Below are positions 1 through 64,000 of a stretch of DNA of 64,000 bases, piece by piece; within the stretch, counting starts at the first letter, position 1; every line of letters begins with the position of its first letter. This stretch comes from Selenomonas sp. (GTDB taxonomy: Bacteria > Bacillota > Negativicutes > Selenomonadales > Selenomonadaceae). The stretch is from the NCBI GenBank assembly GCA_022482925.1, contig JAKVOG010000001.1:1-64000 (forward strand), given 5' to 3'. A model generated the notes under the pieces. The model saw only the letters and a list, made by a program, of their open reading frames with translations, did no database searches and had not been told where the DNA came from. The translations under genes and the position numbers were made by a program.

Positions 1-434
1 TCCCGAAGTGGCAGTTGCGCGCCATCACCATAGCCAGCCAATACACCGGCACCACCGACCATATCACTCGCATGCAGCGTCATGATCTCATCCAGACTTG
101 CTTCTCCCAAAGATACCTTATCCATGGTAGCTGCCAGGATGAACACTTTGATCATACTGGCAGAGCGCATGGCATGCGAATTATGGAGATAGCATTCAGC
201 GGACTGCTGGGGATAGGCCAGGAATACCGCATATTCCGTACCATCATTCAGATAATTATCCACATAACCATCCACCTGACTAAAAAGATTCCCCGTTCCT
301 GCTGATGCAGCCTGGCATAAGGAAAGGAAAAACGCATGCTCAGACCTGATATTATCCCCTGATGCTTTCCATAGGCTTACCGCCGGTAAAAGCAGCATCA
401 CCAGAAATACAGTAATGAATATTTTTTTCTTCAT
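1..434 (-). CDS. Serine hydrolase of the beta-lactamase/PBP fold, partial (C-terminus beyond left edge)
   Basis: The frame opens at an ATG at 434 and stays open to the window edge, so only about 144 N-terminal residues are visible. Residues 1-20 are a basic N-terminus followed by a hydrophobic stretch, a likely signal peptide or membrane anchor, so the product is exported. Residues 91-96 read SASMIK, an SxxK motif like the acylated-serine motif of class A beta-lactamases and related transpeptidase-like hydrolases, in a plausible spacing from the N-terminus. The C-terminal motifs that would separate a beta-lactamase from a D,D-peptidase are outside the window. The family assignment is therefore an inference from one motif plus export signal. 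It belongs to the host chromosome left of the element. Confidence 0.55.
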   Translation of the reverse strand, partial: MKKKIFITVFLVMLLLPAVSLWKASGDNIRSEHAFFLSLCQAASAGTGNLFSQVDGYVDNYLNDGTEYAVFLAYPQQSAECYLHNSHAMRSASMIKVFILAATMDKVSLGEASLDEIMTLHASDMVGGAGVLAGYGDGAQLPLR

Positions 435-462
435 AGTATATCAACCAACGCTTTCAATATCG

Positions 463-795
463 TTACCAATTATTGGCCACAAACCTGTAAATATTGGCTG
501 CAACCGGTGATTCCCCGCCAAACACATAGGCATGATATCCTTCAGAATTACTATAGTATGGACTTCCATTCCACGGATAGAAACTATAGTAAAGATAGGA
601 ATTGCCATAGAATACCGTACACTTGAACCGAAGCGGTGCATGACTATAGACGCTGACCGTTTCACTCAGCAGATATGCATCCGTCCCATCGCTGTAGGTC
701 CCCATGTAATAGGAGTCCGCCGAAGCCGGAGCCATCGGTACCGCCGCCACAAGCGCTGCCATCAGTGCGAAAGCAAGAAACATTTTTCTTAACAT
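463..795 (-). CDS. Small secreted protein of unknown function
   Basis: The start at 795 is chosen because a GGGGGG ribosome-binding site sits just upstream. The product has about 110 residues. It begins with a typical signal peptide (basic MLRK, hydrophobic core, then a PASA-type cleavage region near residue 26). The mature part is rich in Tyr, Ser and Asn and lacks a motif I recognise. It is exported to the periplasm or surface. It is host chromosomal and lies between the hydrolase gene and the comEA fragment, transcribed in the same direction. Confidence 0.6.
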   Translation of the reverse strand: MLRKMFLAFALMAALVAAVPMAPASADSYYMGTYSDGTDAYLLSETVSVYSHAPLRFKCTVFYGNSYLYYSFYPWNGSPYYSNSEGYHAYVFGGESPVAANIYRFVANNW

Positions 796-855
796 GTGAA
801 TCCCCCCCATTCAAAATATACAATCGATTCCGTAAGACTTCTCTCTTCTTACTTA

Positions 856-885
856 ATTAGAACTTTCTACATTAGAACTTTCTAC
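856..885. repeat. 15-bp perfect tandem repeat (two copies)
   Basis: The 15-bp unit ATTAGAACTTTCTAC occurs twice back to back in the intergenic stretch upstream of the small secreted protein gene. It may be a duplicated regulatory site or simple slippage; nothing distinguishes these. Confidence 0.6.
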
Positions 886-934
886 AACAGAAGCAGATCT
901 CCTGCCAATCAATCATATTTTCCCAACACCTGCA

Positions 935-974
935 AAAACCGGAGTATATTTGCAGCTCAATATACTCCGGTTTT
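935..974. terminator. Bidirectional intrinsic terminator after the comEA 3' fragment
   Basis: A perfect 14-bp stem (AAAACCGGAGTATA paired with TATACTCCGGTTTT) encloses a 12-nt loop and ends in T-runs on both strands. It lies 4 bp past the comEA stop codon and is the native comEA terminator. Confidence 0.85.
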
Positions 975-977
975 CGA

Positions 978-1328
978 TTAAATACAAAGCTTATCTTTCA
1001 TCTTGTTGAACTTGGCCGCCCCGATGCCTTTTACTTTCTTCAGGTCCTCTATGGTCTGGAACTGGCCCTCGGTCTCCCTGTATTCAATGATGCGCTTGGC
1101 CATAGCCGGTCCAATGCCGGGCAGGGCATCCAGCGCTTTCTCATCAGCAGTATTGATATTGACCAGGCCGGCTTTGCCATTTCCACTGTTGGCAGCAATT
1201 CCTGCCTGACTGCTGCCATTGGCTTTCTCTGGTACACGCAACTGCTGGCCATCCTTTAAGACCTGCGCCATGTTGATGTTCTCATGATCTGCATTCGGCA
1301 GCACACCACCACAGGCATTGATCGCATC
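978..1328 (-). pseudogene. comEA: comEA 3' part (helix-hairpin-helix half), separated from its 5' part by the element
   Basis: ComEA is the membrane-anchored double-stranded DNA receptor of competence and type IV pilus-linked DNA uptake. From about 1325 downward this frame encodes the end of the SLBB-like linker (NMAQVLKDGQQLRVPEKA) and then a double helix-hairpin-helix DNA-binding domain containing NINTADEKALDALPGIGP. It aligns through to its last residues with the intact ComEA at 59932-60504. It has no signal anchor. The frame continues upstream past 1328, but that extension is element DNA and resembles no ComEA. The missing 5' half is at 60699-60919, in register across a shared GA dinucleotide. 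No start codon or ribosome-binding site suits this fragment, so it is probably not translated. Confidence 0.9.
1327..1328. other. comEA: Left attachment junction of the comEA element (2-bp core)
   Basis: Reading the minus strand, element sequence ends and comEA coding sequence resumes at a GA dinucleotide (AGG-GA-TGCGATC). The right junction at 60699-60700 shows the same GA (GCT-GA-AATGG). Joining host sides through the shared GA gives GCT-GAT-GCG-ATC, which restores the frame and the residues expected from the second ComEA. A 2-bp shared core fits serine integrases. The true core could be one or two bases different. An inverted repeat, TGCACCCC at 1364-1371 with GGGGTGCA at 1376-1383, lies just inside the element. 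Confidence 0.75.
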
Positions 1329-1526
1329 CCTCAAACTTGCTATTTTGATACAATCAAGAATTCTGCACCCCCTTAGGGGTGCACTAGACCGCCCGTATAT
1401 CAAGGGATTCAACCTTTGTAGACTTTTGCCATAGTTCACGCATGACCGTATCCTGGTGTCTCTCCCTGGGCATCCAGATACACGCTATCACACTTTATAG
1501 GTCCTAATTCCCTACCTTTAAATATA

Positions 1527-3154
1527 CTAAAAAAGCCTTGCCGGAGCAAGGCTATCATGGCTCAGATTCCAACCTGAAATCTTACTGCCATCCTTGAATA
1601 GAAATACAATGTTTTCCCGGCTATAGGCCGTCAATGTATGTAACAAGCTCCCCCATAAATCTTCATCGAACTCATCCAACGGCTCATTCTGTGCCTGCAC
1701 CTTCTGCAAAAAGAGCTTCAACATTTCGGTGCGTGACTGCCTCTCCTCAATGGTGTTTACGCTTTTTGAGTAGGTGTCCTTAGCCTGCTCATAATCAGCC
1801 AGCAATACACCGTATCGCATCTGATACTCTGTCTGATTTTCGGCTACCCTGGCATTTTCCGTAACCTCTGCCTGCATAGCTTCGGTCAACTCATTCATTT
1901 TCTGCAATGCTTCGTCACGCACTTTTTCCAGCTCAGTCGTATTCGCCAAGATTTCCAGCAGCCCTGGATAAACTAGCAATGATCTGCTTTTTCCCTTCTA
2001 ATAATAAATTCACAGCCTTGACAAACAACATCTTAATCTCACCTTCCGTCAACGTTGGGGAGTTGCATACCTCCTTGTTTTTTCGATATTTTTTATTACA
2101 TCGATGAATAACCTTCCTATATTTATCTGTGGAGTGCCAAACCTTAGCGCCATAATATCCTCCGCAATCCCCACAAATAATCTTCGATGCCATAAGATCA
2201 ACACCACTATATCTCCCCGCCAATTTCCGGCGACGTTCAAACTCATGCTGCACAGCTTCAAAGATTTCATTGCTAATAATTGCTTCATGGTCATTTTCGA
2301 CATAATACTGTGGCACTTCGCCCTTATTTTTCTTGCGCTTCTTGGTCAGGAAGTCAACTACGAACTGTTTCTGCAAAAGTGCATCACCTTTATATTTTTC
2401 ATTTGTAAGGATACTCTGGACCGTAACCGCACTCCACCGGCTCGCCTTGTCCACTCGGTGTCCTGATATGTTCTGCAGATAATTTCTTAGCAATTGAATG
2501 CGGCGTCAAGCCTCCAAGAAAAAGTCCATAAATCCTTCTAACCACAGCCGCCTGCTTCTCATTAATTACCATCTTGCCATCCGGCCCTTTATCATAACCA
2601 AGGAAACGTTGATAGGATACAGATACTTTCCCATCCGCGAACCGTTTCCGTTGCCCCCAAGCGCAGTTCTCCGAAATGCTCCTGCTCTCCTCCTGTGCCA
2701 GCGAGCTCATGATTGTCAGTAACAATTCCCCCTTGCCATCAAACGTCCAGATGTTCTCTTTCTCAAAATAGCACTCCACATGGCTGGCTTTAAGTTTTCT
2801 GATGGTAGTCAGACTGTCTACCGTATTGCGAGCAAAGCGACTAACTGACTTCGTGATGATAAGATCGATCTTTCCCGCCAGTGCATCATCGACCATTTTC
2901 TTGAAGCCTTCTCTATGCTTTGTATTCGTACCAGTGATGCCCTCGTCTGTGTAAATCCCAGCAAACTCCCAGTCATCACGCTCTTTTATGTAGCGTGAAT
3001 AATAATCAACCTGTGCGGCGTAACTTGTCAGCTGTTCGTCTCGATCTGTAGAAACTCGTGCATAAGCTGCCACTCTCCGGCAGCGCTGTTCATCCAAGCG
3101 TTGTGCCGTCCTTCTGCTGATTGTTGCCGGTATAACTTTGACTTTATTTGCCAT
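1527..3154 (-). pseudogene. Large serine recombinase (likely prophage integrase), two frameshifts as read
   Basis: The N-terminal part (3154 to about 2440) has the resolvase catalytic domain with the nucleophile serine in AAYARVSTDRD and the conserved ITKSVSRFARNT motif. A recombinase domain (SVTVQSILTNEKYKGDALLQ-like, here AVTVQSILTNEKYKGD) and a zinc ribbon (CGDCGG ... CNKKYRKNKEVC) follow in a second frame. A coiled-coil and C-terminus follow in a third. Homology is continuous across about 2437-2441 and about 1964-1967 if one base is removed at each place. Restored length is about 540 residues, normal for the family. It is the recombinase nearest the left junction, hence the best integrase candidate. 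If the shifts are real, the prophage may be unable to excise without help. Confidence 0.85.
1529..1553 (-). terminator. Intrinsic terminator of the recombinase cluster
   Basis: On the minus strand an AGCCTTGC/GCAAGGCT stem with a 4-nt loop runs into six Ts. It overlaps the last codons of the recombinase frame, which suggests the native stop lay slightly earlier or that coding and terminator overlap. Confidence 0.8.
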
Positions 3155-3570
3155 CCTTGCCTACCCCCTTGTTGATATGCTTTTTATGTACTGGCAGCCA
3201 GAGTTCAAGGTCGGTCCCATCTGTCAAATGCAGGATTACTTCCGAATCCTTCGCCATAGCAATATACTCCACGTTGTCTCCAACCAGACACGATCGGTCC
3301 CATGTACCTTATCCATAACCTTTTCCAAATCTTCCTCCCACAACACCCTACTTCCACATTTGGCTTTTGCCTTGCCAGAACAATACCAAAAACGAGCGCT
3401 GGTACCATCCTTATACCTTTGCAAACCGCTGACATAGTTATTGCCGCAGACCGCGCAGTGAATCCTGCCTGTCAAAAAGAACTGATGCGTTGTAGGATTC
3501 CGTTTCAGATACGCGCTTTTTGCCCTCTTACGTTCTTCTGTCCAGCATGCCTTATGGGCATCAGACTGCC
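3144..3570 (-). pseudogene. Remnant of a third serine recombinase (C-terminal zinc-ribbon part only)
   Basis: This stretch between the two recombinase genes encodes only the C-terminal half of another large serine recombinase. It has a CAVCGNNYVSG zinc-ribbon half-site and YCSGKAKAKCGS as the second, then a short helix and the family-typical end. There is no catalytic domain. The 5' side runs straight into the end of the upstream recombinase, as if a deletion fused them. One base is also missing near 3271, where the frame changes within TTVEYIAMAKD-like sequence. Its TAA overlaps the first codons of the next recombinase. Firmicutes phages often carry two or three such genes in tandem; here the middle one has decayed. 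Confidence 0.75.
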
Positions 3571-4814
3571 AGACCTACATGTTCCATCTGTCCATCCTTA
3601 AAATGAAATTCAAGTTCGTGTTCCCCTATAACCACAATCATCTCAACACTTTCAAGGAAAAGCTGTTCATCAAAGCTCTCAGTCCCTAATACCTCGTTAC
3701 AACATTCAATTAATTTTTTTTGAGGTATATATTTTGAAGTAGGACATACTTTCCGACCTTTGCCAGCGCGTGAACGGCTAGCACACAACCATGCCTCCCA
3801 TGTGCTGCCATCCTTATTATGCTCTACTTTATGCAAATAATTTCTATGGCATGCTCCACACTGAATCTTAGTCGTAAAGCAGCTCGTATTAACAGCTTTA
3901 TTCGCCAGTACCCCCAGCTTCATGCGTCTAGCATACTCTTCCTGTACTTGGTCAAACACAGCCTGGCCGATGACGGCTTCATGGGCATGCTCTATCACAT
4001 ACTTAGGAAGTTCCCCACGATTTTTCCGAAACCGCTTGTTGATTGGATCTTCTACAAAGTGTTTTTGAAAAGTGAGGGTACCTACATAAACTTCATTCGC
4101 AAGCAGATATCGCAGACCGCAGGAGCTCCAGAACTCTCCGCTTCGCGCCTTAATGCCCTCTGCCGACAGCCAACTCATGATTTCACTTCTCGATGCACCA
4201 TCCAAATAGCTTTTGTAGATGCGTCTAACAATCTCAGCCTCGTGAGGCACCACCTTCAAGCGATTTCCGCACCACCGATAACCGTATACTGGAATACGCC
4301 CATTAGGAATTCCCTTTGCATAACCTTTACGCTGTTTCCACTTGATGTTATCCGACAGGCTTTGACTTTCTGCCTGTGCAAAGGATGCCAAGATCGTCAG
4401 CATCAGCTCTCCGTCACCGCTAAACGTACTGATGTTTTCCTTCTCAAAACGCACCTCTACATCTAGCTCTTTCAAGCGCCTGACAACTTGCAAAAGTTCC
4501 AGCGTATTACGAGCAAAGCGACTAATAGATTTTGTCAGTATCAGGTCAATCTTACCAGCCTCACAGTCTGCCAGCAACCGTCGAAAATCCGGTCTCCTCT
4601 TGATGGCCGTCCCAGAAATACCATCATCCACATAAACTCCAGCATACTCCCATTGAAAATTATCCTGAATCATCTTGCTATAAGTGCTGACTTGATTGGA
4701 CAGTGAATTGCTCATCCTGTCAGTAATCTTAGAAATGCGGGCATAGGCTGCAACACGTTTCTTCTGTGGAGGCTTCGGAACTTTCGTAGGCTCCAATTTT
4801 GTAATTCTTCTCAT
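3561..4814 (-). CDS. Large serine recombinase, intact
   Basis: The product has about 417 residues. It carries an N-terminal resolvase domain with the catalytic serine in AAYARISK and the ITKSISRFARNTLELL helix, then a recombinase domain (SCGLRYLLANEVYVG), a zinc ribbon (CGACHRNY ... LCASRSRAGKGRKVC) and a C-terminal helix. The ATG at 4814 is preferred because AAAGGTGG precedes it; a GTG at 4829 overlaps that site. Family members do site-specific integration and excision by a serine-DNA covalent intermediate. It follows a 56-residue protein gene and may act with or instead of the neighbouring frameshifted recombinase. It is the only intact recombinase at the left end. Confidence 0.9.
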   Translation of the reverse strand: MRRITKLEPTKVPKPPQKKRVAAYARISKITDRMSNSLSNQVSTYSKMIQDNFQWEYAGVYVDDGISGTAIKRRPDFRRLLADCEAGKIDLILTKSISRFARNTLELLQVVRRLKELDVEVRFEKENISTFSGDGELMLTILASFAQAESQSLSDNIKWKQRKGYAKGIPNGRIPVYGYRWCGNRLKVVPHEAEIVRRIYKSYLDGASRSEIMSWLSAEGIKARSGEFWSSCGLRYLLANEVYVGTLTFQKHFVEDPINKRFRKNRGELPKYVIEHAHEAVIGQAVFDQVQEEYARRMKLGVLANKAVNTSCFTTKIQCGACHRNYLHKVEHNKDGSTWEAWLCASRSRAGKGRKVCPTSKYIPQKKLIECCNEVLGTESFDEQLFLESVEMIVVIGEHELEFHFKDGQMEHVGLAV

Positions 4815-4841
4815 CGTATCAATCACCACCTTTCTTCAGTT

Positions 4842-4875
4842 ACCATTCATCACTCTGTGGCGAATAAAAGTCAAC
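4842..4875 (-). promoter_or_regulatory. Candidate promoter element shared with the right-end recombinase cluster
   Basis: On the minus strand TTGACTTTT is followed 10-20 bp later by AGAGTGATGAATGG. A close relative (TTGACTTTC ... AGAGTGACTAATGG) lies upstream of the right-end cluster at 59887-59916. Here it overlaps the stop codon of the 56-residue gene and precedes the recombinase. TTGACT suits a -35 box; the -10 is not clear. Confidence 0.5.
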
Positions 4876-5041
4876 GTAAATCCCTGAAAATCTTACCGTA
4901 CACCGGCTTATATTGCTTCCAGACCAACTTCTCGAAATCATCACGTTCCGACGCCGTGATGATTTTATCCCGCAGCAATTTCTGCGCATAATGCATGACC
5001 ACTTGATACCCGGCTTCCCGGAAAAACAGCTCTTTAGTCAT
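4871..5041 (-). CDS. 56-residue recombinase-associated protein (SHOCT-like)
   Basis: The frame runs from an ATG at 5041 to a TGA at 4871. Its start overlaps the end of the upstream zinc-ribbon gene by 8 bp, so the two are translationally coupled. The protein is helical and charged, with the pattern KLLRDKIITASERDDFEKLV. A LL..G/K.IT..E.......L layout is typical of the short SHOCT-like proteins that precede serine recombinases. A second copy of this arrangement lies at 59685-59861 before the right-end recombinase. The exact function is unknown; an accessory role in recombination is inferred only from position. Confidence 0.7.
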   Translation of the reverse strand: MTKELFFREAGYQVVMHYAQKLLRDKIITASERDDFEKLVWKQYKPVYGKIFRDLR

Positions 5042-5423
5042 TTTTTCTCCTCATCTGGTAACACCACAAGCTGCAATATTTGCGCCCCTTTTTAGCGTAG
5101 TCAGTGAATTTATGCCCACAAACCGGACATACGATTTCTATCTGACCACCACGCTTTATTTCATCCCGATGCTCTTTCCAATATTTTTTACGGCAGTCGT
5201 CTGAGCAAAAGTTCCGCTGCCTGTGCCCCGGTGTGTTATAGAGCTTTTCTCCACACTCGCGGCAAAGATCATGCACCACCTTTGGTTTCCTGCGCCTAAT
5301 GTCGTGACGCCTACAGTATGACTTCACGGTGCTCTCCGAAAGTTCCAGAAAAGCTGCTATCTTCTTATACCCATAGCCATCCTTGCTCAAATTACGAATT
5401 TGATTCCGCTGCACATCTGTCAT
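5034..5423 (-). CDS. HTH plus zinc-ribbon protein of the recombinase operon
   Basis: The product has 129 residues. Residues 1-45 form a helix-turn-helix of sigma-70 region 4 or resolvase type (GYGYKKIAAFLELSESTVKS). Two cysteine pairs follow: CRECG ... NFCSDDC near residues 54-77, and CPVCGHKF ... YCSLWC near residues 98-121, so it probably binds zinc. The start ATG overlaps the stop of the rha gene (ATGA). Proteins with this layout often sit just upstream of phage serine recombinases and are likely DNA-binding regulators. The regulated target is not known. Confidence 0.7.
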   Translation of the reverse strand: MTDVQRNQIRNLSKDGYGYKKIAAFLELSESTVKSYCRRHDIRRRKPKVVHDLCRECGEKLYNTPGHRQRNFCSDDCRKKYWKEHRDEIKRGGQIEIVCPVCGHKFTDYAKKGRKYCSLWCYQMRRKND

Positions 5424-6184
5424 TTTGTCTGCTCACCAGCCTGTAAAGCATTCATAGCATCCTCATTCCAGAGGATCCGGTAATCGCTGTGGCCATTACG
5501 CTTGAACGGCAGTTCCTCGCCATAAGAAGTGCCAGCTTCAGTCAGATGCCACTTCTTGCCATCACGCACCTGCCAGCCACGATCAGCCAGCAGTTTGTTC
5601 ACCGCCTGGGCTTTCAAACCGATACACTCTCCCAGTTGAGTTGGATTGTATTTGCCGACCTTATGCTCTGCCGCCGGGATAAGTACACGCACTGGCTCCA
5701 TGCTTATGCCATGCAGATGCTCGGCATATTCCAGCGCCTGAAGCGTAGCCATGCCATCTTTGATCCCTGTAACGAGCTCCAGAATAGCTACCTTTGCCTT
5801 GACCGCATCTTCCAGAGCATCACCAGCCGGCGTAGTGGATGTGCCGATTTTCGGAGCCGTGCGTTGCATCAATTCCTGCTCCATAGCGTTGAATGCCTGG
5901 ATGTACTTGATTTTCCACTCGAGTGCCTTGGCTCCCGTGAAGCCCATGACGAGCAGACTAAAGCCGTCCCGGTTCATGACATAGCAGTTGTATGTCTGGC
6001 CGTTCTGCTCGTTGACCGATTCCTGTTTACTGAACAGTTCAGGGGTATGCGCAAAATTGAGCATACCCTTTATCAGCCCATCAATAGCGCGCATGACATT
6101 TCTATGTTCCTTGCCAAAGTTCTTCGCGACCTCGCGGCTATCCACAACTACCTGATTACCCATAACCTTTACCAAATTGCTCAT
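5420..6184 (-). CDS. rha: Rha-family phage regulatory protein
   Basis: The product has about 254 residues. The N-terminal about 110 residues match the Rha domain: VVDSREVAKNFGKEHRNVMR, then NRDGFSLLVMGFTGAKAL and a KIKYIQAFNAME helix. The C-terminal part (about residues 150-245) resembles the KilA-C/antirepressor-type domain, with a YNPTQLGECIGLKAQAVNKL helix-turn-helix. The start at 6184 is supported by GGAGGTAG 5 bp upstream. Rha proteins of lambdoid phages interfere with phage growth in certain hosts, and relatives act as antirepressors. It heads the operon rha, zinc ribbon, SHOCT-like, recombinase. Confidence 0.85.
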   Translation of the reverse strand: MSNLVKVMGNQVVVDSREVAKNFGKEHRNVMRAIDGLIKGMLNFAHTPELFSKQESVNEQNGQTYNCYVMNRDGFSLLVMGFTGAKALEWKIKYIQAFNAMEQELMQRTAPKIGTSTTPAGDALEDAVKAKVAILELVTGIKDGMATLQALEYAEHLHGISMEPVRVLIPAAEHKVGKYNPTQLGECIGLKAQAVNKLLADRGWQVRDGKKWHLTEAGTSYGEELPFKRNGHSDYRILWNEDAMNALQAGEQTK

Positions 6185-6400
6185 GATAACTACCTCCATC
6201 CGATTCAGATCCAACATGCAGGAATCTTCCCGCTATACAAAGCCGTGAAAATCAACCCCTCGGATGTTCTCCGACAGTTCTCGCCACATTTCGCAGATTG
6301 TTCTTCACTCTCTATCCGTGGTAATTAGCTCAATTTTCCGGTTTGTGAACAAAAAGTTTTCTTCATCCCTTTACGTACATCAGAAGGCAATTGGGCTAAT

Positions 6401-6437
6401 AAAAATAAGGCCTGACAGGATTGCTCCCACCAGGCCA
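6401..6437 (-). terminator. Intrinsic terminator of the late operon
   Basis: On the minus strand GGCCTG pairs with CAGGCC and is followed by TTATTTTTATT. It lies 13 bp after the holin stop and separates the late genes from rha. Confidence 0.75.
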
Positions 6438-6449
6438 TTCAATCTATCT

Positions 6450-6836
6450 TCACTTATCTCTCAGCTGCTTGAACACCGCCTGCAGCTTGTCTGGTACCGG
6501 CAATCCCATCCTCCCAGCATTCTCTGTGATGGAGATGCCTTCGTTGGCTGCGTAGAAGAAGATGACTGCTGTCCTCAGCATGCTACCGGCTCCGAGTACC
6601 TGGGCATCCAGCACATGCGCCACACCTACCAGACAGAAGATCATCACTTTCTGGCAGATGCCCTTGAACCCAATGGAGCTGGAAAGGTTGCGCTCCATTA
6701 CCGCGCAGAGCACACCAGTCAAGTAATCCACCACCACAAAGGCAATCAACACATACAACATGCCATCGATGCTACCGATAAAATCTCCGAGGACAGCTCC
6801 AAAGCCTGCTGACCAGCAACGTAAATGTTCCATCAT
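6450..6836 (-). CDS. Phage holin (toxin-secretion/phage lysis holin family)
   Basis: The product has 128 residues and at least three hydrophobic segments: residues about 25-45 (LYVLIAFVVVDYLTGVLCAV), 60-78 and 85-103. The DYLTGVLCA motif followed by a GFKGICQK loop is typical of the Cph1/phage_holin_4 family. Holins form membrane lesions that release endolysin at the end of infection. The start at 6836 makes an ATGA overlap with the stop of the upstream gene. Unusually, the only amidase in the window is 20 kb away, not next to the holin. Confidence 0.85.
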   Translation of the reverse strand: MMEHLRCWSAGFGAVLGDFIGSIDGMLYVLIAFVVVDYLTGVLCAVMERNLSSSIGFKGICQKVMIFCLVGVAHVLDAQVLGAGSMLRTAVIFFYAANEGISITENAGRMGLPVPDKLQAVFKQLRDK

Positions 6837-8023
6837 GAGTCTCCCTTCATCCAGTTTCTGTTGTTCCTCATGGGACGTAAGCGGCAGTTGCCTAGTCCAT
6901 AACCACCAATGGGTTGCATCTGCCCCTTCCCACACCTGTATAGCTCTTTGCCAATTCTCACCAACCAGGACTGCCCTGGGAGCTTGCAAGCAGCAACAAA
7001 CTTCCCAGGGTAATACTGTGGCAAGCTGCAGATTCCCTGTCCGTTAGCTGCATATAAGGTGTATGCATAACCCTCCGCATCTACTGAATCGTGTTCCTGC
7101 TGGCCTTTATTCCGTCGCGTCATGGTGATGCTATAACCATCCGGCAAGGGAATATTGGTCTCGACCACTACATCTGAGTAATGCGTCGGGCTGGTATCCT
7201 GATCCCGATAATAGTTTCCCTTCAATATTGTCAATCCAGCCGGGGTCTGCATCAAATCCAAATAACAGTCTAAATCAATGCAATAGCCAACATCCGCTTC
7301 TTCCCAGCCGGGACCGCCACCACCGTCATGCCAGTTCAGCCCTTCCATATAGTGGATAATCACATAATCGCTTATGAACAGACAATAGTTTTTTGCAGAC
7401 TCAAACCAGCCACCGTTCAGTTCACATCGGGTCATACTGATGATGGTACGCTCGCCATAGCCTGGTGTCTCCGGGCCATAAGGCAGTGGCGTATCCAGTT
7501 TACCGATTTCATCTAAAGCATAGGACTGACCTGCTTCCATATAGTCCTTCATATCCAACGGCATGATGACCTGTCCATCACAACTCACACCAGCCTGTCC
7601 TTCATAGGTTTCTCCCGGAATTTTCCCATCGTCTGGATCAGTTTGCTCGTAGCTGCCATTCTGCAGGATATAGGTCTTACGATCTGGCCCAATAGAAATG
7701 TCCAGACAATCCAGATCGTCATTAAACACTACCCGGCCGCCACGGTTGACCATACGGTGATGCGGTGTCCCCAGTATGCCGTTGACCAGCTTACTACTGG
7801 AATAAAGCTGATGGTGGCCGTTCTGCCAAAATACTGGAATGCCACCGCCATCCGGCACAATCACGGGTGCAATATTACCCTCGCTCTGATTTCCATACGC
7901 ACAACGACCATCGATCCAGACGATGTCGCCCGGCCGCATGGTCTTATTTCCAATAGCCGTCAGCCATCTGCCACCTGCAAAAATCTGGTTACCCTGAACT
8001 CTGGCTATTCTTGCCTGCTGCAT
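6833..8023 (-). CDS. Phage tail/baseplate-region protein, unknown
   Basis: The product has 396 residues. The N-terminal about 60 residues (IARVQGNQIFAGGRWLTAIG, GDIVWIDGRCAYG) look like a small beta-barrel. The rest is rich in Gly, Tyr and Asp with no domain I recognise. It is the last structural gene before the holin, following the long tail protein genes, so a tip or adsorption role is inferred from position. No transmembrane segment is seen. Confidence 0.6.
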   Translation of the reverse strand: MQQARIARVQGNQIFAGGRWLTAIGNKTMRPGDIVWIDGRCAYGNQSEGNIAPVIVPDGGGIPVFWQNGHHQLYSSSKLVNGILGTPHHRMVNRGGRVVFNDDLDCLDISIGPDRKTYILQNGSYEQTDPDDGKIPGETYEGQAGVSCDGQVIMPLDMKDYMEAGQSYALDEIGKLDTPLPYGPETPGYGERTIISMTRCELNGGWFESAKNYCLFISDYVIIHYMEGLNWHDGGGGPGWEEADVGYCIDLDCYLDLMQTPAGLTILKGNYYRDQDTSPTHYSDVVVETNIPLPDGYSITMTRRNKGQQEHDSVDAEGYAYTLYAANGQGICSLPQYYPGKFVAACKLPGQSWLVRIGKELYRCGKGQMQPIGGYGLGNCRLRPMRNNRNWMKGDS

Positions 8024-8027
8024 TCTC

Positions 8028-8243
8028 TCACACTCCTACGATGACTGCCTGGCCATTCTTCGTCAGCTGCACCCAGACGCTGCATCCATCTTCTGTCTGG
8101 CAGTCTACGACAACCGAAAAAGGATAGGCCCTGCTTCCGATATGCACTAGATTCCCATGGATCACACCACGTCTGGCATTGCCTGTCTGACGATTTCTTA
8201 CGGCTTTCTCTACGGCTGCAGCCAAACCATCTACGCCATTCAT
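8028..8243 (-). CDS. Small phage tail-region protein
   Basis: The product has 71 residues. Its ATG overlaps the stop of the upstream tail gene (ATGA), and its stop is 4 bp before the next gene, so it is part of the same translated series. The second half is a likely beta-strand pattern (SFVVVDCQTEDG-like, VWVQLTKNGQAVIVGV). Function unknown. Confidence 0.6.
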   Translation of the reverse strand: MNGVDGLAAAVEKAVRNRQTGNARRGVIHGNLVHIGSRAYPFSVVVDCQTEDGCSVWVQLTKNGQAVIVGV

Positions 8244-10169
8244 TCATACCACCTCACCAGTTTTAATTTCTGCCGCAGGCTGCGTGGTGTCAGTTCGACC
8301 TGATTTGCTACCAGGAAATACTCCTGCCCGTTCAGTCGGACTCTTTCCGTAAAGTCCACGATGTGCTGAATTTCTGACACACCGTTACGAACTTTGGACA
8401 CAACCTCGAGCGTCACTTCCTCTTGCCGCTTCCGGTTCAGCCAGTTGATGGCTTCGGTCAGTTCTCCCAAGAAATCTTCGCCTTCTACCGGAAATTCGGT
8501 ATCGATAAGCGAGTTTCCCTTTATCTCCGGACTATCCTCATCATCCGGATCATAATCGCTGCCCAGGCTGCGGTTCGACTCATCAATCGTGAAGGTACTG
8601 GCCTTGCCGCCTGGCTTGCCCTGTGAGAGCGAACTCCCCTGGAACTCCCCATCCACATAGACGGAAGTCGTATACCAGCCGTAGCCGATTGGGGAATGAT
8701 ACGTGATGCGCTCCGTCCCGGTTCCGTCCCAATCCATCCAATCGTAAGCATCATGCGTCTTACCATCATTCGGGCTTTCTGTCGTACGCTCCCGTTCAGC
8801 AAACAGATAGACATCATTGGCCGTCTTAGCATATTCGTACTGCGTCAGGACCGTTGAGCCATCCTGATTGTGGGTGCGTTTCTCGTTCAGATATTCGTCC
8901 ACATAGGCATACGTGGTGACATCACCGTTCTTATCCTCCCGGACCAACAGCCCGTCCTGATATTCCATGCTGCAGCCGGCTGCCGAGATTGTCCCGGTGA
9001 ACGGCTTCGGCTCAAGCGTTTTATTATTGCGCGCCTTATCGCCCAGGGTATCCGTGGTCGAGTTATCCCAGACCGAGCGGACCAGTTTCCGATCCACCGT
9101 CAACCGGGTATGCGGCCAGGCCGTGATGTCCAATACAGACTGTTCCCGTCCCCGCTGCACAGCATAGAGCATCTTCCCCCGGAGAAACACGTTAATCTGA
9201 CGCTGTGGCAGCCGGGACGTCCAGCCAAAGAGAGACGAGATCAGATCCTGATAGGTCATCCCCGACAGACTGTAGTCCTGCGATGGCGTGAAGTCATCAA
9301 AAAGGCACTGAGTACTCAGCCCCAAAGCTGCCGCAATCTGCGCAGCATAAAACGATGCTTTCTCACACGACGCATCGATGTTGATGGGTGTATAGAGCAG
9401 CCGATCCAGACTATACATCCCTTTGACAGTCTGCAGCAGTTTCTGCTGACTAGTTTCTTCGACCTGCAGCTCATACGAAAAATCCAGCAACTGACCACGG
9501 ATCCTATCTTCGATTTCCAGTGGCCTTGGTCGTTACCAGTTGAAAGGTATCGGACAAGGTCCGCTCATTCAAAGATACAGATACCGACTGAATGCCGGAC
9601 CTGGCATAGTCCTCCACAATGTCGGGCAATTGTCGGGCTGTGTTTGCTATGACATGCTCCCAGCGATATGTTTCCCGCAACGTAGCAGCAGAAACCGCAC
9701 AGCCATTCGACACGATTCTGCTTACCGTCGCAGATACGATCTGCAGCGGCGAATGAATCGTCCGGATCGCAGCGGCCCGGCAGCTGACAATAGCTTGACA
9801 ATAGCGAATTGATTCCGCTTGAGCACTTTCGATGTTGGCCACATTCCGCTTTGTCCCACATTCTAGGAGTGGTTCTACTCCCAGCAGGCGAACAGTATCG
9901 ATCGTCAGGATATTTGTCGAAGTCACGGTACGTTGCACGCCAGCTTTTGCCTGACAAGAAACTGCTACCCTACGCTCGGTTGGCACCTCTATTACTGAAC
10001 TGCTTTCCGGCATAAGGATGCTGCCGAAGCATTTTCCAGGCTTTATGACAATAGTTCCGTACATCAGACAAGAAGCCACTAGCCGGCCTGCCCTCAACTG
10101 CTGCTTTCCTTGCAGCAGTGTCGCAGCCATCACTCGGCCTGGTTTAAGATGCAGTTCCATTTTCGCCAC
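8240..10169 (-). CDS. Large tail/baseplate protein, read in two frames because of a single-base frameshift
   Basis: Two frames (10169-9504 and 9490-8240) join into one protein if one G in the AAGGCC run near 9524 is removed. The join then reads QLVTTKPLEIEDRIRG with no stop, whereas the second frame alone has no ATG or good ribosome-binding site. The restored protein has about 640 residues. The N-terminal part ends in a structural motif (SVSVSLNERTLSDTFQL). The C-terminal part ends in a YFLVANQVELTPRSLRQKL pattern. The gene lies between other tail genes and probably encodes a baseplate or tail-tip component. No enzymatic motif was seen. Confidence 0.6.
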
Positions 10170-11094
10170 CCGCTTTTAGCCCATATCTACAGGACACAAG
10201 CTCCAAAAACTTCTGCTGAACATTCCCCTGTAACAGCGCCTTTCCATCTGTCGCTAACGATAGTTCTGTAGGTGTCCCAATCTCTTTTACGTTGCCCTGT
10301 CCATCCTGCTGAACTGCCACGAGACTCTTAAGTACCTCGCCTGTTCGGTATGCCGGATTTGTTTCCAGCATAAGTCCGGTCAGTTTGCTGTCACCGCCAT
10401 ACTTCTTCACCAACGCATCCCAATCAATCTGCTGCCACAACACTTGCCCTGTAGCAGTCGAGGTATAGGACCCATCCTCATTTTTTGTCATATCCGATTC
10501 GACCGACTTCACTGGAAGCTCTATGACGTGTTCCCGGATGTCTATTGGCAAGTCCGAAAGGATGATATTTGAAACAAAATCCTTTTCACTGCTGCCCGTA
10601 TAGATTTCTACTTCATCTGGATTGGCCACATAATGGTTGGATGCATCCTTAAATTCCACCGCAAAGGCTGCATCAAGCACCACCGTGCCATTGATATTGA
10701 CGTAAGCATGCCCGGAGTCTGCCGTACCTGCTTTAAAATACATCAAGATTTCATTCAATGCATTCTCTTTAAGATATGCTGCGTCAACAATCTTCCCCTG
10801 AACCTTGCCACTATTATTCACACTGACACAATAGCTCGGATAATATCCCCCTTCATAACTAAAGCCATTTCCATTTCCAGCCGTGAATGACAGCTGCCGT
10901 GAACTATTTTTCGCCATATAGAATGTTGCTTTCATATAAATTTCTGTCGGCATATAGGGCAGCACTACGCCCCGGCATGATTCAGCCTGACGCAATGCCA
11001 CTCCTGAGTATGGATTGTAAGTCTTATCCGTAATGGTCGTACCAGAAACCGTGAGCAGTTCCCCATAGCCCGGATTCATATAGCGAAAACTCAT
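10144..11094 (-). CDS. Phage tail-region protein, unknown
   Basis: The product has 316 residues. It is beta-rich with repeated Thr, Ser and Gly turns, for instance KATFYMAKNSSRQLSFTAGN near residue 55. This resembles a carbohydrate-binding or laminin-G-like sandwich, but I cannot assign a family. Its start overlaps the end of the upstream gene by 4 bp (11091-11094). Its end overlaps the next gene by 26 bp. It is probably a structural or receptor-facing tail protein. Confidence 0.55.
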   Translation of the reverse strand: MSFRYMNPGYGELLTVSGTTITDKTYNPYSGVALRQAESCRGVVLPYMPTEIYMKATFYMAKNSSRQLSFTAGNGNGFSYEGGYYPSYCVSVNNSGKVQGKIVDAAYLKENALNEILMYFKAGTADSGHAYVNINGTVVLDAAFAVEFKDASNHYVANPDEVEIYTGSSEKDFVSNIILSDLPIDIREHVIELPVKSVESDMTKNEDGSYTSTATGQVLWQQIDWDALVKKYGGDSKLTGLMLETNPAYRTGEVLKSLVAVQQDGQGNVKEIGTPTELSLATDGKALLQGNVQQKFLELVSCRYGLKAGGENGTAS

Positions 11095-11507
11095 ACCGCC
11101 ACGACCTTCCCCACAACTTCAATCGAAACGCTGGTGTCTTTCTGCGGTGGTTCATCCGTGCTGCTCATCGCTTTCGCCCAGAACACCACATTGCCCGTCG
11201 CCACATCTGTAAGCGCGATCTTCTCCAACCAGGAAGCCCCCGTTAGTGCTGCCGCTCCATCAGCGTAAGCATTATCCTTAGCCAGTTTCCACTTAGCTGC
11301 AGTTGTTCCCTTCAAGCTGACGGTTGCCTCGCCATCAATCTTGAATCCAGCATCGCAGCGAATCGCGCATTTTACCGCCATTGATTCTTCCTTACTGGCA
11401 TCGAGCGTCACGGACACAGGTGTCAGTCCGGAATCCATGCTGGCTTCGGTCCCATCTGTCTTGCCAGCCGTTGGATTGTTCGTATAGATGTGTAATTGAT
11501 TCGCCAT
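11091..11507 (-). CDS. Phage tail-region protein, unknown
   Basis: The product has 138 residues. The start at 11507 (MANQLHIYTNNP) is chosen because GGAGGG lies 9 bp upstream. The sequence suggests an immunoglobulin-like fold (SVTLDASKEESMAVKCAIRC, then DTSVSIEVVGKVVAV at the end). Ig-like phage proteins often decorate the tail or bind surfaces. No firm family assignment. Confidence 0.55.
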   Translation of the reverse strand: MANQLHIYTNNPTAGKTDGTEASMDSGLTPVSVTLDASKEESMAVKCAIRCDAGFKIDGEATVSLKGTTAAKWKLAKDNAYADGAAALTGASWLEKIALTDVATGNVVFWAKAMSSTDEPPQKDTSVSIEVVGKVVAV

Positions 11508-11509
11508 GA

Positions 11510-11863
11510 TCATACCCTCCAAAATTCAAACGACACTTTATAATAACGGGCAAACTGCTGCACATAGCTGTAGCTTTTGACCACCACCCGCATATTGGGA
11601 AATACACGACCGGACTCATCCTCCACAGAAACCAGGATCCGGTTATCCCAGTAGCCTTTGACCGTCTCCCAGCCGGCTGCCGTCAGCGTTGCATTGCAGC
11701 TGATCTTATCGCCCTCCTCGATATGCCCGAAATCCTGAACGGCCACGCCCCCGATAATTTCCACCAGTTGCTGACGGTCATCGGGGATGGTCTGCCAGTT
11801 CTCGACATCGAGCGTCCGCACGCCACCAATCTTAATATGAATTGTAATCACTCCCCAACGCAC
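11510..11863 (-). CDS. Small tail protein following the tape measure
   Basis: The product has 113-117 residues, depending on whether the GTG at 11863 or 11851 is used; both overlap the end of the tape measure gene. It ends 3 bp before the next gene's start. It has LDVENWQTIPDDRQQLVEII and a C-terminal YYKVSFEFWRV strand. The position right after the tape measure is where distal tail proteins sit, but it is shorter than usual Dit proteins. Confidence 0.55.
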   Translation of the reverse strand: MRWGVITIHIKIGGVRTLDVENWQTIPDDRQQLVEIIGGVAVQDFGHIEEGDKISCNATLTAAGWETVKGYWDNRILVSVEDESGRVFPNMRVVVKSYSYVQQFARYYKVSFEFWRV

Positions 11864-14463
11864 TGGTTACGGCAGGTGTGATGCGGTCGGCTACGGTATC
11901 GGCCAGTACCCGCATTCCTTCATTATCCTGCGTGACCGCATTCTCGATATTCACACTTACCTGGACAGTCGGACCGGACAGAGAGTTCGGAGCAACGACC
12001 TGAGGTACAGCTACCGGAGCTGCTGTATTCAGCCGGTTCATAGCTTGTTCCACGCCCGTTGCCATGGTCCCCGACAGCTTGTCCATGGCTTCTTCCGCCA
12101 GGCTGATATGAATCTCACCAGCAGGTCGATCATGGTCGGGAGCAAAGTTTGGCAGGATGTTCTCCATCACCGATTGCTTGGCAGCCTGGTATTTCTGCAG
12201 TTGTTCTGGTGTGATCCGTAAATCCTCATCAGAAAATCCGCTCTGCTCCTTGATGTATTCTGCCAAACCAGCTTTGCCATATTGCTGAAAGACCTCCATT
12301 TGTTCCTTCTCGGACCGCAACACTTCCAGCGCGGCATTCCGCTTGGCATCCAGTTTTTCCTTCTCGGCCCAGCGGGTCGCTTTGACTTCATCCAGCCCTT
12401 TCTGTTCCCAGGCTTTCTTTTCGCGGTCAATCTCGTCGAGTCGATTCTGCAGCTCGGTTTTCCAGATGCTGTCGATCTTCGATGCGACCTCGTTATCCCA
12501 CTGTTCCATGACCTTGGCTTTGCTGGCTGCAGCCCACTCAGATGCACTGACTTCATCCAGTCCTTTTCTCCGATAGGCCTGTTCTTCCTGGTCGATATTG
12601 GCCAGCTGATTCTGAAGGTCTGTCTGGTAGAACGGCATTGACCTTATCTACGACGTTTCGCTGGAAGTCCTCATAGATTCGTGCCTGCTTATCCGCTTGG
12701 AACGTATTCACCAGATCCGGATCAGCACCCTGTTTCCGAAATGCCTCCGCCTGTTTGGCGGCAGCATGCAGTGCATTATCCAGATCATTATGGGTAAGCT
12801 CGAAGATGCTGTCCGTCAAGTCGGCATTGGCCTTAGCTGCTTCCTGCGTTGCCTTGGCCAGTTCTCTTGCCGACCGAGCATTTTCCTGCTTGGCTTTCTG
12901 ATTGCTGCGCAGAGCAAGTTCCGCATCCTGGGCCGCCTTTTTCTCCTGCTTGAGGGCTTCATCTTCCTTCTTCCATTCGGCAAACCGATTGCTGCTAGTC
13001 GCGGCCTCATAAGTGCCAAAAGCTCCGGTGATACCACCAATTATTAGTCCTGCGGCTGTTCCACCTCCTGGTTCAATCGCTGTGCCGATTGCCGCCCCGG
13101 TGCCAGCTCCGATTAATGCCCCATCCATGATGGATTTCACACCGCCATGCTTGGCCAGCGTTCCGACATCACTCAGCGTCTCCTTCACTGACTTTGCATT
13201 GATGCCGATATCATTCAAGGCATCAGAGACACCACCGAGGACATCAACCGCAGTCTGCGCAAATGTGCCGACTACACCAGCCAGTTCCTCGATGCTGTCT
13301 TTATTGTCATGGATATCCGTAATGAGATTCTGGAAACCTGTGATGACATCCGGCATCAGATCCTCGGCCACAGGTAATAGTGCTGAACCAAGAGCCAGCT
13401 TAAGCTGCCCGGCCTCCATCTCCATCTCGCGCCATTTAAGATATGCTTGATGGGCTTCTTCCGGATTCAATAACCCGGTGGTTTTGACATGCGAAGAAAT
13501 CTCCATGAGATCATCGTACTGCTCTAATACCGGAATCAGTGCTGCGCCTCGGCCACCGAGGACTTCTGCCGTATAGGCTTCTTCCTGTCCGCTGGCCGCA
13601 GCCTGCTGATAGCCTTTTGCCAATTGCGCGAGCTGTTCGTTGATGGGCAGCAGATTTCCCGCTTCATCCTGCAGGGTAATGCCGAACCGGGCCATCGCAT
13701 CTGTTGTCGCATTGCCTTTCTCGCCGGCTGTCTCGATCTGCTTGTCCAGTCGAGCAAAAAGCGGTGTAATGGCATGGATATCGGTACCAGTCAGGCTGAA
13801 CATCCGACTGAGCTGCGCAGCTTCTGCCGCTGATGTATGCAGCCTGGTTGTCAGTCGATAGATTCCTTCACCGGCCTTCATGGAATCTTCCGTAATCGAA
13901 AAAAGGCCGGCCCCGGTCGTAGCCACAGCCATGAAGGCAGCCGCCTTGGCGCTGAGCATTCCAAAGCCATTTGATAAGCCTGACACACCTCCCTTGGCTG
14001 CAGCCAGGCCATTCGATAACTGGCTGCCAAACGTCCCGGCATGATTCCCGGCCAATCTCATCTGCGCATTGAGCTTGCGCATCTCCGCTTCCATCTGGGC
14101 GATGTTCTTCTGCTGATAGAGCAGATTGGTCTGCGCCCGGCGGGTCAGACCACTATCTGAGCCATAATTCTTCTGGGCATCCCGCAGGACGGCCTGCAGC
14201 ACGCTTTCCTTCTGCCGCTGGATATCCAGCTGGTGATTGATGGCTTCATACTTCACTTTGAGCTTGTCCAGCTCAGATCCGGCTCCTTCTAATCTTGCCA
14301 GATCGATATCGGTCTTGAGTTTGATGTGGTTATTTTCGCTGTTCAATCGAGAGATTGTCTGCGATACCGTCTTGCCTGCTACATCGAAATCCAGCTGCAG
14401 CTGATTGATATCCAGCCCCAGGCTGATATAGAGTTCATCGATTTTCTGACCACTTTTTGCCAT
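11832..14463 (-). CDS. Tail tape measure protein, frameshifted near 12635
   Basis: The first frame (14463 to about 12640) starts with an IDELYISLGLDINQ segment, long coiled-coil heptads, and a Gly/Ala-rich hydrophobic region around residues 465-500. These are hallmarks of tape measure proteins, which set tail length. Homology continues in another frame to 11832. The QTDLQNQLANIDQEEQAY repeat there matches the later TELQNRLDEIDREKKAW repeat, and removing one base in GCCGTTC (about 12632-12637) joins them. The restored protein has about 877 residues. An ATG at 12638 could start the second part separately, but the repeat phase argues for one protein. The preceding gpG/gpGT gene supports the assignment. 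Confidence 0.8.
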
Positions 14464-14481
14464 ACGTCTCACATCACATCA

Positions 14482-14709
14482 TCAATGTATTTCTGCCCAT
14501 CTCCTCGATTCACTTTGGCTATCACGCCAAGTTGATCGAGCAGGAAAGGCAATCTCTGTCGCGTCGACCTCCTGCATGGTCCAGCCGTAGCTTTCCTGCA
14601 GGCGCTCATAATACCGTAGGATATTCTCATACGGAGAAAGTTTCAGACCTTCTCCGCTGCCCCGTTTGGGACCTTCACCAGTTTGGAAAAGGTCAGGGAC
14701 TGTATCCAC
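14482..14709 (-). CDS. Tail assembly chaperone T-extension (made by -1 frameshift from gpG)
   Basis: This frame overlaps the end of the gpG-like frame and continues 160 bp beyond its stop. It has no start of its own with a ribosome-binding site. It is entered by a -1 shift at CCCAAAC (14664-14670), giving KLSPYENILRYYERLQESYG after the shift. In lambda and HK97 the gpGT fusion recruits major tail protein to the tape measure. The gene lies exactly between the major tail and tape measure genes. Confidence 0.85.
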   Translation of the reverse strand: MDTVPDLFQTGEGPKRGSGEGLKLSPYENILRYYERLQESYGWTMQEVDATEIAFPARSTWRDSQSESRRWAEIH

Positions 14710-14955
14710 TGGAAAAGCTGCCGGGAGAGCGGCACGATATCTCCGACCTCCACGTACTCGTCCAGGGATTCTTTCGTCACCTCCGGCTGGTTGAAGCCGA
14801 GGATGATGAGGTCCACCTGCTTTTCCAGGTAGTCCTCGATATCCATATCCGTCTTATCCGCATCATAAAAGGCCAGGAATTCACGCCATACCCGCATCTT
14901 TCGGCGGCTTCGGCTGGATGGTTTTCCCGGCAATCCGAATCTTTGGAGTTTCCAT
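14643..14955 (-). CDS. Tail assembly chaperone gpG-like protein (single-base frameshift near its start)
   Basis: From the ATG at 14955 (GAGGTG 7 bp upstream) the frame reads METPKIRIAGKTIQPKPPK and then meets a stop. From about 14900 another frame continues with MRVWREFLAFYDADKTDMDI and runs to 14643. Removing one A from the AAA at 14899-14901 joins them into about 103 residues, the usual gpG size. This lies upstream of, and is separate from, the programmed shift at 14664-14670. Confidence 0.75.
14664..14670 (-). other. Programmed -1 ribosomal frameshift site CCCAAAC
   Basis: In the gpG frame the codons read GTC-CCA-AAC, giving a heptamer of type X-XXY-YYZ. Slipping back one base places CCC and AAA in the A and P sites and continues as CGG-GGC-AGC into the T frame. 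The zero-frame stop lies 19 bp downstream of the site. Confidence 0.85.
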
Positions 14956-14966
14956 TTTCATTCACC

Positions 14967-15581
14967 TCACACACTCTGATACCAGTTTGCAGCGGTCTCG
15001 GCAGCAAAACCGGTTGCTTCCTCATCCGCTTTCGTAGAGGAATTGCCATCACTCAGACGATAGATGGCCTTGGCCGAAATCGTCGGGGTATCATACTTGA
15101 TGCTTTCTTCCTTGGTGTTGCCACTTTGCGAAGGCTCCGTGAACTGCACCTTGTAGAATTTCGTGAATCGCGTCTTGCCATTGCGCTTATCGGCCTGGAA
15201 CATCACCGCGAAATACGGAGCCACATCATCCTTGGAAATGACCATCACACCATTCTCGATGGCATGCCCGAAGATATAGGCCTCGTACTCCAGCGGCAAG
15301 GCTGCGGTATCGAAAGTCAGGTCATACGATGCGGTATTTGTCGCGGCATCAATGGCCTGGCCATCCGCATAGATTGCGGCTTCACTCGTCTTCGGCTTGA
15401 TATCCACCTTCCGGAGAATCTTGCCTAAATCAATCGGCTTCTCATAAGTAGCCACTCCATTGACCGGATCGGTCAGCAGCTTTGCGATATGCAAGCGCTG
15501 CACATTGATAAACTGCCCACTCGTCAGATTACTGGCGGGGGCTGTTCCCTTTACTACCGTTGTCGTTCCTGTATCTGCCAT
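14967..15581 (-). CDS. Major tail tube protein
   Basis: The product has 204 residues in the usual place between the tail terminator and the tail assembly chaperone. The beta-rich sequence (SYDLTFDTAALPLEYEAYIF, VAPYFAVMFQADKRNGKTRF) fits the major tail tube family of siphophages, which polymerises around the tape measure. Its ATG overlaps the stop of the upstream gene by one base. A C-terminal stretch carries Thr/Glu-rich sequence. Confidence 0.75.
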   Translation of the reverse strand: MADTGTTTVVKGTAPASNLTSGQFINVQRLHIAKLLTDPVNGVATYEKPIDLGKILRKVDIKPKTSEAAIYADGQAIDAATNTASYDLTFDTAALPLEYEAYIFGHAIENGVMVISKDDVAPYFAVMFQADKRNGKTRFTKFYKVQFTEPSQSGNTKEESIKYDTPTISAKAIYRLSDGNSSTKADEEATGFAAETAANWYQSV

Positions 15582-15952
15582 TACTCATCCACTCCTATTC
15601 CAATCTTATAATCCACCATCCGGATGAACAGGCCCTTCTCGGCCAGATCCACCGTCTGGTAACGTACAAACCCAAGCTGTTGCATGACCTGCTGCACGGC
15701 AGCATAGATGCCGCTGGACCGGCCATCCCTGGTCAGGATATGGATTCGCATGGTGATGCGGTGTTCCTGCTCCTGACCATCGGCGGCAAGTGCCGGGACA
15801 TCCGATATCATGGAATAAACCAGGATAGGATAGCTCCCGGCATCCGGGCTGATTCCATGATAGATGCAGCGTCCCTTCCGGTCCTTTACCAGTTGGGCCG
15901 TCAGCTTCTTCGAGTCCATCAGTGCTTGATAGACTCGCTCTGTGATATTCAT
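15581..15952 (-). CDS. Tail terminator protein (DUF3168-like)
   Basis: The product has about 123 residues, starting at MNITERVYQAL. The layout (TERVYQALM, then IYHGISPDAGSYPILVYS, then HRITMRIHILTRDG) fits the small tail terminators that cap the tube and join it to the head. It overlaps the end of the HK97 gp10-like gene and precedes the major tail gene. Confidence 0.65.
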   Translation of the reverse strand: MNITERVYQALMDSKKLTAQLVKDRKGRCIYHGISPDAGSYPILVYSMISDVPALAADGQEQEHRITMRIHILTRDGRSSGIYAAVQQVMQQLGFVRYQTVDLAEKGLFIRMVDYKIGIGVDE

Positions 15953-16383
15953 GTTCCATGCCTCCTGCAAGCCGCCCGGATTGCTTCAATGATGCTGGCT
16001 TTGAGGGATTCCTTATGCGCATCCAAGGCCGGATACAGGAAAGGCCGGTTGATCTTGGGGCTGAACTCCACGATCTGACCGTAAAACATCCCATCCTTGG
16101 CCTGCGCATCTGCGGTGATCGTATACACCGTACCACCATTGCGCTTTTCCAACCGGATGGAGTCCTTCAGTGCGCCCTTGATGACGCGATGATCCCAGCC
16201 CTCATAGACTGGGCACCGCCCCTTGGCTTCCTGCATGACTTCATCCGCACCAGCGGCCAGGGCATCCTTGGCGGCTTTCAAGACATCTGCACCAAGCTCC
16301 TTCAGTTCCTCAGTGGTGCTTGTGCCTGCCATATAGCCACGCGAAAAGCCCTTGTCCTTATAATGCTTACTGCGTTTCGACAT
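15949..16383 (-). CDS. HK97 gp10-like head-tail component
   Basis: The product has about 144 residues, starting at MSKRSKHYKDK, with GGTGGAAG just upstream and a 17-bp overlap with the head-closure gene. It shows the family pattern of a long N-terminal helix (ELGADVLKAAKDALAAGADEVM), then KGALKDSIRLEKRN and a C-terminal YPALDAHKESLKASIIEAI helix. Such proteins sit in the neck/tail-completion complex. Confidence 0.7.
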   Translation of the reverse strand: MSKRSKHYKDKGFSRGYMAGTSTTEELKELGADVLKAAKDALAAGADEVMQEAKGRCPVYEGWDHRVIKGALKDSIRLEKRNGGTVYTITADAQAKDGMFYGQIVEFSPKINRPFLYPALDAHKESLKASIIEAIRAACRRHGT

Positions 16384-16713
16384 CTTCCACCAACTCCCGG
16401 CACTCCATGACCAGCCATTTCTTCCGGCCATCCATATCATAGGGCGGAGAAATCAGCGCAGCCGGCTACCCCGCCAAAGCAAAATATCGGTGGCCTGGAT
16501 ATCTGCCCGATACCGGATTGCCACACGATAGTCAACCTCGTTCACCTTTTCGGCATAGCCATCGGCTATCTTTGCCGCAAACGGCAGCACCTTCGCCCAA
16601 ACGACGGCATAGACCTTGCGGCCCTGCTCGATGATATTGCCTTCTTCATCCGTTATCGTAACAGGGCGTTCAATTGTCACCCGCTGTCTGAGCTGACCAA
16701 TAGAAATATACAT
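16367..16713 (-). CDS. Head closure protein (phage head-tail joining family), frameshifted near 16457
   Basis: The frame from 16713 begins YISIGQLRQRVTIERPVT and is typical of SPP1 gp16-like head-tail joining proteins, but it stops early at 16453. The missing C-terminal strand is present in another frame as LISPPYDMDGRKKWLVMECR, ending at 16367. One base appears to be lost within CTGCGCTG. The restored length, about 115 residues, is normal. Confidence 0.7.
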
Positions 16714-16992
16714 TCAAAATCCCTCCTGCCGTACACCAAACAGCAACGCCCGCAGCGTCAAGATGAGTTCATGATGATCTGCCTCCTCCCGATGTTCATA
16801 AAGATAAGCTACTGCAAATAAAACAGCGGTCTTCGCGGAACTGTCCAGTCCGTCGAAAGCCGCTGTTTCTGTGATACGGGTAATATCCATACAGAGTGTC
16901 TGCGCCGCGGCAATGAAACCAGTCAGCAGCGCATCTTCCTCCGTACCCTCCACCCGCAGATATTCTTTGACTTCCTCCAGACTGACAATCAC
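16714..16992 (-). CDS. Head-tail connector (gp6-like)
   Basis: The product has 92 residues. The N-terminus VSLEEVKEYLRVEGTEEDAL is the standard start of the HK97 gp6-like DNA packaging/connector family, followed by two helices (LLTGFIAAAQTLC, AVLFAVAYLYEHRE). It forms a ring under the portal. It lies directly after the major capsid gene and one base before the head-closure gene. Confidence 0.85.
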   Translation of the reverse strand: MIVSLEEVKEYLRVEGTEEDALLTGFIAAAQTLCMDITRITETAAFDGLDSSAKTAVLFAVAYLYEHREEADHHELILTLRALLFGVRQEGF

Positions 16993-17008
16993 GCGAATCC
17001 CGCCTTTC

Positions 17009-18200
17009 TTATGCTCCTGCCGTGCCCTTCATCTGCAGGAGCTGCACGGCCTCCGGCAGCACCAGCTTGCCATCTACGCGCTCCTTCATCACATAGCCGA
17101 TCATGCCGTTGCCCGCAAAGAGTTCTTTCAGCTCCTGCATCGAACGGGAACCACGATCCCCGATGTTGTAGTAGCTGTAGTCACCGAATGCAATAACCGG
17201 TTTCCCGGCGGCAATCGTCGGCACATAGGCCGAGGTATGGAGCGTGTAGCCCAGCAGACGGTCCGGCTCACCTGCCTGATAAGACGGCTGCCAGATATAG
17301 GCATTGTTGTTGTCTTTCAGCTTCCGGAGTGCCGAGAGCGTCTGGTCGTTCGTGATGAACGAGGCGTTCTTACGGTACGGACGCTTCAGCGAATAGACCA
17401 GGTTGATCATATCGTCGGCAGAGATATTTGCCGACGAAGTGGTCACCCCGACTTTCGCACTCGTGAACAGGCCGGTCGGCTTATGCTTGCCATCGCCGTT
17501 GAGGAACGCATCCTCCTCAGCATTGCCAATGGCCTTGCCGAACTGGTCGATAATGTAACTCTCCAGGCCGAAGGCATTGTCGTAGAGCAGTTCCTCCGTG
17601 ATCTTGATGGCCACATGCAGCTTATAGGCATCCATGAGAATCTGGTCGAAGGTCGCATCCCCAAAGGTAAGTGCGCCACCCTCCTCAATCCAGGAAGCCG
17701 CCGGCTTGGTCGCAGCCAGGTTGATCTTGTGCTCACCGCTGGTCGTGATGGTCGTGGCCAGACCACGCATGATGTTCTCCTCATTCAGCACATCAATGAG
17801 CCGACGGTCGTATTCCTCCGGTACCAGATAGCCACCGTTCGTGTCTACCCCTTCCTCCAGTACATTGCTGACCTGACGGAAATTCGTGCGGAGAGCCTGC
17901 AGCATAGCCTTGCGGTATTCATCCGACGCGCGGCCCGTCTTAGTCTCTTGGCCATCCTGGCCGGGCTGATTCGTAAGGGGCTGCGATGTCGGTGTCGCAA
18001 GTTCCGCGTCGATACTGGCCTGACGCTCAAGGCGCTCGATGTCTTTCCCAAGATCCACAACCTCCTGTTCCATCTGATCATAAGGCAGCCGCATCCTCTG
18101 CCGAAAGCTTCCCATCCTTGTCCGTATGCGTATCCAGGAACGACTTCGTCTGTTCCCAAAGTCCGGCACGTTTTTCACGCATTGCTGAAATCTTGTTCAT
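17009..18200 (-). CDS. Major capsid protein (HK97 family), frameshifted near 18082
   Basis: The ATG at 18200 has GGAGGGAAA upstream and begins MNKISAMREKRAGLWEQTKS. After about 40 residues that frame stops. The remainder continues in another frame as YDQMEQEVVDLGKDIERLER and runs to 17009. Removing one T from GCCTTATG joins them. The restored protein has about 396 residues: an N-terminal coiled-coil delta domain (residues about 1-70), a TKTGRASDEYRKAM protease-cleavage-like linker, and the capsid fold with SSANISADDMINLVYSLKRP and GYTLHTSAYVP. It is the HK97-fold shell protein. Confidence 0.85.
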
Positions 18201-18238
18201 ATACATTTCCCTCCAAAATTTGTTATCCTTCTCAGTTC

Positions 18239-18362
18239 GTGATATATTAAAAGAACAGAAGGACTATCTTCTCTCATACGACGGGTAGATGTAGACGTAT
18301 GAGTAGTAGCCATGAATGAGTTATTGCCCTCACCATGTGCACTTGATAGCCCTTCTGTTTTT
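18239..18362. ncRNA. Structured intergenic element between protease and capsid genes
   Basis: A 15-bp outer stem pairs 18254-18268 with 18345-18359 (one mismatch) and encloses a perfect 8-bp inner hairpin, CTCATACG at 18273-18280 with CGTATGAG at 18296-18303, and a third smaller stem. T-runs flank both outer arms. It lies in the head operon, where intergenic gaps are otherwise near zero. It could be a terminator/antiterminator, a processed small RNA or a translation control element. I recognise no known family. Confidence 0.5.
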
Positions 18363-19058
18363 TAATGCAAAAGTAAATCCAGTCTCTGCATCAATGCCTT
18401 GGCATCGACCCGGTTATCCGGCTTCTGGAACTTGCTGAGCAGCGAATTGGTGACCGCCGCCCGTGAGAACATCATGGCTTCGATCTCATCAGACTGTTTA
18501 TCGACAGCACTTCCATCAAAGAGAATACTGTCGGCAAACCCCAGTTCCACCGCTTTCTTGGCATTCATCCAGGACTCTGCATCCATGAGATTTGCAATCT
18601 TGCCGCGTCCCAAGCCAGTCTTGATTTCATAGGCATTGATGATACTCTCTTTGACCTCGCCCAACATGTCGATGGCCTTCTGCATCTCGCGCTCATCCCC
18701 AATGGAGATGGTTGCAGGATTATGAATCATCATCATGGCCACGGGAGACATCTCGACGGTACTGCCCTGCCATGGCAATGACCGACGCTGCCGAAGCTGC
18801 AAGGCCATCAATCCGGACCTTGACGCTGCCCTTATAGTCCATGAGCATGTTGTAAATCTGCGCTGCCGCAAAGACATCTCCGCCCGGCGAGTTGATCCAA
18901 ACCGTGATATCTCCCTCACAGGCCGACAGTTCCTCACGAAAAAGACCTGGTGTGACTTCATCGCCATACCAGGTCTCATCCGAAATTTCCCCATTCAATA
19001 CCAGGGTACGCTCGCCACTGTCGGCATCCCGCACCCAATTCCAAAATTTACGTTTCAT
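18362..19058 (-). CDS. Capsid maturation protease (ClpP-like), frameshifted near 18766
   Basis: The start at 19058 (MKRKFWNWVRDADSGERTLV) has a GGAGGAAAG site. The protein shows the ClpP/S49-like fold with INSPGGDVFAAAQIYNML and then AASAASVIAMAG, the serine nucleophile region. The frame then breaks. It resumes as STVEMSPVAMMMIHNPAT, containing the expected catalytic His, and runs to 18362. Removing one G of the GGG at 18765-18767 joins them into about 232 residues. This protease trims scaffold and capsid N-termini during prohead maturation. It sits between portal and capsid genes as usual. Confidence 0.85.
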
Positions 19059-20304
19059 CCGTCTTTCCTCCCTGTTGTCTATTGGCAAACAGCCCGGCAT
19101 CCTTGAGTTTCGTCATGTTGCCATTGATCAGATAAAGATCACCGCCTTCCTCCGCTGATATCCGGTTCAGGTTCTCCAGTTCCCGGATATCATTGGCCGA
19201 GAGCCAGCCATTCTGCCGCCCGACCGCATAGCCGTTCATCCGACTCTGGTAGTCACCACGCAGCAGCCCATCCACATTGAACTTAAAGAAAAGAGCAGGC
19301 TTCTCATCCGGCAGCAAAAGTGCCTGATGCATAGCCTGCTCCCAGCGAATCACCCAAGGATCCAGCGTGTATTTCACGAACTCCAGGGATTGCTGTTCAA
19401 TATTCGAAAAACTGGACTTTTCCAAATCACCAACCATGTGCGGCGGCACTCGGAAGATACGGGCAATCTCATCGATCTGGAACTTCCGGGTCTCCAGGAA
19501 CTGCGCTTCTTCCGGCGGGATGGACATCTGATGAAAGGTCATCCCTTCCTCCAGGACCGCCACATTGTGGCTGTTCTTCCCGGAAAACTGTGCATGCCAG
19601 CTTTCCCGCAGATGTGCTGGATCCTTGACTACGCCAGGATGCTCCAGCACGCCGCCAGGAGTCGCACCATTGGCAAAGAACGTCGCACCGTAGTCCTCAG
19701 TAGCCAGAGCCATGCCGATGGCATTCTTAGCCATGGCGATAGGACTGTAACCAATCAGACCATCAAAGGAAAGGCCCGGGATATGCAGCACATCCTCGCG
19801 CCGAAGCTGAATCTGCTCGGTGCGTTTCTTGCTGCCATAATCATCGATGCTGCGACTATACGTATAGACCAATTCGCCGTTGTCAGCCCGACTTACATCC
19901 ATCTTGCTGGGGAGTAACGGATACAATCCCAGCACCTGGCCCCGGCCATCCCGAATGATCTGCGCATAAGCATTGCCCCAAAGGAGCAAGTGACTCATCA
20001 TGGTCTCCCGGAAAATGAACGAGGTCATCTCCGGATTTGGCTCATCATGCAGCAACGCATACAGCGGATGATCCAGCACCTTTTCCTTGCTGCCATCCTC
20101 CGTATAGCGATACACGCAGAGCGGCAATCCGGCAATGGCCTCCGCCAAGATGCGGACGCAGGCATACACAGCAGTCACCTGCATGGCGGTCTGCTCGTTA
20201 ACCGCCCGGCCTGCTGACGTCTGCCCAAACAAAAAGGACAGTCGCCCACTCAGATAATTCTTCGGCTTGTCCCTGGAACGAAATAGTTTTGTAAAAAGAT
20301 TCAT
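19048..20304 (-). CDS. Portal protein (HK97 family)
   Basis: The product has 418 residues. AAGGAGG precedes the ATG at 20304. The pattern TAVYACVRILAEAIAGLPLC, then the GNAYAQIIRDGRGQ and PPHMVGDLEKSSFSNIEQQS motifs, is characteristic of HK97-type portals. These form the dodecameric ring for DNA entry. Its stop overlaps the protease start. It is intact. Confidence 0.92.
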   Translation of the reverse strand: MNLFTKLFRSRDKPKNYLSGRLSFLFGQTSAGRAVNEQTAMQVTAVYACVRILAEAIAGLPLCVYRYTEDGSKEKVLDHPLYALLHDEPNPEMTSFIFRETMMSHLLLWGNAYAQIIRDGRGQVLGLYPLLPSKMDVSRADNGELVYTYSRSIDDYGSKKRTEQIQLRREDVLHIPGLSFDGLIGYSPIAMAKNAIGMALATEDYGATFFANGATPGGVLEHPGVVKDPAHLRESWHAQFSGKNSHNVAVLEEGMTFHQMSIPPEEAQFLETRKFQIDEIARIFRVPPHMVGDLEKSSFSNIEQQSLEFVKYTLDPWVIRWEQAMHQALLLPDEKPALFFKFNVDGLLRGDYQSRMNGYAVGRQNGWLSANDIRELENLNRISAEEGGDLYLINGNMTKLKDAGLFANRQQGGKTDET

Positions 20305-20390
20305 ATTGGCCTCCTTGACAATTCGCCCATAAGAAAAGCATCTACCTTGCAATAGACGCTCCTCTAGTTAAAAATCAATTATATATTTTT

Positions 20391-21467
20391 TTACAGCATT
20401 GAAAGTGACTTCTTTATAACATCGTCATATGGTATAGCCTTTTCCGCTCTAGACTCACTTAATATTTTAAAACCACTATCAAATTCCGTTTCTCTTATAA
20501 TAAAAATATGTTCTTTATCTTTATATCGTATAGTAAATATTTTATTAGTAATCCCAGGCCACCATGTTGTCGTTTCCAAAATATTAAATTCGACACTACC
20601 ATTGCTGTTATGCTTAACATCTCTCAAACTCAAATCATAGGACCTAGTTGGAAAATCTTTGGAGCCAACTGGTTTTATATAAGGATTTAAATCAATACGT
20701 TCATGACTATTTGTTCTATCATGTAAATCTGATATTATCTGCATATCCTCCTTACTCAAGTCAGGTTGAGGTACATAATTTTTATATTTTACCTGGGCTT
20801 TGATTATAGGTAGCGCTTCTTTTATCCAATACGCTTTTTTCAAAGGACATATACCATCATCTTCAAAATAAATTTCACAATTATCGATTTTATATATAAC
20901 CTGTTTTATTATAAATATCTCATGTCCAGCAGAATACTTTATGGTATCGATTTTGCCAAATTTACTTCTGTCTCCTTTATCCGCCCGAGTTACTAATGTA
21001 CAAATATCAAAATAAACATTTCCCTCTTCATCATCATTAATACTATTTTCATTTAGAAAAACATCTTTCCTTTCGCCCTCTTTATTCGATGTAGATAGAA
21101 TATCTATTTTTTTCTCTTTCAACTGTTTTTGATGAAATCCACTATATGTATTATTTGCAAAATTTAAATATTCTCCCTCTAAATACTTGCCAGTTGGATT
21201 TAATATATCTTTTTGTTCAACAGGAATTTCTATATATGATGTGTATGCATTATTACTTTTTTCTTGTTTGTTGTTATCAATGCTACTATTTAAAAGATAA
21301 TATAATCCACCACCAAATACGGGAATAAGCCAAATAACCAATATAGTAATTAAGACATGTCTAGCTTTTATACTTGGAAACCTCTTTTTAATCACATCAG
21401 CCAATATCCACAATAATATCAGCATAGCACCAACGACTATTCCAAGTGATAATAAAATCCCCATCAT
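20391..21467 (-). CDS. AT-rich membrane-anchored protein of unknown function (likely moron)
   Basis: The product has 358 residues. Two N-terminal hydrophobic segments occur (residues about 3-22 and 39-60, WLIPVFGGGLYYLL), followed by a soluble domain of about 300 residues rich in Lys, Asn and Ile. It has no motif I recognise. The DNA is visibly much richer in A+T than terL and portal on either side, and the codon use differs. It interrupts the normally tight terL-portal order. These are signs of later acquisition. By analogy with other morons a role in superinfection exclusion or lysogenic conversion is possible, but nothing in the sequence shows it. Confidence 0.6.
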   Translation of the reverse strand: MMGILLSLGIVVGAMLILLWILADVIKKRFPSIKARHVLITILVIWLIPVFGGGLYYLLNSSIDNNKQEKSNNAYTSYIEIPVEQKDILNPTGKYLEGEYLNFANNTYSGFHQKQLKEKKIDILSTSNKEGERKDVFLNENSINDDEEGNVYFDICTLVTRADKGDRSKFGKIDTIKYSAGHEIFIIKQVIYKIDNCEIYFEDDGICPLKKAYWIKEALPIIKAQVKYKNYVPQPDLSKEDMQIISDLHDRTNSHERIDLNPYIKPVGSKDFPTRSYDLSLRDVKHNSNGSVEFNILETTTWWPGITNKIFTIRYKDKEHIFIIRETEFDSGFKILSESRAEKAIPYDDVIKKSLSML

Positions 21468-21534
21468 ATAACTTCTCCATCTAAAATCATCTATTCACAA
21501 TTTTATAATTCTACACCACCGATTTTTCTCCTGC

Positions 21535-23142
21535 CTATATCAGTAATATCCCACGTCCGTCATAAACACTTTCCCCATTCTCATTTCCACAGCGAATTGC
21601 TCGGTCCAATGCCATTATCGTGGCTACGACACCGTCAATCTTCTCTGTGGATTTTTCTTTGTCCGGCTTGATGTTCCCCGCCGGATCTGACTTGATGAAG
21701 ATGTTGTCCATCATCCAGCGCAAAACGGGATGTCCGCCGTGCGCCATGCGCATTTCCAGGGTAAGCTTCATCAGTTCCTTAGTTGGCGGGTTCATATCCT
21801 TGAAGCCCTGGCCGAACGGCACCACGGTAAAGCCCATCCCCTCAAGATTCTGTACCATCTGCACAGCTCCCCAACGGTCAAAGGCAATCTCCCGGATGTT
21901 GTAGGTTTCGCCCAGCTTTTCGATGAACTTCTCTATATAGCCGTAATGCACCACATTTCCTTCGGTTGTTTCCAGGAAACCCTGCTGATGCCACACATCA
22001 TAAGGCACGTGATCACGCCGAACACGCAAATCGATATTATCCTCCGGAATCCAAAAATACGGCAGCACGTAATATTTATCTTCTTCATCCTCCGGCGGGA
22101 ACACCAACACAAAAGCTGTGATATCCGTAGTCGAAGATAAGTCCAGTCCGCCATAGCACACCCGGCCTTCCAAATCCTCCGGGTGTACGGGAAAGGCGCA
22201 GGCATCCCATTTCTCCATCGGCATCCAGCGGATGGCCTGCTTGACCCATTGAGATAATCTTAATTGCCTAAAAGCATTTTCTTCTGCAGGATTCTGTCTT
22301 GCTGATTCACAGGCATTTTCTACTTTATCGATTCCAATGGTTATCCCTAGGGATGGATTTGCTTTTTTCCATACTTCTGGATCTGTCCAATCGTCATCTG
22401 CATCTGCTCCATAAATAACTGGATAGAAAGTAGCGTCAAACTTTCTACCTTCCAATATGTCCTTTGCCTTAGAATGGACCTCATAACAAATCGAATGCGT
22501 GTCTGTCCCTGCCGTTGTAATCTGAAAAAATAATGGCTGCATTCTTGCATCACCAGACCCACGAACCATAACATCATAAAGTTTTCGATCGGGCAAAGCA
22601 TGAATTTCGTCAATTACAACTCCATGGATATTAAAACCATGTTTGGAATATGCTTCCGAGGACAGTACCTGATAGAAACTGTTGGTAGGGGTATAAATCA
22701 ACCTTTTTTGTGACGCAAGTATTTTCACTCGCTTGCTCAGTGCTGGACACATCCGCACCATATCTGCCGCTACATCAAAAACGATACTGGCCTGTTGGCG
22801 GTCAGCGGCGCAGCCATATATTTCAGCCCGCTGTTCTCCATCCCCGCAACAAAGCAGAAGTGCTACCGCCGCTGCAAGTTCAGACTTTCCATTTTTCTTT
22901 CCCAGCTCTATATAAGCAGAATTGAACTGCCGATACCCATTTTCTTTTAAGACACCAAATAGGTCTCTCACAATGCGCTCTTGCCAGTCAATCAACTCAA
23001 AAGCTTTTCCTGCCCATTTCCCCTTGGTGTGGCAAAGACATTCTATGAATCCCACCGCATAATCAGCCGCTGCTTTATCATAATGCGAGGTCTTTGCCAT
23101 GAAACGAGTCGGTTTATAATTTTCCAACTTACGCATTGGCAT
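21535..23142 (-). CDS. terL: Terminase large subunit (HK97-like TerL)
   Basis: The product has about 535 residues. The ATPase domain has a Walker A-like ELGKKNGKSELAAA (about residues 90-103) and Walker B VVIDEIHAL. The C-terminal nuclease domain has the first catalytic Asp in YGGLDLSSTTDITAFV. It packages DNA through the portal. The ATG at 23142 is chosen because GGGGGAT, inside the end of the upstream HNH gene, serves as ribosome-binding site; the genes overlap by 14 bp. Confidence 0.93.
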   Translation of the reverse strand: MPMRKLENYKPTRFMAKTSHYDKAAADYAVGFIECLCHTKGKWAGKAFELIDWQERIVRDLFGVLKENGYRQFNSAYIELGKKNGKSELAAAVALLLCCGDGEQRAEIYGCAADRQQASIVFDVAADMVRMCPALSKRVKILASQKRLIYTPTNSFYQVLSSEAYSKHGFNIHGVVIDEIHALPDRKLYDVMVRGSGDARMQPLFFQITTAGTDTHSICYEVHSKAKDILEGRKFDATFYPVIYGADADDDWTDPEVWKKANPSLGITIGIDKVENACESARQNPAEENAFRQLRLSQWVKQAIRWMPMEKWDACAFPVHPEDLEGRVCYGGLDLSSTTDITAFVLVFPPEDEEDKYYVLPYFWIPEDNIDLRVRRDHVPYDVWHQQGFLETTEGNVVHYGYIEKFIEKLGETYNIREIAFDRWGAVQMVQNLEGMGFTVVPFGQGFKDMNPPTKELMKLTLEMRMAHGGHPVLRWMMDNIFIKSDPAGNIKPDKEKSTEKIDGVVATIMALDRAIRCGNENGESVYDGRGILLI

Positions 23143-23620
23143 AGCAATATCCCCCAAAGTTCAAATGAGAAAATTCTCCATGATATTTCAAAGCCGCTTG
23201 ATCCCGTACCTTAGCGGCTTGAATTGGATTATCAAATAGCCCCAGATGAACCTTCTTGCAATGACTCCAGATATATGCCTCATATTTTTTTGCGCATTTC
23301 AAGTAAGATACACCTGTAAAACCAGTCGTATTCGTGCATCGTTTTCTTTGATTGCAGCTATTTTCCCAATGTGTACAAACACGAAGATTCGACCGTCTAT
23401 TATCCAGTTTATTGCCATTAATATGATCGATATCCACGCTGCCATCTGTTGGAATTAATAATCGATGCAAATTTAATTGGCAGGGATTTTTTCGTCCATT
23501 TCTGGGAAGTGTAGTCGTTATATAACCACGCGCGGAAAGATGCCAGACATGTTGGCATACCAGCGCATAATCTGCCTCATCAATATAAAATTTTTCACCT
23601 TTCTTCGTTAGTAGTTCCAT
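23129..23620 (-). CDS. HNH homing endonuclease with AP2 domain
   Basis: The product has 163 residues. The N-terminal half has an HNH nuclease pattern (LNLHRLLIPTDGSVDIDHIN, then LDNRRSNLRVCTHWEN). The C-terminal half has an AP2-like DNA-binding domain (TGFTGVSYLKCAKKYEAYIW, FDNPIQAAKVRDQAALKYHG). Such free-standing nucleases promote their own spread between phages. It is wedged directly in front of terL and overlaps its start, so it supplies the terL translation-initiation region. Confidence 0.88.
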   Translation of the reverse strand: MELLTKKGEKFYIDEADYALVCQHVWHLSARGYITTTLPRNGRKNPCQLNLHRLLIPTDGSVDIDHINGNKLDNRRSNLRVCTHWENSCNQRKRCTNTTGFTGVSYLKCAKKYEAYIWSHCKKVHLGLFDNPIQAAKVRDQAALKYHGEFSHLNFGGYCYANA

Positions 23621-23641
23621 GCCTAATTCCCCCATGTGTAT

Positions 23642-23672
23642 CAAAAAAGGAGCCAATCGGCTCCTTCGAAAA
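23642..23672 (-). terminator. Intrinsic terminator between GGCT gene side and HNH/terL
   Basis: On the minus strand AAGGAGCC pairs with GGCTCCTT around a 4-nt loop and is followed by six Ts. The plus strand also has a flanking T/A-run. Confidence 0.75.
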
Positions 23673-23688
23673 AATGTTTCTTTAGATG

Positions 23689-24150
23689 TTATGCCTGCGT
23701 ACTCAATGTGCTGCCATTCCGGCTGATTGCATAGGCGTCCTGTAGGATTTGGATGTCAAAGTCGAATGCCTTATAGGCCCGTTCTAAAACATCATAGTAC
23801 CTTGCCGTCGGGCTGCCGAGTTTTCGTTCCTCGTGCATGATATACACCATACCTTTTGTGGAGCCATGCTCAGTTTCAACTTTGACCGTCTTCTTATAGT
23901 AAAAATCCGGAAATCCCTCATATACATCCAGCCGGTTCTCATCGGCTTTGGAAATTTGCCAGAGCAACACTGGAACCGTGTAGCCCCGTCTGCGCTCAAC
24001 AGTCGCATAGGAGCCGGTCTGTGAGCCTTTGAACAGCAGTTGCCAATCCTTCATCATGCCTTGCCCTAAAAGCTCCGCCTGCGGGCAACGGTGCGCCATC
24101 TGCGCCAAGTCCATGTTGCTACCGTAAGCCACGTAGATTTTCTTCTTCAT
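23689..24150 (-). CDS. Gamma-glutamylcyclotransferase-like protein (GGCT/AIG2 family)
   Basis: The product has 153 residues. The N-terminal VAYGSNMDLAQM is the family signature that binds the gamma-glutamyl substrate. The LDVYEGFPDFYYKKTV motif carries the catalytic Glu. Family members cleave or cyclise gamma-glutamyl-amine linkages. It lies next to an amidoligase gene. Comparative work on amidoligases (Iyer, Aravind and colleagues) reported this pairing in phages and proposed peptide-bond-like modifications that the cyclotransferase trims. The substrate here is unknown. Confidence 0.85.
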   Translation of the reverse strand: MKKKIYVAYGSNMDLAQMAHRCPQAELLGQGMMKDWQLLFKGSQTGSYATVERRRGYTVPVLLWQISKADENRLDVYEGFPDFYYKKTVKVETEHGSTKGMVYIMHEERKLGSPTARYYDVLERAYKAFDFDIQILQDAYAISRNGSTLSTQA

Positions 24151-24238
24151 TGTTCTTTACCTCACTTTCTGCTTCCGAAGGAACATCCCTTCTACTGCCT
24201 TAAGCCCGCCTAGGCGGGCAGTTGGGCAGGGCCTGCGT

Positions 24239-25198
24239 TTAGGCTGTAGGGATGCTCCTTCCGAAGCGGAAAGCAGCATCCCCCTCGAGGTTCTTCGTGA
24301 GAATTCCCCGCGCGGTCGTGAATTCCTCGCCAATGAATCCCATCCGCAGAAGCCAAGTCCGCATCGCGAATTTTGGATTCTCACGCTGTGGCTCTTTGGG
24401 GCTTGCGCTTTGGAGACCTTTGGCTTGCTGGCTCAGCGCAAGGCAAAGCTGAATGTAGCTTTTAATTTCGCCCGCGTGGATGCCGCCTTGGCGTTCCTGG
24501 CTCTGATTCGCGAACTGGAAGCACCGGAATTCAACCGTTCCCTTGGTGAAGGTCGCGTGGAGGTTCAGCATGTGGTAGCGGCTTCCATTGTAGTGTGCGT
24601 GGCGCTGACTATCACACCCTTGTGCCTCATACCAGATATCTTCGAGCTGGCTCATCTCTGTCGGCTTATTCTTGTTGAGGGCTTCGAGGAAACTCTGGTC
24701 AACCGTGCGGCAGTAGCGGCTGATGCGGCTTTGGTCGAGGCGCATCGCGGCAATCAGCAGGCTTTCGTGGCTGGCCATAAGGTTTGCAAGGTTCCGGAGT
24801 GTCTTGGCGGTGTGTCCCGTCGCGCCGATGTGGATGTGTACTCCGCACATGTGGGCGGGGTTGCTTCTCGCTCCTGCATGGCGCAGGCTCCGGAGCAGTC
24901 CCTGCAGAAGTTCGATGTCATCGTAGTGCAGGATGGGAGTGACCAGTTCGCATTGCTGGCTGCTGATTGATGCATCGATGCTGACGTCACGTTCGAATTT
25001 CCACTCGCGGCCCTGTGCGTCCCATGCGCTCCATGCGCAGTATCCATTCCGCCGGTCTGTATCTTCAAAGCGGCCCGTGCCGAAATAATCGGCGGCAACC
25101 TTGGCGGCTGCCCGGCGGCTAATGCTGTACATCTCCACCTCGACCCCAACGGTCTGTGTTTTCATGCGCTCGATCTGCTGTGCTGTTGCTTCCTTCAT
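24239..25198 (-). CDS. Phage amidoligase family enzyme
   Basis: The product has 319 residues. It contains the COOH-NH2 ligase signatures VGVEVEMYSISRR near the N-terminus, EWKFERDVSID, CELVTPIL, and CGVHIHIGATGH near residue 120. Such enzymes couple an amine to a carboxylate using ATP. The C-terminal about 40 residues (AMRTWLLRMGFIGEEF) form a separate small module also found at the end of the protein at 25693-26472. It has its own promoter-like region upstream and is followed by the GGCT gene, suggesting a joint modification pathway. Confidence 0.85.
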   Translation of the reverse strand: MKEATAQQIERMKTQTVGVEVEMYSISRRAAAKVAADYFGTGRFEDTDRRNGYCAWSAWDAQGREWKFERDVSIDASISSQQCELVTPILHYDDIELLQGLLRSLRHAGARSNPAHMCGVHIHIGATGHTAKTLRNLANLMASHESLLIAAMRLDQSRISRYCRTVDQSFLEALNKNKPTEMSQLEDIWYEAQGCDSQRHAHYNGSRYHMLNLHATFTKGTVEFRCFQFANQSQERQGGIHAGEIKSYIQLCLALSQQAKGLQSASPKEPQRENPKFAMRTWLLRMGFIGEEFTTARGILTKNLEGDAAFRFGRSIPTA

Positions 25199-25247
25199 TC
25201 TGCTTACCGTCCTTTCTGCTTGCGTGGTGTGTTCCTTTCGTTGTGTC

Positions 25248-25280
25248 TATATATCACTCTAAAAGGCACATATAGCAAGC
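25248..25280 (-). promoter_or_regulatory. Candidate promoter for the amidoligase-GGCT pair
   Basis: On the minus strand TGCTTGCTATATGTG is followed after 16-18 bp by AGAGTGATATATAGACA. TTGCTA and GATATA/TATATA could be the -35 and -10 boxes. Nearly the same arrangement recurs at 26509-26541 before another gene. Confidence 0.5.
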
Positions 25281-25310
25281 AGGTATGAACGTGTATACAA
25301 TATCTTGTGG

Positions 25311-25709
25311 TTATTCCTCCTGGCCGGTCAGAATGAACCGGATGTACTCCTTCCGATGCTCCTCAATGAACCGCACCAGCTCGTAGGAGTCACGCTCAAA
25401 GGCGAACCGCTGGACTGTTGCGATGTCGAACATGTTGGTTTCACCGCTGTCGCGGATGGCCACCAGCTGCTCGTGAACCTTGACGGTCATCTGGAGTTTC
25501 CTGCATCGGTCGACACCATAGACTACCTTGAGACTGGAGCCTGTATCCCAGTTGACCAGCAGGTCTCCCATATCATCCACCCCCAGCACGGTTCCCTGTG
25601 TTCCCACGGGCGGTGCCTGGAAGTCCGACATCTCGATCAGCTCGATCCGCGTTCCAGCGGGATAATCCCGCCGAAGCGTGGCGAGTGTTTCGTCACTCGG
25701 ATGCCACAT
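25311..25709 (-). CDS. DUF4314-DUF5049 phage protein
   Basis: The product has 132 residues. Residues about 12-65 match the DUF4314 pattern (YPAGTRIELIEMSD, PPVGTQGTVLGVDDMGDLLV, DTGSSLKVVYGVDRC), a small SH3-like barrel. Residues about 75-130 match DUF5049 (AIRDSGETNMFDIATVQRFA, FIEEHRKEYIRFILTG). Start 25709 is used because GGAGG lies 8-9 bp upstream, within the end of the previous gene. These domains recur in Firmicutes prophages; function unknown. Confidence 0.75.
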   Translation of the reverse strand: MWHPSDETLATLRRDYPAGTRIELIEMSDFQAPPVGTQGTVLGVDDMGDLLVNWDTGSSLKVVYGVDRCRKLQMTVKVHEQLVAIRDSGETNMFDIATVQRFAFERDSYELVRFIEEHRKEYIRFILTGQEE

Positions 25710-26472
25710 TCGCATCCACCTCCTTCTTCTTGCCGCTCTTGAAGGCGCTCGAGCCACTGAGATTTGCCAGCAGGATTTTCCGGTCCTTGGCAAATTCCTT
25801 GCCGATGAATCCCAACCGCAGGAGGAAGCACCGGAAAGCGTATTTCTCGTTGTCGACCGGCTTTTCTTTTGCCGTGACGCGCTTCTGAGCTTTTGCCGTC
25901 TTGCCCAGGGCAGCAATGAAGGCGGTGTGCGCATGCACCGTTTCTGCATCTTCTGTGCCGTTCATCCAAGGAAAATCAATCTGCGCTTCCTTGATCTCAA
26001 TGGGGATGTTCTCCCGGTTGAACGCCTTCTTGATCAAGCCGGCTTTGGAATCCACCAGTTTCCGAAGGTTCTCAATAGCAGTTTCCGTGAAGCCGTCCTT
26101 CGGCAGGGAAACTGTGATGCCATCAACCGCTGTCGGCTGGGCCTCTTCACTCGGTTCCGTGGCATCTGCCTGTGGTGCTTCTGCAATCAGCGGGGCAGGT
26201 TCCGTAACTGCCGGCTGTTCCTCTGGAACCGTCTCCTTGGTGGGCTCCGCATGGAATCCCATGCCGTCAAGTTTCTCGATGAGGTTCTCGACCTCTGCGC
26301 TATCGGCCCGATCGATAAAGTTCAGGTTGCCCTCGCGGTCGACTGTGCAGTAGTCGATGGCGTATGCGCAGCTGGGAACTCCCAGGTAACGCTTCTCTGC
26401 TCCCGTGACCTCACTGATGGCCTGTGCCAGTTCCTTGCGGCGTGCGCCTTCTGCATGATACATAATCTTCAT
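25693..26472 (-). CDS. Phage protein often named virulence-related; function unknown
   Basis: The product has about 259 residues, starting at MKIMYHAEGARRKELAQAI. The N-terminal about 75 residues form a compact domain with the conserved GVPSCAYAIDYCTVDREGNL. A low-complexity Glu/Ala/Pro linker follows (about residues 80-120). The last about 50 residues (KYAFRCFLLRLGFIGKEF, then LLANLSGSSAFKSGK) are the same module that ends the amidoligase. The name virulence-related is inherited annotation without a known basis. Confidence 0.65.
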   Translation of the reverse strand: MKIMYHAEGARRKELAQAISEVTGAEKRYLGVPSCAYAIDYCTVDREGNLNFIDRADSAEVENLIEKLDGMGFHAEPTKETVPEEQPAVTEPAPLIAEAPQADATEPSEEAQPTAVDGITVSLPKDGFTETAIENLRKLVDSKAGLIKKAFNRENIPIEIKEAQIDFPWMNGTEDAETVHAHTAFIAALGKTAKAQKRVTAKEKPVDNEKYAFRCFLLRLGFIGKEFAKDRKILLANLSGSSAFKSGKKKEVDANVASE

Positions 26473-26508
26473 GGTAAAATCCCCTTTCTCATTTGCTTTT
26501 TCCATGTC

Positions 26509-26541
26509 TATATATCACTCTGGACAGTATAAATAGCAAGC
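26509..26541 (-). promoter_or_regulatory. Candidate promoter, near-copy of the amidoligase promoter
   Basis: The minus strand shows TGCTTGCTATTTATAC, then AGAGTGATATATAGACA, matching 25248-25280 outside a short variable middle. It precedes the gene starting at 26472. Confidence 0.5.
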
Positions 26542-26542
26542 A

Positions 26543-26635
26543 CTACTTGTGGATTTCCAAACCTATTTTTATAAATACGCTTGGAAATCTACAAGTAGGC
26601 CAATGTGACGTTTGGAAACATTCGCATCACATTGG
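26543..26635. repeat. Two adjacent long hairpins
   Basis: CTACTTGTGGATTTCCAA (26543-26560) pairs with 26581-26598 over 17 of 18 positions. Next to it CCAATGTGA (26600-26608) pairs with TCACATTGG (26627-26635). Neither ends in a long T-run on the minus strand, so simple termination is uncertain. They fill the gap between the 95-residue protein gene and the promoter at 26509-26541. Confidence 0.65.
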
Positions 26636-26657
26636 TTCTACTTATTTATACCTGAGA

Positions 26658-26945
26658 TTAGGCAATCACCTTTGGTGGCTCATTGACCATCTTCGTCAGT
26701 GCCTTATCCAGCAGCCAGAAAGAGGCATCCAGCAGCGTTGGCAGGAAGAAGGTGTCGCGGAACTTGTTCCAGCCTGTTTCATTCGCCGCCGATTCACGGA
26801 GCGCTGCCGTGTAGGTGTCTGCGACCTCCTTGGCAGCGGGCAGGACCTTCTCCTTCAACCAGCCGATGGTTGCGTCCTTTGCCTCATCCCTTACCGAGTC
26901 AGCCACATGATCCTTCAGTTCGTTCTTGATTCTCTCGATATCCAT
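26658..26945 (-). CDS. Small phage protein of unknown function
   Basis: The product has 95 residues, mainly helical, with an N-terminal charged part and a C-terminal FLPTLLDASFWLLDKALTKM amphipathic helix. No clear transmembrane span is seen, so a holin role is not supported despite its position immediately after the amidase gene, whose stop it overlaps by one base. Confidence 0.6.
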   Translation of the reverse strand: MDIERIKNELKDHVADSVRDEAKDATIGWLKEKVLPAAKEVADTYTAALRESAANETGWNKFRDTFFLPTLLDASFWLLDKALTKMVNEPPKVIA

Positions 26946-27493
26946 TATGCATTTCTCCCTTCAAAATCCGTGATGCCACGAGCGATTGCCCGGGCCATCT
27001 CATCTGCTTTATATGTCAAGAGGATAGTATCCTCGTCGTTGTCGACGAAAGCCATCTCGACTAGGACCGCCGGCATATTCGTGTGCTTCAGCACGATCAG
27101 CATAGGGCGTTCCTTGATGCCCCGGTCGACGGTACCTAGACTGGTGACGATCTGTGACTGGATACAGCCGGCCAGTTCTGCTGACTCACCATCCTCGTTA
27201 TAGACCAGTGTCTCTGTTCCCTGTGCGCTGCCATTGGCAGCATTGCAGTGCAGCGACACGAAGATGTCCGCCGGCCACCCATTGGCTTCATCCACCACAC
27301 AAGGCAGACTCGGTGTCTCTCCCAGCAGATTGTCGCTCTGCAGCATCTGCACTTCGCAACCGGCCTGTTCCAGATATCCTTTGACCAGCCCGCCGATGTC
27401 TGCGGCCACGTCGCACTCGCGCAGGCCAGAGGTCGGATTCACCGCCCCACTATCACGTTTCAGATCGTGACCAGGATTCAAAAATACACGCAT
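26945..27493 (-). CDS. N-acetylmuramoyl-L-alanine amidase (Amidase_3), endolysin
   Basis: The product has 182 residues, a single catalytic domain. The zinc ligands are visible as His in LNPGHD (residue about 8), Glu in GLRECDVAADI (about 26), and His in SLHCNAANG (about 81). The catalytic Glu lies in VLVEMAFVDN. It cleaves the amide bond between muramic acid and the peptide stem. No signal peptide or cell-wall-binding domain is seen, so it needs the holin for access. It lies in the packaging/accessory region, far from the holin at 6450-6836. Confidence 0.88.
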   Translation of the reverse strand: MRVFLNPGHDLKRDSGAVNPTSGLRECDVAADIGGLVKGYLEQAGCEVQMLQSDNLLGETPSLPCVVDEANGWPADIFVSLHCNAANGSAQGTETLVYNEDGESAELAGCIQSQIVTSLGTVDRGIKERPMLIVLKHTNMPAVLVEMAFVDNDEDTILLTYKADEMARAIARGITDFEGRNA

Positions 27494-27496
27494 CTT

Positions 27497-28765
27497 TCAG
27501 TCCTCCTTCGGTTTTGGCAAGTCCGCATAAGCGATTTTCCTGCCATCACGTTCCACATATACATCACTGTCGCTCCCCTTCAGCTCGATGTAACGTTTCA
27601 CAGCCACATCGACGAATTTCGGCTCCAGCTCGATGCCATAACAGATCCGTCCAAGCTGCTCACAGGCCACTAAAGTCGATGCCGATCCCAGGAAGCCATC
27701 CAGCACCAGGCCGTTGGTCTGTGTGCACTGCTTGATGAGATAGGCAATCAACGGCACTGGCTTGCTGGAAGGATGCCCGCAGCCATCTTTCTTCGAGTCC
27801 TTGATCCGGTCAAACTCGAATACCGTCACCTGCTTCTGGTTGCCATACCAGTTGTGCTTACCATCCTTTCGCCAGCCCCAGATGATCGGTTCATGAATGT
27901 ACTTCCAGTCCGTCCGGGTCAGCACCAGCCGATTCTTTTTCCAGACCAGACCTGCACCCACTTTGAAACCAGCATCCTCATAGGCATCATGGAATACACG
28001 GGCCTTGCTGGTCGCATAGAACACATAAATAGAGGCATCCTTCGCCATGCTGTCATGCATGCACGAGAATGCCCCTTTGAGGAACGTATAGCCTTCCTCA
28101 TCACTGAGATCGTCGTTCTTGATTTTTCCGGATGTGCTTTCAAGGTTGACCAGGTATGGCGGGTCGGTGCAAACCAGATTGACCTGTGCTCCGGCCAGCA
28201 ACCTTTGATAGGTTTCCAGCAAAGTCGAATCGCCGCAGATGACGGCATGCCGTCCCAGATGCCAGAGATCACCGGCCTGGGATAGGCAAGGCTTCTGCAG
28301 CTCATCGTCTACGTCGAAGCCATCTTCCTGACCATCACCCACATCCGCTCCGAGCAAGTCGGACAGCTCCTTTTCGTCAAAGCCGGTCAGGGATACATCG
28401 AAATCTTCTCCCTGCAGTGCTTCAATCTCGACACGGAGCATTTCCTCGTCCCAGCCGGCATCCAGAGCAAACCGATTGTCTGCCAGAATGTAGGCTTTCT
28501 TCTGCGCTTCAGTCAGATAATCGACCAGGACACAGGGGACCTCATCCATATGTTCCTCGCGAGCGGCCATCACACGGCCATGACCGGCGATGATCCCGTA
28601 GTCCTTGTCAATAATGACCGGATTCACAAAGCCGAACTCCCGGAGGCTGGCCCGCAGCTTGTTCACCTGCTCCGGGCTATGCGTCCGGGCATTGTTCGCA
28701 TAAGGCACCAGCTTCTCCAGCGGTACCATCTCCATCTTCGTTGTACACTTTTCCAAGCAATACAC
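27497..28765 (-). CDS. ParB-like nuclease domain fused to DNA (adenine-N6 or cytosine-N4) methyltransferase
   Basis: The product has 422 residues. The N-terminal about 120 residues carry the ParB/Srx motif GIIAGHGRVMAA. The methylase part has VCTDPPYLVN (motif IV, DPPY) near residue 198 and DGFLGSASTLVACEQL (motif I) near residue 375. This is the beta-class order, and DPPY is usual for N6-adenine enzymes. Phage-encoded orphan methylases protect phage DNA from host restriction. It lies directly downstream of the terminase small subunit gene. No partner nuclease is adjacent. Confidence 0.88.
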   Translation of the reverse strand: MYCLEKCTTKMEMVPLEKLVPYANNARTHSPEQVNKLRASLREFGFVNPVIIDKDYGIIAGHGRVMAAREEHMDEVPCVLVDYLTEAQKKAYILADNRFALDAGWDEEMLRVEIEALQGEDFDVSLTGFDEKELSDLLGADVGDGQEDGFDVDDELQKPCLSQAGDLWHLGRHAVICGDSTLLETYQRLLAGAQVNLVCTDPPYLVNLESTSGKIKNDDLSDEEGYTFLKGAFSCMHDSMAKDASIYVFYATSKARVFHDAYEDAGFKVGAGLVWKKNRLVLTRTDWKYIHEPIIWGWRKDGKHNWYGNQKQVTVFEFDRIKDSKKDGCGHPSSKPVPLIAYLIKQCTQTNGLVLDGFLGSASTLVACEQLGRICYGIELEPKFVDVAVKRYIELKGSDSDVYVERDGRKIAYADLPKPKED

Positions 28766-28774
28766 ATCCTTCCC

Positions 28775-29308
28775 TTATTTCCGCGACCGCAGCAGGTGCT
28801 CCATCATATCGTCGTGCGGATTCGTCCCTTCAAATGCGGACAGGCTGTTTTCCTTCACGGTCTGGAAAATCTGATACCAGAGCTGATTGACCTGGCGCAT
28901 GTAGTTCTGACTCATACTCACGAACGGGCTGGCAATCGGAGCACCCGTTGTGGGGTGCTTCGCCAAGAGACCCATCTTGGAAATGGCGTCCTCACACTGT
29001 ATCCAGCGGGCGGCACTCATGGCGTATTGACTGACCAACTGCGGATTGATGATTGCCGCGCAGTTGCGCTTCTGCAGCCAGTCCCAGGTTTCCTTGAACA
29101 CATCCTCAGCCTGGAGGCTGCTACCGTTGCGCTGCTCTGCTTTCAGGTATTCCTTGACGGGCGGCATTTCTACACCGACCATATCTTCCGGCTCGGGAAA
29201 GCTGATGACATTCGCATCCACGCCGGCATTCACTTTATCGTTGAGGGCTTTCGGTTTTCGGCCTGCCCCAATGCGCTTACCGCCGCGCCGTGTCCCGTCT
29301 TTTGCCAC
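28775..29308 (-). CDS. terS: Terminase small subunit (P27-like)
   Basis: The product has 177 residues. The N-terminus GGKRIGAGRKPKALNDKV is a basic segment characteristic of phage terminase small subunits of this type. A helical C-terminal body follows (YAMSAARWIQCEDAISKMG, PFVSMSQNYMRQVNQLWYQI). It recognises the packaging site on phage DNA. It follows the HNH gene at 29456-29818 as in many HK97-type phages, but six genes separate it from terL. Confidence 0.8.
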   Translation of the reverse strand: MAKDGTRRGGKRIGAGRKPKALNDKVNAGVDANVISFPEPEDMVGVEMPPVKEYLKAEQRNGSSLQAEDVFKETWDWLQKRNCAAIINPQLVSQYAMSAARWIQCEDAISKMGLLAKHPTTGAPIASPFVSMSQNYMRQVNQLWYQIFQTVKENSLSAFEGTNPHDDMMEHLLRSRK

Positions 29309-29455
29309 CTGTCATCACCTCCCTGGGGTTAATACCCCCTTTGATTTCTGCTTTTTATTCGTGAGGGCCTATGTCCGGTCGATTTCGGCCGTTTTCTAGA
29401 GATTTTAGCCGCCCCTCCCGCCATATCTCCCGATTGCTCCGTTTTGCGCAATCGT

Positions 29456-29818
29456 TCATTTGTGTCTATTCCACCGATCACCCATCTGCACGGTGATGCG
29501 GCTATGACACGGCTTGCAAAGCGCCATGAGATTGTCCTCATGATTCGTGCCACCATGACCTAGCGGCAGAACGTGATGCACTTCGGTTGCTACCGTCAGC
29601 CGGCCTTCCTTATTGCACTGTTCACAGAGCGGATGCGCATGAAGGAACCGGGCACGGATCTTGCGCCACTTGTAGCCATAGCGTTTCTTGCTTTCCTTGT
29701 CCCTGCCGTACTGCTCATAGGCTTTGTCCACCATGTGCTGATGCTCCGGACAGTAACTGCCATCGGTCAGCTTAGGACAGCCTGGGTACTTGCACGGCTT
29801 CTTTGGACTTCTTGGCAT
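29456..29818 (-). CDS. HNH endonuclease (packaging-associated)
   Basis: The product has about 120 residues, starting at MPRSPKKPCKYPGCPKLT. Zinc-binding cysteines occur at CKYPGC and CEQC ... CKPCHS. The HNH core is EVHHVLPLGHGGTNHEDNLM with the final CHSRIT. HNH proteins next to the terminase genes in HK97-type phages stimulate terminase cleavage at cos. The position immediately before terS supports that role. Confidence 0.88.
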   Translation of the reverse strand: MPRSPKKPCKYPGCPKLTDGSYCPEHQHMVDKAYEQYGRDKESKKRYGYKWRKIRARFLHAHPLCEQCNKEGRLTVATEVHHVLPLGHGGTNHEDNLMALCKPCHSRITVQMGDRWNRHK

Positions 29819-29847
29819 ACGATACACCTCCATTTCAGGCATACGAA

Positions 29848-29882
29848 AAGCCCTCGAGGGATTGCTCCCCGAGGGCTTGTTC
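29848..29882 (-). terminator. Terminator between early and late regions
   Basis: A long GC-rich stem (AAGCCCTCG and GGGA paired with TCCC and CGAGGGCTT) separates the ArpU-like regulator gene from the HNH/terminase operon. On the minus strand it ends in TTTT. This is a natural site for late-gene control. Confidence 0.75.
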
Positions 29883-29939
29883 TTTATCCTTTTCTTGTTG
29901 AGTATATCATATCACAGCAGCTCGACTGACATCTAGTAC

Positions 29940-30359
29940 CTACGACTGACAACTTTCAGGAATCTGAAACTTTTTCAGGGCTTCGGCATGAATCCGATAG
30001 ACCTGCCGCACGTTGTATCGCATGCAAGCTGCCACATCATCCCAGGACTTGAACGCAAGGTAGCGGAGCCTCAGGACTTGTCGACATTCATCATCGGTCA
30101 CATGGTTGATAGCCAGTTCAATCTCACGCTTAACATCCACCAGCTCATTGACGCGGGCATCAATCTCTTCTTCCTGCTCGATGATCTTCAGTATGGCATC
30201 TTCCATCTTGCTGCTGTCTCGTGTCGGACTGCCTGGCATGTCTGTAACCGTGGCCGTGGCTTTCGTGGCCATTGACCTCAGTTCGGCCAGATGCTCCAGA
30301 AGACTGTCGATCTCACGCTCGATGTGGATTGCTCGTTTCAGATATTCCTTTGCCATCAT
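29940..30359 (-). CDS. ArpU/RinA-type late transcription regulator (DUF1492-like)
   Basis: The product has 139 residues. An N-terminal coiled coil (residues about 8-75, EREIDSLLEHLAELRSMATK) precedes a sigma-70 region 4-like helix-turn-helix (RQVLRLRYLAFKSWDDVAAC, RYNVRQVYRIHAEAL). Such proteins activate the late operon of Firmicutes phages. It is the last gene before the early-region terminator and the packaging genes, which fits. Confidence 0.75.
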   Translation of the reverse strand: MMAKEYLKRAIHIEREIDSLLEHLAELRSMATKATATVTDMPGSPTRDSSKMEDAILKIIEQEEEIDARVNELVDVKREIELAINHVTDDECRQVLRLRYLAFKSWDDVAACMRYNVRQVYRIHAEALKKFQIPESCQS

Positions 30360-30553
30360 GCTGCTGCCTCCTCTTGCAGACGCTGAATCAGGACGTCCGG
30401 ATCCAGGGTGGTCAATCTTCCAAACCAGGCAGACCGGAAAAAGTGCTCAATACTTGCCTGGAGGCCATGCTCTCCATTTTTCATGGCTTGGCGGTAATCA
30501 TTCACTGCCTGCAGGATGATTCCGTTGGCCAGTTTCTCATACGGGTCTATCAT
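30356..30553 (-). CDS. Small phage protein of unknown function
   Basis: The product has 65 residues. It overlaps both neighbours by 4 bp (SNF2 helicase upstream, ArpU-like gene downstream), so it is translated as part of this operon. The SIEHFFRSAWFGRLTTLDPD pattern recurs in similar small genes of Firmicutes phages. No known activity. Confidence 0.6.
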   Translation of the reverse strand: MIDPYEKLANGIILQAVNDYRQAMKNGEHGLQASIEHFFRSAWFGRLTTLDPDVLIQRLQEEAAA

Positions 30554-31902
30554 TTCACAACCTCCAGTTCTGCTTTGACCGCTTCAATCAATGCGGCCTG
30601 TGTCTTATCCTTTTTCTGCAATGCCTGCATGACCTGTTCGTCGATGGTACCCTCTGCAATGATGTGAGTGATGGTCACGGTATGCTTCTGTCCCTGTCGA
30701 TAGAGTCTGGCGTTCGTCTGCTGGTAAAGTTCCAGTGACCAGGTCATGCTGAACCAGATCAGCATGGAGCCACCATCCTGCAGATTGAGTCCATGACCGG
30801 CACCAGCCGGATGAATGAGTGCCACCGGAATCTTCCCAGCATTCCAGTCTCGGATGTCCCGACTGCTCCTAATCTCCCGAACTGGCATGCGTTCTTTGAT
30901 GCGCTCAGCATCATGCTTATACCAGTAGGCCACCAGGACCGGCCGGCCATTGGCACTCTCCACCAAATCTTCCAACGCATCCAGCTTGCGATCATGCAGG
31001 TGTAGTGACTTGCCATCTTCATCGTAAACAGCACCGCCGGCCATCTGCAGCAACTTGTTTGAGAGTGCTGCTGCGTTCATCGCATCAATCTCCTGATCAC
31101 CAATCGTCGTGACCATCTCAGCCTTCATGGCATCATAGGCCTTGCGCTCTTTCGTTGAGAGCTTGACCACGCTCTGTGTCTCAACCAGCTCAGGCAGCTT
31201 GAGATAATCGGCTGACCGCATCGAGATGGTGATGTCACCAATACGTTGATAGATCTCATCCTCTGCCCCGGGCCTCGGCTTGTAACTGAATACCATCTGC
31301 TGATTCCGCTTATCGGGCAGGAACAGTTCCTCCCGATAGTGCGTGATGAACCGTCCCAGACGCTTGCCCATATCCAGCAGCCTGAACTCTGCCCAGAGGT
31401 CCATGAGTCCATTGGCCGATGGCGTTCCAGTCAGTCCCACTACCCGCTTGGCCAGTGGCCGTGCTTTCATCAGCGCCCGAAAGCGCCGGGCCTGATAGGA
31501 CTTGAAGGAACTCAGCTCGTCAATGACAATCATGTCAAAGTCGAAGGGCCAGCCGCTCTTGCTCACCAGCCAGTCCACGTTTTCGCGGTTGATGATGGTC
31601 AGTTCTGCCCGCTGGGCCAAGGCAGCAATACGCTCTCGCTCGGTACCAACGGCAACAGCAAAGGTCAGCTGTCGCAGGTGTTCCCATTTCTGAATCTCCG
31701 CCGGCCAGGTATCTCGTGCCACCCGCAGCGGTGCGATGATCAGGATCCGGCTGACCTCGAAGCGATCATGCAGCAGTTCCTCCATCGCAGTCAGCGTGAT
31801 GACCGTCTTGCCCAGGCCGCAATCCAGGAAGATGGCTGCGACTGGATGGTCCAGGATGAACTGCGTCGCATAGTCCTGATAATCATGAGGCTTGTATCGC
31901 AT
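30550..31902 (-). CDS. SNF2-type DEAD/DEAH helicase
   Basis: The product has 450 residues. The start at 31902 is chosen because GGAGGTG precedes it by 7 bp. Motif I is DCGLGKTVITL, motif II is IVIDELSSFKSYQ, motif III-like is VGLTGTPSANGLMDLWAE, and motif VI is YQQTNARLYRQGQKHTV. It is a DNA translocase of the phage replication module, probably used in replication or recombination. It overlaps the upstream VRR-NUC gene by 20 bp. Confidence 0.92.
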   Translation of the reverse strand: MRYKPHDYQDYATQFILDHPVAAIFLDCGLGKTVITLTAMEELLHDRFEVSRILIIAPLRVARDTWPAEIQKWEHLRQLTFAVAVGTERERIAALAQRAELTIINRENVDWLVSKSGWPFDFDMIVIDELSSFKSYQARRFRALMKARPLAKRVVGLTGTPSANGLMDLWAEFRLLDMGKRLGRFITHYREELFLPDKRNQQMVFSYKPRPGAEDEIYQRIGDITISMRSADYLKLPELVETQSVVKLSTKERKAYDAMKAEMVTTIGDQEIDAMNAAALSNKLLQMAGGAVYDEDGKSLHLHDRKLDALEDLVESANGRPVLVAYWYKHDAERIKERMPVREIRSSRDIRDWNAGKIPVALIHPAGAGHGLNLQDGGSMLIWFSMTWSLELYQQTNARLYRQGQKHTVTITHIIAEGTIDEQVMQALQKKDKTQAALIEAVKAELEVVK

Positions 31903-32164
31903 CCAGCACACCTCCAATCTGTTCCCTGCCATCTGCCACGAACACCAGAAAGCCCATCCCCCTCAATTGCTGGATGCGCCGGACCTGTATCGGCCTCGGC
32001 TGCTGGCCGGGTGCCTTCAGTTCGACAAAGCCAAGATGGCCACCGGGCAACAGCACGATCCGGTCCGGTACCCCAATGCAGCCAGGGCTGACGAACTTCA
32101 ATGCCACACCGCCACGATGCACGGTTTCCATCACAAGTTTGCGTTCAATATCCTTTTCTCGCAT
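31883..32164 (-). CDS. VRR-NUC domain nuclease
   Basis: The product has 93 residues, starting at MREKDIERKLVMETVHRGG after GGAGG. The fold signatures are GCIGVPDRIVLLPGGHLGFVE (Asp and Glu of the PD-(D/E)XK-type site) and ELKAPGQQP. Stand-alone VRR-NUC proteins are structure-specific nucleases, and they regularly precede the SNF2 helicase in these phages. Confidence 0.88.
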   Translation of the reverse strand: MREKDIERKLVMETVHRGGVALKFVSPGCIGVPDRIVLLPGGHLGFVELKAPGQQPRPIQVRRIQQLRGMGFLVFVADGREQIGGVLDAIQAS

Positions 32165-32205
32165 AATGTCCTCCAATCCGCATAAATAAGCCATTTCCGG
32201 CTCAC

Positions 32206-32312
32206 GGGTGCAGGTGTAAGCAGGTCAATACCTAAAACTCTCTATATAGGATATTTAGGTCAAAAACAGCCCTAAAGGGGGTTTTATATATGACCTGCTC
32301 CGACATGCACCC
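32206..32312. ncRNA. Structured intergenic element between primase and VRR-NUC genes
   Basis: Nested pairings close the whole segment: GGGTGCA (32206-32212) with TGCACCC (32306-32312), GCAGGTCA (32220-32227) with TGACCTGC (32291-32298), and ACCTAAA with TTTAGGT inside. It could be a replication origin fold, a cis RNA element or both. No protein frame is present. Confidence 0.55.
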
Positions 32313-32321
32313 TTAGCTATT

Positions 32322-34559
32322 TCAATTCAAGAATTCTCGCCCTTCCACCAACATCAAGCCATCAACAATGATGCCTTTTTTCGTCTTATGCTTCTTAAAG
32401 CCCCGCAGCTCCATAGCAGAATAAAAATCAGTAGTGCTGCGAACATACTCCCCAGTGCTGGAAGCAAAAGCACGATATGCGTTATACAACACACCGGACT
32501 TCTCATGATAGGTCTTATCTAACAGACAGCAATCCTCCAGGAAGTGCCCCAGCCAATCATTATTATCGCGATAGGCATCGATGGCCTGCTCAACACTAAA
32601 CGGTCTCTCCAAACGAAAGCCCCGCTCGATGACCTTCTGCGCTCCACCAATCACCCAGGACAATACGGCTGGGCCGGCCTGCTCAAACAGATAGTCTGCA
32701 TAATTCTTGATGTCGCTGCCGCCTTCAATGACGGCATCAAAAGGAATGACGAGCAAGCGACGCCATGTGCCCGGATCATTTGCACCAACTCGGGGTAGAT
32801 GATTCGTGTAAAGGACGAGCGTATGACTCGGTGTGAAATGAAATGGGTCCTTATACTTCTTCTCGGCCTGCACTGCGTCCGTAGAACAAAGCTGCTTGAT
32901 GAGCGACGTGTTGAGCCGCATGCCTTCGTCCAATTCGGCAGCAATCAGCATACGTTTTCCCTTTGCCTCGGCCAACTCCGGTTTTACGTTGCGCTTACAT
33001 CCCATGGTCAGTGTGTCTGCTGAAATATTGCCGCTGTATGTCCCCAATACTCTAGCGATAGTATTCCAGAAGGTCGACTTGCCATTGCGGCCATCGCCAT
33101 AAGCGATAATGAGTGATTCCACATAAACCTTCCCCACTGCTGCCAGGCCAACGATCTGCTGCACATATTCCATCAGTTCCAAATCACCGCAGAAAAATGT
33201 ACCAATGGCATCCTGCCAAATCTTTTCTCCCTGTTCTCCAGGTGCTACAGTGGTAACCTTTGTCGCGTAATCCGATGGATCATGCATTTTTCTACCAGCA
33301 AGTCCCAAGCGCAAATCGTAGGCACCATCTGGCGTATTCAGCAGGAATGCATCGTGGTCAAGATCTGCCACCTGGATTTCCAGCATAGGGCGTGCCGCCT
33401 GCAATGCCGACAACACATATTTCATATCACGCCGCTTCTGCACAAATGCCTGATAAGCCATTGCCGCCTGATACCGGGCATAGGCTTTGCTTTGTTTTGT
33501 AGTAATCTCTTTTTCCAAAGAGCGTCCACCCTTGGCCAGTTTTTCCTTAGCCACGCCCCGATCCACCATCTCCTGAAAGGCAGTCTTCACGGCATCTTCT
33601 GCATCTGCCAGCTGCAGATCCAGGAATTCCTCCATCGTGCCAATTGCCTGTGCTTTTGATTCGTTCCAGGTTACGCCATCATAGTGCAGATAATCCGTAG
33701 CGGGCGTGTATTTCAACTCGTCTCGGTATTCTCTTGCCAGTACCTTAGCCTGACCAATATCACTGTAATCCGCAGGCTTCAATGATGTATGTGAGAACTC
33801 ATATTCTGCGGGCGGCACATAGTCCGACTGGCTCTGTACCTTTTTCGCAAACTGCTCCGCACTGTACCAGATCTTAGCAAGTTCCTCATCTTCCAATGGC
33901 GGCTCACACTTCATGGCTTTCTCTAAAAAGATCTCGTGTGCACGGTCTGTCACGCCATAACGCTTCACTAGCTTGCCAGCAAAATGCGACAATGTGCTGT
34001 TACGCTGCCCCTGCGGAATACTGTCGGCTGCAGTTGGTACCATAATCAGCTGTTCGATGCTTTCGCCTCCTTCATGCCAGACCGCCTTTTCACAAGGATG
34101 CCCATAGATGAATCGTGCCGCGTCCAGCGCATTGCTATCAAAGAACGGAAACCTTGCCTGAATGGCACGTTTCAAACCGGCATACTCTGCTGCATCCTGG
34201 ATTGCCTCATGTGGAAAATACACATGGAATCTGGGACGCGGTGACTTGCCATCTTTGACCATTCCGTTATGACGGCTTGATGCCAGCACGTAGTTTACCC
34301 CAGTCAGCAACTCCTCCAGATTTTCCGGTGTCACCCACTCTGCCGGCACATCTGAGTGGTCATTATCGCAATCCATCACCAGCATATCTGCACTCTGGAA
34401 CTTCCCTACACTGCGCCGCCCATTCTGATAAGCGGCTGCCACATGATCAAATGCTACTGCCGCCCGGAACTCAGCCACGTTGCCAATCCGGCACGCATGC
34501 GGATAGCTCGTATTTTTCTCATTGCCTCGACAGTCTGCCGTGTATAACGTAAACTTCAT
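32322..34559 (-). CDS. Phage primase-helicase (D5/P4 family)
   Basis: The product has 745 residues. The N-terminal part contains a primase/polymerase-like acidic motif (MLVMDCDNDHSDVPAEWV, near residue 65). The C-terminal half has a D5-type helicase with Walker A AYGDGRNGKSTFWNTI near residue 490, AAELDEGMRLN as Walker B region, and sensor TNHLPRVGANDPGTWRRLLV. It initiates and unwinds at the phage origin. It is intact and tightly linked to the next upstream gene (4-bp overlap). Confidence 0.92.
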   Translation of the reverse strand: MKFTLYTADCRGNEKNTSYPHACRIGNVAEFRAAVAFDHVAAAYQNGRRSVGKFQSADMLVMDCDNDHSDVPAEWVTPENLEELLTGVNYVLASSRHNGMVKDGKSPRPRFHVYFPHEAIQDAAEYAGLKRAIQARFPFFDSNALDAARFIYGHPCEKAVWHEGGESIEQLIMVPTAADSIPQGQRNSTLSHFAGKLVKRYGVTDRAHEIFLEKAMKCEPPLEDEELAKIWYSAEQFAKKVQSQSDYVPPAEYEFSHTSLKPADYSDIGQAKVLAREYRDELKYTPATDYLHYDGVTWNESKAQAIGTMEEFLDLQLADAEDAVKTAFQEMVDRGVAKEKLAKGGRSLEKEITTKQSKAYARYQAAMAYQAFVQKRRDMKYVLSALQAARPMLEIQVADLDHDAFLLNTPDGAYDLRLGLAGRKMHDPSDYATKVTTVAPGEQGEKIWQDAIGTFFCGDLELMEYVQQIVGLAAVGKVYVESLIIAYGDGRNGKSTFWNTIARVLGTYSGNISADTLTMGCKRNVKPELAEAKGKRMLIAAELDEGMRLNTSLIKQLCSTDAVQAEKKYKDPFHFTPSHTLVLYTNHLPRVGANDPGTWRRLLVIPFDAVIEGGSDIKNYADYLFEQAGPAVLSWVIGGAQKVIERGFRLERPFSVEQAIDAYRDNNDWLGHFLEDCCLLDKTYHEKSGVLYNAYRAFASSTGEYVRSTTDFYSAMELRGFKKHKTKKGIIVDGLMLVEGREFLN

Positions 34560-34972
34560 CTTTCCAAAACCTCCTCCATTCGAAAACGCCGGATCGGCTT
34601 ATTCATATCCTGCGCAGCTTCAATCTCAACTGTCATCCCTTCTGTTGCTTCCCCGAATGCCCAGAGCTCATCGCACCGGGCCAGCAAAGCCACATCCATC
34701 TTCAGCGCCAAGCCACGCTGCGTGACTTCGGTCAGAAACTGAGGCAGCAGCAGATGCGGCGCCAAAGGGATATGCTTCCGGCTGACCACGAACTTGCAAT
34801 ACTGCCGCGCCCGCATCACATTGACGCGCTCATTGCCACGATAGGCCGAGCATACATAGACCACCGGCCAGGCCTGCCGACGCTCCTCTTTCTCAATCCT
34901 AGAAAGCGCCGTCTGGGCCGTGGTATCGACGTAGCCCTCCGAGTTATACCGCTCAATACACATAAGAATCAT
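34556..34972 (-). CDS. DUF4406-like protein (nucleoside deoxyribosyltransferase fold)
   Basis: The product has about 138 residues. The segment VVYVCSAYRGNERVNVMRAR, then PLAPHLLLPQFL and LLARCDELWAFGE, matches the DUF4406/DUF7768 pattern of a nucleoside 2-deoxyribosyltransferase-like Rossmann fold. Catalytic activity in this family is unproven. It heads the run of primase, VRR-NUC and helicase genes. The first few residues may not be used; MCIERYN is an alternative start. Confidence 0.65.
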   Translation of the reverse strand: MILMCIERYNSEGYVDTTAQTALSRIEKEERRQAWPVVYVCSAYRGNERVNVMRARQYCKFVVSRKHIPLAPHLLLPQFLTEVTQRGLALKMDVALLARCDELWAFGEATEGMTVEIEAAQDMNKPIRRFRMEEVLER

Positions 34973-35090
34973 TCCTTCCTGTTGAGCAAATCATTTAACC
35001 CTTCATGTATAGCCCGGAAAAACAACCCCCTCTGAACTAGGGATTTTTGCCCTATTTGTCGAATACAAGCAATATAGAGGTGACAATACT

Positions 35091-36275
35091 ATGAACATCA
35101 ATTTCAATCGGAGGAAGCCCCCTAAACTATATTCACACCAAGGGAAAAAAAGTTACCTAGATCCAATTCGCAACAAAATGGTCGAGGCAACCCCTGAGGA
35201 AACCATCCGTCAGCAAACAATCTCTTTCATCATCAAAAAGCTTAATATTCCTAAAAATATGATTCAGGTTGAAGAACCACTTTCGCATTACGGAATCGAT
35301 TCAAAATGTCGAGCAGATATCATAATCACTGAATACAATCAGGAACACGATAGCTTATCCCCGATTGCTATAATCGAGTGCAAAGCTCCAACTGTAATAA
35401 TCTGCGAAGATGAATGGAAGCAGGTATATGATTATTGCAATCAGCTGCATGCCGATTACGCCATGCTTATAAACGGCATAGACTTCCTTTGCTCCAAATT
35501 TCTACAGGAAGACAATCAATATATTCCTATAGAAAGTGCCCCCACTTACCAGGAAATGCTTAATGGAGAATATCATGTACTTCCCAGCATCGATTTGCCA
35601 CCGCGCACTCCTTTCGATAAGCTGAAAGACTATATTATGAGCCAGGGCGAATGGATAGATCTCAACATCAGTTCTGATTTAGAGGACAGAATCGCCATAC
35701 CTACACTTAATTTATGGGAATGCCTGTTGGACACTAGTCATAAGCTTCCGATAGGAACATATAAGCTGTTCAACCTAAAAGAAGATTTTGGCCTACGTTA
35801 TTTGCGCTGCGGAAACATGTCTGGATTTCCCTATAATTCACCTTATCGCTCATTCCTCGTCAACTATAATGGCAACGACACTTTTGTTTCCTTTTCTGTT
35901 GCTATGTACTCTGATGAACGCACATGTCTAATGGTTGCCATCGATAATGGATCTAAACCACATCATGCGTTGCAAATGTCCCTGGATGATGGTGTAGAAA
36001 CGAAAGGCCCTATATGCGACTTCTGGCATAATGGACATATCACTATAGGTAATCTTGGCTCTCGTCCGGCGAACGAACTGATAGATTATGTCCATGGACG
36101 TTTACCTGAGCTTATTGACGGATGCGAAATTTATATCGGTCGCTTAAAAAATGACCACCTATGGTATTTAGATGAGCCGCAGATAATACGTCTGATCACA
36201 AATCTGATTGCTTACGCCCTGATCCGGGATGACTTCCGTAATTGCATCAAAAAGCAAAAAGCCCGCAAGCGTTAA
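35091..36275 (+). CDS. HSDR_N-like PD-(D/E)XK domain protein, the only plus-strand gene in the prophage
   Basis: The product has 394 residues. GAGGTGA precedes the ATG by 7 bp. Residues about 35-130 carry a type I restriction R-subunit N-terminal fold: RADIIITEYN with its Asp, then IAIIECKAPTVIICEDEWKQ with the ExK pair, and a VYDYCNQLHADYAMLINGID helix. The C-terminal about 250 residues match nothing I know. It faces against all neighbours and is followed by its own hairpin terminator, so it is an independent unit inserted in the replication module. A nuclease or sensor role in phage-phage competition is a reasonable guess, not shown. Confidence 0.7.
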   Translation: MNINFNRRKPPKLYSHQGKKSYLDPIRNKMVEATPEETIRQQTISFIIKKLNIPKNMIQVEEPLSHYGIDSKCRADIIITEYNQEHDSLSPIAIIECKAPTVIICEDEWKQVYDYCNQLHADYAMLINGIDFLCSKFLQEDNQYIPIESAPTYQEMLNGEYHVLPSIDLPPRTPFDKLKDYIMSQGEWIDLNISSDLEDRIAIPTLNLWECLLDTSHKLPIGTYKLFNLKEDFGLRYLRCGNMSGFPYNSPYRSFLVNYNGNDTFVSFSVAMYSDERTCLMVAIDNGSKPHHALQMSLDDGVETKGPICDFWHNGHITIGNLGSRPANELIDYVHGRLPELIDGCEIYIGRLKNDHLWYLDEPQIIRLITNLIAYALIRDDFRNCIKKQKARKR

Positions 36276-36290
36276 CGCTTACGGACCATG
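36258..36290. terminator. Hairpin terminator between converging genes
   Basis: A CCGCAAGCG stem pairs (one mismatch) with CGCTTACGG around TTAA, spanning the stop codon of the plus-strand gene and ending 3 bp before the polymerase stop. Confidence 0.6.
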
Positions 36291-36292
36291 AA

Positions 36293-39173
36293 TCAGTCTT
36301 TCTGGTAATACTGGCACTCATAACCATCTGCCCGAAGCAATAGCCCGGGTGCCCATGGTGGTGTCTGGCCCATCTTCTCGCAGACCTCTTCGAGCGTCAG
36401 TCGGTCATCCGCCTCGATGATCAGCTCATCATGCACATGCATCACAATGTGGGAATCGCGGAGTGTCTGCATCGCATAGCAGAGAATATCCCTGGCTACG
36501 GCCTGGGTAATGTTCTCGACCAACTTGCCAGCGAACGTCTCGATGCGCTCCCACTTCTTCGTCGCGCCGATTCCCATATAGGTAATGGACTCACCGCCAA
36601 AACGATTCTCGCCAATGCGCGGCAGCACATAGGCCAAATGCCGGCCACTGGGAAGCTCAATAAAAAGCATGCCGCTCCGGCAGACAAACTGCAGGCCATG
36701 CGTCTCCGTGGTCGTATGACCTTTGACCGCTGCCTTGGCTGCGTGATCCACATCCCACCAGAACTTCACGATATTGGGATTGGCTTCACGCCAGGCATCA
36801 ACCAGCGGTTGCAGCTCATCTTCCTTCATCCCGGACTCGATAGCGCCCATTGCCTTGAGTGCACCAACCGATCCACCGTAACCACAGTTATGAACTAACT
36901 TGCCCGATACGGTAAAACGATGATATCTGCCGGCATTTCGTATGTCATAAACTCGAGCCGTGCCTCGATGAGTCGCCAATGCTTGCGCTTCTTTAGCACA
37001 GCCTTCTTCGCATCTTGGATAATCTCCGTTCGACTCTCTCCCGCTGACAATTTGCGAGTCACGACATTTTGGCAATATGGCCAATATCGCTGGTCGAATC
37101 TGGTAATTACTGTGTTTCGCCGATTGCTGGCATTCTGCGCTCTTGTCACAAATCGCAGATTCCCACGCGCGTAATTGCCGTTTGTGTCGATCCGGTCTAT
37201 TTCCATTTTTCTTTCTGGAACACCATACATTCCAATCAGATAAAGCCCCGCCTCTGTTACACTCCTGAACTCGAATCGAATCCCTCGCGCCCCGTAGCGT
37301 TGGTACTGAGCATCTCGCGAATTCTCGCAGCGGCCTTTTGCTGCCGCCAGCCTCTTGTCCAGCCACAACGGTATTTGCCTTGGCTGAGAGCATCTCTGAC
37401 ATCCCTTCGATTTCCCCGATCTGAGATTGTGCAAATTCTGCCATTGAACACTGCCGCATCCTGTGCATTTTGTCAGGACATAGCAGTGATTCCATGCTTC
37501 GCTCCATCGTTTCTCCGAACTGATTATTTTCACCCAACCGTAACGTTCGCCCACCATCTCCGGTTTGTATGAGATGTGCGCCGCTGGCGGCAGCTTCTCC
37601 AAATCGTATTGGCCACGTTTGCCCTTCGACCCATACGAGGTGATTTTGGGTTGCGACCAATCCCTCATATTCAATGACCTCCTGTTCCCCTTTGTAAATG
37701 ATCCCATCATGCTTGACCCAAGACTCTCCATCCCACACGCGATGCTCCAACGTAACTTTCTCTATAGGAATAAGTCCTTGATCCGTGAGCACCATCTGCC
37801 CCTCAGCAATACAGGACAACGTTGCTTGCTTCCCCTTCTGCCGGAGTTCACCGTTTTGACCATGCTTCACCACCGGCACATGGAACATCTTCTCAGCTGT
37901 CGCACAGTAGATATCTCCCTGAGCGGCAAATACATCCAGCACCCATTGCTCACCGGCCAGCCAGGCCAACACTCGACACTCGATGGCGGAGAAATCTGCT
38001 ACGATGAACTTGCGTCCCGGCTTAGGGATGAAAGCCGTACGAATGAGCTGCGAAAGTACATCTGGCACCGATTCATACAGCAATCCAAGTGCTGCATAGT
38101 TACCCTGCCTGACGAGCTGCCGCGCCTGAGCCAGATCCGGCATACTGTTCCGCGCCAGATTCTGCAACTGGACCAGCCGCCCGGCGAATCTGCCACTGCG
38201 GTTGGCTCCATAGAACTGGAACAGACCTCTAGCCCGGTCATCGGTTCCGGCCACATTGACCATCGCCGTGTATTTCTTGACACTGGATTTTGATAACTGC
38301 TGCCTGAGGATCAGCAATTCATGTACATTGCCCGAGGTCACATCGAGCATCTGCTGGACTTCCTTCTTGGCTAACGACTCCACCTTTACTCCCTGGGCCA
38401 GCAGCCACTCCTTAAGCTGGATGGGCGAGTTCGGATTTTCCAAGCCGGTGATTGCCTGCGCCCGTGCCAGATTCTCCTCCGTACATTTCTGACTGATGGC
38501 GATCGCATTTTGTACAAGCTGCCGATCCACCAGAATGCCTCGGTCGTTGATTTCCTGATCCTGATGGTATTCCTCCCAGACCTGCTGCGGCACCGGGAAC
38601 TTGCCCAGCTTCTGCTGGATGGCCATCTCGACTTCCACGTCGCGCTTATTGTACCTTCTTGAAACGGTCCACTTTATCAGGTGCATCCGCTGACAGATTC
38701 CGTTCTCGCCCGCCGTTGGCCTGCGTCGGCTTACACGGGCAGCAGAAATAGCGGATCAGGTCCTTCCCCTCGTCCATCTTCTGCTGTTCCAGGCCAAGCA
38801 CTGCCCCTACACCTTTTAGCGATAACGGCAGCCCCATATAAGCTGACCAGACCATCGAGCAGTACCATGATGTCGGTGACAGGAATTCACCGACACCCAG
38901 CATCCCCCTATCCCGAAGATACCTGGCAATGCAGGTCCGCTCGAAGGAGCAATTGAAGGCCCACTTTTTCACCGCAGTATCAATGAGCGCCGTCAGCACT
39001 TCGGCCGGCAGTTCCTCACCCTGCGTAAAATCCACAACCTGTGCCGGCCCACCATCCACCGAATACCCAAAGAGCAGAATTTCAAAGTCCGGACTTTCAG
39101 CATACCGATACACACCAGACTTGGCCAGATTCACGCTGCTGAAAGTCTCAATATCGATACTCAAATTCTTCAA
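36293..39173 (-). CDS. Phage DNA polymerase, family A, interrupted by an intein and by a frameshift near 38653
   Basis: The N-terminal part, from a TTG at 39173 with GGTGGAGGTG upstream, has the 3'-5' exonuclease-like LSIDIETFSSVN and WAFNCSFERTCIARYL. It ends prematurely at 38646. The polymerase part runs in another frame from about 38655, beginning YNKRDVEVEMAIQQKLGKF. Removing one G from AAGAAGGTAC joins them. The polymerase domain has motif A VADFSAIECRVLAWLAG, motif C HVHDELIIEADDR and the fingers segment GYGGSVGALKAMGA. The intein (36887-37813) sits just before this last segment, leaving GKQATLS/CGYGG after splicing. Without the intein and frameshift the enzyme has about 650 residues. 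Confidence 0.88.
36887..37813 (-). other. Intein in the DNA polymerase (309 residues)
   Basis: It starts with Cys in CIAEGQMVLTDQGLIPIEKV (block A). Block B is VATQNHLVWV with the conserved Thr and His. Block F is RVYDIRNAGRYHRF. It ends in VHN followed by Cys, the penultimate His, terminal Asn and +1 Cys needed for splicing. All catalytic positions are intact, so splicing is expected. Between blocks B and F this frame has about 200 residues of atypical, Arg/Ser/Cys-rich sequence with no LAGLIDADG or HNH motif. The same DNA encodes an HNH endonuclease in another frame. Confidence 0.9.
36895..37557 (-). CDS. HNH homing endonuclease encoded out of frame within the intein
   Basis: The frame is open from 37731 to 36895; the likely protein begins at MVGERYGWVKII (37557), about 220 residues. 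A zinc ribbon comes first (CTGCGSVQWQN ... KGCQRCS). The nuclease core follows: LAAAKGRCENSRDAQYQRYG, ARGIRFEFRS, and MEIDRIDTNGNYARGNLRFV with TRAQNASNRRNT. This is the pattern of phage HNH homing endonucleases. The TAG stop lies 8 bp before the splice junction, within the codons for LVHN. The start codon is uncertain because GGAG abuts the ATG without spacing; a later start is possible. Confidence 0.8.
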   Translation of the reverse strand: MVGERYGWVKIISSEKRWSEAWNHCYVLTKCTGCGSVQWQNLHNLRSGKSKGCQRCSQPRQIPLWLDKRLAAAKGRCENSRDAQYQRYGARGIRFEFRSVTEAGLYLIGMYGVPERKMEIDRIDTNGNYARGNLRFVTRAQNASNRRNTVITRFDQRYWPYCQNVVTRKLSAGESRTEIIQDAKKAVLKKRKHWRLIEARLEFMTYEMPADIIVLPYRAS

Positions 39174-39242
39174 AACTTACACCTCCACCAATATAAAGAG
39201 CGACGGCTTATAAGCCGCCGCCCCACTTAAGCTATGCTGATA

Positions 39243-39794
39243 TCAGGACAAGAAGTCCTCTGCCTCGCCGTCCAATGCCGAGAAATCATCGGCTGCATTC
39301 GTGCGGCCACACAGCGATTCGCCATCCTTGACCTTCTGGACATTATTCAACCCACAGGCAATGCCTTTATTCCCGTTCGTATTGAATGCATAGAAGGACA
39401 GGGATGCCCGGATATAGCATCCGCTGTATACCTCGCTCCGATCCAGGATGGGCCGCACGGCGCGGTCAACGACCTGCGGTGCCGTTGTGCTGTTGGCATT
39501 CAGGAAGTAGCTGTCTTTGTACGCTTCATCCTCGCGCTCGGTATCGCCGTCACGCAGCGGCAACTTGAGCGCAGCCTTGTTCGGCTTCTTGCCGCCGAAC
39601 TTGCCAATGCCCTCCGTGATGGCCGCATCCACGGCTGCCTCGATTGCCGCTACCGTCTTCTTGTCATTCTTCGGAATGATGAGCGATGCCGAATATTTCA
39701 CCTCACCACCATTGATACTTGCCGGCTCCCATACATGCTCATAGCTGAGACGTACGATACCCGTAATCACTTTTGTGTTCAAATTGTTAGCCAT
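39243..39794 (-). CDS. DUF2815 phage protein (probable single-stranded DNA-binding protein)
   Basis: The product has 183 residues, starting at MANNLNTKVITGIVRLSYEH. The family pattern is present: VWEPASINGGEVKYSASLII, KAALKLPLRDGDTER, and SGCYIRASLSFYAFNTNGNK near the C-terminus. It ends in an acidic tail (DDFSALDGEAEDFL), as many single-stranded DNA-binding proteins do. It is always found between DUF2800 and DNA polymerase genes in such phages, which supports a replication role. It overlaps the DUF2800 gene by 8 bp. Confidence 0.85.
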   Translation of the reverse strand: MANNLNTKVITGIVRLSYEHVWEPASINGGEVKYSASLIIPKNDKKTVAAIEAAVDAAITEGIGKFGGKKPNKAALKLPLRDGDTEREDEAYKDSYFLNANSTTAPQVVDRAVRPILDRSEVYSGCYIRASLSFYAFNTNGNKGIACGLNNVQKVKDGESLCGRTNAADDFSALDGEAEDFLS

Positions 39795-40917
39795 TGTCTT
39801 TTTCCTCCAAATTCGTAAACTCAATCGTTGTATTCAGCGCCGGACGCTTATCGCTCTCCGGAACCAAGGTCGGCTTGCCTTGTGGCTTCACCACTAAGCT
39901 GCCCAAGACCTCGTTGAATGTCTCCTTGCCCATCAGACTCTCCATCTTCGTGAGCGTGATCAGCTTCTGGTCGAAGATATCCTGGAACCCTGCCGCTTGC
40001 GCCTTCTTGGCCACCTGCGCCTCATCCGTGTATTTCCGGACGGAGCGACCGGCCACCAGCTTGAAGCCCTGCCAGGACTTCCCCTGGTTGATTGCGGACT
40101 CCAAGGCATAGGTCGATACAGCATTGGCCCATTTGACCAGCTCTGGCAATTGTGGCAGGACTGCAGCGATCTCATCGTCGGTCAGTAATGGTGGCAGCTT
40201 GAACTCATCCTGTGCCACGGATAACTGAGCGTCAGCCCTCGCCCGGCAGCGAGGAGATACTCGGCAGAACTGGCACCATTTGCCCGCAGCGAAATCTCCC
40301 TTGCCGGCAAAGGCAAGCTCCGCCTTGGGCTTCAGAACTTCTGCAGCCCAATCCAGCAAAAAGGTCAGGTGAACCGACCAGGTAGATACATTTTCTCGAC
40401 GAGGCTGGTAGATCGACATAACAACCTCGGCTACATCATAGAGACTGCCAAACATCGTCACGGCCCCCAAGGCATACAGCATCATCTGCGGATTGTGATC
40501 TGCTTCCACCAGCACTCCCAGGCCATACTTGAAATCGATGATATGAAGCGTGCCATCCCCAACGATCAAACAGTCGGCTGTGCCAAATGCTTCTGGCACA
40601 AAGGCCGTCAGATCAAGCCGCTGTTCAATGCAAACCAGCGGCTGCGGAATGGCTTCCATCTGTTCCAGCACGAAAGCCACATAGCCATCTGCGCAGTCCT
40701 CCATCTCATCGGAATCGAAATCCGAATGTGGTCTGCGGCTACGGCGCTTCAAGGCTTTCTTGAGCTTGTGCTCGCAAAGCGCGTGGGCGGCAGTTCCCTC
40801 AGCTGCAGCTTCACCAGCAGTATCCGGGAACTCTCCCTCCAATCGAGCTGACGGAGTGCAGGCCAACCACCGCGCAGCCCCGGATGGTGATAAGACCGCA
40901 TGTCGTTTCATCGCCAT
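39787..40917 (-). CDS. DUF2800 phage protein (PD-(D/E)XK, Cas4/RecB-like nuclease fold)
   Basis: The product has 376 residues, with GGAGGTG upstream of the ATG at 40917. The N-terminal HAVLSPSGAARWLACTPSAR and EGTAAHALCEHKL are typical. The nuclease core has GTADCLIVGDGTLHIIDFKY with Asp and the DFK triad. A C-terminal cysteine set (WCQFCRVSPRC) suggests an iron-sulphur or zinc site as in Cas4-like nucleases. It probably acts in phage recombination. Confidence 0.85.
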   Translation of the reverse strand: MAMKRHAVLSPSGAARWLACTPSARLEGEFPDTAGEAAAEGTAAHALCEHKLKKALKRRSRRPHSDFDSDEMEDCADGYVAFVLEQMEAIPQPLVCIEQRLDLTAFVPEAFGTADCLIVGDGTLHIIDFKYGLGVLVEADHNPQMMLYALGAVTMFGSLYDVAEVVMSIYQPRRENVSTWSVHLTFLLDWAAEVLKPKAELAFAGKGDFAAGKWCQFCRVSPRCRARADAQLSVAQDEFKLPPLLTDDEIAAVLPQLPELVKWANAVSTYALESAINQGKSWQGFKLVAGRSVRKYTDEAQVAKKAQAAGFQDIFDQKLITLTKMESLMGKETFNEVLGSLVVKPQGKPTLVPESDKRPALNTTIEFTNLEEKDNG

Positions 40918-40918
40918 A

Positions 40919-41209
40919 TCAAAGCACCTCCGCTTTGGCTTTGAGTGCTGCATAGTCTTCCGGCTTGACCGCCGACAATTTCTCTACCCCGAATTCCTGG
41001 ATCAAGGCTCGCACCTCATCCGTGTGCCCCGCTGCACTTTTCGCTGCCAGCACTGTGCGAACATCCTCCAGACTAACCTGTGGTGGCGCAGCCTGTTCTT
41101 CCTTCTTCTCCTCATGACCGGTCAGATAGATGGCCATAGTCTCCAGCCCCTCGGCCAGCTGATGCATGCTGTCTGCCAAATGAATCAATGCTGCCAATTC
41201 ATCTTTCAT
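40919..41209 (-). CDS. Small phage protein with a C-terminal LEDVRTVLAAK module
   Basis: The product has about 96 residues, starting at MKDELAALIHLADSMHQLAE. The first half is a helix that could pair with itself. The second half (VSLEDVRTVLAAKSAAGHTD, then VRALIQEFGVEKLSAVKPED) resembles the rho-N/SAP-like module common in phage proteins annotated as rRNA biogenesis protein rrp5, which is an unreliable name. It is in the DUF2800 operon. Confidence 0.6.
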   Translation of the reverse strand: MKDELAALIHLADSMHQLAEGLETMAIYLTGHEEKKEEQAAPPQVSLEDVRTVLAAKSAAGHTDEVRALIQEFGVEKLSAVKPEDYAALKAKAEVL

Positions 41210-41391
41210 TACAATCTTCCCCCTTCTGGAATCTCGTGGATCTCCACACTTTTGACGCTGCTGCCCGGCTTCAGGAATACGACTTCTGTGAAGTCTCCCA
41301 GCAGGAAAGTCAGCAGCCGTCTCGGCAGGCATAACACCTTGCTGCCCAGCACCGGCGTCCTGCCGATGCGGATATGAACGGTATGCTCCAT
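41209..41391 (-). CDS. Small phage protein of unknown function
   Basis: The product has about 60 residues, starting at MEHTVHIRIGRTPVLGSKVL. A beta-strand pattern is visible (TFLLGDFTEVVFLKPGSSVK). Its last base overlaps the first base of the next gene's start codon. No family recognised. Confidence 0.55.
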   Translation of the reverse strand: MEHTVHIRIGRTPVLGSKVLCLPRRLLTFLLGDFTEVVFLKPGSSVKSVEIHEIPEGGRL

Positions 41392-41469
41392 CTTGTTCAC
41401 CTCCATCCTCTGATTTGAGGCTCTTTATCTCTGCCTCTATATCTAGCCCAAAGAATCAACCCCCTTGGT

Positions 41470-41967
41470 TCAGAGCGTGAAATCACGCTCCTCCAGCAGT
41501 TTCTTCATCCGGGCCTTCACCTTATTCACACGATTATTAACCGACTGCGGCGTCTTGCCGGTCCGATCAGCAATTTCCTTTTGACTATGGCGTTCTCCAA
41601 AGATCTCATAGACAAGATCCACCTGCGCCTCTGTCAGGCTGCCCATCAACTCACGCACCAGATCTACCCTCGCGGAATAATCGTCCTGCAGCCCGGCCTG
41701 CCAGCGATCATGGCTCAGCTCGTCCATTGGATTCACACCTTCACCACGTTCGGCCTTCTTGCTATAGTTCTGGTACTTGTAATCTGCATGCTCCTGGTCA
41801 TACCGGGCATCCAGCGCCTCTCTATGGTCCCACTCTTTCAACGTGACGATAAGCTCGTCTGACACCTCATTCTCGCCAGGCACCAAATAATGCGGCACCT
41901 CGGCCTTGGCTTCCTCATCCCAAGCATAGTAAACATAACGGGCATCTTCGTTTTTGAAGGATTTCAT
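41470..41967 (-). CDS. Phage sigma-70 region 4-like protein
   Basis: The product has 165 residues. The C-terminal about 65 residues form a helix-turn-helix of sigma region 4 type (LTEAQVDLVYEIFGERHSQK, EIADRTGKTPQSVNNRVNKV). The N-terminal part is acidic and holds a YYAWDEEAKAEVPHYLVPGE segment often seen in Firmicutes phage early regulators. It is the first gene of the replication operon, downstream of the structured leader, and may control it. Confidence 0.7.
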   Translation of the reverse strand: MKSFKNEDARYVYYAWDEEAKAEVPHYLVPGENEVSDELIVTLKEWDHREALDARYDQEHADYKYQNYSKKAERGEGVNPMDELSHDRWQAGLQDDYSARVDLVRELMGSLTEAQVDLVYEIFGERHSQKEIADRTGKTPQSVNNRVNKVKARMKKLLEERDFTL

Positions 41968-41978
41968 GATTTTCTCTC

Positions 41979-42145
41979 CTATCCGCCAATTGCAGATAGG
42001 ACAGGAAATCTACCAAGTCACTCATAGACAAAAGTACACTGCCTTGAAAAATGAGCGCAATAGAACAAGGTACTCCTATCAACAGTTTCCCGGCTTACCC
42101 CTATGGAAACTGCGAGTATGAGTATCTCCTGCCCTATTGCAATTC
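41979..42145 (-). ncRNA. Structured leader upstream of the replication operon
   Basis: An extended hairpin is built from GCAATAG (42057-42063) with CTATTGC (42134-42140), GGTACTC with GAGTATC, and CAGTTTCC (42083-42090) with GGAAACTG (42105-42112). A second hairpin, CCTATC/GATAGG at 41981-42001, lies at the ribosome-binding site of the sigma-like gene and could mask it. The layout suggests an RNA regulator, with a terminator just upstream (42162-42217). No known family was recognised. Confidence 0.55.
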
Positions 42146-42161
42146 AGGCAACCGATATTAT

Positions 42162-42217
42162 TTTTTCTAAAGAAAAAGAGCCTGACAAATAGTCTTAATC
42201 GACTACTTGTCAGGCTC
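42162..42217 (-). terminator. Strong intrinsic terminator after the zinc-ribbon gene
   Basis: GAGCCTGACAAATAGTC and its near-perfect complement form a 17-bp stem with a 6-nt loop. On the minus strand TTTTTCTTT follows. It ends the lysogeny-side transcript. Confidence 0.85.
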
Positions 42218-42244
42218 GTATGTCAAATTGCATCGTGCTCTGTA

Positions 42245-42427
42245 CTAAGCGACAAAATCGTTTATGATGTTGATGATCTTCTTACACTTTGGACACTTGA
42301 TCTGATAATCCACAGGCGGCTCATTCCGCCTTGCTGGCACAGCCTTCGTATGATGCAATGTTCTTTCACTCACATCCATCAACCGTTGATTACATACGGG
42401 ACATTTCACCGTGGATTTGATTGGCAT
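42245..42427 (-). CDS. Small zinc-ribbon protein
   Basis: The product has about 60 residues, starting at MPIKSTVKCPVC. Two CPxC pairs (CPVC near residue 9 and CPKC near residue 47) form a zinc ribbon. It lies between the ImmA gene and the terminator. Small zinc-ribbon proteins of this kind in prophages are of unknown role, probably DNA- or RNA-binding. Confidence 0.65.
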   Translation of the reverse strand: MPIKSTVKCPVCNQRLMDVSERTLHHTKAVPARRNEPPVDYQIKCPKCKKIINIINDFVA

Positions 42428-42519
42428 AAGCAACGCTTCCTTTCTTTTTGTAAGCTGTTCTGCTTACAATGTCTGTAAAAAAATATGCGGATAATCTCTT
42501 ACCCGGCATATTTCACTGG

Positions 42520-43326
42520 TCAGGCCTCCTGCTGTACAGGCTCCGTTATCCATTCCCAATCATGTGGATCCACATTCTCGTCTGGGGGAATAAAGCCTAA
42601 CTTTTTCAACCGAACAACAGCCGCCTGAAATGATACGTTGAACACCTCATGGACTCGATCTGCCTCCACCCAGCTATACGCCGTAGGAGGAATATTGAGT
42701 TGCTTTAAACTATTCCAACATTTTCGGATAACTTTCACGACACATCGTTTCGGCATCAGGACCGCTGCTGCCATGGAATTGGCCTGCCACTCCATCCAAT
42801 CTATCGGGCCCCAATTTTTCGTAGATCCCCTGACCGCATCATTCAGCTCTCTACGACATAACACCCAGGAGTCATCCCCGGCCAGCTGCGTCATGGAGCA
42901 TAGCGGACTTGTATAATACGATCTATGCAAGAACGCATGCCCAGCCGCTTCATGTGCCATCGTAAAACGATATCGATGCTCTTGATTCTCGTCCAATAAG
43001 GTGCGGTCTATGATCACGGTATTTGCTGCTGCACTGACATACTCTGCCCGCCCCGTTTCTGGACAATAGGCAGGTATCGCTTTCGTATCCTTGAATACCA
43101 TCATCCCAAGATACACTCCACAATGCGACAGATACTGATAATCTACCGTCAATCCCAGGTACTGTTCTGAAAGCAAATCAATATTGATCTCCTGGGGAAC
43201 CATCAGCGCTTCCGGACAGAAATCAGCAATGATCGCTTCTCCCAAGTCATCCAATTGCTTATGCCCCAGAATAGGTACCCCGTACCGATTCCTATGAATC
43301 CAATCCATATTGACCATGAGCATCAC
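42520..43326 (-). CDS. ImmA/IrrE-family metallopeptidase
   Basis: The product has 268 residues. The zinc-binding motif is MAHEAAGHAFLH (HExxH) near residue 125. A downstream WMEWQANSMAAAVLMP helix supplies the third ligand Glu. ImmA proteases cleave the cognate XRE repressor to induce ICEs and prophages. Its ATG shares its A with the stop of the XRE repressor gene (43326), as expected for this two-gene switch. Confidence 0.9.
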   Translation of the reverse strand: MMLMVNMDWIHRNRYGVPILGHKQLDDLGEAIIADFCPEALMVPQEINIDLLSEQYLGLTVDYQYLSHCGVYLGMMVFKDTKAIPAYCPETGRAEYVSAAANTVIIDRTLLDENQEHRYRFTMAHEAAGHAFLHRSYYTSPLCSMTQLAGDDSWVLCRRELNDAVRGSTKNWGPIDWMEWQANSMAAAVLMPKRCVVKVIRKCWNSLKQLNIPPTAYSWVEADRVHEVFNVSFQAAVVRLKKLGFIPPDENVDPHDWEWITEPVQQEA

Positions 43327-43697
43327 TAGCCTTTCCTTTGCTTTAACTCATCGACGAATTTTTTCCATTCCGCTTCTCCCGCTCCTAAATCCCGAGCCGT
43401 TCGAAGCGCTGCTCCAACAAAATCATTATCCATGATATACTCCGGCAAATCCGGGGCTACAGAATTACGCTTCTTTCCAGCTAAATCGAACATTTCCATC
43501 TTTTCTTTCTCTGAGAGAACCAGTATGCTAGACAGCAGCTCTAGCTTCTTCATATCAAATGGATTCCGACGGTCTTTCTCCACATCACTCAGGAAGGCTG
43601 CCGAACAATCAAGCCTTCTGGCCATCTCTCGCAAAGTGATCTTCCGCTCTAGCCTTTTCATGTTGATAAAATTACCAAAGTTACTATACCGCTCCAT
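43326..43697 (-). CDS. XRE-family repressor paired with ImmA
   Basis: The product has 123 residues. The helix-turn-helix is LREMARRLDCSAAFLSDVEK near residue 23. The C-terminal part (GAALRTARDLGAGEAEWKKF) is a likely target region for the peptidase. It is probably the lysogeny repressor of the prophage. A canonical promoter lies upstream at 43782-43810. Confidence 0.88.
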   Translation of the reverse strand: MERYSNFGNFINMKRLERKITLREMARRLDCSAAFLSDVEKDRRNPFDMKKLELLSSILVLSEKEKMEMFDLAGKKRNSVAPDLPEYIMDNDFVGAALRTARDLGAGEAEWKKFVDELKQRKG

Positions 43698-43781
43698 ACA
43701 AACACCTCCCCCCGCATAGATGTCCTCTATTCATCCCTGAATCACATCTCCGATAATGTTCGCTGTTCTGTTTACAAAATT

Positions 43782-43837
43782 ATTATATCGAATCGTTGTG
43801 TATAATTCAATATTAATTCAAAAGATTGTGTCACAAT
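43782..43837 (-). promoter_or_regulatory. Promoter of the repressor gene with a palindromic operator candidate
   Basis: On the minus strand TTGAAT (43810-43805) and TATAAT (43787-43782) are 17 bp apart. A palindrome ATTGTG-T-CACAAT lies at 43825-43837, suited to binding by the XRE repressor. Confidence 0.75.
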
Positions 43838-44090
43838 GTTACAAAAGTATAAAATGACATAGGTATGAAAACGTATACTATTATCTTTTCATGTAAGTAC
43901 AGCCCAAACAAAAAGGTCAACCAATCCTGGCTGACCCGAAATGAATTTTATTGATATCAAAATGGAAATATACTTGCGCGTCACTCGCAATATGATATAA
44001 TATAGGCATATACATGATTGTGGTGTTCGCACTAGACATGATTGTATATAAAAACAAAATGATTCATTTTGAATGTCCCTCCTACTGATT
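43838..44090. other. Non-coding stretch between prophage and cargo region
   Basis: No gene is supported here. GTGTTCGCACTA occurs at 44021-44032 and again at 44094-44105, the second copy overlapping the end of the SIR2 gene. The stretch is AT-rich and lies where the phage module gives way to the cargo block, so it may hold an old junction. Confidence 0.4.
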
Positions 44091-44676
44091 TTAGGTGTTC
44101 GCACTATTAGATGATGTAGCCAGGGACATTTTTCTATGATATTTTACGAAGTCATAGATACGAATAAGCCTTTTCAGCTCGGAATTGTTTCTAAGGACGG
44201 CTTCCGGGCTTTTTTCTGTTTTCAAGATGCTGCAGAGATAGTCCTTGAGTTGATCCAGATTTATCTCTGATGGTTCCAAGAAGATCAATCGTTTATAGGC
44301 AACCTCAAAGCCGGCTTCCTTTATGATCCCGGCTACAGAAATATCCTGTAGCGATTCACGATACCCAGGCTTAGTGTGACGCAACCCATCATTCAGGAAA
44401 TCATCAATGCAGTTATGCGCCAATAAGCTCTGCTTCACCCTGTCATACACTGGCTTATCATAACCGACTAAATACTTGTACATTGGCAGGCCACCAGGAT
44501 TCGCCTTCAACAGCTCTGGCAAATATTCCTCCACTACACGCTCATTGTTATAGTATTTATTGCCCAGTACTGAATCCGCATAAAGATTCTCTGCCTTAAT
44601 TATCCCACCATTATTAGCAGTTGCTACCCCCAATACATAGCTGGCATCAGCAGGCAACTCATCAAGCTGTTCAAAA
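44091..44676 (-). pseudogene. SIR2-family defence gene, 3' part
   Basis: From 44676 this frame encodes about 194 C-terminal residues starting EQLDELPADASYVLGVATAN. It continues the frame of the SIR2 gene whose 5' part is at 50170-51182; the joint reads VAADF/EQLDEL. The composite transposon at 44677-50169 lies between, with a duplicated AAA. The C-terminal domain has no motif I know. It probably senses or oligomerises. Confidence 0.85.
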
Positions 44677-44724
44677 TATAGTGGCACGCTTGTCAAGACC
44701 AAAATCGATAAATTTCTAAATGTA

Positions 44725-45603
44725 TCAGGCAGCAGACATTGCAGCATTGAGCAGCAGTGCCGGGAAGTAGCGCTCTGCTGGCGGGACGTTCCCGATGGCT
44801 GAGTGGCAGCGCTGGAAGTTATACACGTTGATGTAGTTGCGGATGGCCTTGCGAGCCTCCCGGATGTTGCGGTACTGCGTGAGATAGGCTTCCTCATACT
44901 TGAATGTCCGGAACCACCGCTCAATCTTGATGTTGTCGGCCCAGCGGCTCTTGCCATCCATGCTCTGGCGGATCTTGTGTTCCTTGAGGAAAGCCTTGTA
45001 CTCCTTGCTGGTGAACTGGCATCCTTGGTCGGAGTTGAGAATCTGCGGCTTTGCTATACGGAGAGCCTTCCTTACGGCGGCAATGACCATCCGGGTGTCC
45101 AGGGTATCGTCCACCTCCCAGCCAACAATGCAGCGGCTGTACCAGTCGATGATGGCTGTCAGATAAACGAAACCGTGCTCCAGGGGAATGTAGGTGATGT
45201 CGATGGACCATGCCTGGTTAGGCTGCTGAACATCCACATGCTTCAGCAGGTAGGGCATCACCTGCGCTTGTTGCTGCCGCTTGGAAAGGTTCATCTTCGG
45301 ATAGATGGCGTCGATGCCCATCTCGCGCATGTAGCGAGCTGTCTTGCGTCGTCCGGCCTGATGCCCGAGGCGCTGCAGCTGCGAGGCCAGCTGCCTTGCG
45401 CCCCAGGCAGGATTGTCCGTGTGGAAACGATCGATGATGCGCTTGCATTCCAGCTCTTCATCTGATGGAGTGTTCTCTTTGGGTTGGTAGTATTGGCTCG
45501 TGCGGTTGACGCCGAGCAGCTTCGCTGCTTTCCGAAGGGAAAGCCCCTTGCACTCACTCCTCGAAAGGTTTTGGAGAATACTGTTTCTCGTAGTCCGGTC
45601 CAA
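44725..45603 (-). CDS. IS3 transposase OrfB (integrase catalytic domain)
   Basis: The product has 292 residues. It has an HTH_21-like segment near residue 60 and the DDE integrase core: SIDITYIPLEHGFVYLTAII with the first Asp, ILNSDQGCQFTSKEYKAFLK with the second, and WADNIKIERWFRTFKYEE with the Glu. It is normally made as an OrfAB fusion by a -1 shift on the A9 run (45617-45625). Confidence 0.92.
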   Translation of the reverse strand: MDRTTRNSILQNLSRSECKGLSLRKAAKLLGVNRTSQYYQPKENTPSDEELECKRIIDRFHTDNPAWGARQLASQLQRLGHQAGRRKTARYMREMGIDAIYPKMNLSKRQQQAQVMPYLLKHVDVQQPNQAWSIDITYIPLEHGFVYLTAIIDWYSRCIVGWEVDDTLDTRMVIAAVRKALRIAKPQILNSDQGCQFTSKEYKAFLKEHKIRQSMDGKSRWADNIKIERWFRTFKYEEAYLTQYRNIREARKAIRNYINVYNFQRCHSAIGNVPPAERYFPALLLNAAMSAA

Positions 45604-45901
45604 GAATTTCCTCAGATTTTTTTTTCAACCAATCCACCTGCATGGTGAGTTGGCCAACTTTGCGGGCATAGGAGGCTTTCTCCTTCCGCTCGGTCTCGAG
45701 TTTTTGATTGAGGTTGTCCTCTCTGGAATCATCGAATATGATGCTTGCCTTGCTGAGGAACTCGTTCTTCCAGTTCCGCAAGAGGTTCGGCAGGATTTCG
45801 TTCTCAGCCGCCAGCGTGTTGAGGTCTTTCTCACCCTTGAGCAGCTCGATGACGAGATTGGATTTGAATTTCGATGTGAAATGACGGCGCGTGCGTGACA
45901 T
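45554..45901 (-). CDS. IS3 transposase OrfA (helix-turn-helix)
   Basis: The product has 115 residues: an N-terminal HTH (HFTSKFKSNLVIELLKGEKD) and a C-terminal leucine-zipper-like coiled coil (ETERKEKASYARKVGQLTMQ). Near its end the codons TTG-AAA-AAA-AAA form a run of nine A where -1 slippage enters the OrfB frame without a stop. Confidence 0.9.
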   Translation of the reverse strand: MSRTRRHFTSKFKSNLVIELLKGEKDLNTLAAENEILPNLLRNWKNEFLSKASIIFDDSREDNLNQKLETERKEKASYARKVGQLTMQVDWLKKKSEEILGPDYEKQYSPKPFEE

Positions 45902-46095
45902 GATGATTATCTCCTTTTCATTGATCGCCTCCAGTATACCACGAGATTCACATTAAGAAGTAGTTTCGAAGTTGTCTTAATTCATGGTTCCATTATAATG
46001 GCAGTGTGGGAGCCTTGCTTTATGCTTTTCATTTTCCTGTATGATTTCCCGGCGATGAATACGATTACGGCAGTCCACACAATCCCATTTATTTT

Positions 46096-46989
46096 TTAAT
46101 ATTCAACTCTATTACGTCCGTTACTTTTAGCCAAATACAGCTTTTCATCAGCATGTTTTATCAACTCGTCAATGCTCTCACTTTCTGGTGATTTTAAGTA
46201 ATGAATACCGAAGCTTGCAGTTATGTTAAATTGCTTGCCATTATATTCGATTACAGATCTTTCAATTGACTTTCGCATACATTCGGCTATTGACTTTGCA
46301 GTCTCAAGATCGGCTCCAGGCATGCAAATCAGAAACTCTTCTCCACCATATCTTGCGACCCAGTCAATTTCTCTTTTAAGACATCCGGATATTGTTATGG
46401 CAACATTTTTTAGAGTCTGATCACCGGCAGGATGTCCGTAATTATCGTTAACAGCTTTAAAATAATCAATGTCAGCCATAATTATAGATATTTCTTTTGA
46501 TAAAAGCTTAGCGTTCAAAAGATCAACAGGTAGCTTTTCCATAATATATCGTCGGTTATACAGCCCCGTAAGTTGATCTTTAAAAGCAAGTTTGTTCATA
46601 CTATCAATAAGCGCATGAATTCCTGTCAATTCATTACCCTTATCGTCAAGCGATTCAAAAAATAAACTGTTTGTAATATCTTTGAGAATCTCGACTACAA
46701 CCTTTCTGTTATCTAAAATATAGGGGACTGCAGTCACTATGTATGTTTTGTCTTTTCTATACTCAATTTTTACATATGTCGTGTTGTCGTTATAAGCCCT
46801 CATGGAGATGCAATTATCGCACACTTTGTTTTTACCCCAAAAATCAAAACAGTGGATGTTGTTAATTAGAACCTCCTTGTTTCCGTACTCAATAACTCTT
46901 TTTTGTAAAGGATCTACAATTCGCGTAAAATCACTGAGTTTACTAAATAACTCACCATTGGTTAAATAATCATTAATATTATTTTCCAT
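46096..46989 (-). CDS. Diguanylate cyclase (GGDEF domain) with N-terminal sensor
   Basis: The product has 297 residues. The N-terminal about 125 residues are PAS-like, with the cysteines in CFDFWGKNKVCDNCISM. A GGDEF domain follows from about residue 135: DQLTGLYNRRYIMEK, IMADIDYFKAVNDNYGHPAG and the active-site GGEEF. An RxxD product-inhibition site (REID) lies five residues before GGEEF. It makes cyclic di-GMP. It is the passenger of the composite transposon. Its DNA is AT-rich against most of the window, suggesting a different source. Confidence 0.9.
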   Translation of the reverse strand: MENNINDYLTNGELFSKLSDFTRIVDPLQKRVIEYGNKEVLINNIHCFDFWGKNKVCDNCISMRAYNDNTTYVKIEYRKDKTYIVTAVPYILDNRKVVVEILKDITNSLFFESLDDKGNELTGIHALIDSMNKLAFKDQLTGLYNRRYIMEKLPVDLLNAKLLSKEISIIMADIDYFKAVNDNYGHPAGDQTLKNVAITISGCLKREIDWVARYGGEEFLICMPGADLETAKSIAECMRKSIERSVIEYNGKQFNITASFGIHYLKSPESESIDELIKHADEKLYLAKSNGRNRVEY

Positions 46990-47337
46990 ACATACCTTCC
47001 TTTGTAAAAATTATAATTTCCTATCCATGAACATAAACAATAGAAACGTAACAAAAATCATGGATAAATAACAGATACATTCAACCCGACCACACAAGCC
47101 CGGGTTTTTCAAAAAACATCTAAATCGACCACACGCGAACCTCTGACATCTAAACTGACTACTCGCCAAGCACTGACATCTAAATCGCTCTGTCACAAGG
47201 TTTTAAGCTCGTTTTGACATGTTCCCTCGAAGTAAGAATCAGGCAATTTCCGAGCGGTGGTTTTTATGGCAAAAACCTTGAAATGCCCTTATTTCAAGCC
47301 CTTTTTTACGGCTGATTTTCAACCCTTGACATCAATA
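46990..47337. repeat. Non-coding stretch with repeated GACATCTAAATCGAC-like motifs, possible IS21-type end remnant
   Basis: Between 47105 and 47195 the phrase GACATCTAAA or ACATCTAAATCG recurs three times at 30-45 bp spacing on the plus strand. Such spaced terminal repeats are seen at ends of IS21-family elements. No transposase gene of that family is present. No gene is supported elsewhere in this stretch. Confidence 0.4.
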
Positions 47338-47645
47338 CTACCGTCTCAACGTGTGCCGTTTTTTATCACTCGATACGCTTTCTTCTTGCTCGTATGGGTT
47401 CAGTTGGCACGCTTCAGGATCTGCAAGCGTTTCATTTTCTACGCAGCTGTCATCAGATTTCGATACTTTAGAATCACTACCTGGGAGTTTTTTACTAACC
47501 AGTTTCTTCCTCGGTTTACGCGGAGGTTTGAAATCATCCGCGCATCTTTCATCTGTTACATTAGTTCTGTAGATGAAGACCAGCTTATCCGGATCTGGTG
47601 TCCCGTCTTCATTATATCCTCCCACCACCACCTTATCAATAATAC
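47338..47645 (-). pseudogene. 3' fragment of an unknown gene, cut off by the right IS3 copy
   Basis: The frame continues from the IS boundary at 47645 (IDKVVVGGYNEDGTPDPDKL) to a stop at 47338. The tail is basic and then serine/acid-rich. No start codon belongs to it. I do not recognise the family. It is probably a transposon-related or cargo gene truncated when the IS3 copy arrived. Confidence 0.45.
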
Positions 47646-47690
47646 TATAGTGGCACGCTTGTCAAGACCAAAATCGATAAATTTCTAAAT

Positions 47691-48880
47691 CCCAAATTGC
47701 AATAATAAGTTGAACACCCTATAACCCCCTTATTTAGCAAGAGCTATGTTAGCTTCTTCAGCAAAACATTCTTCTGGTGTTTTATAGCCCAGTATTTTTC
47801 TTGGTAACGTGTTTGCCCATCGTTCCACGTCTGTAATGTGCTCTAACGGATAATCTTGTATGCTTTTTCCCTTGGGCAGAAAACGTCTGAATAGGCCGTT
47901 ATGGTTTTCATTGGTGCCTTTATCACTGGAACAGTAAGGATGGGCATAATATACGAGCGTCCTGCTTATCGATTCCAGTTCTGACAGGCGAGAAAATTCA
48001 CTGCCGTTGTCTGTCGTAATGGTCTGGAATATCTGGTCAAAGCAGTCCTGAAACATATTGTCCCGTAATTCATAAAGTGCTGCTAGTACAGAAGAACTTT
48101 CCTTGTTCGGTAGTTTTCGAATAAGTGCGCACCGAGTTTTTCGCTCTACCATGGTCAGCAGTACTTCGTCTCGGATACGTTTTCCCAAGACCAGATCGAA
48201 TTCCCAATGTCCAAAATCCTGGCGCTCATTAACCGCAGGATCACGTTCATCTATACTACGCCCCAATTTCTTCTTATGCTCGCGAACCCGCTTCTTAGAG
48301 TTTTTGCGTTTGACACGCAGAGGCAGGTCTATGCTTTTTATTTCTCCAAGAAGCCCCAGCGTCACATAATTGTAGAGGGTTTTAGTACAAACCATCTCGT
48401 CACGCCGGAATAGGTTATTGGCAATAGCCCTGCCTACACAAGCGTCGAGAGACCAGTCTTTTTTCTTGAAGTTTTCCCGGACGTATTCCAAAAAGATACC
48501 TTTGGAAATAGCAGCATATTTACGGCCACAGTTTTCACGATGGACTTCATATACAGACTGTCCGTCCATAGCGCGGTAACGCTCAATCTTCCCATTGTAA
48601 AGTAAGACCGTTCCTCGCTTGATCTCATTACGGATAGTATTGACAGCGCAGCCGATTTCATGTGCAATGCGGCGAAGTGAATACTTATCTTTTAAACGAG
48701 TCTGTATAATAACCCGTTCCTCAAAAGTTAAGTGTGCCCCTTTTTTACGTGACGTATTTGTGATAGACTGTATTTGATCCATAGCGATTCTCCTTGGGTG
48801 TGTTTTGTTTAGCGACTACATTTTACCACAAGATTTCGCTATGGAGTTTTTATGTGTTCAACTTAATTATACAATTCGCC
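47691..48880 (-). mobile_element. IS30-family insertion sequence nested in IS3 (13-bp target duplication)
   Basis: Inverted ends share AATTG.A.AAT.AAGTTGAACAC. The 13-bp sequence TAAATTTCTAAAT flanks the element on both sides (47678-47690 and 48881-48893) and occurs once at the same place in the intact left IS3 copy, so it is a target-site duplication. Confidence 0.88.
47730..48782 (-). CDS. IS30 transposase
   Basis: The product has 350 residues. The N-terminal helix-turn-helix is SLRRIAHEIGCAVNTIRNEI. The DDE catalytic core has FGHWEFDLVLGKR (first Asp), TITTDNGSEFSRLSELE (second Asp) and SSDKGTNENHNGLFRRFLPK (Glu), all intact. It is full length and probably active. Confidence 0.93.
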   Translation of the reverse strand: MDQIQSITNTSRKKGAHLTFEERVIIQTRLKDKYSLRRIAHEIGCAVNTIRNEIKRGTVLLYNGKIERYRAMDGQSVYEVHRENCGRKYAAISKGIFLEYVRENFKKKDWSLDACVGRAIANNLFRRDEMVCTKTLYNYVTLGLLGEIKSIDLPLRVKRKNSKKRVREHKKKLGRSIDERDPAVNERQDFGHWEFDLVLGKRIRDEVLLTMVERKTRCALIRKLPNKESSSVLAALYELRDNMFQDCFDQIFQTITTDNGSEFSRLSELESISRTLVYYAHPYCSSDKGTNENHNGLFRRFLPKGKSIQDYPLEHITDVERWANTLPRKILGYKTPEECFAEEANIALAK

Positions 48881-48896
48881 TAAATTTCTAAATGTA

Positions 48897-49775
48897 TCAG
48901 GCAGCAGACATTGCAGCATTGAGCAGCAGTGCCGGGAAGTAGCGCTCTGCTGGCGGGACGTTCCCGATGGCTGAGTGGCAGCGCTGGAAGTTATACACGT
49001 TGATGTAGTTGCGGATGGCCTTGCGAGCCTCCCGGATGTTGCGGTACTGCGTGAGATAGGCTTCCTCATACTTGAATGTCCGGAACCACCGCTCAATCTT
49101 GATGTTGTCGGCCCAGCGGCTCTTGCCATCCATGCTCTGGCGGATCTTGTGTTCCTTGAGGAAAGCCTTGTACTCCTTGCTGGTGAACTGGCATCCTTGG
49201 TCGGAGTTGAGAATCTGCGGCTTTGCTATACGGAGAGCCTTCCTTACGGCGGCAATGACCATCCGGGTGTCCAGGGTATCGTCCACCTCCCAGCCAACAA
49301 TGCAGCGGCTGTACCAGTCGATGATGGCTGTCAGATAAACGAAACCGTGCTCCAGGGGAATGTAGGTGATGTCGATGGACCATGCCTGGTTAGGCTGCTG
49401 AACATCCACATGCTTCAGCAGGTAGGGCATCACCTGCGCTTGTTGCTGCCGCTTGGAAAGGTTCATCTTCGGATAGATGGCGTCGATGCCCATCTCGCGC
49501 ATGTAGCGAGCTGTCTTGCGTCGTCCGGCCTGATGCCCGAGGCGCTGCAGCTGCGAGGCCAGCTGCCTTGCGCCCCAGGCAGGATTGTCCGTGTGGAAAC
49601 GATCGATGATGCGCTTGCATTCCAGCTCTTCATCTGATGGAGTGTTCTCTTTGGGTTGGTAGTATTGGCTCGTGCGGTTGACGCCGAGCAGCTTCGCTGC
49701 TTTCCGAAGGGAAAGCCCCTTGCACTCACTCCTCGAAAGGTTTTGGAGAATACTGTTTCTCGTAGTCCGGTCCAA
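48897..49775 (-). CDS. IS3 transposase OrfB (right copy)
   Basis: It encodes the same 292 residues as the left copy, with the DDE residues intact. The IS30 lies downstream of its stop codon, so the coding region is not damaged, although the element end is. Confidence 0.92.
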   Translation of the reverse strand: MDRTTRNSILQNLSRSECKGLSLRKAAKLLGVNRTSQYYQPKENTPSDEELECKRIIDRFHTDNPAWGARQLASQLQRLGHQAGRRKTARYMREMGIDAIYPKMNLSKRQQQAQVMPYLLKHVDVQQPNQAWSIDITYIPLEHGFVYLTAIIDWYSRCIVGWEVDDTLDTRMVIAAVRKALRIAKPQILNSDQGCQFTSKEYKAFLKEHKIRQSMDGKSRWADNIKIERWFRTFKYEEAYLTQYRNIREARKAIRNYINVYNFQRCHSAIGNVPPAERYFPALLLNAAMSAA

Positions 49776-50073
49776 GAATTTCCTCAGATTTTTTTTTCAA
49801 CCAATCCACCTGCATGGTGAGTTGGCCAACTTTGCGGGCATAGGAGGCTTTCTCCTTCCGCTCGGTCTCGAGTTTTTGATTGAGGTTGTCCTCTCTGGAA
49901 TCATCGAATATGATGCTTGCCTTGCTGAGGAACTCGTTCTTCCAGTTCCGCAAGAGGTTCGGCAGGATTTCGTTCTCAGCCGCCAGCGTGTTGAGGTCTT
50001 TCTCACCCTTGAGCAGCTCGATGACGAGATTGGATTTGAATTTCGATGTGAAATGACGGCGCGTGCGTGACAT
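49726..50073 (-). CDS. IS3 transposase OrfA (right copy)
   Basis: It encodes the same 115 residues as the left copy. The A9 slippage run is at 49789-49797. Confidence 0.9.
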   Translation of the reverse strand: MSRTRRHFTSKFKSNLVIELLKGEKDLNTLAAENEILPNLLRNWKNEFLSKASIIFDDSREDNLNQKLETERKEKASYARKVGQLTMQVDWLKKKSEEILGPDYEKQYSPKPFEE

Positions 50074-50169
50074 GATGATTATCTCCTTTTCATTGATCGC
50101 CTCCAGTATACCACGAGATTCACATTAAGAAGTAGTTTCGAAGTTGTCTTAATTCATGGTTCCATTATA

Positions 50170-51182
50170 AAATCTGCCGCTACGATCTTATTGGCAGGTG
50201 TATCCTCCCGAACCATATCATAGATATCACGACGCAACTGACGCAAAAGTCGTGGACTATACCGGGATTTCACTTCATAAATAGCCTCATAAATCGGCAT
50301 GAAATCTTTTGTTGCTATCTGCGTCATCGAAATACTCTTCCCATTATCAAACTGGAATGAACGCGTCGAAATCGTATTGCTATCATCATAATCAACAAAT
50401 ATCAATCGATCCTGTAAAACATCCAATTTGGATTGAGATAAGCAAACTGCAATTTGTCTAAGAATGTTCTGCACATTTCGATCACTTAAAGAATAGCCAA
50501 TGAAAATAATGGGATACTCCAAGAATATTGTCAGCAATTTTGCAATAAGGTAAGCTGACAAATGCTCAAATTCACGGTAATCCCTAGATGTTAATACCAA
50601 ACTATCCGGTCGATCAACGGAGCCATGAATTTTATAAATCTCACCCAAACCTGCCAATTGGGCAAAAATCAGGTCTTCCTGTCCTACATAAGTCCTATAT
50701 CCTGTAAATATGTGTTCCAGCAAAGTATCATAATTCGTCGTAATGATACCAGCAACGCTGCGTACTGCCAGTTTCTTTAAGAGTCTGATTTCTTCATTAT
50801 CTGCATCAAATACAGCCTTGGATAAATGATTGGATACAGCTATCTTAAGTGGGGAAATATTCGCCTTGATTGCCTCAGCATGGGCCTGCAAGAAGTCCCT
50901 GTACTGCGAATCCGAAAAAACGGCCTTATTATAATCCACTTCCAGCAAAGAAGCAATTTCTGGCTGCTGTCCATAATATTCCCGTTCATTCGTCCTGCTC
51001 GCATACGCATTATAGCGAAACTCATCTCCGCTAAACTCCTTGCAAAAATAGCGCAACAGTTCTCCCCAACGCTCTGTTTTCATATAGCGCTGTGAAAAAC
51101 CAGAACCTACAAACAAGAATGGATGTGACCCGGTACATTGGATTTTATCCCGCAAATACTTTTTGATATGATCTGCTGCCAT
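50170..51182 (-). pseudogene. SIR2-family defence protein, 5' part (NADase domain)
   Basis: About 337 residues precede the transposon. The SIR2 fold is clear: HPFLFVGSGFSQRYMKTERW (nucleotide-binding Gly motif), VAGIITTNYDTLLEHIF (TNxD), IYKIHGSVDRPDSLVLT (catalytic His), and IIFIGYSLSDRNVQNIL. Bacterial SIR2 proteins of this type deplete NAD during phage infection. Joined to 44091-44676 the protein would have about 533 residues. It lies directly downstream of hsdS in the same direction, a normal defence-island arrangement. As it stands, the product is truncated after ADF plus a few IS-encoded residues. Confidence 0.88.
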
Positions 51183-51249
51183 GATGTACTCCTTTTTGTA
51201 GCATAATTCTATCTAATATACAAAATCATATACGCTAATACCCAGTACT

Positions 51250-52749
51250 TTACTTGCCTGACAATATCCCTTCACACAATGGCAAAAGTTCTTCCAAACG
51301 CTGAACAATACGCTGCTGTTCAGCAAGGGGCGGTATCGGGCAAGTAAAGATTCTAGCATCTTTCGTTCCTAATCTTGGCATCTTTACCCCATAAGAACAT
51401 TGATTGGCATAATTTAAGAATTCTGGGGACATCAAAAGAATCTGCGCATATTTATTATAGATGTGCTTGCCAAAATCAAGTGGTAAGATTTCTGATGTAC
51501 AATATCCATCTTCGTCAGCAAGAATAACGATTGGCTCCGGTATGATATTTCTGTCAATGATGCACATATTATGCAAATATGGTCTTACAGTTGCATAGAT
51601 AACGTCACCGAATTTTATGATTTTTCTAGCTCGTGATGGTGCTTTATCGGGCTGAATAATATTGCTCAAATCGCCCAATTTTTGATGCTTATTATCAACA
51701 GAAGAAATATCAACGTATGTAAAAGGTACATTCGGTTTCTTCTGACCATGATTATACGTGATTTCTCCCAACCTACACCATTCCCATCCATCTGGCAGAT
51801 TAAAGGGCTTTTCTTCCTCTGTAATCTCCGGCAAAGGCTTCTCTTTCTTGATTTTCTTTGCCTTGATCAGCCGCTGCTTCTCAGCCGCGATCTCAGCCAG
51901 TAAGTCCTCGGCATTGCCATCCCCCGGCAGCCGCTCGGTGAGTTTTCCCTGAATCGCCGCCTGCAAAAGCGATGCTTTCAGGCGTTCCGGCATTGTGGAT
52001 TGCAACGCATCCAGTTTTTTTTCGTCTTTGGATAAGGAATCCACTTGAAATAGCAGTTCCTCTACACGCGCGACAATACGCTGTTGTTCTGCAAGTGGAG
52101 GTAAAATAACAACCGTATTTTTTATATCTTTAAGTACCCAATTTTTATTACCTACACCACGTGTATGAATACTTACTTGCTCTTGTACTAATGGACTATT
52201 AAGCAAGTATACAAAATATTGTGGAAAAATCTCCGTATCCAAATACTTTATTAATGCAATACTAACAAACAAACTGAACTCTCTATCAGTATCAATCAGC
52301 ACAGGTATTCCTGTCGTTCCAACTTTAGTTATTAAAATATCATTTTTTTTTGGAAAACACCGTTGTATTAACTCATCATGTGTTTCTCTACTTACAAATT
52401 TGGTATTTGAAAAATTCAGTCGTCCGCTGCTAATGTCCTTAACCGACAAAAAAGGAATACCCTTCGAAACATAATTAGGTCTCAAATGAGTACCATCCGT
52501 TATATAAAGTGATATTTCCCCAAGTTTACACCATGCCCAACCTTCCGGCAAATCAAAGAGCTTTTCTTCTTCGGTGATTGCTGTCAGGGGCTTTTCTTTC
52601 CTTATCTTCTTTTCCTTGATCAGCTTATCTTTCTCTGCTGCAATCTTTTGCAGGAGTTCGGCAGCTGTACCATCGCCAGGCTCACGCTGGGTCAATTTGC
52701 CCTGAATAGCGGCCTGCAGGATGGATTTTTTCAGTTTTTCTGCAATCAT
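51250..52749 (-). CDS. hsdS: Type I restriction-modification specificity subunit
   Basis: The product has 499 residues with two target-recognition halves. Each half starts with a nearly repeated helix: LKKSILQAAIQGKLTQREPG near residue 5 and LKASLLQAAIQGKLTERLPG near residue 255. Each is followed by a conserved DLPEGWAWCKLGEI or NLPDGWEWCRLGEI. The recognition domains themselves differ, so the target is bipartite and asymmetric. Both halves end in PPLAEQQRIV motifs. Its ATG overlaps the hsdM stop by 4 bp. Confidence 0.93.
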   Translation of the reverse strand: MIAEKLKKSILQAAIQGKLTQREPGDGTAAELLQKIAAEKDKLIKEKKIRKEKPLTAITEEEKLFDLPEGWAWCKLGEISLYITDGTHLRPNYVSKGIPFLSVKDISSGRLNFSNTKFVSRETHDELIQRCFPKKNDILITKVGTTGIPVLIDTDREFSLFVSIALIKYLDTEIFPQYFVYLLNSPLVQEQVSIHTRGVGNKNWVLKDIKNTVVILPPLAEQQRIVARVEELLFQVDSLSKDEKKLDALQSTMPERLKASLLQAAIQGKLTERLPGDGNAEDLLAEIAAEKQRLIKAKKIKKEKPLPEITEEEKPFNLPDGWEWCRLGEITYNHGQKKPNVPFTYVDISSVDNKHQKLGDLSNIIQPDKAPSRARKIIKFGDVIYATVRPYLHNMCIIDRNIIPEPIVILADEDGYCTSEILPLDFGKHIYNKYAQILLMSPEFLNYANQCSYGVKMPRLGTKDARIFTCPIPPLAEQQRIVQRLEELLPLCEGILSGK

Positions 52750-54230
52750 GCCTTCCCCTCCAGCAGTGCCTCAATCTGGGCAAGCTTTTTATCGATGCGT
52801 GCATTCAGTGCGTTGCGGCGTTCATGGAAGTCACGGATGGTCTCTTCCGGCGAGAGGATCTCTTCCTCCACGGTCGGATAGCCACAAAGATCGAGATTAT
52901 AGCCGCCATCGACGATTTCTGCTACGGTATAGGCTTTGGCTTTATATGTGTCCGTCTCATCATCCTGAATTTCCTGCCGACTCTTCCACCAATCTTTGCA
53001 GGCATCAAAATGCTCCGGCTTCATCGGCTTAGTCTTAGAGAAATGCTTATAGCCCTCTGGCATATCCATGCGATAGAACCATACCTGCTCCGTTGGCTGA
53101 GTCCGATCAAAAAACAGGATATTCGTCGTAATCGAGGTATACGGCGCAAAGACGCTCTGCGGCATACGGATAATCGTATGTAGATTGAATTCCTTCAGCA
53201 ACTTCTTCTTGATTGATACCTTGGCATTATCCGTGCCGAACAGGAACCCATCCGGCAGGATTACTGCCGCCCGCCCATTCTGTTTCAAACGGTACATGAT
53301 GACAGACATGAAAAGATCCGCCGTCTCACTGCTGGCAAGATCATCCGGAAAATGGCTTTTCACATCGGCCTTTTCACTGCCGCCGTAAGGTGGATTCATC
53401 AGCACGACATCGAACTGATCCCGCTCGGTATAGTCCAGCACGTCATGCAGCAGCGTATTGTCATGATAGATTTTCGGCACATCGATGCCATGCAGCAGCA
53501 TGTTCGTGATGCAGAGCATATACGGGAACTGCTTCTTCTCGATTCCATAGATGGAATTGCTGAATGCTTCGGCATCCTCGGTCGTCTTGACCTGCGGGCT
53601 CAGCTCTGCCAGCCAGCTCGTAAGGAAGCCACCGGTGCCGCAGGCGAAATCTGCCATCTGTTCGCCGATTTTCGGCTGAATGATCTGTGCCATGAAACTG
53701 GTCACGGCACGCGGCGTATAGAACTCACCCGCGGAGCCAGCACTTTGCAGTTCTTTTAGGATAGCCTCATAGATTTCCCCGAACGCATGGCTTTCCTCAT
53801 AGTCGCCAAAGTCCAGTCCATCGATGACATTCAGCACCTGACGCAGCTGCACACCATCCTTCATATAGTTGTTTGCATCCGCAAACGTGGTCTTGACGAT
53901 AGCCTTTTTTATTGGCGTATCCTTGGTGACCTCCAGTTCCTTGAGTATCTTGAACAAGGTGTTGTTGACGAAATCCAGCAGGGCATCCGTAGTCAGTGCA
54001 CTGCCTGTACCATCATCATGCGCCCAGTTCTGCCAACGGCATTCTTCAGGAATGATGGATACGAAGTCGTCTTCTTCCACTTCCCAGTCGCTTTCCTTCG
54101 CATCATAGACCTTAAGGAAAAGCATCCAGGCAATCTGCTCGATGCGCTGGGCATCACCGCTGATTCCTGCATCCATACGCATGATATCGCGCAACCGTTT
54201 GACAAATGTCCCTAAATTCGTTGTATTCAT
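52746..54230 (-). CDS. hsdM: Type I restriction-modification DNA methylase subunit
   Basis: The product has 494 residues. An N-terminal HsdM_N helical domain (about residues 8-140) precedes the N6-adenine methylase domain. This has ADFACGTGGFLTSWL (SAM-binding motif I) near residue 198 and VVLMNPPYGGSEK (NPPY motif IV) near residue 278. It is gamma class by motif order. It forms the M2S methylase with hsdS. The gene is intact. Confidence 0.95.
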   Translation of the reverse strand: MNTTNLGTFVKRLRDIMRMDAGISGDAQRIEQIAWMLFLKVYDAKESDWEVEEDDFVSIIPEECRWQNWAHDDGTGSALTTDALLDFVNNTLFKILKELEVTKDTPIKKAIVKTTFADANNYMKDGVQLRQVLNVIDGLDFGDYEESHAFGEIYEAILKELQSAGSAGEFYTPRAVTSFMAQIIQPKIGEQMADFACGTGGFLTSWLAELSPQVKTTEDAEAFSNSIYGIEKKQFPYMLCITNMLLHGIDVPKIYHDNTLLHDVLDYTERDQFDVVLMNPPYGGSEKADVKSHFPDDLASSETADLFMSVIMYRLKQNGRAAVILPDGFLFGTDNAKVSIKKKLLKEFNLHTIIRMPQSVFAPYTSITTNILFFDRTQPTEQVWFYRMDMPEGYKHFSKTKPMKPEHFDACKDWWKSRQEIQDDETDTYKAKAYTVAEIVDGGYNLDLCGYPTVEEEILSPEETIRDFHERRNALNARIDKKLAQIEALLEGKA

Positions 54231-54238
54231 CTTGTAAT

Positions 54239-56599
54239 TTAACCTACCTTATAGATTTCTGCTTCCAAACCACGAACGGCTTCTTCATAACCAGCTTTAT
54301 TCGTGAAACACTCTTTGATGATGCGTGATGGCTGCCCCATCTTGTCAAAGGGGTCCAGCTTCAGTATGGTTGTTTTTTCAATCTCATAGATGCCATCATT
54401 GCAGTATTTATCGAGCAAATGCTCCAGGACCTCGCGAGCCGGGCCGCTATATTTACTGAAAAAGTCCTGTTTCTTCACCTGATTTGCCCGTTCCTGCCGG
54501 GTGAGCGGCTTCTGCCCATAGGCCACATAACAGATGAAGTCATAGTCATCGACGCCAGCCATATTCTGCTCACGCTTCAAGGCCTCGATATCGATGCCGA
54601 CTTCCTTGAACCCATCCCGAATGGCGGCTTTCTTTTTCTCCGAGGACCATTTCTGAATGAAGTTCTGCAAGGTCGCATAACTGCCCAGGATATTCGTACG
54701 AGTATAATCGATGATATCCTCCTGCTTCAGCAGCTTGCCATTGGAATCATAAACAGATACCGTCTTGTTGATGATCTTGACCAAGCAACCGTTCTTGTCA
54801 ACGATTGGCTTTATCTTTGGCTCTCCTGGAGGCAGCGGAGGCTCCGGTCCATAAGGCGGTGGGGCACCTTCACCGACACCTTTCCCATCAGGATTCCCTT
54901 TGGGTTCAAAACCATCCGTCTGCTCAATCGGTCCATCCCAATCGGGGTCTGAAAACAGCTTCGTCACATTACGGAAGTCCATCACGACGAAGAAGGTCTT
55001 GCCTTCCTTTTCCCGCATACGCGTACCACGGCCGATAATCTGCTTGAACTCTGTCATAGAATTGATATTCTGGTCCAGGACGATGAGCTTCGTCATCTTG
55101 CAATCGGCACCCGTAGACAACAGCTTTGAGGTCGTAACGATGACCGGATAAGGAGACGACACGGAAATGAAATAATCCAGCTTGCTCTTGCCATAATCAT
55201 CGCTGCCCGTAATGCGCAGCACATAATCCGAATGATCCTTGCACATATCCGCATTCAGATTCGTAAGTGCCACACGCATACGCTCCGCCGCATCCTCAGT
55301 CGCACAGAACACGATAGTCTTAGCCATGCGGTCTGTGCTTTTCAGATAAGCTGTGATCTCCTTGGCAACTTCCTGCACCCGATCCAGCAGGACGATCTTA
55401 TAGTCATAGTCCGTATTATTATAGATCCGGTCCTCTATGATTTCCCCGTTGATATCCGTCTGCCCCTTTGTCGGGCGCCAGCCTTCCCCGATATTCGTCG
55501 TGATGTTGATGACACGATACGGTGCCAGGAAACCATCATCGATACCTTCCTTCAGGCTGTAGCTGTAGACAGCCTCGCCAAAATAATCAATATTCGATAC
55601 ATACTGCGTTTCCTTCGGCGTAGCAGTCATACCGATCTGCACCGCTGACTGGAAATATTCCAAGATCCGCCGCCAGCGGCTTTCCTCTTTTGCCGAACCA
55701 CGATGACACTCATCTACGATAATCAGGTCAAAGAAATCTGGCCGGAACAACTCGCTGTAGTGCTCCTGCTCATCATCCCCTACCAACTGCTGATACAGGG
55801 AAAAATAAACTTCATGCGAAGTGATCGTGTCCCTTTCTTCCTTCGCGACCTGAATCTTGTGCACAGATTTTGCCAATGGCGCAAAGTCCTGACTGATGGT
55901 CTGATCAACGAGGATATTCCGATCTGCCAGATAGAGTACCTTTTTCTTGATGCCGCTTCTGAGCAGCCGCCAGACAATCTGAAACGCAGTATAGGTTTTG
56001 CCGGTTCCCGTTGCCATCACGAGCAAGATCCGTTCCTGCCCACGTGCGATAGCATCCAAGGTGCGATTCACTGCAACCCGCTGATAATAACGTGGAGCAT
56101 AGGTGTTCTGACTGGAATAGTAAGGCTGCTCAATGATTTCCGTCTCCAACTCCGTAAGCCCGGCACCACCATTGACTTCCCTCTTATAGCGAGCAATCAG
56201 TTCCGCCTCTGTGGGGAATTCATCCAATGAGAATTCGCGTTCGTGCCCCGTGAGCGCATCATATTCGGCAAAGCCATCACCGTTCGAGCTGAATGCAAAC
56301 GGCACATCCAGCATCCGGGCATAGTTCTTCGCCTGCTGCATACCATGTGATATCGTATGCTTGTTATCCTTTGCCTCCACAACGGCAATCGGATAGTTCG
56401 CCCGCAAGTACAATACATAATCTGCTTTCAACGGTTTTTCACGATATGTGATATTCCCACGGATATTCATCTTACCATCGGTAATCTGCGTTTCCATAGT
56501 TATCTTTCCCTGCTCCCACTTACTGACAATCGCAGGGGTGATATATTGAAGCTTAATATCTTCTTCTGTCATCCGTTTCTTAGGTAAAATCATATCCAT
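54239..56599 (-). CDS. hsdR: Type I restriction enzyme R subunit (EcoEI-like)
   Basis: The product has 786 residues. The N-terminal nuclease has LKADYVLYLRANYPIAVVEA followed by KDN, the D ... ExK site. The motor has Walker A LLVMATGTGKTYTAF near residue 200, DECHRG as motif II, and QIGMTATPKETQYVSN as motif III. The helicase C-terminal QIIGRGTRMREKEGKTFFVV (motif VI) and an EcoEI_R C-terminal domain follow. A Pro/Gly-rich linker (GAPPPYGPEPPLPPGEPKIK) lies near residue 600. The operon hsdR-hsdM-hsdS is complete. Confidence 0.95.
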   Translation of the reverse strand: MDMILPKKRMTEEDIKLQYITPAIVSKWEQGKITMETQITDGKMNIRGNITYREKPLKADYVLYLRANYPIAVVEAKDNKHTISHGMQQAKNYARMLDVPFAFSSNGDGFAEYDALTGHEREFSLDEFPTEAELIARYKREVNGGAGLTELETEIIEQPYYSSQNTYAPRYYQRVAVNRTLDAIARGQERILLVMATGTGKTYTAFQIVWRLLRSGIKKKVLYLADRNILVDQTISQDFAPLAKSVHKIQVAKEERDTITSHEVYFSLYQQLVGDDEQEHYSELFRPDFFDLIIVDECHRGSAKEESRWRRILEYFQSAVQIGMTATPKETQYVSNIDYFGEAVYSYSLKEGIDDGFLAPYRVINITTNIGEGWRPTKGQTDINGEIIEDRIYNNTDYDYKIVLLDRVQEVAKEITAYLKSTDRMAKTIVFCATEDAAERMRVALTNLNADMCKDHSDYVLRITGSDDYGKSKLDYFISVSSPYPVIVTTSKLLSTGADCKMTKLIVLDQNINSMTEFKQIIGRGTRMREKEGKTFFVVMDFRNVTKLFSDPDWDGPIEQTDGFEPKGNPDGKGVGEGAPPPYGPEPPLPPGEPKIKPIVDKNGCLVKIINKTVSVYDSNGKLLKQEDIIDYTRTNILGSYATLQNFIQKWSSEKKKAAIRDGFKEVGIDIEALKREQNMAGVDDYDFICYVAYGQKPLTRQERANQVKKQDFFSKYSGPAREVLEHLLDKYCNDGIYEIEKTTILKLDPFDKMGQPSRIIKECFTNKAGYEEAVRGLEAEIYKVG

Positions 56600-56649
56600 A
56601 TTGCTTCAACCCCAATTCTTAGCTCCGCTCGTAGAAAAACTATATGTCC

Positions 56650-57039
56650 CTAGTCCAAATCCAGCTTGGTAAATTCAGTATTCTTTGGCAACGGCATCTG
56701 TCGAAACGCTCTCATCAGGTTAGTCCGATCCAAATCCGGCTGCTTTGTCAGCAGGATACCGCATGTGATAAACATAGCATGACTGAACAGAAATATCCGT
56801 TTTCCCGACCGCTCCCGCAATTTAGACATAGTCCTATTCACCCGGCCAACGAGCGCCCTGAAGCTCTCTGCTCCATCCCCATCTACATAATCTGGATTGC
56901 AGTTCTCCCAATACTCAGTTACTCGTGGCAAGCACTCTGCCACTGCCTTATTGCGGCAGGTCGCAGGTGCCAGATAAGTAAACTCGTAGGTCTCAGCCCA
57001 TGCTTCTACTGAAACATCCATGTCCACCTTCTTCATCAT
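56650..57039 (-). pseudogene. Truncated histidine phosphatase, partial duplicate
   Basis: The 129 residues match the C-terminal two thirds of the phosphatase at 57590-58174, including AWAETYEFTYLAPATCRN and RIFLFSHAMFITCGILL. The N-terminal RHG catalytic motif is missing, so it cannot work as a phosphatase by itself. Its first codons are unlike the parent and overlap the stop of the AAA gene (ATGA). It is either a decayed duplicate or a retained binding module. Confidence 0.7.
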
Positions 57040-57548
57040 TTTACTTTAAGATCCAGCAATACCTTATCCGTCTCCCACGGTGAGATCACCGTGTAGTTGA
57101 TGTTATTCCGTTCCAGTACCTCGCGAATCTGCTCATCTTTTTCCTTGGCCCTTGGCAGGTCCGTTTCCTTCCGGCTGTCGATGCTGATATACTCATCATT
57201 GCGTCGAAGCAGATATTCTACGTTATTGAACTTCGCATGCTCATGCATAACGAGCGTGTCAAAGACATCATCCGGCTCACAGTTGTAGATGATGTTGAGT
57301 GGCAACGGAGAATCGCATACTGCGTACTCGACGCCATAGGCTTCCAATGTCTTCAGACGATGTACCTGCTCAGCGAAAAGGTATAGCTGATCCTTCACAA
57401 TATCGGTGGCATTCTGATACCAGAGCCATTTAGCATACTCACCGACCAACTCCGATTTATAGCCTCGGCGCTTGAGTTTGGAAAAGATATCTGCTGCTAA
57501 CGTGCTTTTCCCTATCGAAGCACCGCCATAGAAATTTAGAACATACAT
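57036..57548 (-). CDS. AAA/NadR-like P-loop kinase
   Basis: The product has 170 residues. Walker A is YGGASIGKSTLAADIFSKLK at residue about 7. Later come VCDSPLPLNIIY (Walker B-like) and a C-terminal lid (REVLERNNINYTVISPWETD). It resembles the AAA_28 family of small P-loop kinases that act on nucleotides or RNA ends. The substrate is unknown. It is sandwiched between a complete and a truncated histidine phosphatase. Confidence 0.7.
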   Translation of the reverse strand: MYVLNFYGGASIGKSTLAADIFSKLKRRGYKSELVGEYAKWLWYQNATDIVKDQLYLFAEQVHRLKTLEAYGVEYAVCDSPLPLNIIYNCEPDDVFDTLVMHEHAKFNNVEYLLRRNDEYISIDSRKETDLPRAKEKDEQIREVLERNNINYTVISPWETDKVLLDLKVK

Positions 57549-57589
57549 TCTATAATTTTACTCCTTTAACTAAACTCACAAAAACAATT

Positions 57590-58174
57590 TCAGTCCAAAT
57601 CCAACTTGGTAAACTCTGTATTCTTTGGTAACGGCATCTGTCGGAATTCCCTCATTAGGTTAGTCCAATCCAAATCCGGCTGCTTTGTTAGCAGGATACA
57701 GCATGTGATAAACATAGCATGACTGAACAGAAAAATCCGTTTTTCCGACCGCTCCTGTAATTTAGCCATAGTCCGATTCGCCCGGCCAACAAGCGCCTTG
57801 AAGCTCTCTGCTCCATCCCCATCTACATAATCCGGATCGCAGCTCTCCCAATACTCAGTTACTCGTGGCAGCCGTTCTGCCGCCGTCGTATTACGACAGG
57901 TTGCAGGTGCCAGATAAGTAAACTCATAGGTCTCAGCCCATGTTTCTACCGGAACATCCGGATACTTCTCCTGAAATGGATGTGACGTCTGTTGTGCCCG
58001 TGTAAAAGGCGAAACGGCAATAAGCTCCGGTAATACCGTGAAGCGGTCTGCCAGCGTCCTTGCCTGCTCCCAACCGCTCTCGATTAAGGGCATCGTCCGA
58101 TGATCATCCGTAGATTTACCGGCGTTTCCTACGCTCTCGCCATGCCGAATCAAGTAAATCTCCTTCATATACAT
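57590..58174 (-). CDS. Histidine phosphatase (phosphoglycerate mutase-like)
   Basis: The product has 194 residues. The catalytic motif is IYLIRHGESVGNAG at residue about 6. Other conserved residues lie in VSPFTRAQQT and LFSHAMFIT (second His). Members remove phosphate from small molecules or proteins. It precedes the P-loop kinase gene by 41 bp. The pair could phosphorylate and dephosphorylate a common substrate, but that is speculative. Confidence 0.85.
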   Translation of the reverse strand: MYMKEIYLIRHGESVGNAGKSTDDHRTMPLIESGWEQARTLADRFTVLPELIAVSPFTRAQQTSHPFQEKYPDVPVETWAETYEFTYLAPATCRNTTAAERLPRVTEYWESCDPDYVDGDGAESFKALVGRANRTMAKLQERSEKRIFLFSHAMFITCCILLTKQPDLDWTNLMREFRQMPLPKNTEFTKLDLD

Positions 58175-58239
58175 GCTTCTCCGATCCTATTTTACAATAC
58201 CATAATATTATACACCATTTCCGACAACTTTTCGCCATC

Positions 58240-58268
58240 AAAAAAGCTCCCCAGATTACGGAGGAGCT
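58240..58268 (-). terminator. Intrinsic terminator after the right-end recombinase
   Basis: The minus strand reads AGCTCC ... GGAGCT followed by six Ts, placed about 48 bp after the recombinase stop. Confidence 0.8.
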
Positions 58269-58315
58269 GTATCGATCATTATTATATTTTGACGTTGTCT
58301 CCCATGGGCAATGCC

Positions 58316-59692
58316 TCAGGTAGGCATGCGTAAGTGCCGATTATTTAAAGCGCACGTATATACCTGACCATTTATCATTATAAAGGAAATCCTGTCATCC
58401 GGGTAAACCTCAATTCGCTTCACCAGAACTGCCGCTGCATCATAGCTTCCCCACTCTGTTCCTTTTCCTGTCTCGAGCATTTCTTTGATTCTTTTCCGGA
58501 TTTTTTCACTTTTCATCCCCAGTACAGTCAAAAGTTCCCTGCACAAGTCCATGTGTTCGAGCAACATCCTACACAAAACTGTATTCAGCAGACTTCGAAG
58601 CATCTCATCATAGACATAGCTATTATTTGAACACGGATGGCCTTTCTTCACATGCCTATGGCATTGCCAAACTTTATTGATGATGTGCCAGTATCTTACT
58701 CCATAATGACCTCCACATTGACTGCAATAGATTCTCCCGGCCATCTCCATCCCCCCGCTGTATCTCAATCTGCGCGCTATTTCGAACTGCACATAATCGA
58801 ATACATCTGGCGCTATGATAGCTTCATGCCCACCGGTCACATAATACATAGGTAGTTCACCTTCATTGCGTTTTCTTTTCTTGGTCAAAAAATCTACTAC
58901 GAAGTGCTTCTGTAGAAGTGCATCACCTTTATATTTCTCATTTGCAAGGATACTACGAACTGTGAATGGTGACCAGCCATGTTCGCTTTTAGACGGTGTT
59001 GCCAGCCCACATTCTGTAAATCGTTTGGCAATTGTATGCGCAGACAGACCTCGTAAATAAAGCGCATATAATTGTTTTACCACGACTGCTTCTTCTGGAT
59101 TTACAATAGGTCTGCCGTTTGGCCCTGCCTCATAGCCAAGAAAGCGCGTATATGCCATAGAATATCGCCCATCGGCAAAACGCTTTCTCTGTCCCCAGGC
59201 ACAGTTTTCAGAGATAGACCGTGATTCTTCCTGGGCAAGCGAAGACATCAACGTAAGCAGGAATTCACCTTGCTTTTCCAACGTCCAAAGTTTTTCCTTC
59301 TCAAAATAGACCCCAATTCCAAGCAGTTTCAGACGTCTGATGGCTACCAGACTATCCAGCGTGTTACGGGCGAAGCGTGACAAGGACTTCGTGATAATCA
59401 TATCTACCTGTCCTGACTCGCAATCACTGAGCATCTGCTGAAATGCCCTGCGATGCCGAGATGAAGTACCACTGATCCCATCATCGGCATAGATACCAGC
59501 CAAAGTCCACTCTGGACGTTTGGCGATCATTTTCTCGTAATAATCCTTCTGCGCCAGCAAAGAATGATGTTGTGACTCAAAATCAGTCGATACTCTCGCA
59601 TACACAGCTACTCTCGTAAGCGATGCCGCTATCAGAGCCGGCGGCTCTGGCAATTTCTTATTCCTTACCGGAATTACCCTTCGCTCAGTCAT
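58316..59692 (-). CDS. Large serine recombinase, intact (right end)
   Basis: The product has 458 residues. The start at 59692 is chosen because GGGGGG lies 8 bp upstream and the ATG overlaps the end of the small upstream gene. The catalytic domain has VAVYARVSTDFESQHHSLLA and IITKSLSRFARNTLDSLVAI. The recombinase domain has FTVRSILANEKYKGDALLQK. A zinc ribbon (CSQCGGHYG ... CHRHVKKGHPC) and coiled coil follow. It is closely related to the frameshifted recombinase at 1527-3154, more than to the one at 3561-4814. It may be the integrase of a second element. Confidence 0.92.
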   Translation of the reverse strand: MTERRVIPVRNKKLPEPPALIAASLTRVAVYARVSTDFESQHHSLLAQKDYYEKMIAKRPEWTLAGIYADDGISGTSSRHRRAFQQMLSDCESGQVDMIITKSLSRFARNTLDSLVAIRRLKLLGIGVYFEKEKLWTLEKQGEFLLTLMSSLAQEESRSISENCAWGQRKRFADGRYSMAYTRFLGYEAGPNGRPIVNPEEAVVVKQLYALYLRGLSAHTIAKRFTECGLATPSKSEHGWSPFTVRSILANEKYKGDALLQKHFVVDFLTKKRKRNEGELPMYYVTGGHEAIIAPDVFDYVQFEIARRLRYSGGMEMAGRIYCSQCGGHYGVRYWHIINKVWQCHRHVKKGHPCSNNSYVYDEMLRSLLNTVLCRMLLEHMDLCRELLTVLGMKSEKIRKRIKEMLETGKGTEWGSYDAAAVLVKRIEVYPDDRISFIMINGQVYTCALNNRHLRMPT

Positions 59693-59861
59693 AAACCAGC
59701 CCCCCATCCAATTCCCCCACTGGTGGCTGGAATTTTTTCAGCAAGTCCTTCCTGGCCGCTTCTGCTTCTTCTGTAGTAATCATTCTCTCATGCAGCAAAA
59801 AAGTCAACATCCACGCACATAAACGGTAGTCAACCTCCTGATTAGCTCTTGGCAGTTCCAT
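59685..59861 (-). CDS. 58-residue recombinase-associated protein (SHOCT-like)
   Basis: The frame runs from ATG at 59861 to TGA at 59685, overlapping the recombinase start by 8 bp (ATGACTGA). It reads WMLTFLLHERMITTEEAEAA then RKDLLKKFQPP, the typical short SHOCT-like pattern. It is the counterpart of the gene at 4871-5041. Confidence 0.7.
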   Translation of the reverse strand: MELPRANQEVDYRLCAWMLTFLLHERMITTEEAEAARKDLLKKFQPPVGELDGGLVYD

Positions 59862-59886
59862 AAGTCATGTCCCCTTTCTGAGTTCC

Positions 59887-59916
59887 ATTAGTCACTCTAA
59901 AAAAGGGGAAAGTCAA
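59887..59916 (-). promoter_or_regulatory. Candidate promoter of the right-end recombinase cluster
   Basis: TTGACTTTC and AGAGTGACTAATGG on the minus strand match the element at 4842-4875 in order and spacing. It lies upstream of the SHOCT-like gene and 16 bp beyond the comEA stop. Confidence 0.5.
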
Positions 59917-59931
59917 GTTTTTATACGGATC

Positions 59932-60504
59932 CTAGATGCAAATCTTATCCTTTAGTTTGGCAAATTTCGCCTCACCAATTCCCTTGATCTTCTTCAGATC
60001 GGAAATATCCTGAAAGTTGCCTTCGCTCTCACGATATTCAATGATTTTCTTCGCAGTGGATGGTCCAACGCCTGGCAGACTATCCAACGTCTGAGCATCG
60101 GCCGTGTTGATGTTGATGAGATTCCCGTTTCCGCCCGCCTTATTGCCATCCGCAGATTTTTCCGTATTTCCATTTTGAGCTTTCTCTGGCACACTGATTT
60201 TCTGCCCGTCTTTTACTACCTGCGCCATATTCAGACGATCACTAGCTGCCGTCGGTAGAAGGCCTCCTGCCAAGTTTACACAGTCAGCAATCCTGGATCC
60301 TTCTGCTGCCGTCACTACGCCTGGCTTATTCACGGCTCCAGTGATATAGACTGTGACCGTTGCCTGCACTGCCTCAGTCGATGATGCTGCCGCTGGGTCA
60401 AGCACCTCTGTTTTGCTCTGCTGCGAAAAGCCATACATGGTTCCCCCTAAAGCAGCTATAGCCAGCACCAGCAATATCAGCAATGATTTTTTAAACATCG
60501 GCAT
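59932..60504 (-). CDS. comEA: ComEA DNA receptor, complete second copy inside the element
   Basis: The product has 190 residues. An N-terminal membrane anchor (residues about 5-22) precedes an SLBB-like domain (VTVYITGAVNKPGVVTAAEG, then RLNMAQVVKDGQKISVPEKA), a Gly/Asn linker, and a double helix-hairpin-helix (ININTADAQTLDSLPGVGPS, KKIIEYRESEGNF, KKIKGIGEAKFAKL). All expected parts are intact. GGAGGGACG precedes the ATG. It aligns with the split comEA over its whole length but differs at many positions, so it is a diverged copy and not a recent duplication. It lies about 195 bp inside the right junction in the same orientation as the broken gene. Confidence 0.92.
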   Translation of the reverse strand: MPMFKKSLLILLVLAIAALGGTMYGFSQQSKTEVLDPAAASSTEAVQATVTVYITGAVNKPGVVTAAEGSRIADCVNLAGGLLPTAASDRLNMAQVVKDGQKISVPEKAQNGNTEKSADGNKAGGNGNLININTADAQTLDSLPGVGPSTAKKIIEYRESEGNFQDISDLKKIKGIGEAKFAKLKDKICI

Positions 60505-60698
60505 CTGCGTCCCTCCACTTCATCATGATGATTTTTCCAGCTTATCATTAGAAAATAAATGCTCCGTTCGTATTTTCCAGTCAGTTCATTTTGATGGACA
60601 AAGCAAAATCAGTCTACCAGTTTCTGCCAATCTGCTCTGAGATAGCCCCAACATAGGGATTGAGCGGCATATCTGGTAGTACTTCGAACATTGCCATT

Positions 60699-60700
60699 TC
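60699..60700. other. comEA: Right attachment junction of the comEA element
   Basis: The shared GA lies between GCGGCT on the host side and AATGGC on the element side (minus strand). See the left junction at 1327-1328. Confidence 0.75.
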
Positions 60701-60919
60701 AGCCGCCCTGGCCCCCTCAGCTACCGTCACCACACCGGGTTTATTGACCGCACCGGTCACATAGACCGTGATTGTCGCCTCTGGTGTAACCTGTGCATCC
60801 TTTTCAGCCTGATCCAGTGTCTGCGCCTGATTCTGATCATACAGGCCGTACATCGTGCCTCCGGCAGCAGCCAGTACCAGAATCAACAGGACCAACAGGG
60901 ATTTCTTGTACATTGGCAT
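60699..60919 (-). pseudogene. comEA: comEA 5' part (anchor and start of SLBB domain)
   Basis: From the ATG at 60919 (AAAGGAGTG upstream) it encodes a membrane anchor (YKKSLLVLLILVLAAAGGT) and the first half of the SLBB-like domain (ITVYVTGAVNKPGVVTVAEG). ComEA similarity stops at the GA core (60699-60700). The frame continues into element DNA for about 28 unrelated residues to 60614. It retains promoter and start, so a short membrane-anchored fragment could still be made. Confidence 0.9.
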
Positions 60920-60975
60920 TGGACGATCACTCCTTTTGTCCACAATATAAACTACCTGCTATTTCTATGCACAAC

Positions 60976-61009
60976 AAAAAAACTCCTGCTGAAAAGCAGA
61001 AGTTTTTTT
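60976..61009. terminator. Bidirectional terminator between the IS30 remnant and comEA
   Basis: An AACTCCTGCT/AGCAGAAGTT stem with a GAAA loop has A/T-runs on both sides. Confidence 0.75.
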
Positions 61010-61520
61010 ACTTCATATTAGCATAGACTTTATCGAGGAAGTCATCGAAGAGTTCCTGCGATGTCTGGTAGCCGAGGATACGCCTCGGGCAATGGTTCAT
61101 GGTGTCGGCAAAATAAAGTACATCCTCTGCATCGTAGTTCTCAATAGAAGCGCCTTTCGGGATAAACTCCCTCAGCATTCCGTTGTGACGTTCGTTGGAA
61201 CCGCGCTCCCATGAACTGTAGGGATGAGTGAAGTAAACGTCGGTACCCCATTCTTCGACGCTGGAAAGGTCCTCAAATTCTGGGCCGTTGTCAGCTGTAA
61301 TGGTCTTAAAAACCTGGCTGAACTTGTCACCATATACCTCGTGTAATTGTTCAATGGCTTCAGCAGCTCCGCAACGATTACGGCCAGAGACCTTTATGGC
61401 AATGTAGTTGCGTGTAACGCGCTCTACAAGCGTGAACACGACAGCTTCCTTACCGTTGCGCTTGCCCACGACCGTATCAGCTTCCCAATGGCCAATCTCC
61501 TTGCGCTCAGCAATCTCCTA
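61008..61520 (-). pseudogene. IS30-family transposase, C-terminal fragment
   Basis: The frame starts abruptly near 61520 (EIAERKEIGHWEADTVVGKR) and lacks the helix-turn-helix part. It keeps the catalytic core: GHWEADTVVGKR, TITADNGPEFEDLSSVEEWG and GSNERHNGMLREFIPKGAS. It differs from the intact IS30 in the element. It is an old remnant in host DNA just upstream of comEA. Confidence 0.85.
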
Positions 61521-61540
61521 AAGAAATATATGCCCGATTC

Positions 61541-61894
61541 TCAGGCAATAGCCGTACGGAAGAAATCCTCGACCAGGCGATCCCAGCCCATATCGTAGAC
61601 GTTGCGCTCGCCCAGCTCATTCTGATACTGTGCCAGGGCAATCGTCATGAGAGAATCCGCAATATAGCCATCATCATCCATACCCTGTTCGACATAGCTG
61701 TCATGGACCGTATTGACAATCTCTGCCAACCGCTCATCATCCATGGTATTGATGTTGAAATACATGGCCTCGAGATACTCGCGGGTATCTTTCCGATAGT
61801 CAGCCGGGCTGTCCTTAAGCGCATCAAGGATCTGCCGAATCTGACTAAGCGCTATGAACTTGATTCTTGTAACATACATTTCTTTTGTATACAT
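61541..61894 (-). CDS. Host protein of unknown function
   Basis: The product has 117 residues. The ATG at 61894 has GGAGG 8 bp upstream. It is helical and acidic (LSQIRQILDALKDSPADYRK, LAEIVNTVHDSYVEQGMDDD) and ends at the edge of the IS30 remnant. It may be complete or may have lost its tail to the insertion. I recognise no family. Confidence 0.6.
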   Translation of the reverse strand: MYTKEMYVTRIKFIALSQIRQILDALKDSPADYRKDTREYLEAMYFNINTMDDERLAEIVNTVHDSYVEQGMDDDGYIADSLMTIALAQYQNELGERNVYDMGWDRLVEDFFRTAIA

Positions 61895-61986
61895 ACATCA
61901 TTCCTCCAACCATGGATAAATTTTAGCATAACTTTACAATCAATGCAAATTGTATGCATGTATACTTGTATGGACACTGAAATGAA

Positions 61987-63570
61987 TCAGATTGCGTAGA
62001 AGTTTACGATCTTGGCATCAAAGATACCATCGATAGCCTTGACATCTTCCATTACATCAGACGGGATATCATTATCGATAGTCAGTACCATCAGATTCGT
62101 GCCCTCGACCTCGGTCTTTCCGACCTGCATACCGGAAATGTTGATGTTCTTACCGCCCAGCAGCGTGCCAACAGTGCCGATGACGCCCGGACGATTGATA
62201 TGCGGGCAGACCAGGATGCGGGCATGCGGATCAACGTCGACACGGAACTTATTGATGCGGACGATACGGCCTTCCGTACCGAAGAGCGTGCCCTGTACGG
62301 CCAGTTCTTTGCCACCGATCATCGCCTTGACGGTGATGAGGTTCGTGAAATCTTCGACTTCCTTCTCTTTGACTTCCGTCACCTTGATGCCGCGTTCCTT
62401 GGCCAGGCCAGGTGCATTGACATAGTTGACTTCATTTTCCATGATCGGGTTCAGCATGCCCTTGATAACAGCCGTTGTCAGCATCCCCGTGTTGACTTCC
62501 GTGATCTCACCATTATAGACGACTTCAACCTTCTCAACCGGACCTTCAGCCAGTGCCGTTACCGTGCCGCCCAGGCGCTCAGCCAGCGTCAGATACGGTG
62601 CGATGACTTTCATGACCTGCGGCGATACCGGCGCCATGTTGACGGCCGTTGATACCGGCTCGCCCTTGAGTGCAGCCAGAATTCCCTTGGATACGTCAAG
62701 CGATACACCGATCTGAGCCTCAACCGTAGAAGCCCCAAGATGAGGCGTCAGGACGATGCCCGGTACGCCAACCAGTGGATGATCCAGACCTACCGGCTCA
62801 CTGGTATAGACATCGATTGCCGCCCCGGCTACGATGCCCTGCTTCACAGCCTCAGCCAGGTCTTCTTCGGCGATAATGCCGCCGCGGGCGCAGTTCACAA
62901 GACGGACACCCTTTTTCATCTGCTTCATCTGTGCCATGCCGATCATACCCTTGGTATCCGGCGTCAATGGCATATGTACGGTGATGAAGTCCGATTCCTT
63001 GATGACATCATCCAATGTTCCCACTCTCACACCGAGAGCTTTTGCTCTTTCTTCATTAATATATGGGTCATACGCAATGACATTCATATCGAAGGCCATC
63101 GCCCGCTTGGCTACACCGGAACCGATACGTCCCATACCGATGACGCCCAGCGTCTTGCCCCGAAGCTCTACACCGACATACTTCTTGCGGTTCCACTCGC
63201 CCTTCTGCATGGTCTCATTGGCGATTGGAATGTTACGGGACATGGCGAGCATCATGGCCATCGTATGCTCGGTTGCTGCGATCGTATTGCCGCCCGGGGA
63301 GTTGATGACGATAATACCTTTGGCTGTAGCAGCCGGAATATCGATATTGTCAACGCCTACGCCGGCACGACCGATGATCTTAAGGTTCTTTGCCCGCTCG
63401 ATCACTTCAGCCGTTACCTTCGATGCCGAGCGCACCATCAGTGCATCGTACTCAGGAATGATTTCCAGCAATTCCTCTGCCGGCAGTTTATCCTTGACAT
63501 CCACGTCGAATTCTTTCTTCAAGAGTTCAATACCTTTTGGGGAAATACCATCTGCAGCCAAAACCTTCAT
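61987..63570 (-). CDS. serA: D-3-phosphoglycerate dehydrogenase
   Basis: The product has 527 residues, the long form of the enzyme. The NAD-binding motif is LGVIGMGRIGSGVAKRAMAF near residue 145. The catalytic residues lie in VRLVNCARGGIIAEEDL and LTPHLGASTVEAQ. An intervening domain (about residues 320-450) and a C-terminal ACT domain (GVIGTVGTLLGGKNINISGM) follow. It catalyses the first step of serine synthesis; the ACT domain usually binds serine. A T-box leader upstream controls it. It is host chromosomal. Confidence 0.95.
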   Translation of the reverse strand: MKVLAADGISPKGIELLKKEFDVDVKDKLPAEELLEIIPEYDALMVRSASKVTAEVIERAKNLKIIGRAGVGVDNIDIPAATAKGIIVINSPGGNTIAATEHTMAMMLAMSRNIPIANETMQKGEWNRKKYVGVELRGKTLGVIGMGRIGSGVAKRAMAFDMNVIAYDPYINEERAKALGVRVGTLDDVIKESDFITVHMPLTPDTKGMIGMAQMKQMKKGVRLVNCARGGIIAEEDLAEAVKQGIVAGAAIDVYTSEPVGLDHPLVGVPGIVLTPHLGASTVEAQIGVSLDVSKGILAALKGEPVSTAVNMAPVSPQVMKVIAPYLTLAERLGGTVTALAEGPVEKVEVVYNGEITEVNTGMLTTAVIKGMLNPIMENEVNYVNAPGLAKERGIKVTEVKEKEVEDFTNLITVKAMIGGKELAVQGTLFGTEGRIVRINKFRVDVDPHARILVCPHINRPGVIGTVGTLLGGKNINISGMQVGKTEVEGTNLMVLTIDNDIPSDVMEDVKAIDGIFDAKIVNFYAI

Positions 63571-63663
63571 AATTCATCGCTCCTCTAAAATAGATCGGAT
63601 CTAACCTTCTAATTACCATTGTACGCATCCAGAAACAAAGCTCCGTCATCGCATTTTCTCCAT

Positions 63664-63695
63664 AAAAAAAGCCCCGTCCCGATTTGGGACGGAGC
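63664..63695 (-). terminator. Terminator of the serA T-box leader
   Basis: GCTCCGTCCC pairs with GGGACGGGGC and seven Ts follow on the minus strand. It competes with the T-box antiterminator. Confidence 0.9.
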
Positions 63696-63892
63696 ATGAA
63701 GTCCGTGGTGCCACCCAAGTGATACCTTCCAAAGGCATCTCTCTCGCCGCTGTATCGGGCTGCCCGTCTGGCTCATCGCCAGCCGCTCTGAGTTGGACGG
63801 CTGCTTCTCCTCACTGACTCGCACCAACCGTCAGCTCTCTCCAAAGGATATCCGCAACGTTATTCTCTTCATCGCGTTCTCTATTCCTGTGC
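63664..63892 (-). ncRNA. T-box riboswitch upstream of serA
   Basis: The minus strand carries the T-box core GGGTGGCACCACGG (about 63704-63717), preceded by stem I-like sequence and an AAGGTATCAC segment and followed by a terminator. T-boxes bind uncharged tRNA through a specifier codon and the acceptor end, and allow read-through when the cognate amino acid is short. Serine is expected from the gene served; I could not fix the specifier codon by eye. Confidence 0.88.
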
Positions 63893-63900
63893 ATAATCGT

Positions 63901-63929
63901 ATTATAGTTTATCCATTTTATGCTGTCAA
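63901..63929 (-). promoter_or_regulatory. Consensus sigma-70 promoter of the serA transcript
   Basis: On the minus strand TTGACA (63929-63924) and TATAAT (63906-63901) are separated by 17 bp. It lies immediately upstream of the T-box leader. Beyond it, to 64000, no feature is seen. Confidence 0.9.
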
Positions 63930-64000
63930 GTGTATTTCCACAAAAAACAATATTTATTTTGCTGCTTGCTTTTCATAAATTTACGCGCTAAAATATAACA

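Follow-up and report, generated by a model that had tools for sequence, protein, structure and literature searches.

A class-1-type intein in a phage DNA polymerase with an HNH endonuclease gene in a second reading frame

In textbook inteins, the endonuclease is fused in frame. A polymerase locus of Selenomonas sp. (assembly GCA_022482925.1, contig JAKVOG010000001.1, positions 1 to 64,000; this whole 64,000-nucleotide stretch is called the window) raises the question of whether an intein can carry an endonuclease gene in another frame. A sequence-only reading of the window had proposed that an HNH homing-endonuclease gene runs through a polymerase intein in a different reading frame. It had also cautioned that two compensating single-base errors could mimic such a layout. 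We examined the locus, its relatives, and the selection acting on the two frames.

The intein and the HNH gene in the window

The features of the locus are collected in Table 1. As the earlier reading had stated, the polymerase frame holds a full intein with all splicing residues. Cys1, the T-x-x-H of block B (T55 and H58), a terminal His308-Asn309 (36892-36887, minus strand), and Cys+1 (36886-36884) were all present, as in class 1 inteins. Cys1, T55, H58, H308, and N309 were invariant across 31 aligned relatives, and a Ser-Asn instead of the His-Asn terminus was found in 8 divergent relatives. A Pfam search of the window intein returned no intein domain, and its profile gave a single weak match among PDB sequences (chain 4kl6, E 0.31). 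In AlphaFold modeling of the window intein together with relatives, the pLDDT was about 90 for residues 1 to 85 and 277 to 309 and about 33 for residues 86 to 276. When the intein model was used in a Foldseek search, the best PDB match was the Npu DnaE intein (E 7.7e-4), and the remaining high-probability matches were inteins or intein-like domains. Both the pLDDT and the Foldseek results point to the Hint fold of class 1 inteins. Judged from its residues and its predicted fold, the segment from 37813 to 36887 is a class-1-type intein in a phage family A DNA polymerase, and it is predicted to splice.

Table 1. Features of the polymerase locus, with positions in the window
Feature	Position	Strand	Evidence or remark
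Family A DNA polymerase, polymerase-frame ORF	36293..38686	-	Pfam DNA_pol_A 3.7e-20; PHROG 10285 8.1e-112
N-extein; C-extein	38686-37814; 36886-36293	-	Both within the polymerase-frame ORF, intein between them
N-terminal part of the polymerase, in a frame other than the rest	38646..39173	-	ORFs compared with one-frame polymerases of relatives
Putative intein, 309 aa, Cys1 (37813-37811) to Asn309	36887..37813	-	Splicing residues invariant; Hint-like fold
Block B T-x-x-H, T55 to H58	37640..37651	-	Sequence and alignment of relatives
Blocks F and G, intein residues 287-309; also encodes the HNH C terminus, down to 36895	36887..36955	-	
Polymerase-frame reading of the HNH body, intein residues 86-276, about 190 residues of predicted disorder	36986..37558	-	pLDDT about 33
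Shine-Dalgarno-like AGGAGGT in intein codons, 8 nt before the HNH ATG	37677..37683	-	Underlying Glu codon GAG in 31/36
HNH endonuclease gene, +1 frame, 257 aa, probable start ATG 37668-37666, stop 36897-36895	36895..37668	-	PHROG HNH families; constraint from the ATG
HNH zinc ribbon, C68, C71, C90, C93	37390..37467	-	Four Cys invariant in 29 aligned relatives
HNH core, residues about 113-182	37123..37332	-	PHROG matches; invariant D158, R159, N170, N179, N182

The earlier remark that single-base shifts occur in this region held for the polymerase itself, since its N-terminal part (39173 to 38646) and the rest of the protein are in different frames. This break would be either a single-base-type frameshift in the window copy or a sequencing error. 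Because the polymerase is frameshifted upstream of the intein, the window copy may be inactive.

The +1 frame was open on the minus strand as an ORF of 278 aa (37731 to 36895), extending from before block B through blocks F and G. The two frames had been said to stay open together over about 660 bp; the openness was borne out, and the length was not, the HNH frame being longer. Its product matched PHROG 374 (E 1e-19) and PHROG 3377 (E 2.5e-16) and has the CxxC..CxxC zinc ribbon of phage HNH homing endonucleases. The PHROG matches and the invariant cysteines confirmed that the intein DNA also encodes, out of frame, a zinc-ribbon HNH protein. Such an endonuclease would be expected in the intein reading frame, and the HNH gene is instead in +1. 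Its stop codon indeed lies inside the codons of the last intein residues. Pfam gave no match for the window HNH protein, and HNH_3 matched weakly in just 4 of 36 HNH members. The HNH profile found a chance match only among PDB sequences, and the HNH model (mean pLDDT 78.8, pTM 0.43) had no significant match among PDB folds. For lack of a significant fold match, the HNH identity rests on sequence profiles.

Recurrence of the layout and selection on the two frames

When each frame was compared with phage records by tblastn, the same places were matched in 7 records over the same 927 bp: Streptococcus phages Javan101, Javan104, Javan107, Javan113, Javan255, and PhiSdyV1524 and Gardnerella phage vB_Gva_AB1. 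Identity over these 927 bp was 43.7 to 44.7% in the intein frame and 59.9 to 65.1% in the HNH frame. Scans with the HNH protein yielded, among the matches listed, 40 loci on viral contigs and 61 on genome contigs. Within this set, the intein was exactly 927 bp long in 33/40 viral and 46/61 genome loci, and the HNH gene was in +1 in 38/40 and 54/61, respectively. The remaining loci were HNH-less mini-inteins, cut records, one locus with an indel (L062), and one odd case (L110). The named genome sources were mainly Firmicutes, together with Gardnerella, Corynebacterium, one Actinomycetaceae bacterium, and spirochaete and Synergistes metagenome-assembled genomes.

Selection was analyzed in 81 full-length 927-bp copies, including that of the window, reduced to 37 at <90% nucleotide identity. 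L004 and L082, with the HNH frame cut short and the polymerase frame open, were removed by hand before the statistics on the 37 copies. Between nt 145 and 915 of the intein, the polymerase frame had no stop in 37/37 copies, and the third frame had 8 to 27 in each; the HNH frame was without stops in 34/37. In the exteins and at intein nt 0 to 179, site diversity was highest at polymerase codon position 3; the peak moved to position 1 (HNH position 3) at nt 180 to 899 and then returned to position 3. In the +1 geometry, a polymerase-frame stop arises only when an HNH codon ending in T precedes a codon beginning with AA, AG, or GA. T was found at 0 of 1,517 such stop-making codon ends and at 1,339 of the 3,542 other sites where it was possible. 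Synonymous shuffles of the HNH codons produced a mean of 9.2 polymerase-frame stops per sequence, with at most 2 stop-free shuffles in 2,000 for any sequence. The absence of stop-making T and the shuffles therefore indicate that translation in the polymerase frame continues across the entire HNH gene, which favors splicing at the protein level over splicing at the RNA level. The layout is more than chance: it recurs at the same length in relatives, and the polymerase frame is far more open than expected from the HNH protein sequence and codon usage.

Selection on the polymerase-frame amino acids over the HNH body was considered and rejected, with an identity of 0.286 versus 0.274 in shuffles; the third frame, taken as a control, showed a similar small excess (0.288 versus 0.275). 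Since these residues are not conserved beyond the third-frame control, only openness matters there. Dual coding was found at nt 148 to 300 and nt 844 to 912, both proteins being constrained at both ends of the overlap. The idea that splicing and endonuclease functions are stacked on the same DNA thus applies to the overlap ends and not to the HNH body, where openness alone is selected. At nt 844 to 912 the HNH frame had 4 stops versus 13.3 expected, and these came from copies with an early HNH end. As a separate observation, third-frame stops were in unexplained excess at nt 256 to 300 (68 versus 31.6 expected) and nt 1 to 135 (133 versus 113.6).

We then considered where the HNH gene begins. 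The arrangement AGGAGGT-8 nt-ATG (37683 to 37666) is located just before block B, within intein codons. Among 54 dereplicated full-length members, 48 had ATG at the start position, 4 had ACG, and 2 had ATC. The Tyr codon underlying the start was TAT in 36/37 copies, compared with 148/260 Tyr codons before G in the exteins (P = 3e-8). Similarly, the Glu codon under the Shine-Dalgarno-like motif was GAG in 31/36 cases in the 37-copy set versus 607/1,376 in the exteins (P = 2e-7). The HNH frame opened at nt 140 or 143, just upstream of the start, in 24/37 copies. Upstream of the motif there was no constraint, with 104 HNH-frame stops versus 102.8 expected from resampled polymerase codons. Between the ATG and a later conserved ATG at nt 257, 0 stops were found versus 46.7 ± 5.0 expected, and the identity in the HNH frame was 0.63 versus 0.29 expected. 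These patterns suggest that the HNH gene has its own start at the internal Shine-Dalgarno-like/ATG site and is probably initiated independently. The start at 37557 assumed by the sequence-only reading and the conserved ATG at nt 257 were both rejected, as constraint begins at nt 146; by this analysis the likely start is the ATG at 37668, giving 257 aa.

Distribution, mobility, and loss

A scan that started from the intein kept 79 loci among the matches listed, many of them on contigs already found. The HNH match was in +1 in 79/79 of those listed, and the inteins were 360 to 978 bp long, the shortest being mini-inteins with remnants. The polymerase frame had no stop in 78/79, the exception (L165) being misplaced at its start. 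Further scans used the HNH protein of Salmonella phage AG11, a profile of its relatives, and APSE-1 P46; together these added a +2 group and an APSE-type +1 group. Together there were at least 221 pairings of block A to block G, unique at exact identity only. Both ends were in one frame in 216, and 215 of these had no stop; the sole same-frame pairing with a stop (1/216) joins blocks of different inteins. The N- and C-terminal blocks were in different frames in 5/221 rows (L062, L077, L100, L110, and L397). L062, L110, and L397 count as frame 0 just through an indel or false pairing, and L345 is a false pairing with 10 stops.

An HNH match scoring >60 bits, in a few cases to a partial remnant, was present in at least 206 inteins; it was in +1 in 135, in +2 in 71, and in frame in 0. 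The polymerase frame was stop-free in all 206 listed; the HNH match was also stop-free in 186 and contained a stop in 20. At <80% identity of the splicing blocks, at least 122 inteins remained, 77 in +1 and 45 in +2. Cultured or named examples are APSE-1, Caulobacter RW, and Shewanella SFCi1 for +1 and AG11, Sodalis SO-1, EBPR siphovirus 2, Vibrio 97.13, Pseudomonas MR14, and Escherichia PS2 for +2. Stop avoidance is weak in the +2 group, where just 0.3 to 3.1 stops are expected; because so few are expected, openness is weak evidence there. The host genes include PolA, at several sites, SF2 helicases (L185 and L193 by Pfam; L183 and L191 look alike), and an ATPase-like gene (L182 and L189) that had no Pfam match above the cutoff. 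Two such inteins in one gene were found at no fewer than 7 loci, 4 of which combine one +1 with one +2. Free-standing HNH relatives also exist, for example, in Pectobacterium phage Possum and Acinetobacter phage C62. On quick trees, the HNH tree had at least one frame change and the splicing-domain tree had at least two.

The layout had been viewed as a step between in-frame inteins and split inteins. This view is not supported, as none of the 206 listed inteins had the HNH match in frame and the +1 and +2 states have both persisted across wide divergence. In our judgment, inteins with this HNH family probably carry it out of frame as a rule; they would form a widespread, naturally "entangled" class in phage replication genes, with +1 and +2 each kept over wide divergence. 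The mini-intein would make the nuclease gene neutral to the host, and the shared DNA would make frameshifts in the nuclease harmful to it.

A scan with the C-extein listed 80 loci, of which 63 were empty (no intein end by pattern; 12/63 were checked by eye), 7 were filled, and 10 were not classed. Among the matches listed, the two polymerases closest to that of the window (L209 and L210; 88 and 85%) were empty at the same junction. In a search of 100 related genomes, the HNH gene was absent in 21/21 congeners, and only weak HNH matches (E 1e-7 to 1e-10) were found, in 4 non-congener genomes. In three congeners, the related polymerase occupies a single uninterrupted frame of 659 codons, which is as long as expected for an intein-free gene. 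The identities of HNH proteins and exteins were weakly tied (rho 0.24, 630 pairs), for example, 0.82 versus 0.48. This weak tie and the presence of filled and empty alleles at one site are indirect signs of homing. Loss could be followed in L052, a 372-bp mini-intein, which compared with L014 has lost 555 bp between 9-bp direct repeats and has 4 mismatches. The results showed that both frames are selected, with the polymerase frame kept free of stops and the HNH constraint starting at the internal ATG, and that intein-free alleles exist at the same site.

Proposed mechanism, alternatives, and precedents

Very probably, a mini-intein splicing domain in a phage polymerase carries its own homing endonuclease gene out of frame, and the nuclease would be translated independently. 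A ribosome translating the polymerase would read blocks A and B, then the HNH gene in the wrong frame as a disordered linker of about 190 residues, and then blocks F and G. The intein would remove itself, with the off-frame linker, from the polymerase precursor at the protein level. A second ribosome would begin at the internal Shine-Dalgarno/ATG site and produce a free HNH protein from the +1 frame. This protein presumably cuts intein-free polymerase alleles, after which repair would copy the intein across.

The window polymerase does have a frameshift elsewhere, and two compensating single-base errors in the assembly could have shifted an in-frame endonuclease out of frame. We give almost no credence to such an artefact, because the same offset and length occur in 7 phage records and in dozens of unrelated assemblies, which refutes the earlier caution, and because stop avoidance in the polymerase frame is strict. 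The insert could instead be an RNA intron that splices itself and contains an HNH ORF; the polymerase frame would then be open only incidentally. Phage group I introns commonly hold HNH ORFs, and in the SO-1 record the homologue is labeled a type I intron, with gp39 annotated as intronic. However, an RNA intron would need no open frame, yet a stop-making T was found at 0/1,517 sites at risk, and the splicing residues and the intein fold are present. Rfam gave no match in the window at E values up to 1 and no intron-type match at the gathering score in 7 related loci, including that of SO-1, so the RNA structure of a group I intron with an ORF was not detected in these loci. An RNA intron is hardly credible on this evidence.

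Programmed ribosomal frameshifting would yield an HNH protein fused to the N-extein and the N-terminal part of the intein, with no start of its own, and since the frames overlap fully, a shift could reach the HNH frame. However, the HNH constraint starts exactly at the ATG with its Shine-Dalgarno-like motif, codon choice favors both, and in the 24/37 copies mentioned above the frame opens just upstream (nt 140 or 143), all of which makes this route improbable. The last alternative is that the insert is not spliced out and that the host protein simply tolerates an out-of-frame HNH gene within it. Inserts of this kind that lack splicing domains have already been proposed, according to the accessible text on the ShiLan insert (PMC11855218). 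A host frame of the ShiLan type has no splicing domain, whereas here the blocks are complete and the intein fold is predicted confidently. Moreover, the class 1 splicing residues are all invariant in 31 rows, and mini versions retain exactly the splicing blocks. We consider retention of the insert very improbable.

An intein with its nuclease gene out of frame can be compared with several known systems. In split inteins with free-standing endonuclease genes, reportedly described as "fractured genes" by Dassa in 2009, the endonuclease is likewise a separate protein. The window intein is instead a single unbroken unit that shares its DNA with the nuclease gene, rather than two halves with that gene between them; the polymerase frame is open through the whole intein, whereas a split intein and its host are broken into two ORFs. 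The APSE-1 record (NC_000935) annotates the HNH protein P46 inside the polymerase P45 in the +1 frame. P45/P46 likewise has a +1 HNH gene inside a phage polymerase intein and belongs to the same wider family by our survey, but its insertion site in the polymerase differs from that in the window, and the record merely annotates overlapping genes. The accessible part of a 2021 APSE paper does not mention the HNH protein and gives the name P46 to a neighboring gene (PMC8579659). At this HNH gene, a phage 4FS1 record has an entry called "intein-containing DNA polymerase precursor." In 2025, out-of-frame HNH inserts were described in phage methylases, explicitly without an intein or intron, in the accessible text of Arsenault, Gosselin, and Gogarten (PMC11855218), and a further example is announced in the portion available of PMC12613952. 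According to the former text, the ShiLan domain/Pacc40 insert likewise has an HNH gene out of frame in a phage gene, with a stop-free host frame, and is viewed as a homing element; its host is a methylase, and its authors found no intein or intron splicing, nor was a Shine-Dalgarno sequence found there, in contrast to the complete intein blocks and the conserved Shine-Dalgarno-like motif of the window. The dCTP deaminase intein of cyanophage CL131, as presented in the available text, is canonical and likewise has blocks A, B, F, and G with HNH between B and F, but its HNH domain is part of the intein polypeptide (PMC6293099), whereas the window intein polypeptide has no nuclease, the HNH protein being read from another frame.

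A literature search turned up no report of an intein that splices and has its endonuclease out of frame, and a preprint on actinobacteriophage inteins of "non-canonical architecture" (10.1101/2025.01.02.630785) may describe one. The earlier statement that no such case had been described was too strong with respect to its parts, as the APSE-1 record (P46 in P45) and, from the text accessible, the ShiLan insert (PMC11855218) are partial precedents. With these two as partial precedents, the intein layout, a splicing domain with a homing endonuclease gene out of frame, is probably new. Its synthetic counterpart is sequence entanglement, published with an intein-bearing meganuclease (PMC12455656); in the accessible text, that system likewise reads a shared DNA in two frames, such that a frameshift affects both products, with an engineered immunity gene and meganuclease rather than a natural mobile element.

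The splicing and homing functions of these elements would be encoded by two frames of one DNA. Many public phage sequences are affected, and their records often say just "DNA polymerase." The finding suggests that phage inteins seemingly without an endonuclease should be checked in all frames. It also provides a large natural set in which overlapping-gene evolution could be measured, one frame being fully constrained and the other merely kept open, and draws attention to splicing domains in which a long insert free of constraint is tolerated.

Third-frame stops and the polymerase frame in the window

The third frame, used by neither the intein nor the HNH gene, was examined over intein nt 256 to 300 in the 37 full-length intein copies (927 bp, window included, dereplicated at <90% nucleotide identity). 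It contained 68 stops against 31.6 expected, about 2-fold more.

A comparison of ORFs with those of relatives showed that the window polymerase is shared between two frames, while the relatives keep a single frame throughout. This break reflects either a mutation or a sequencing error. The 394-amino-acid ORF that adjoins the polymerase on the opposite strand gave the impression, judged by eye, of likeness to a type I restriction-type nuclease domain.

Coordinates of the polymerase reading frames and the neighboring ORF in the window
Feature	Coordinates	Strand
Polymerase ORF, first part	39173..38646	-
Polymerase ORF, second part	38686..36293	-
Frame break	38646-38686	-
ORF, 394 aa	35091-36275	+

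Inteins at other loci

The record of Sodalis phage SO-1 annotates a type I intron within the polymerase. This label is probably wrong, because the insert has intein blocks and an open frame and an Rfam search of the locus returned no intron match at the gathering score.

At least seven loci (L188, L190, L327, L342, L347, L354, and L370) carry two inteins with out-of-frame HNH genes each; in L327, L342, L347, and L370, one HNH gene is in the +1 frame and the other in the +2 frame. Two further loci, L182 and L189, have a +1-HNH intein in a host gene with the junction motif IDYAD. This gene had no Pfam match above the cut-off and perhaps encodes a RecA- or DnaB-like ATPase.

Apparent HNH gene loss in a mini-intein

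The mini-intein of locus L052 is 372 bp long. From its sequence, it looks like a version of the L014 intein from which 555 bp flanked by 9-bp direct repeats have been deleted; such a deletion would have removed the HNH gene and preserved the frame.
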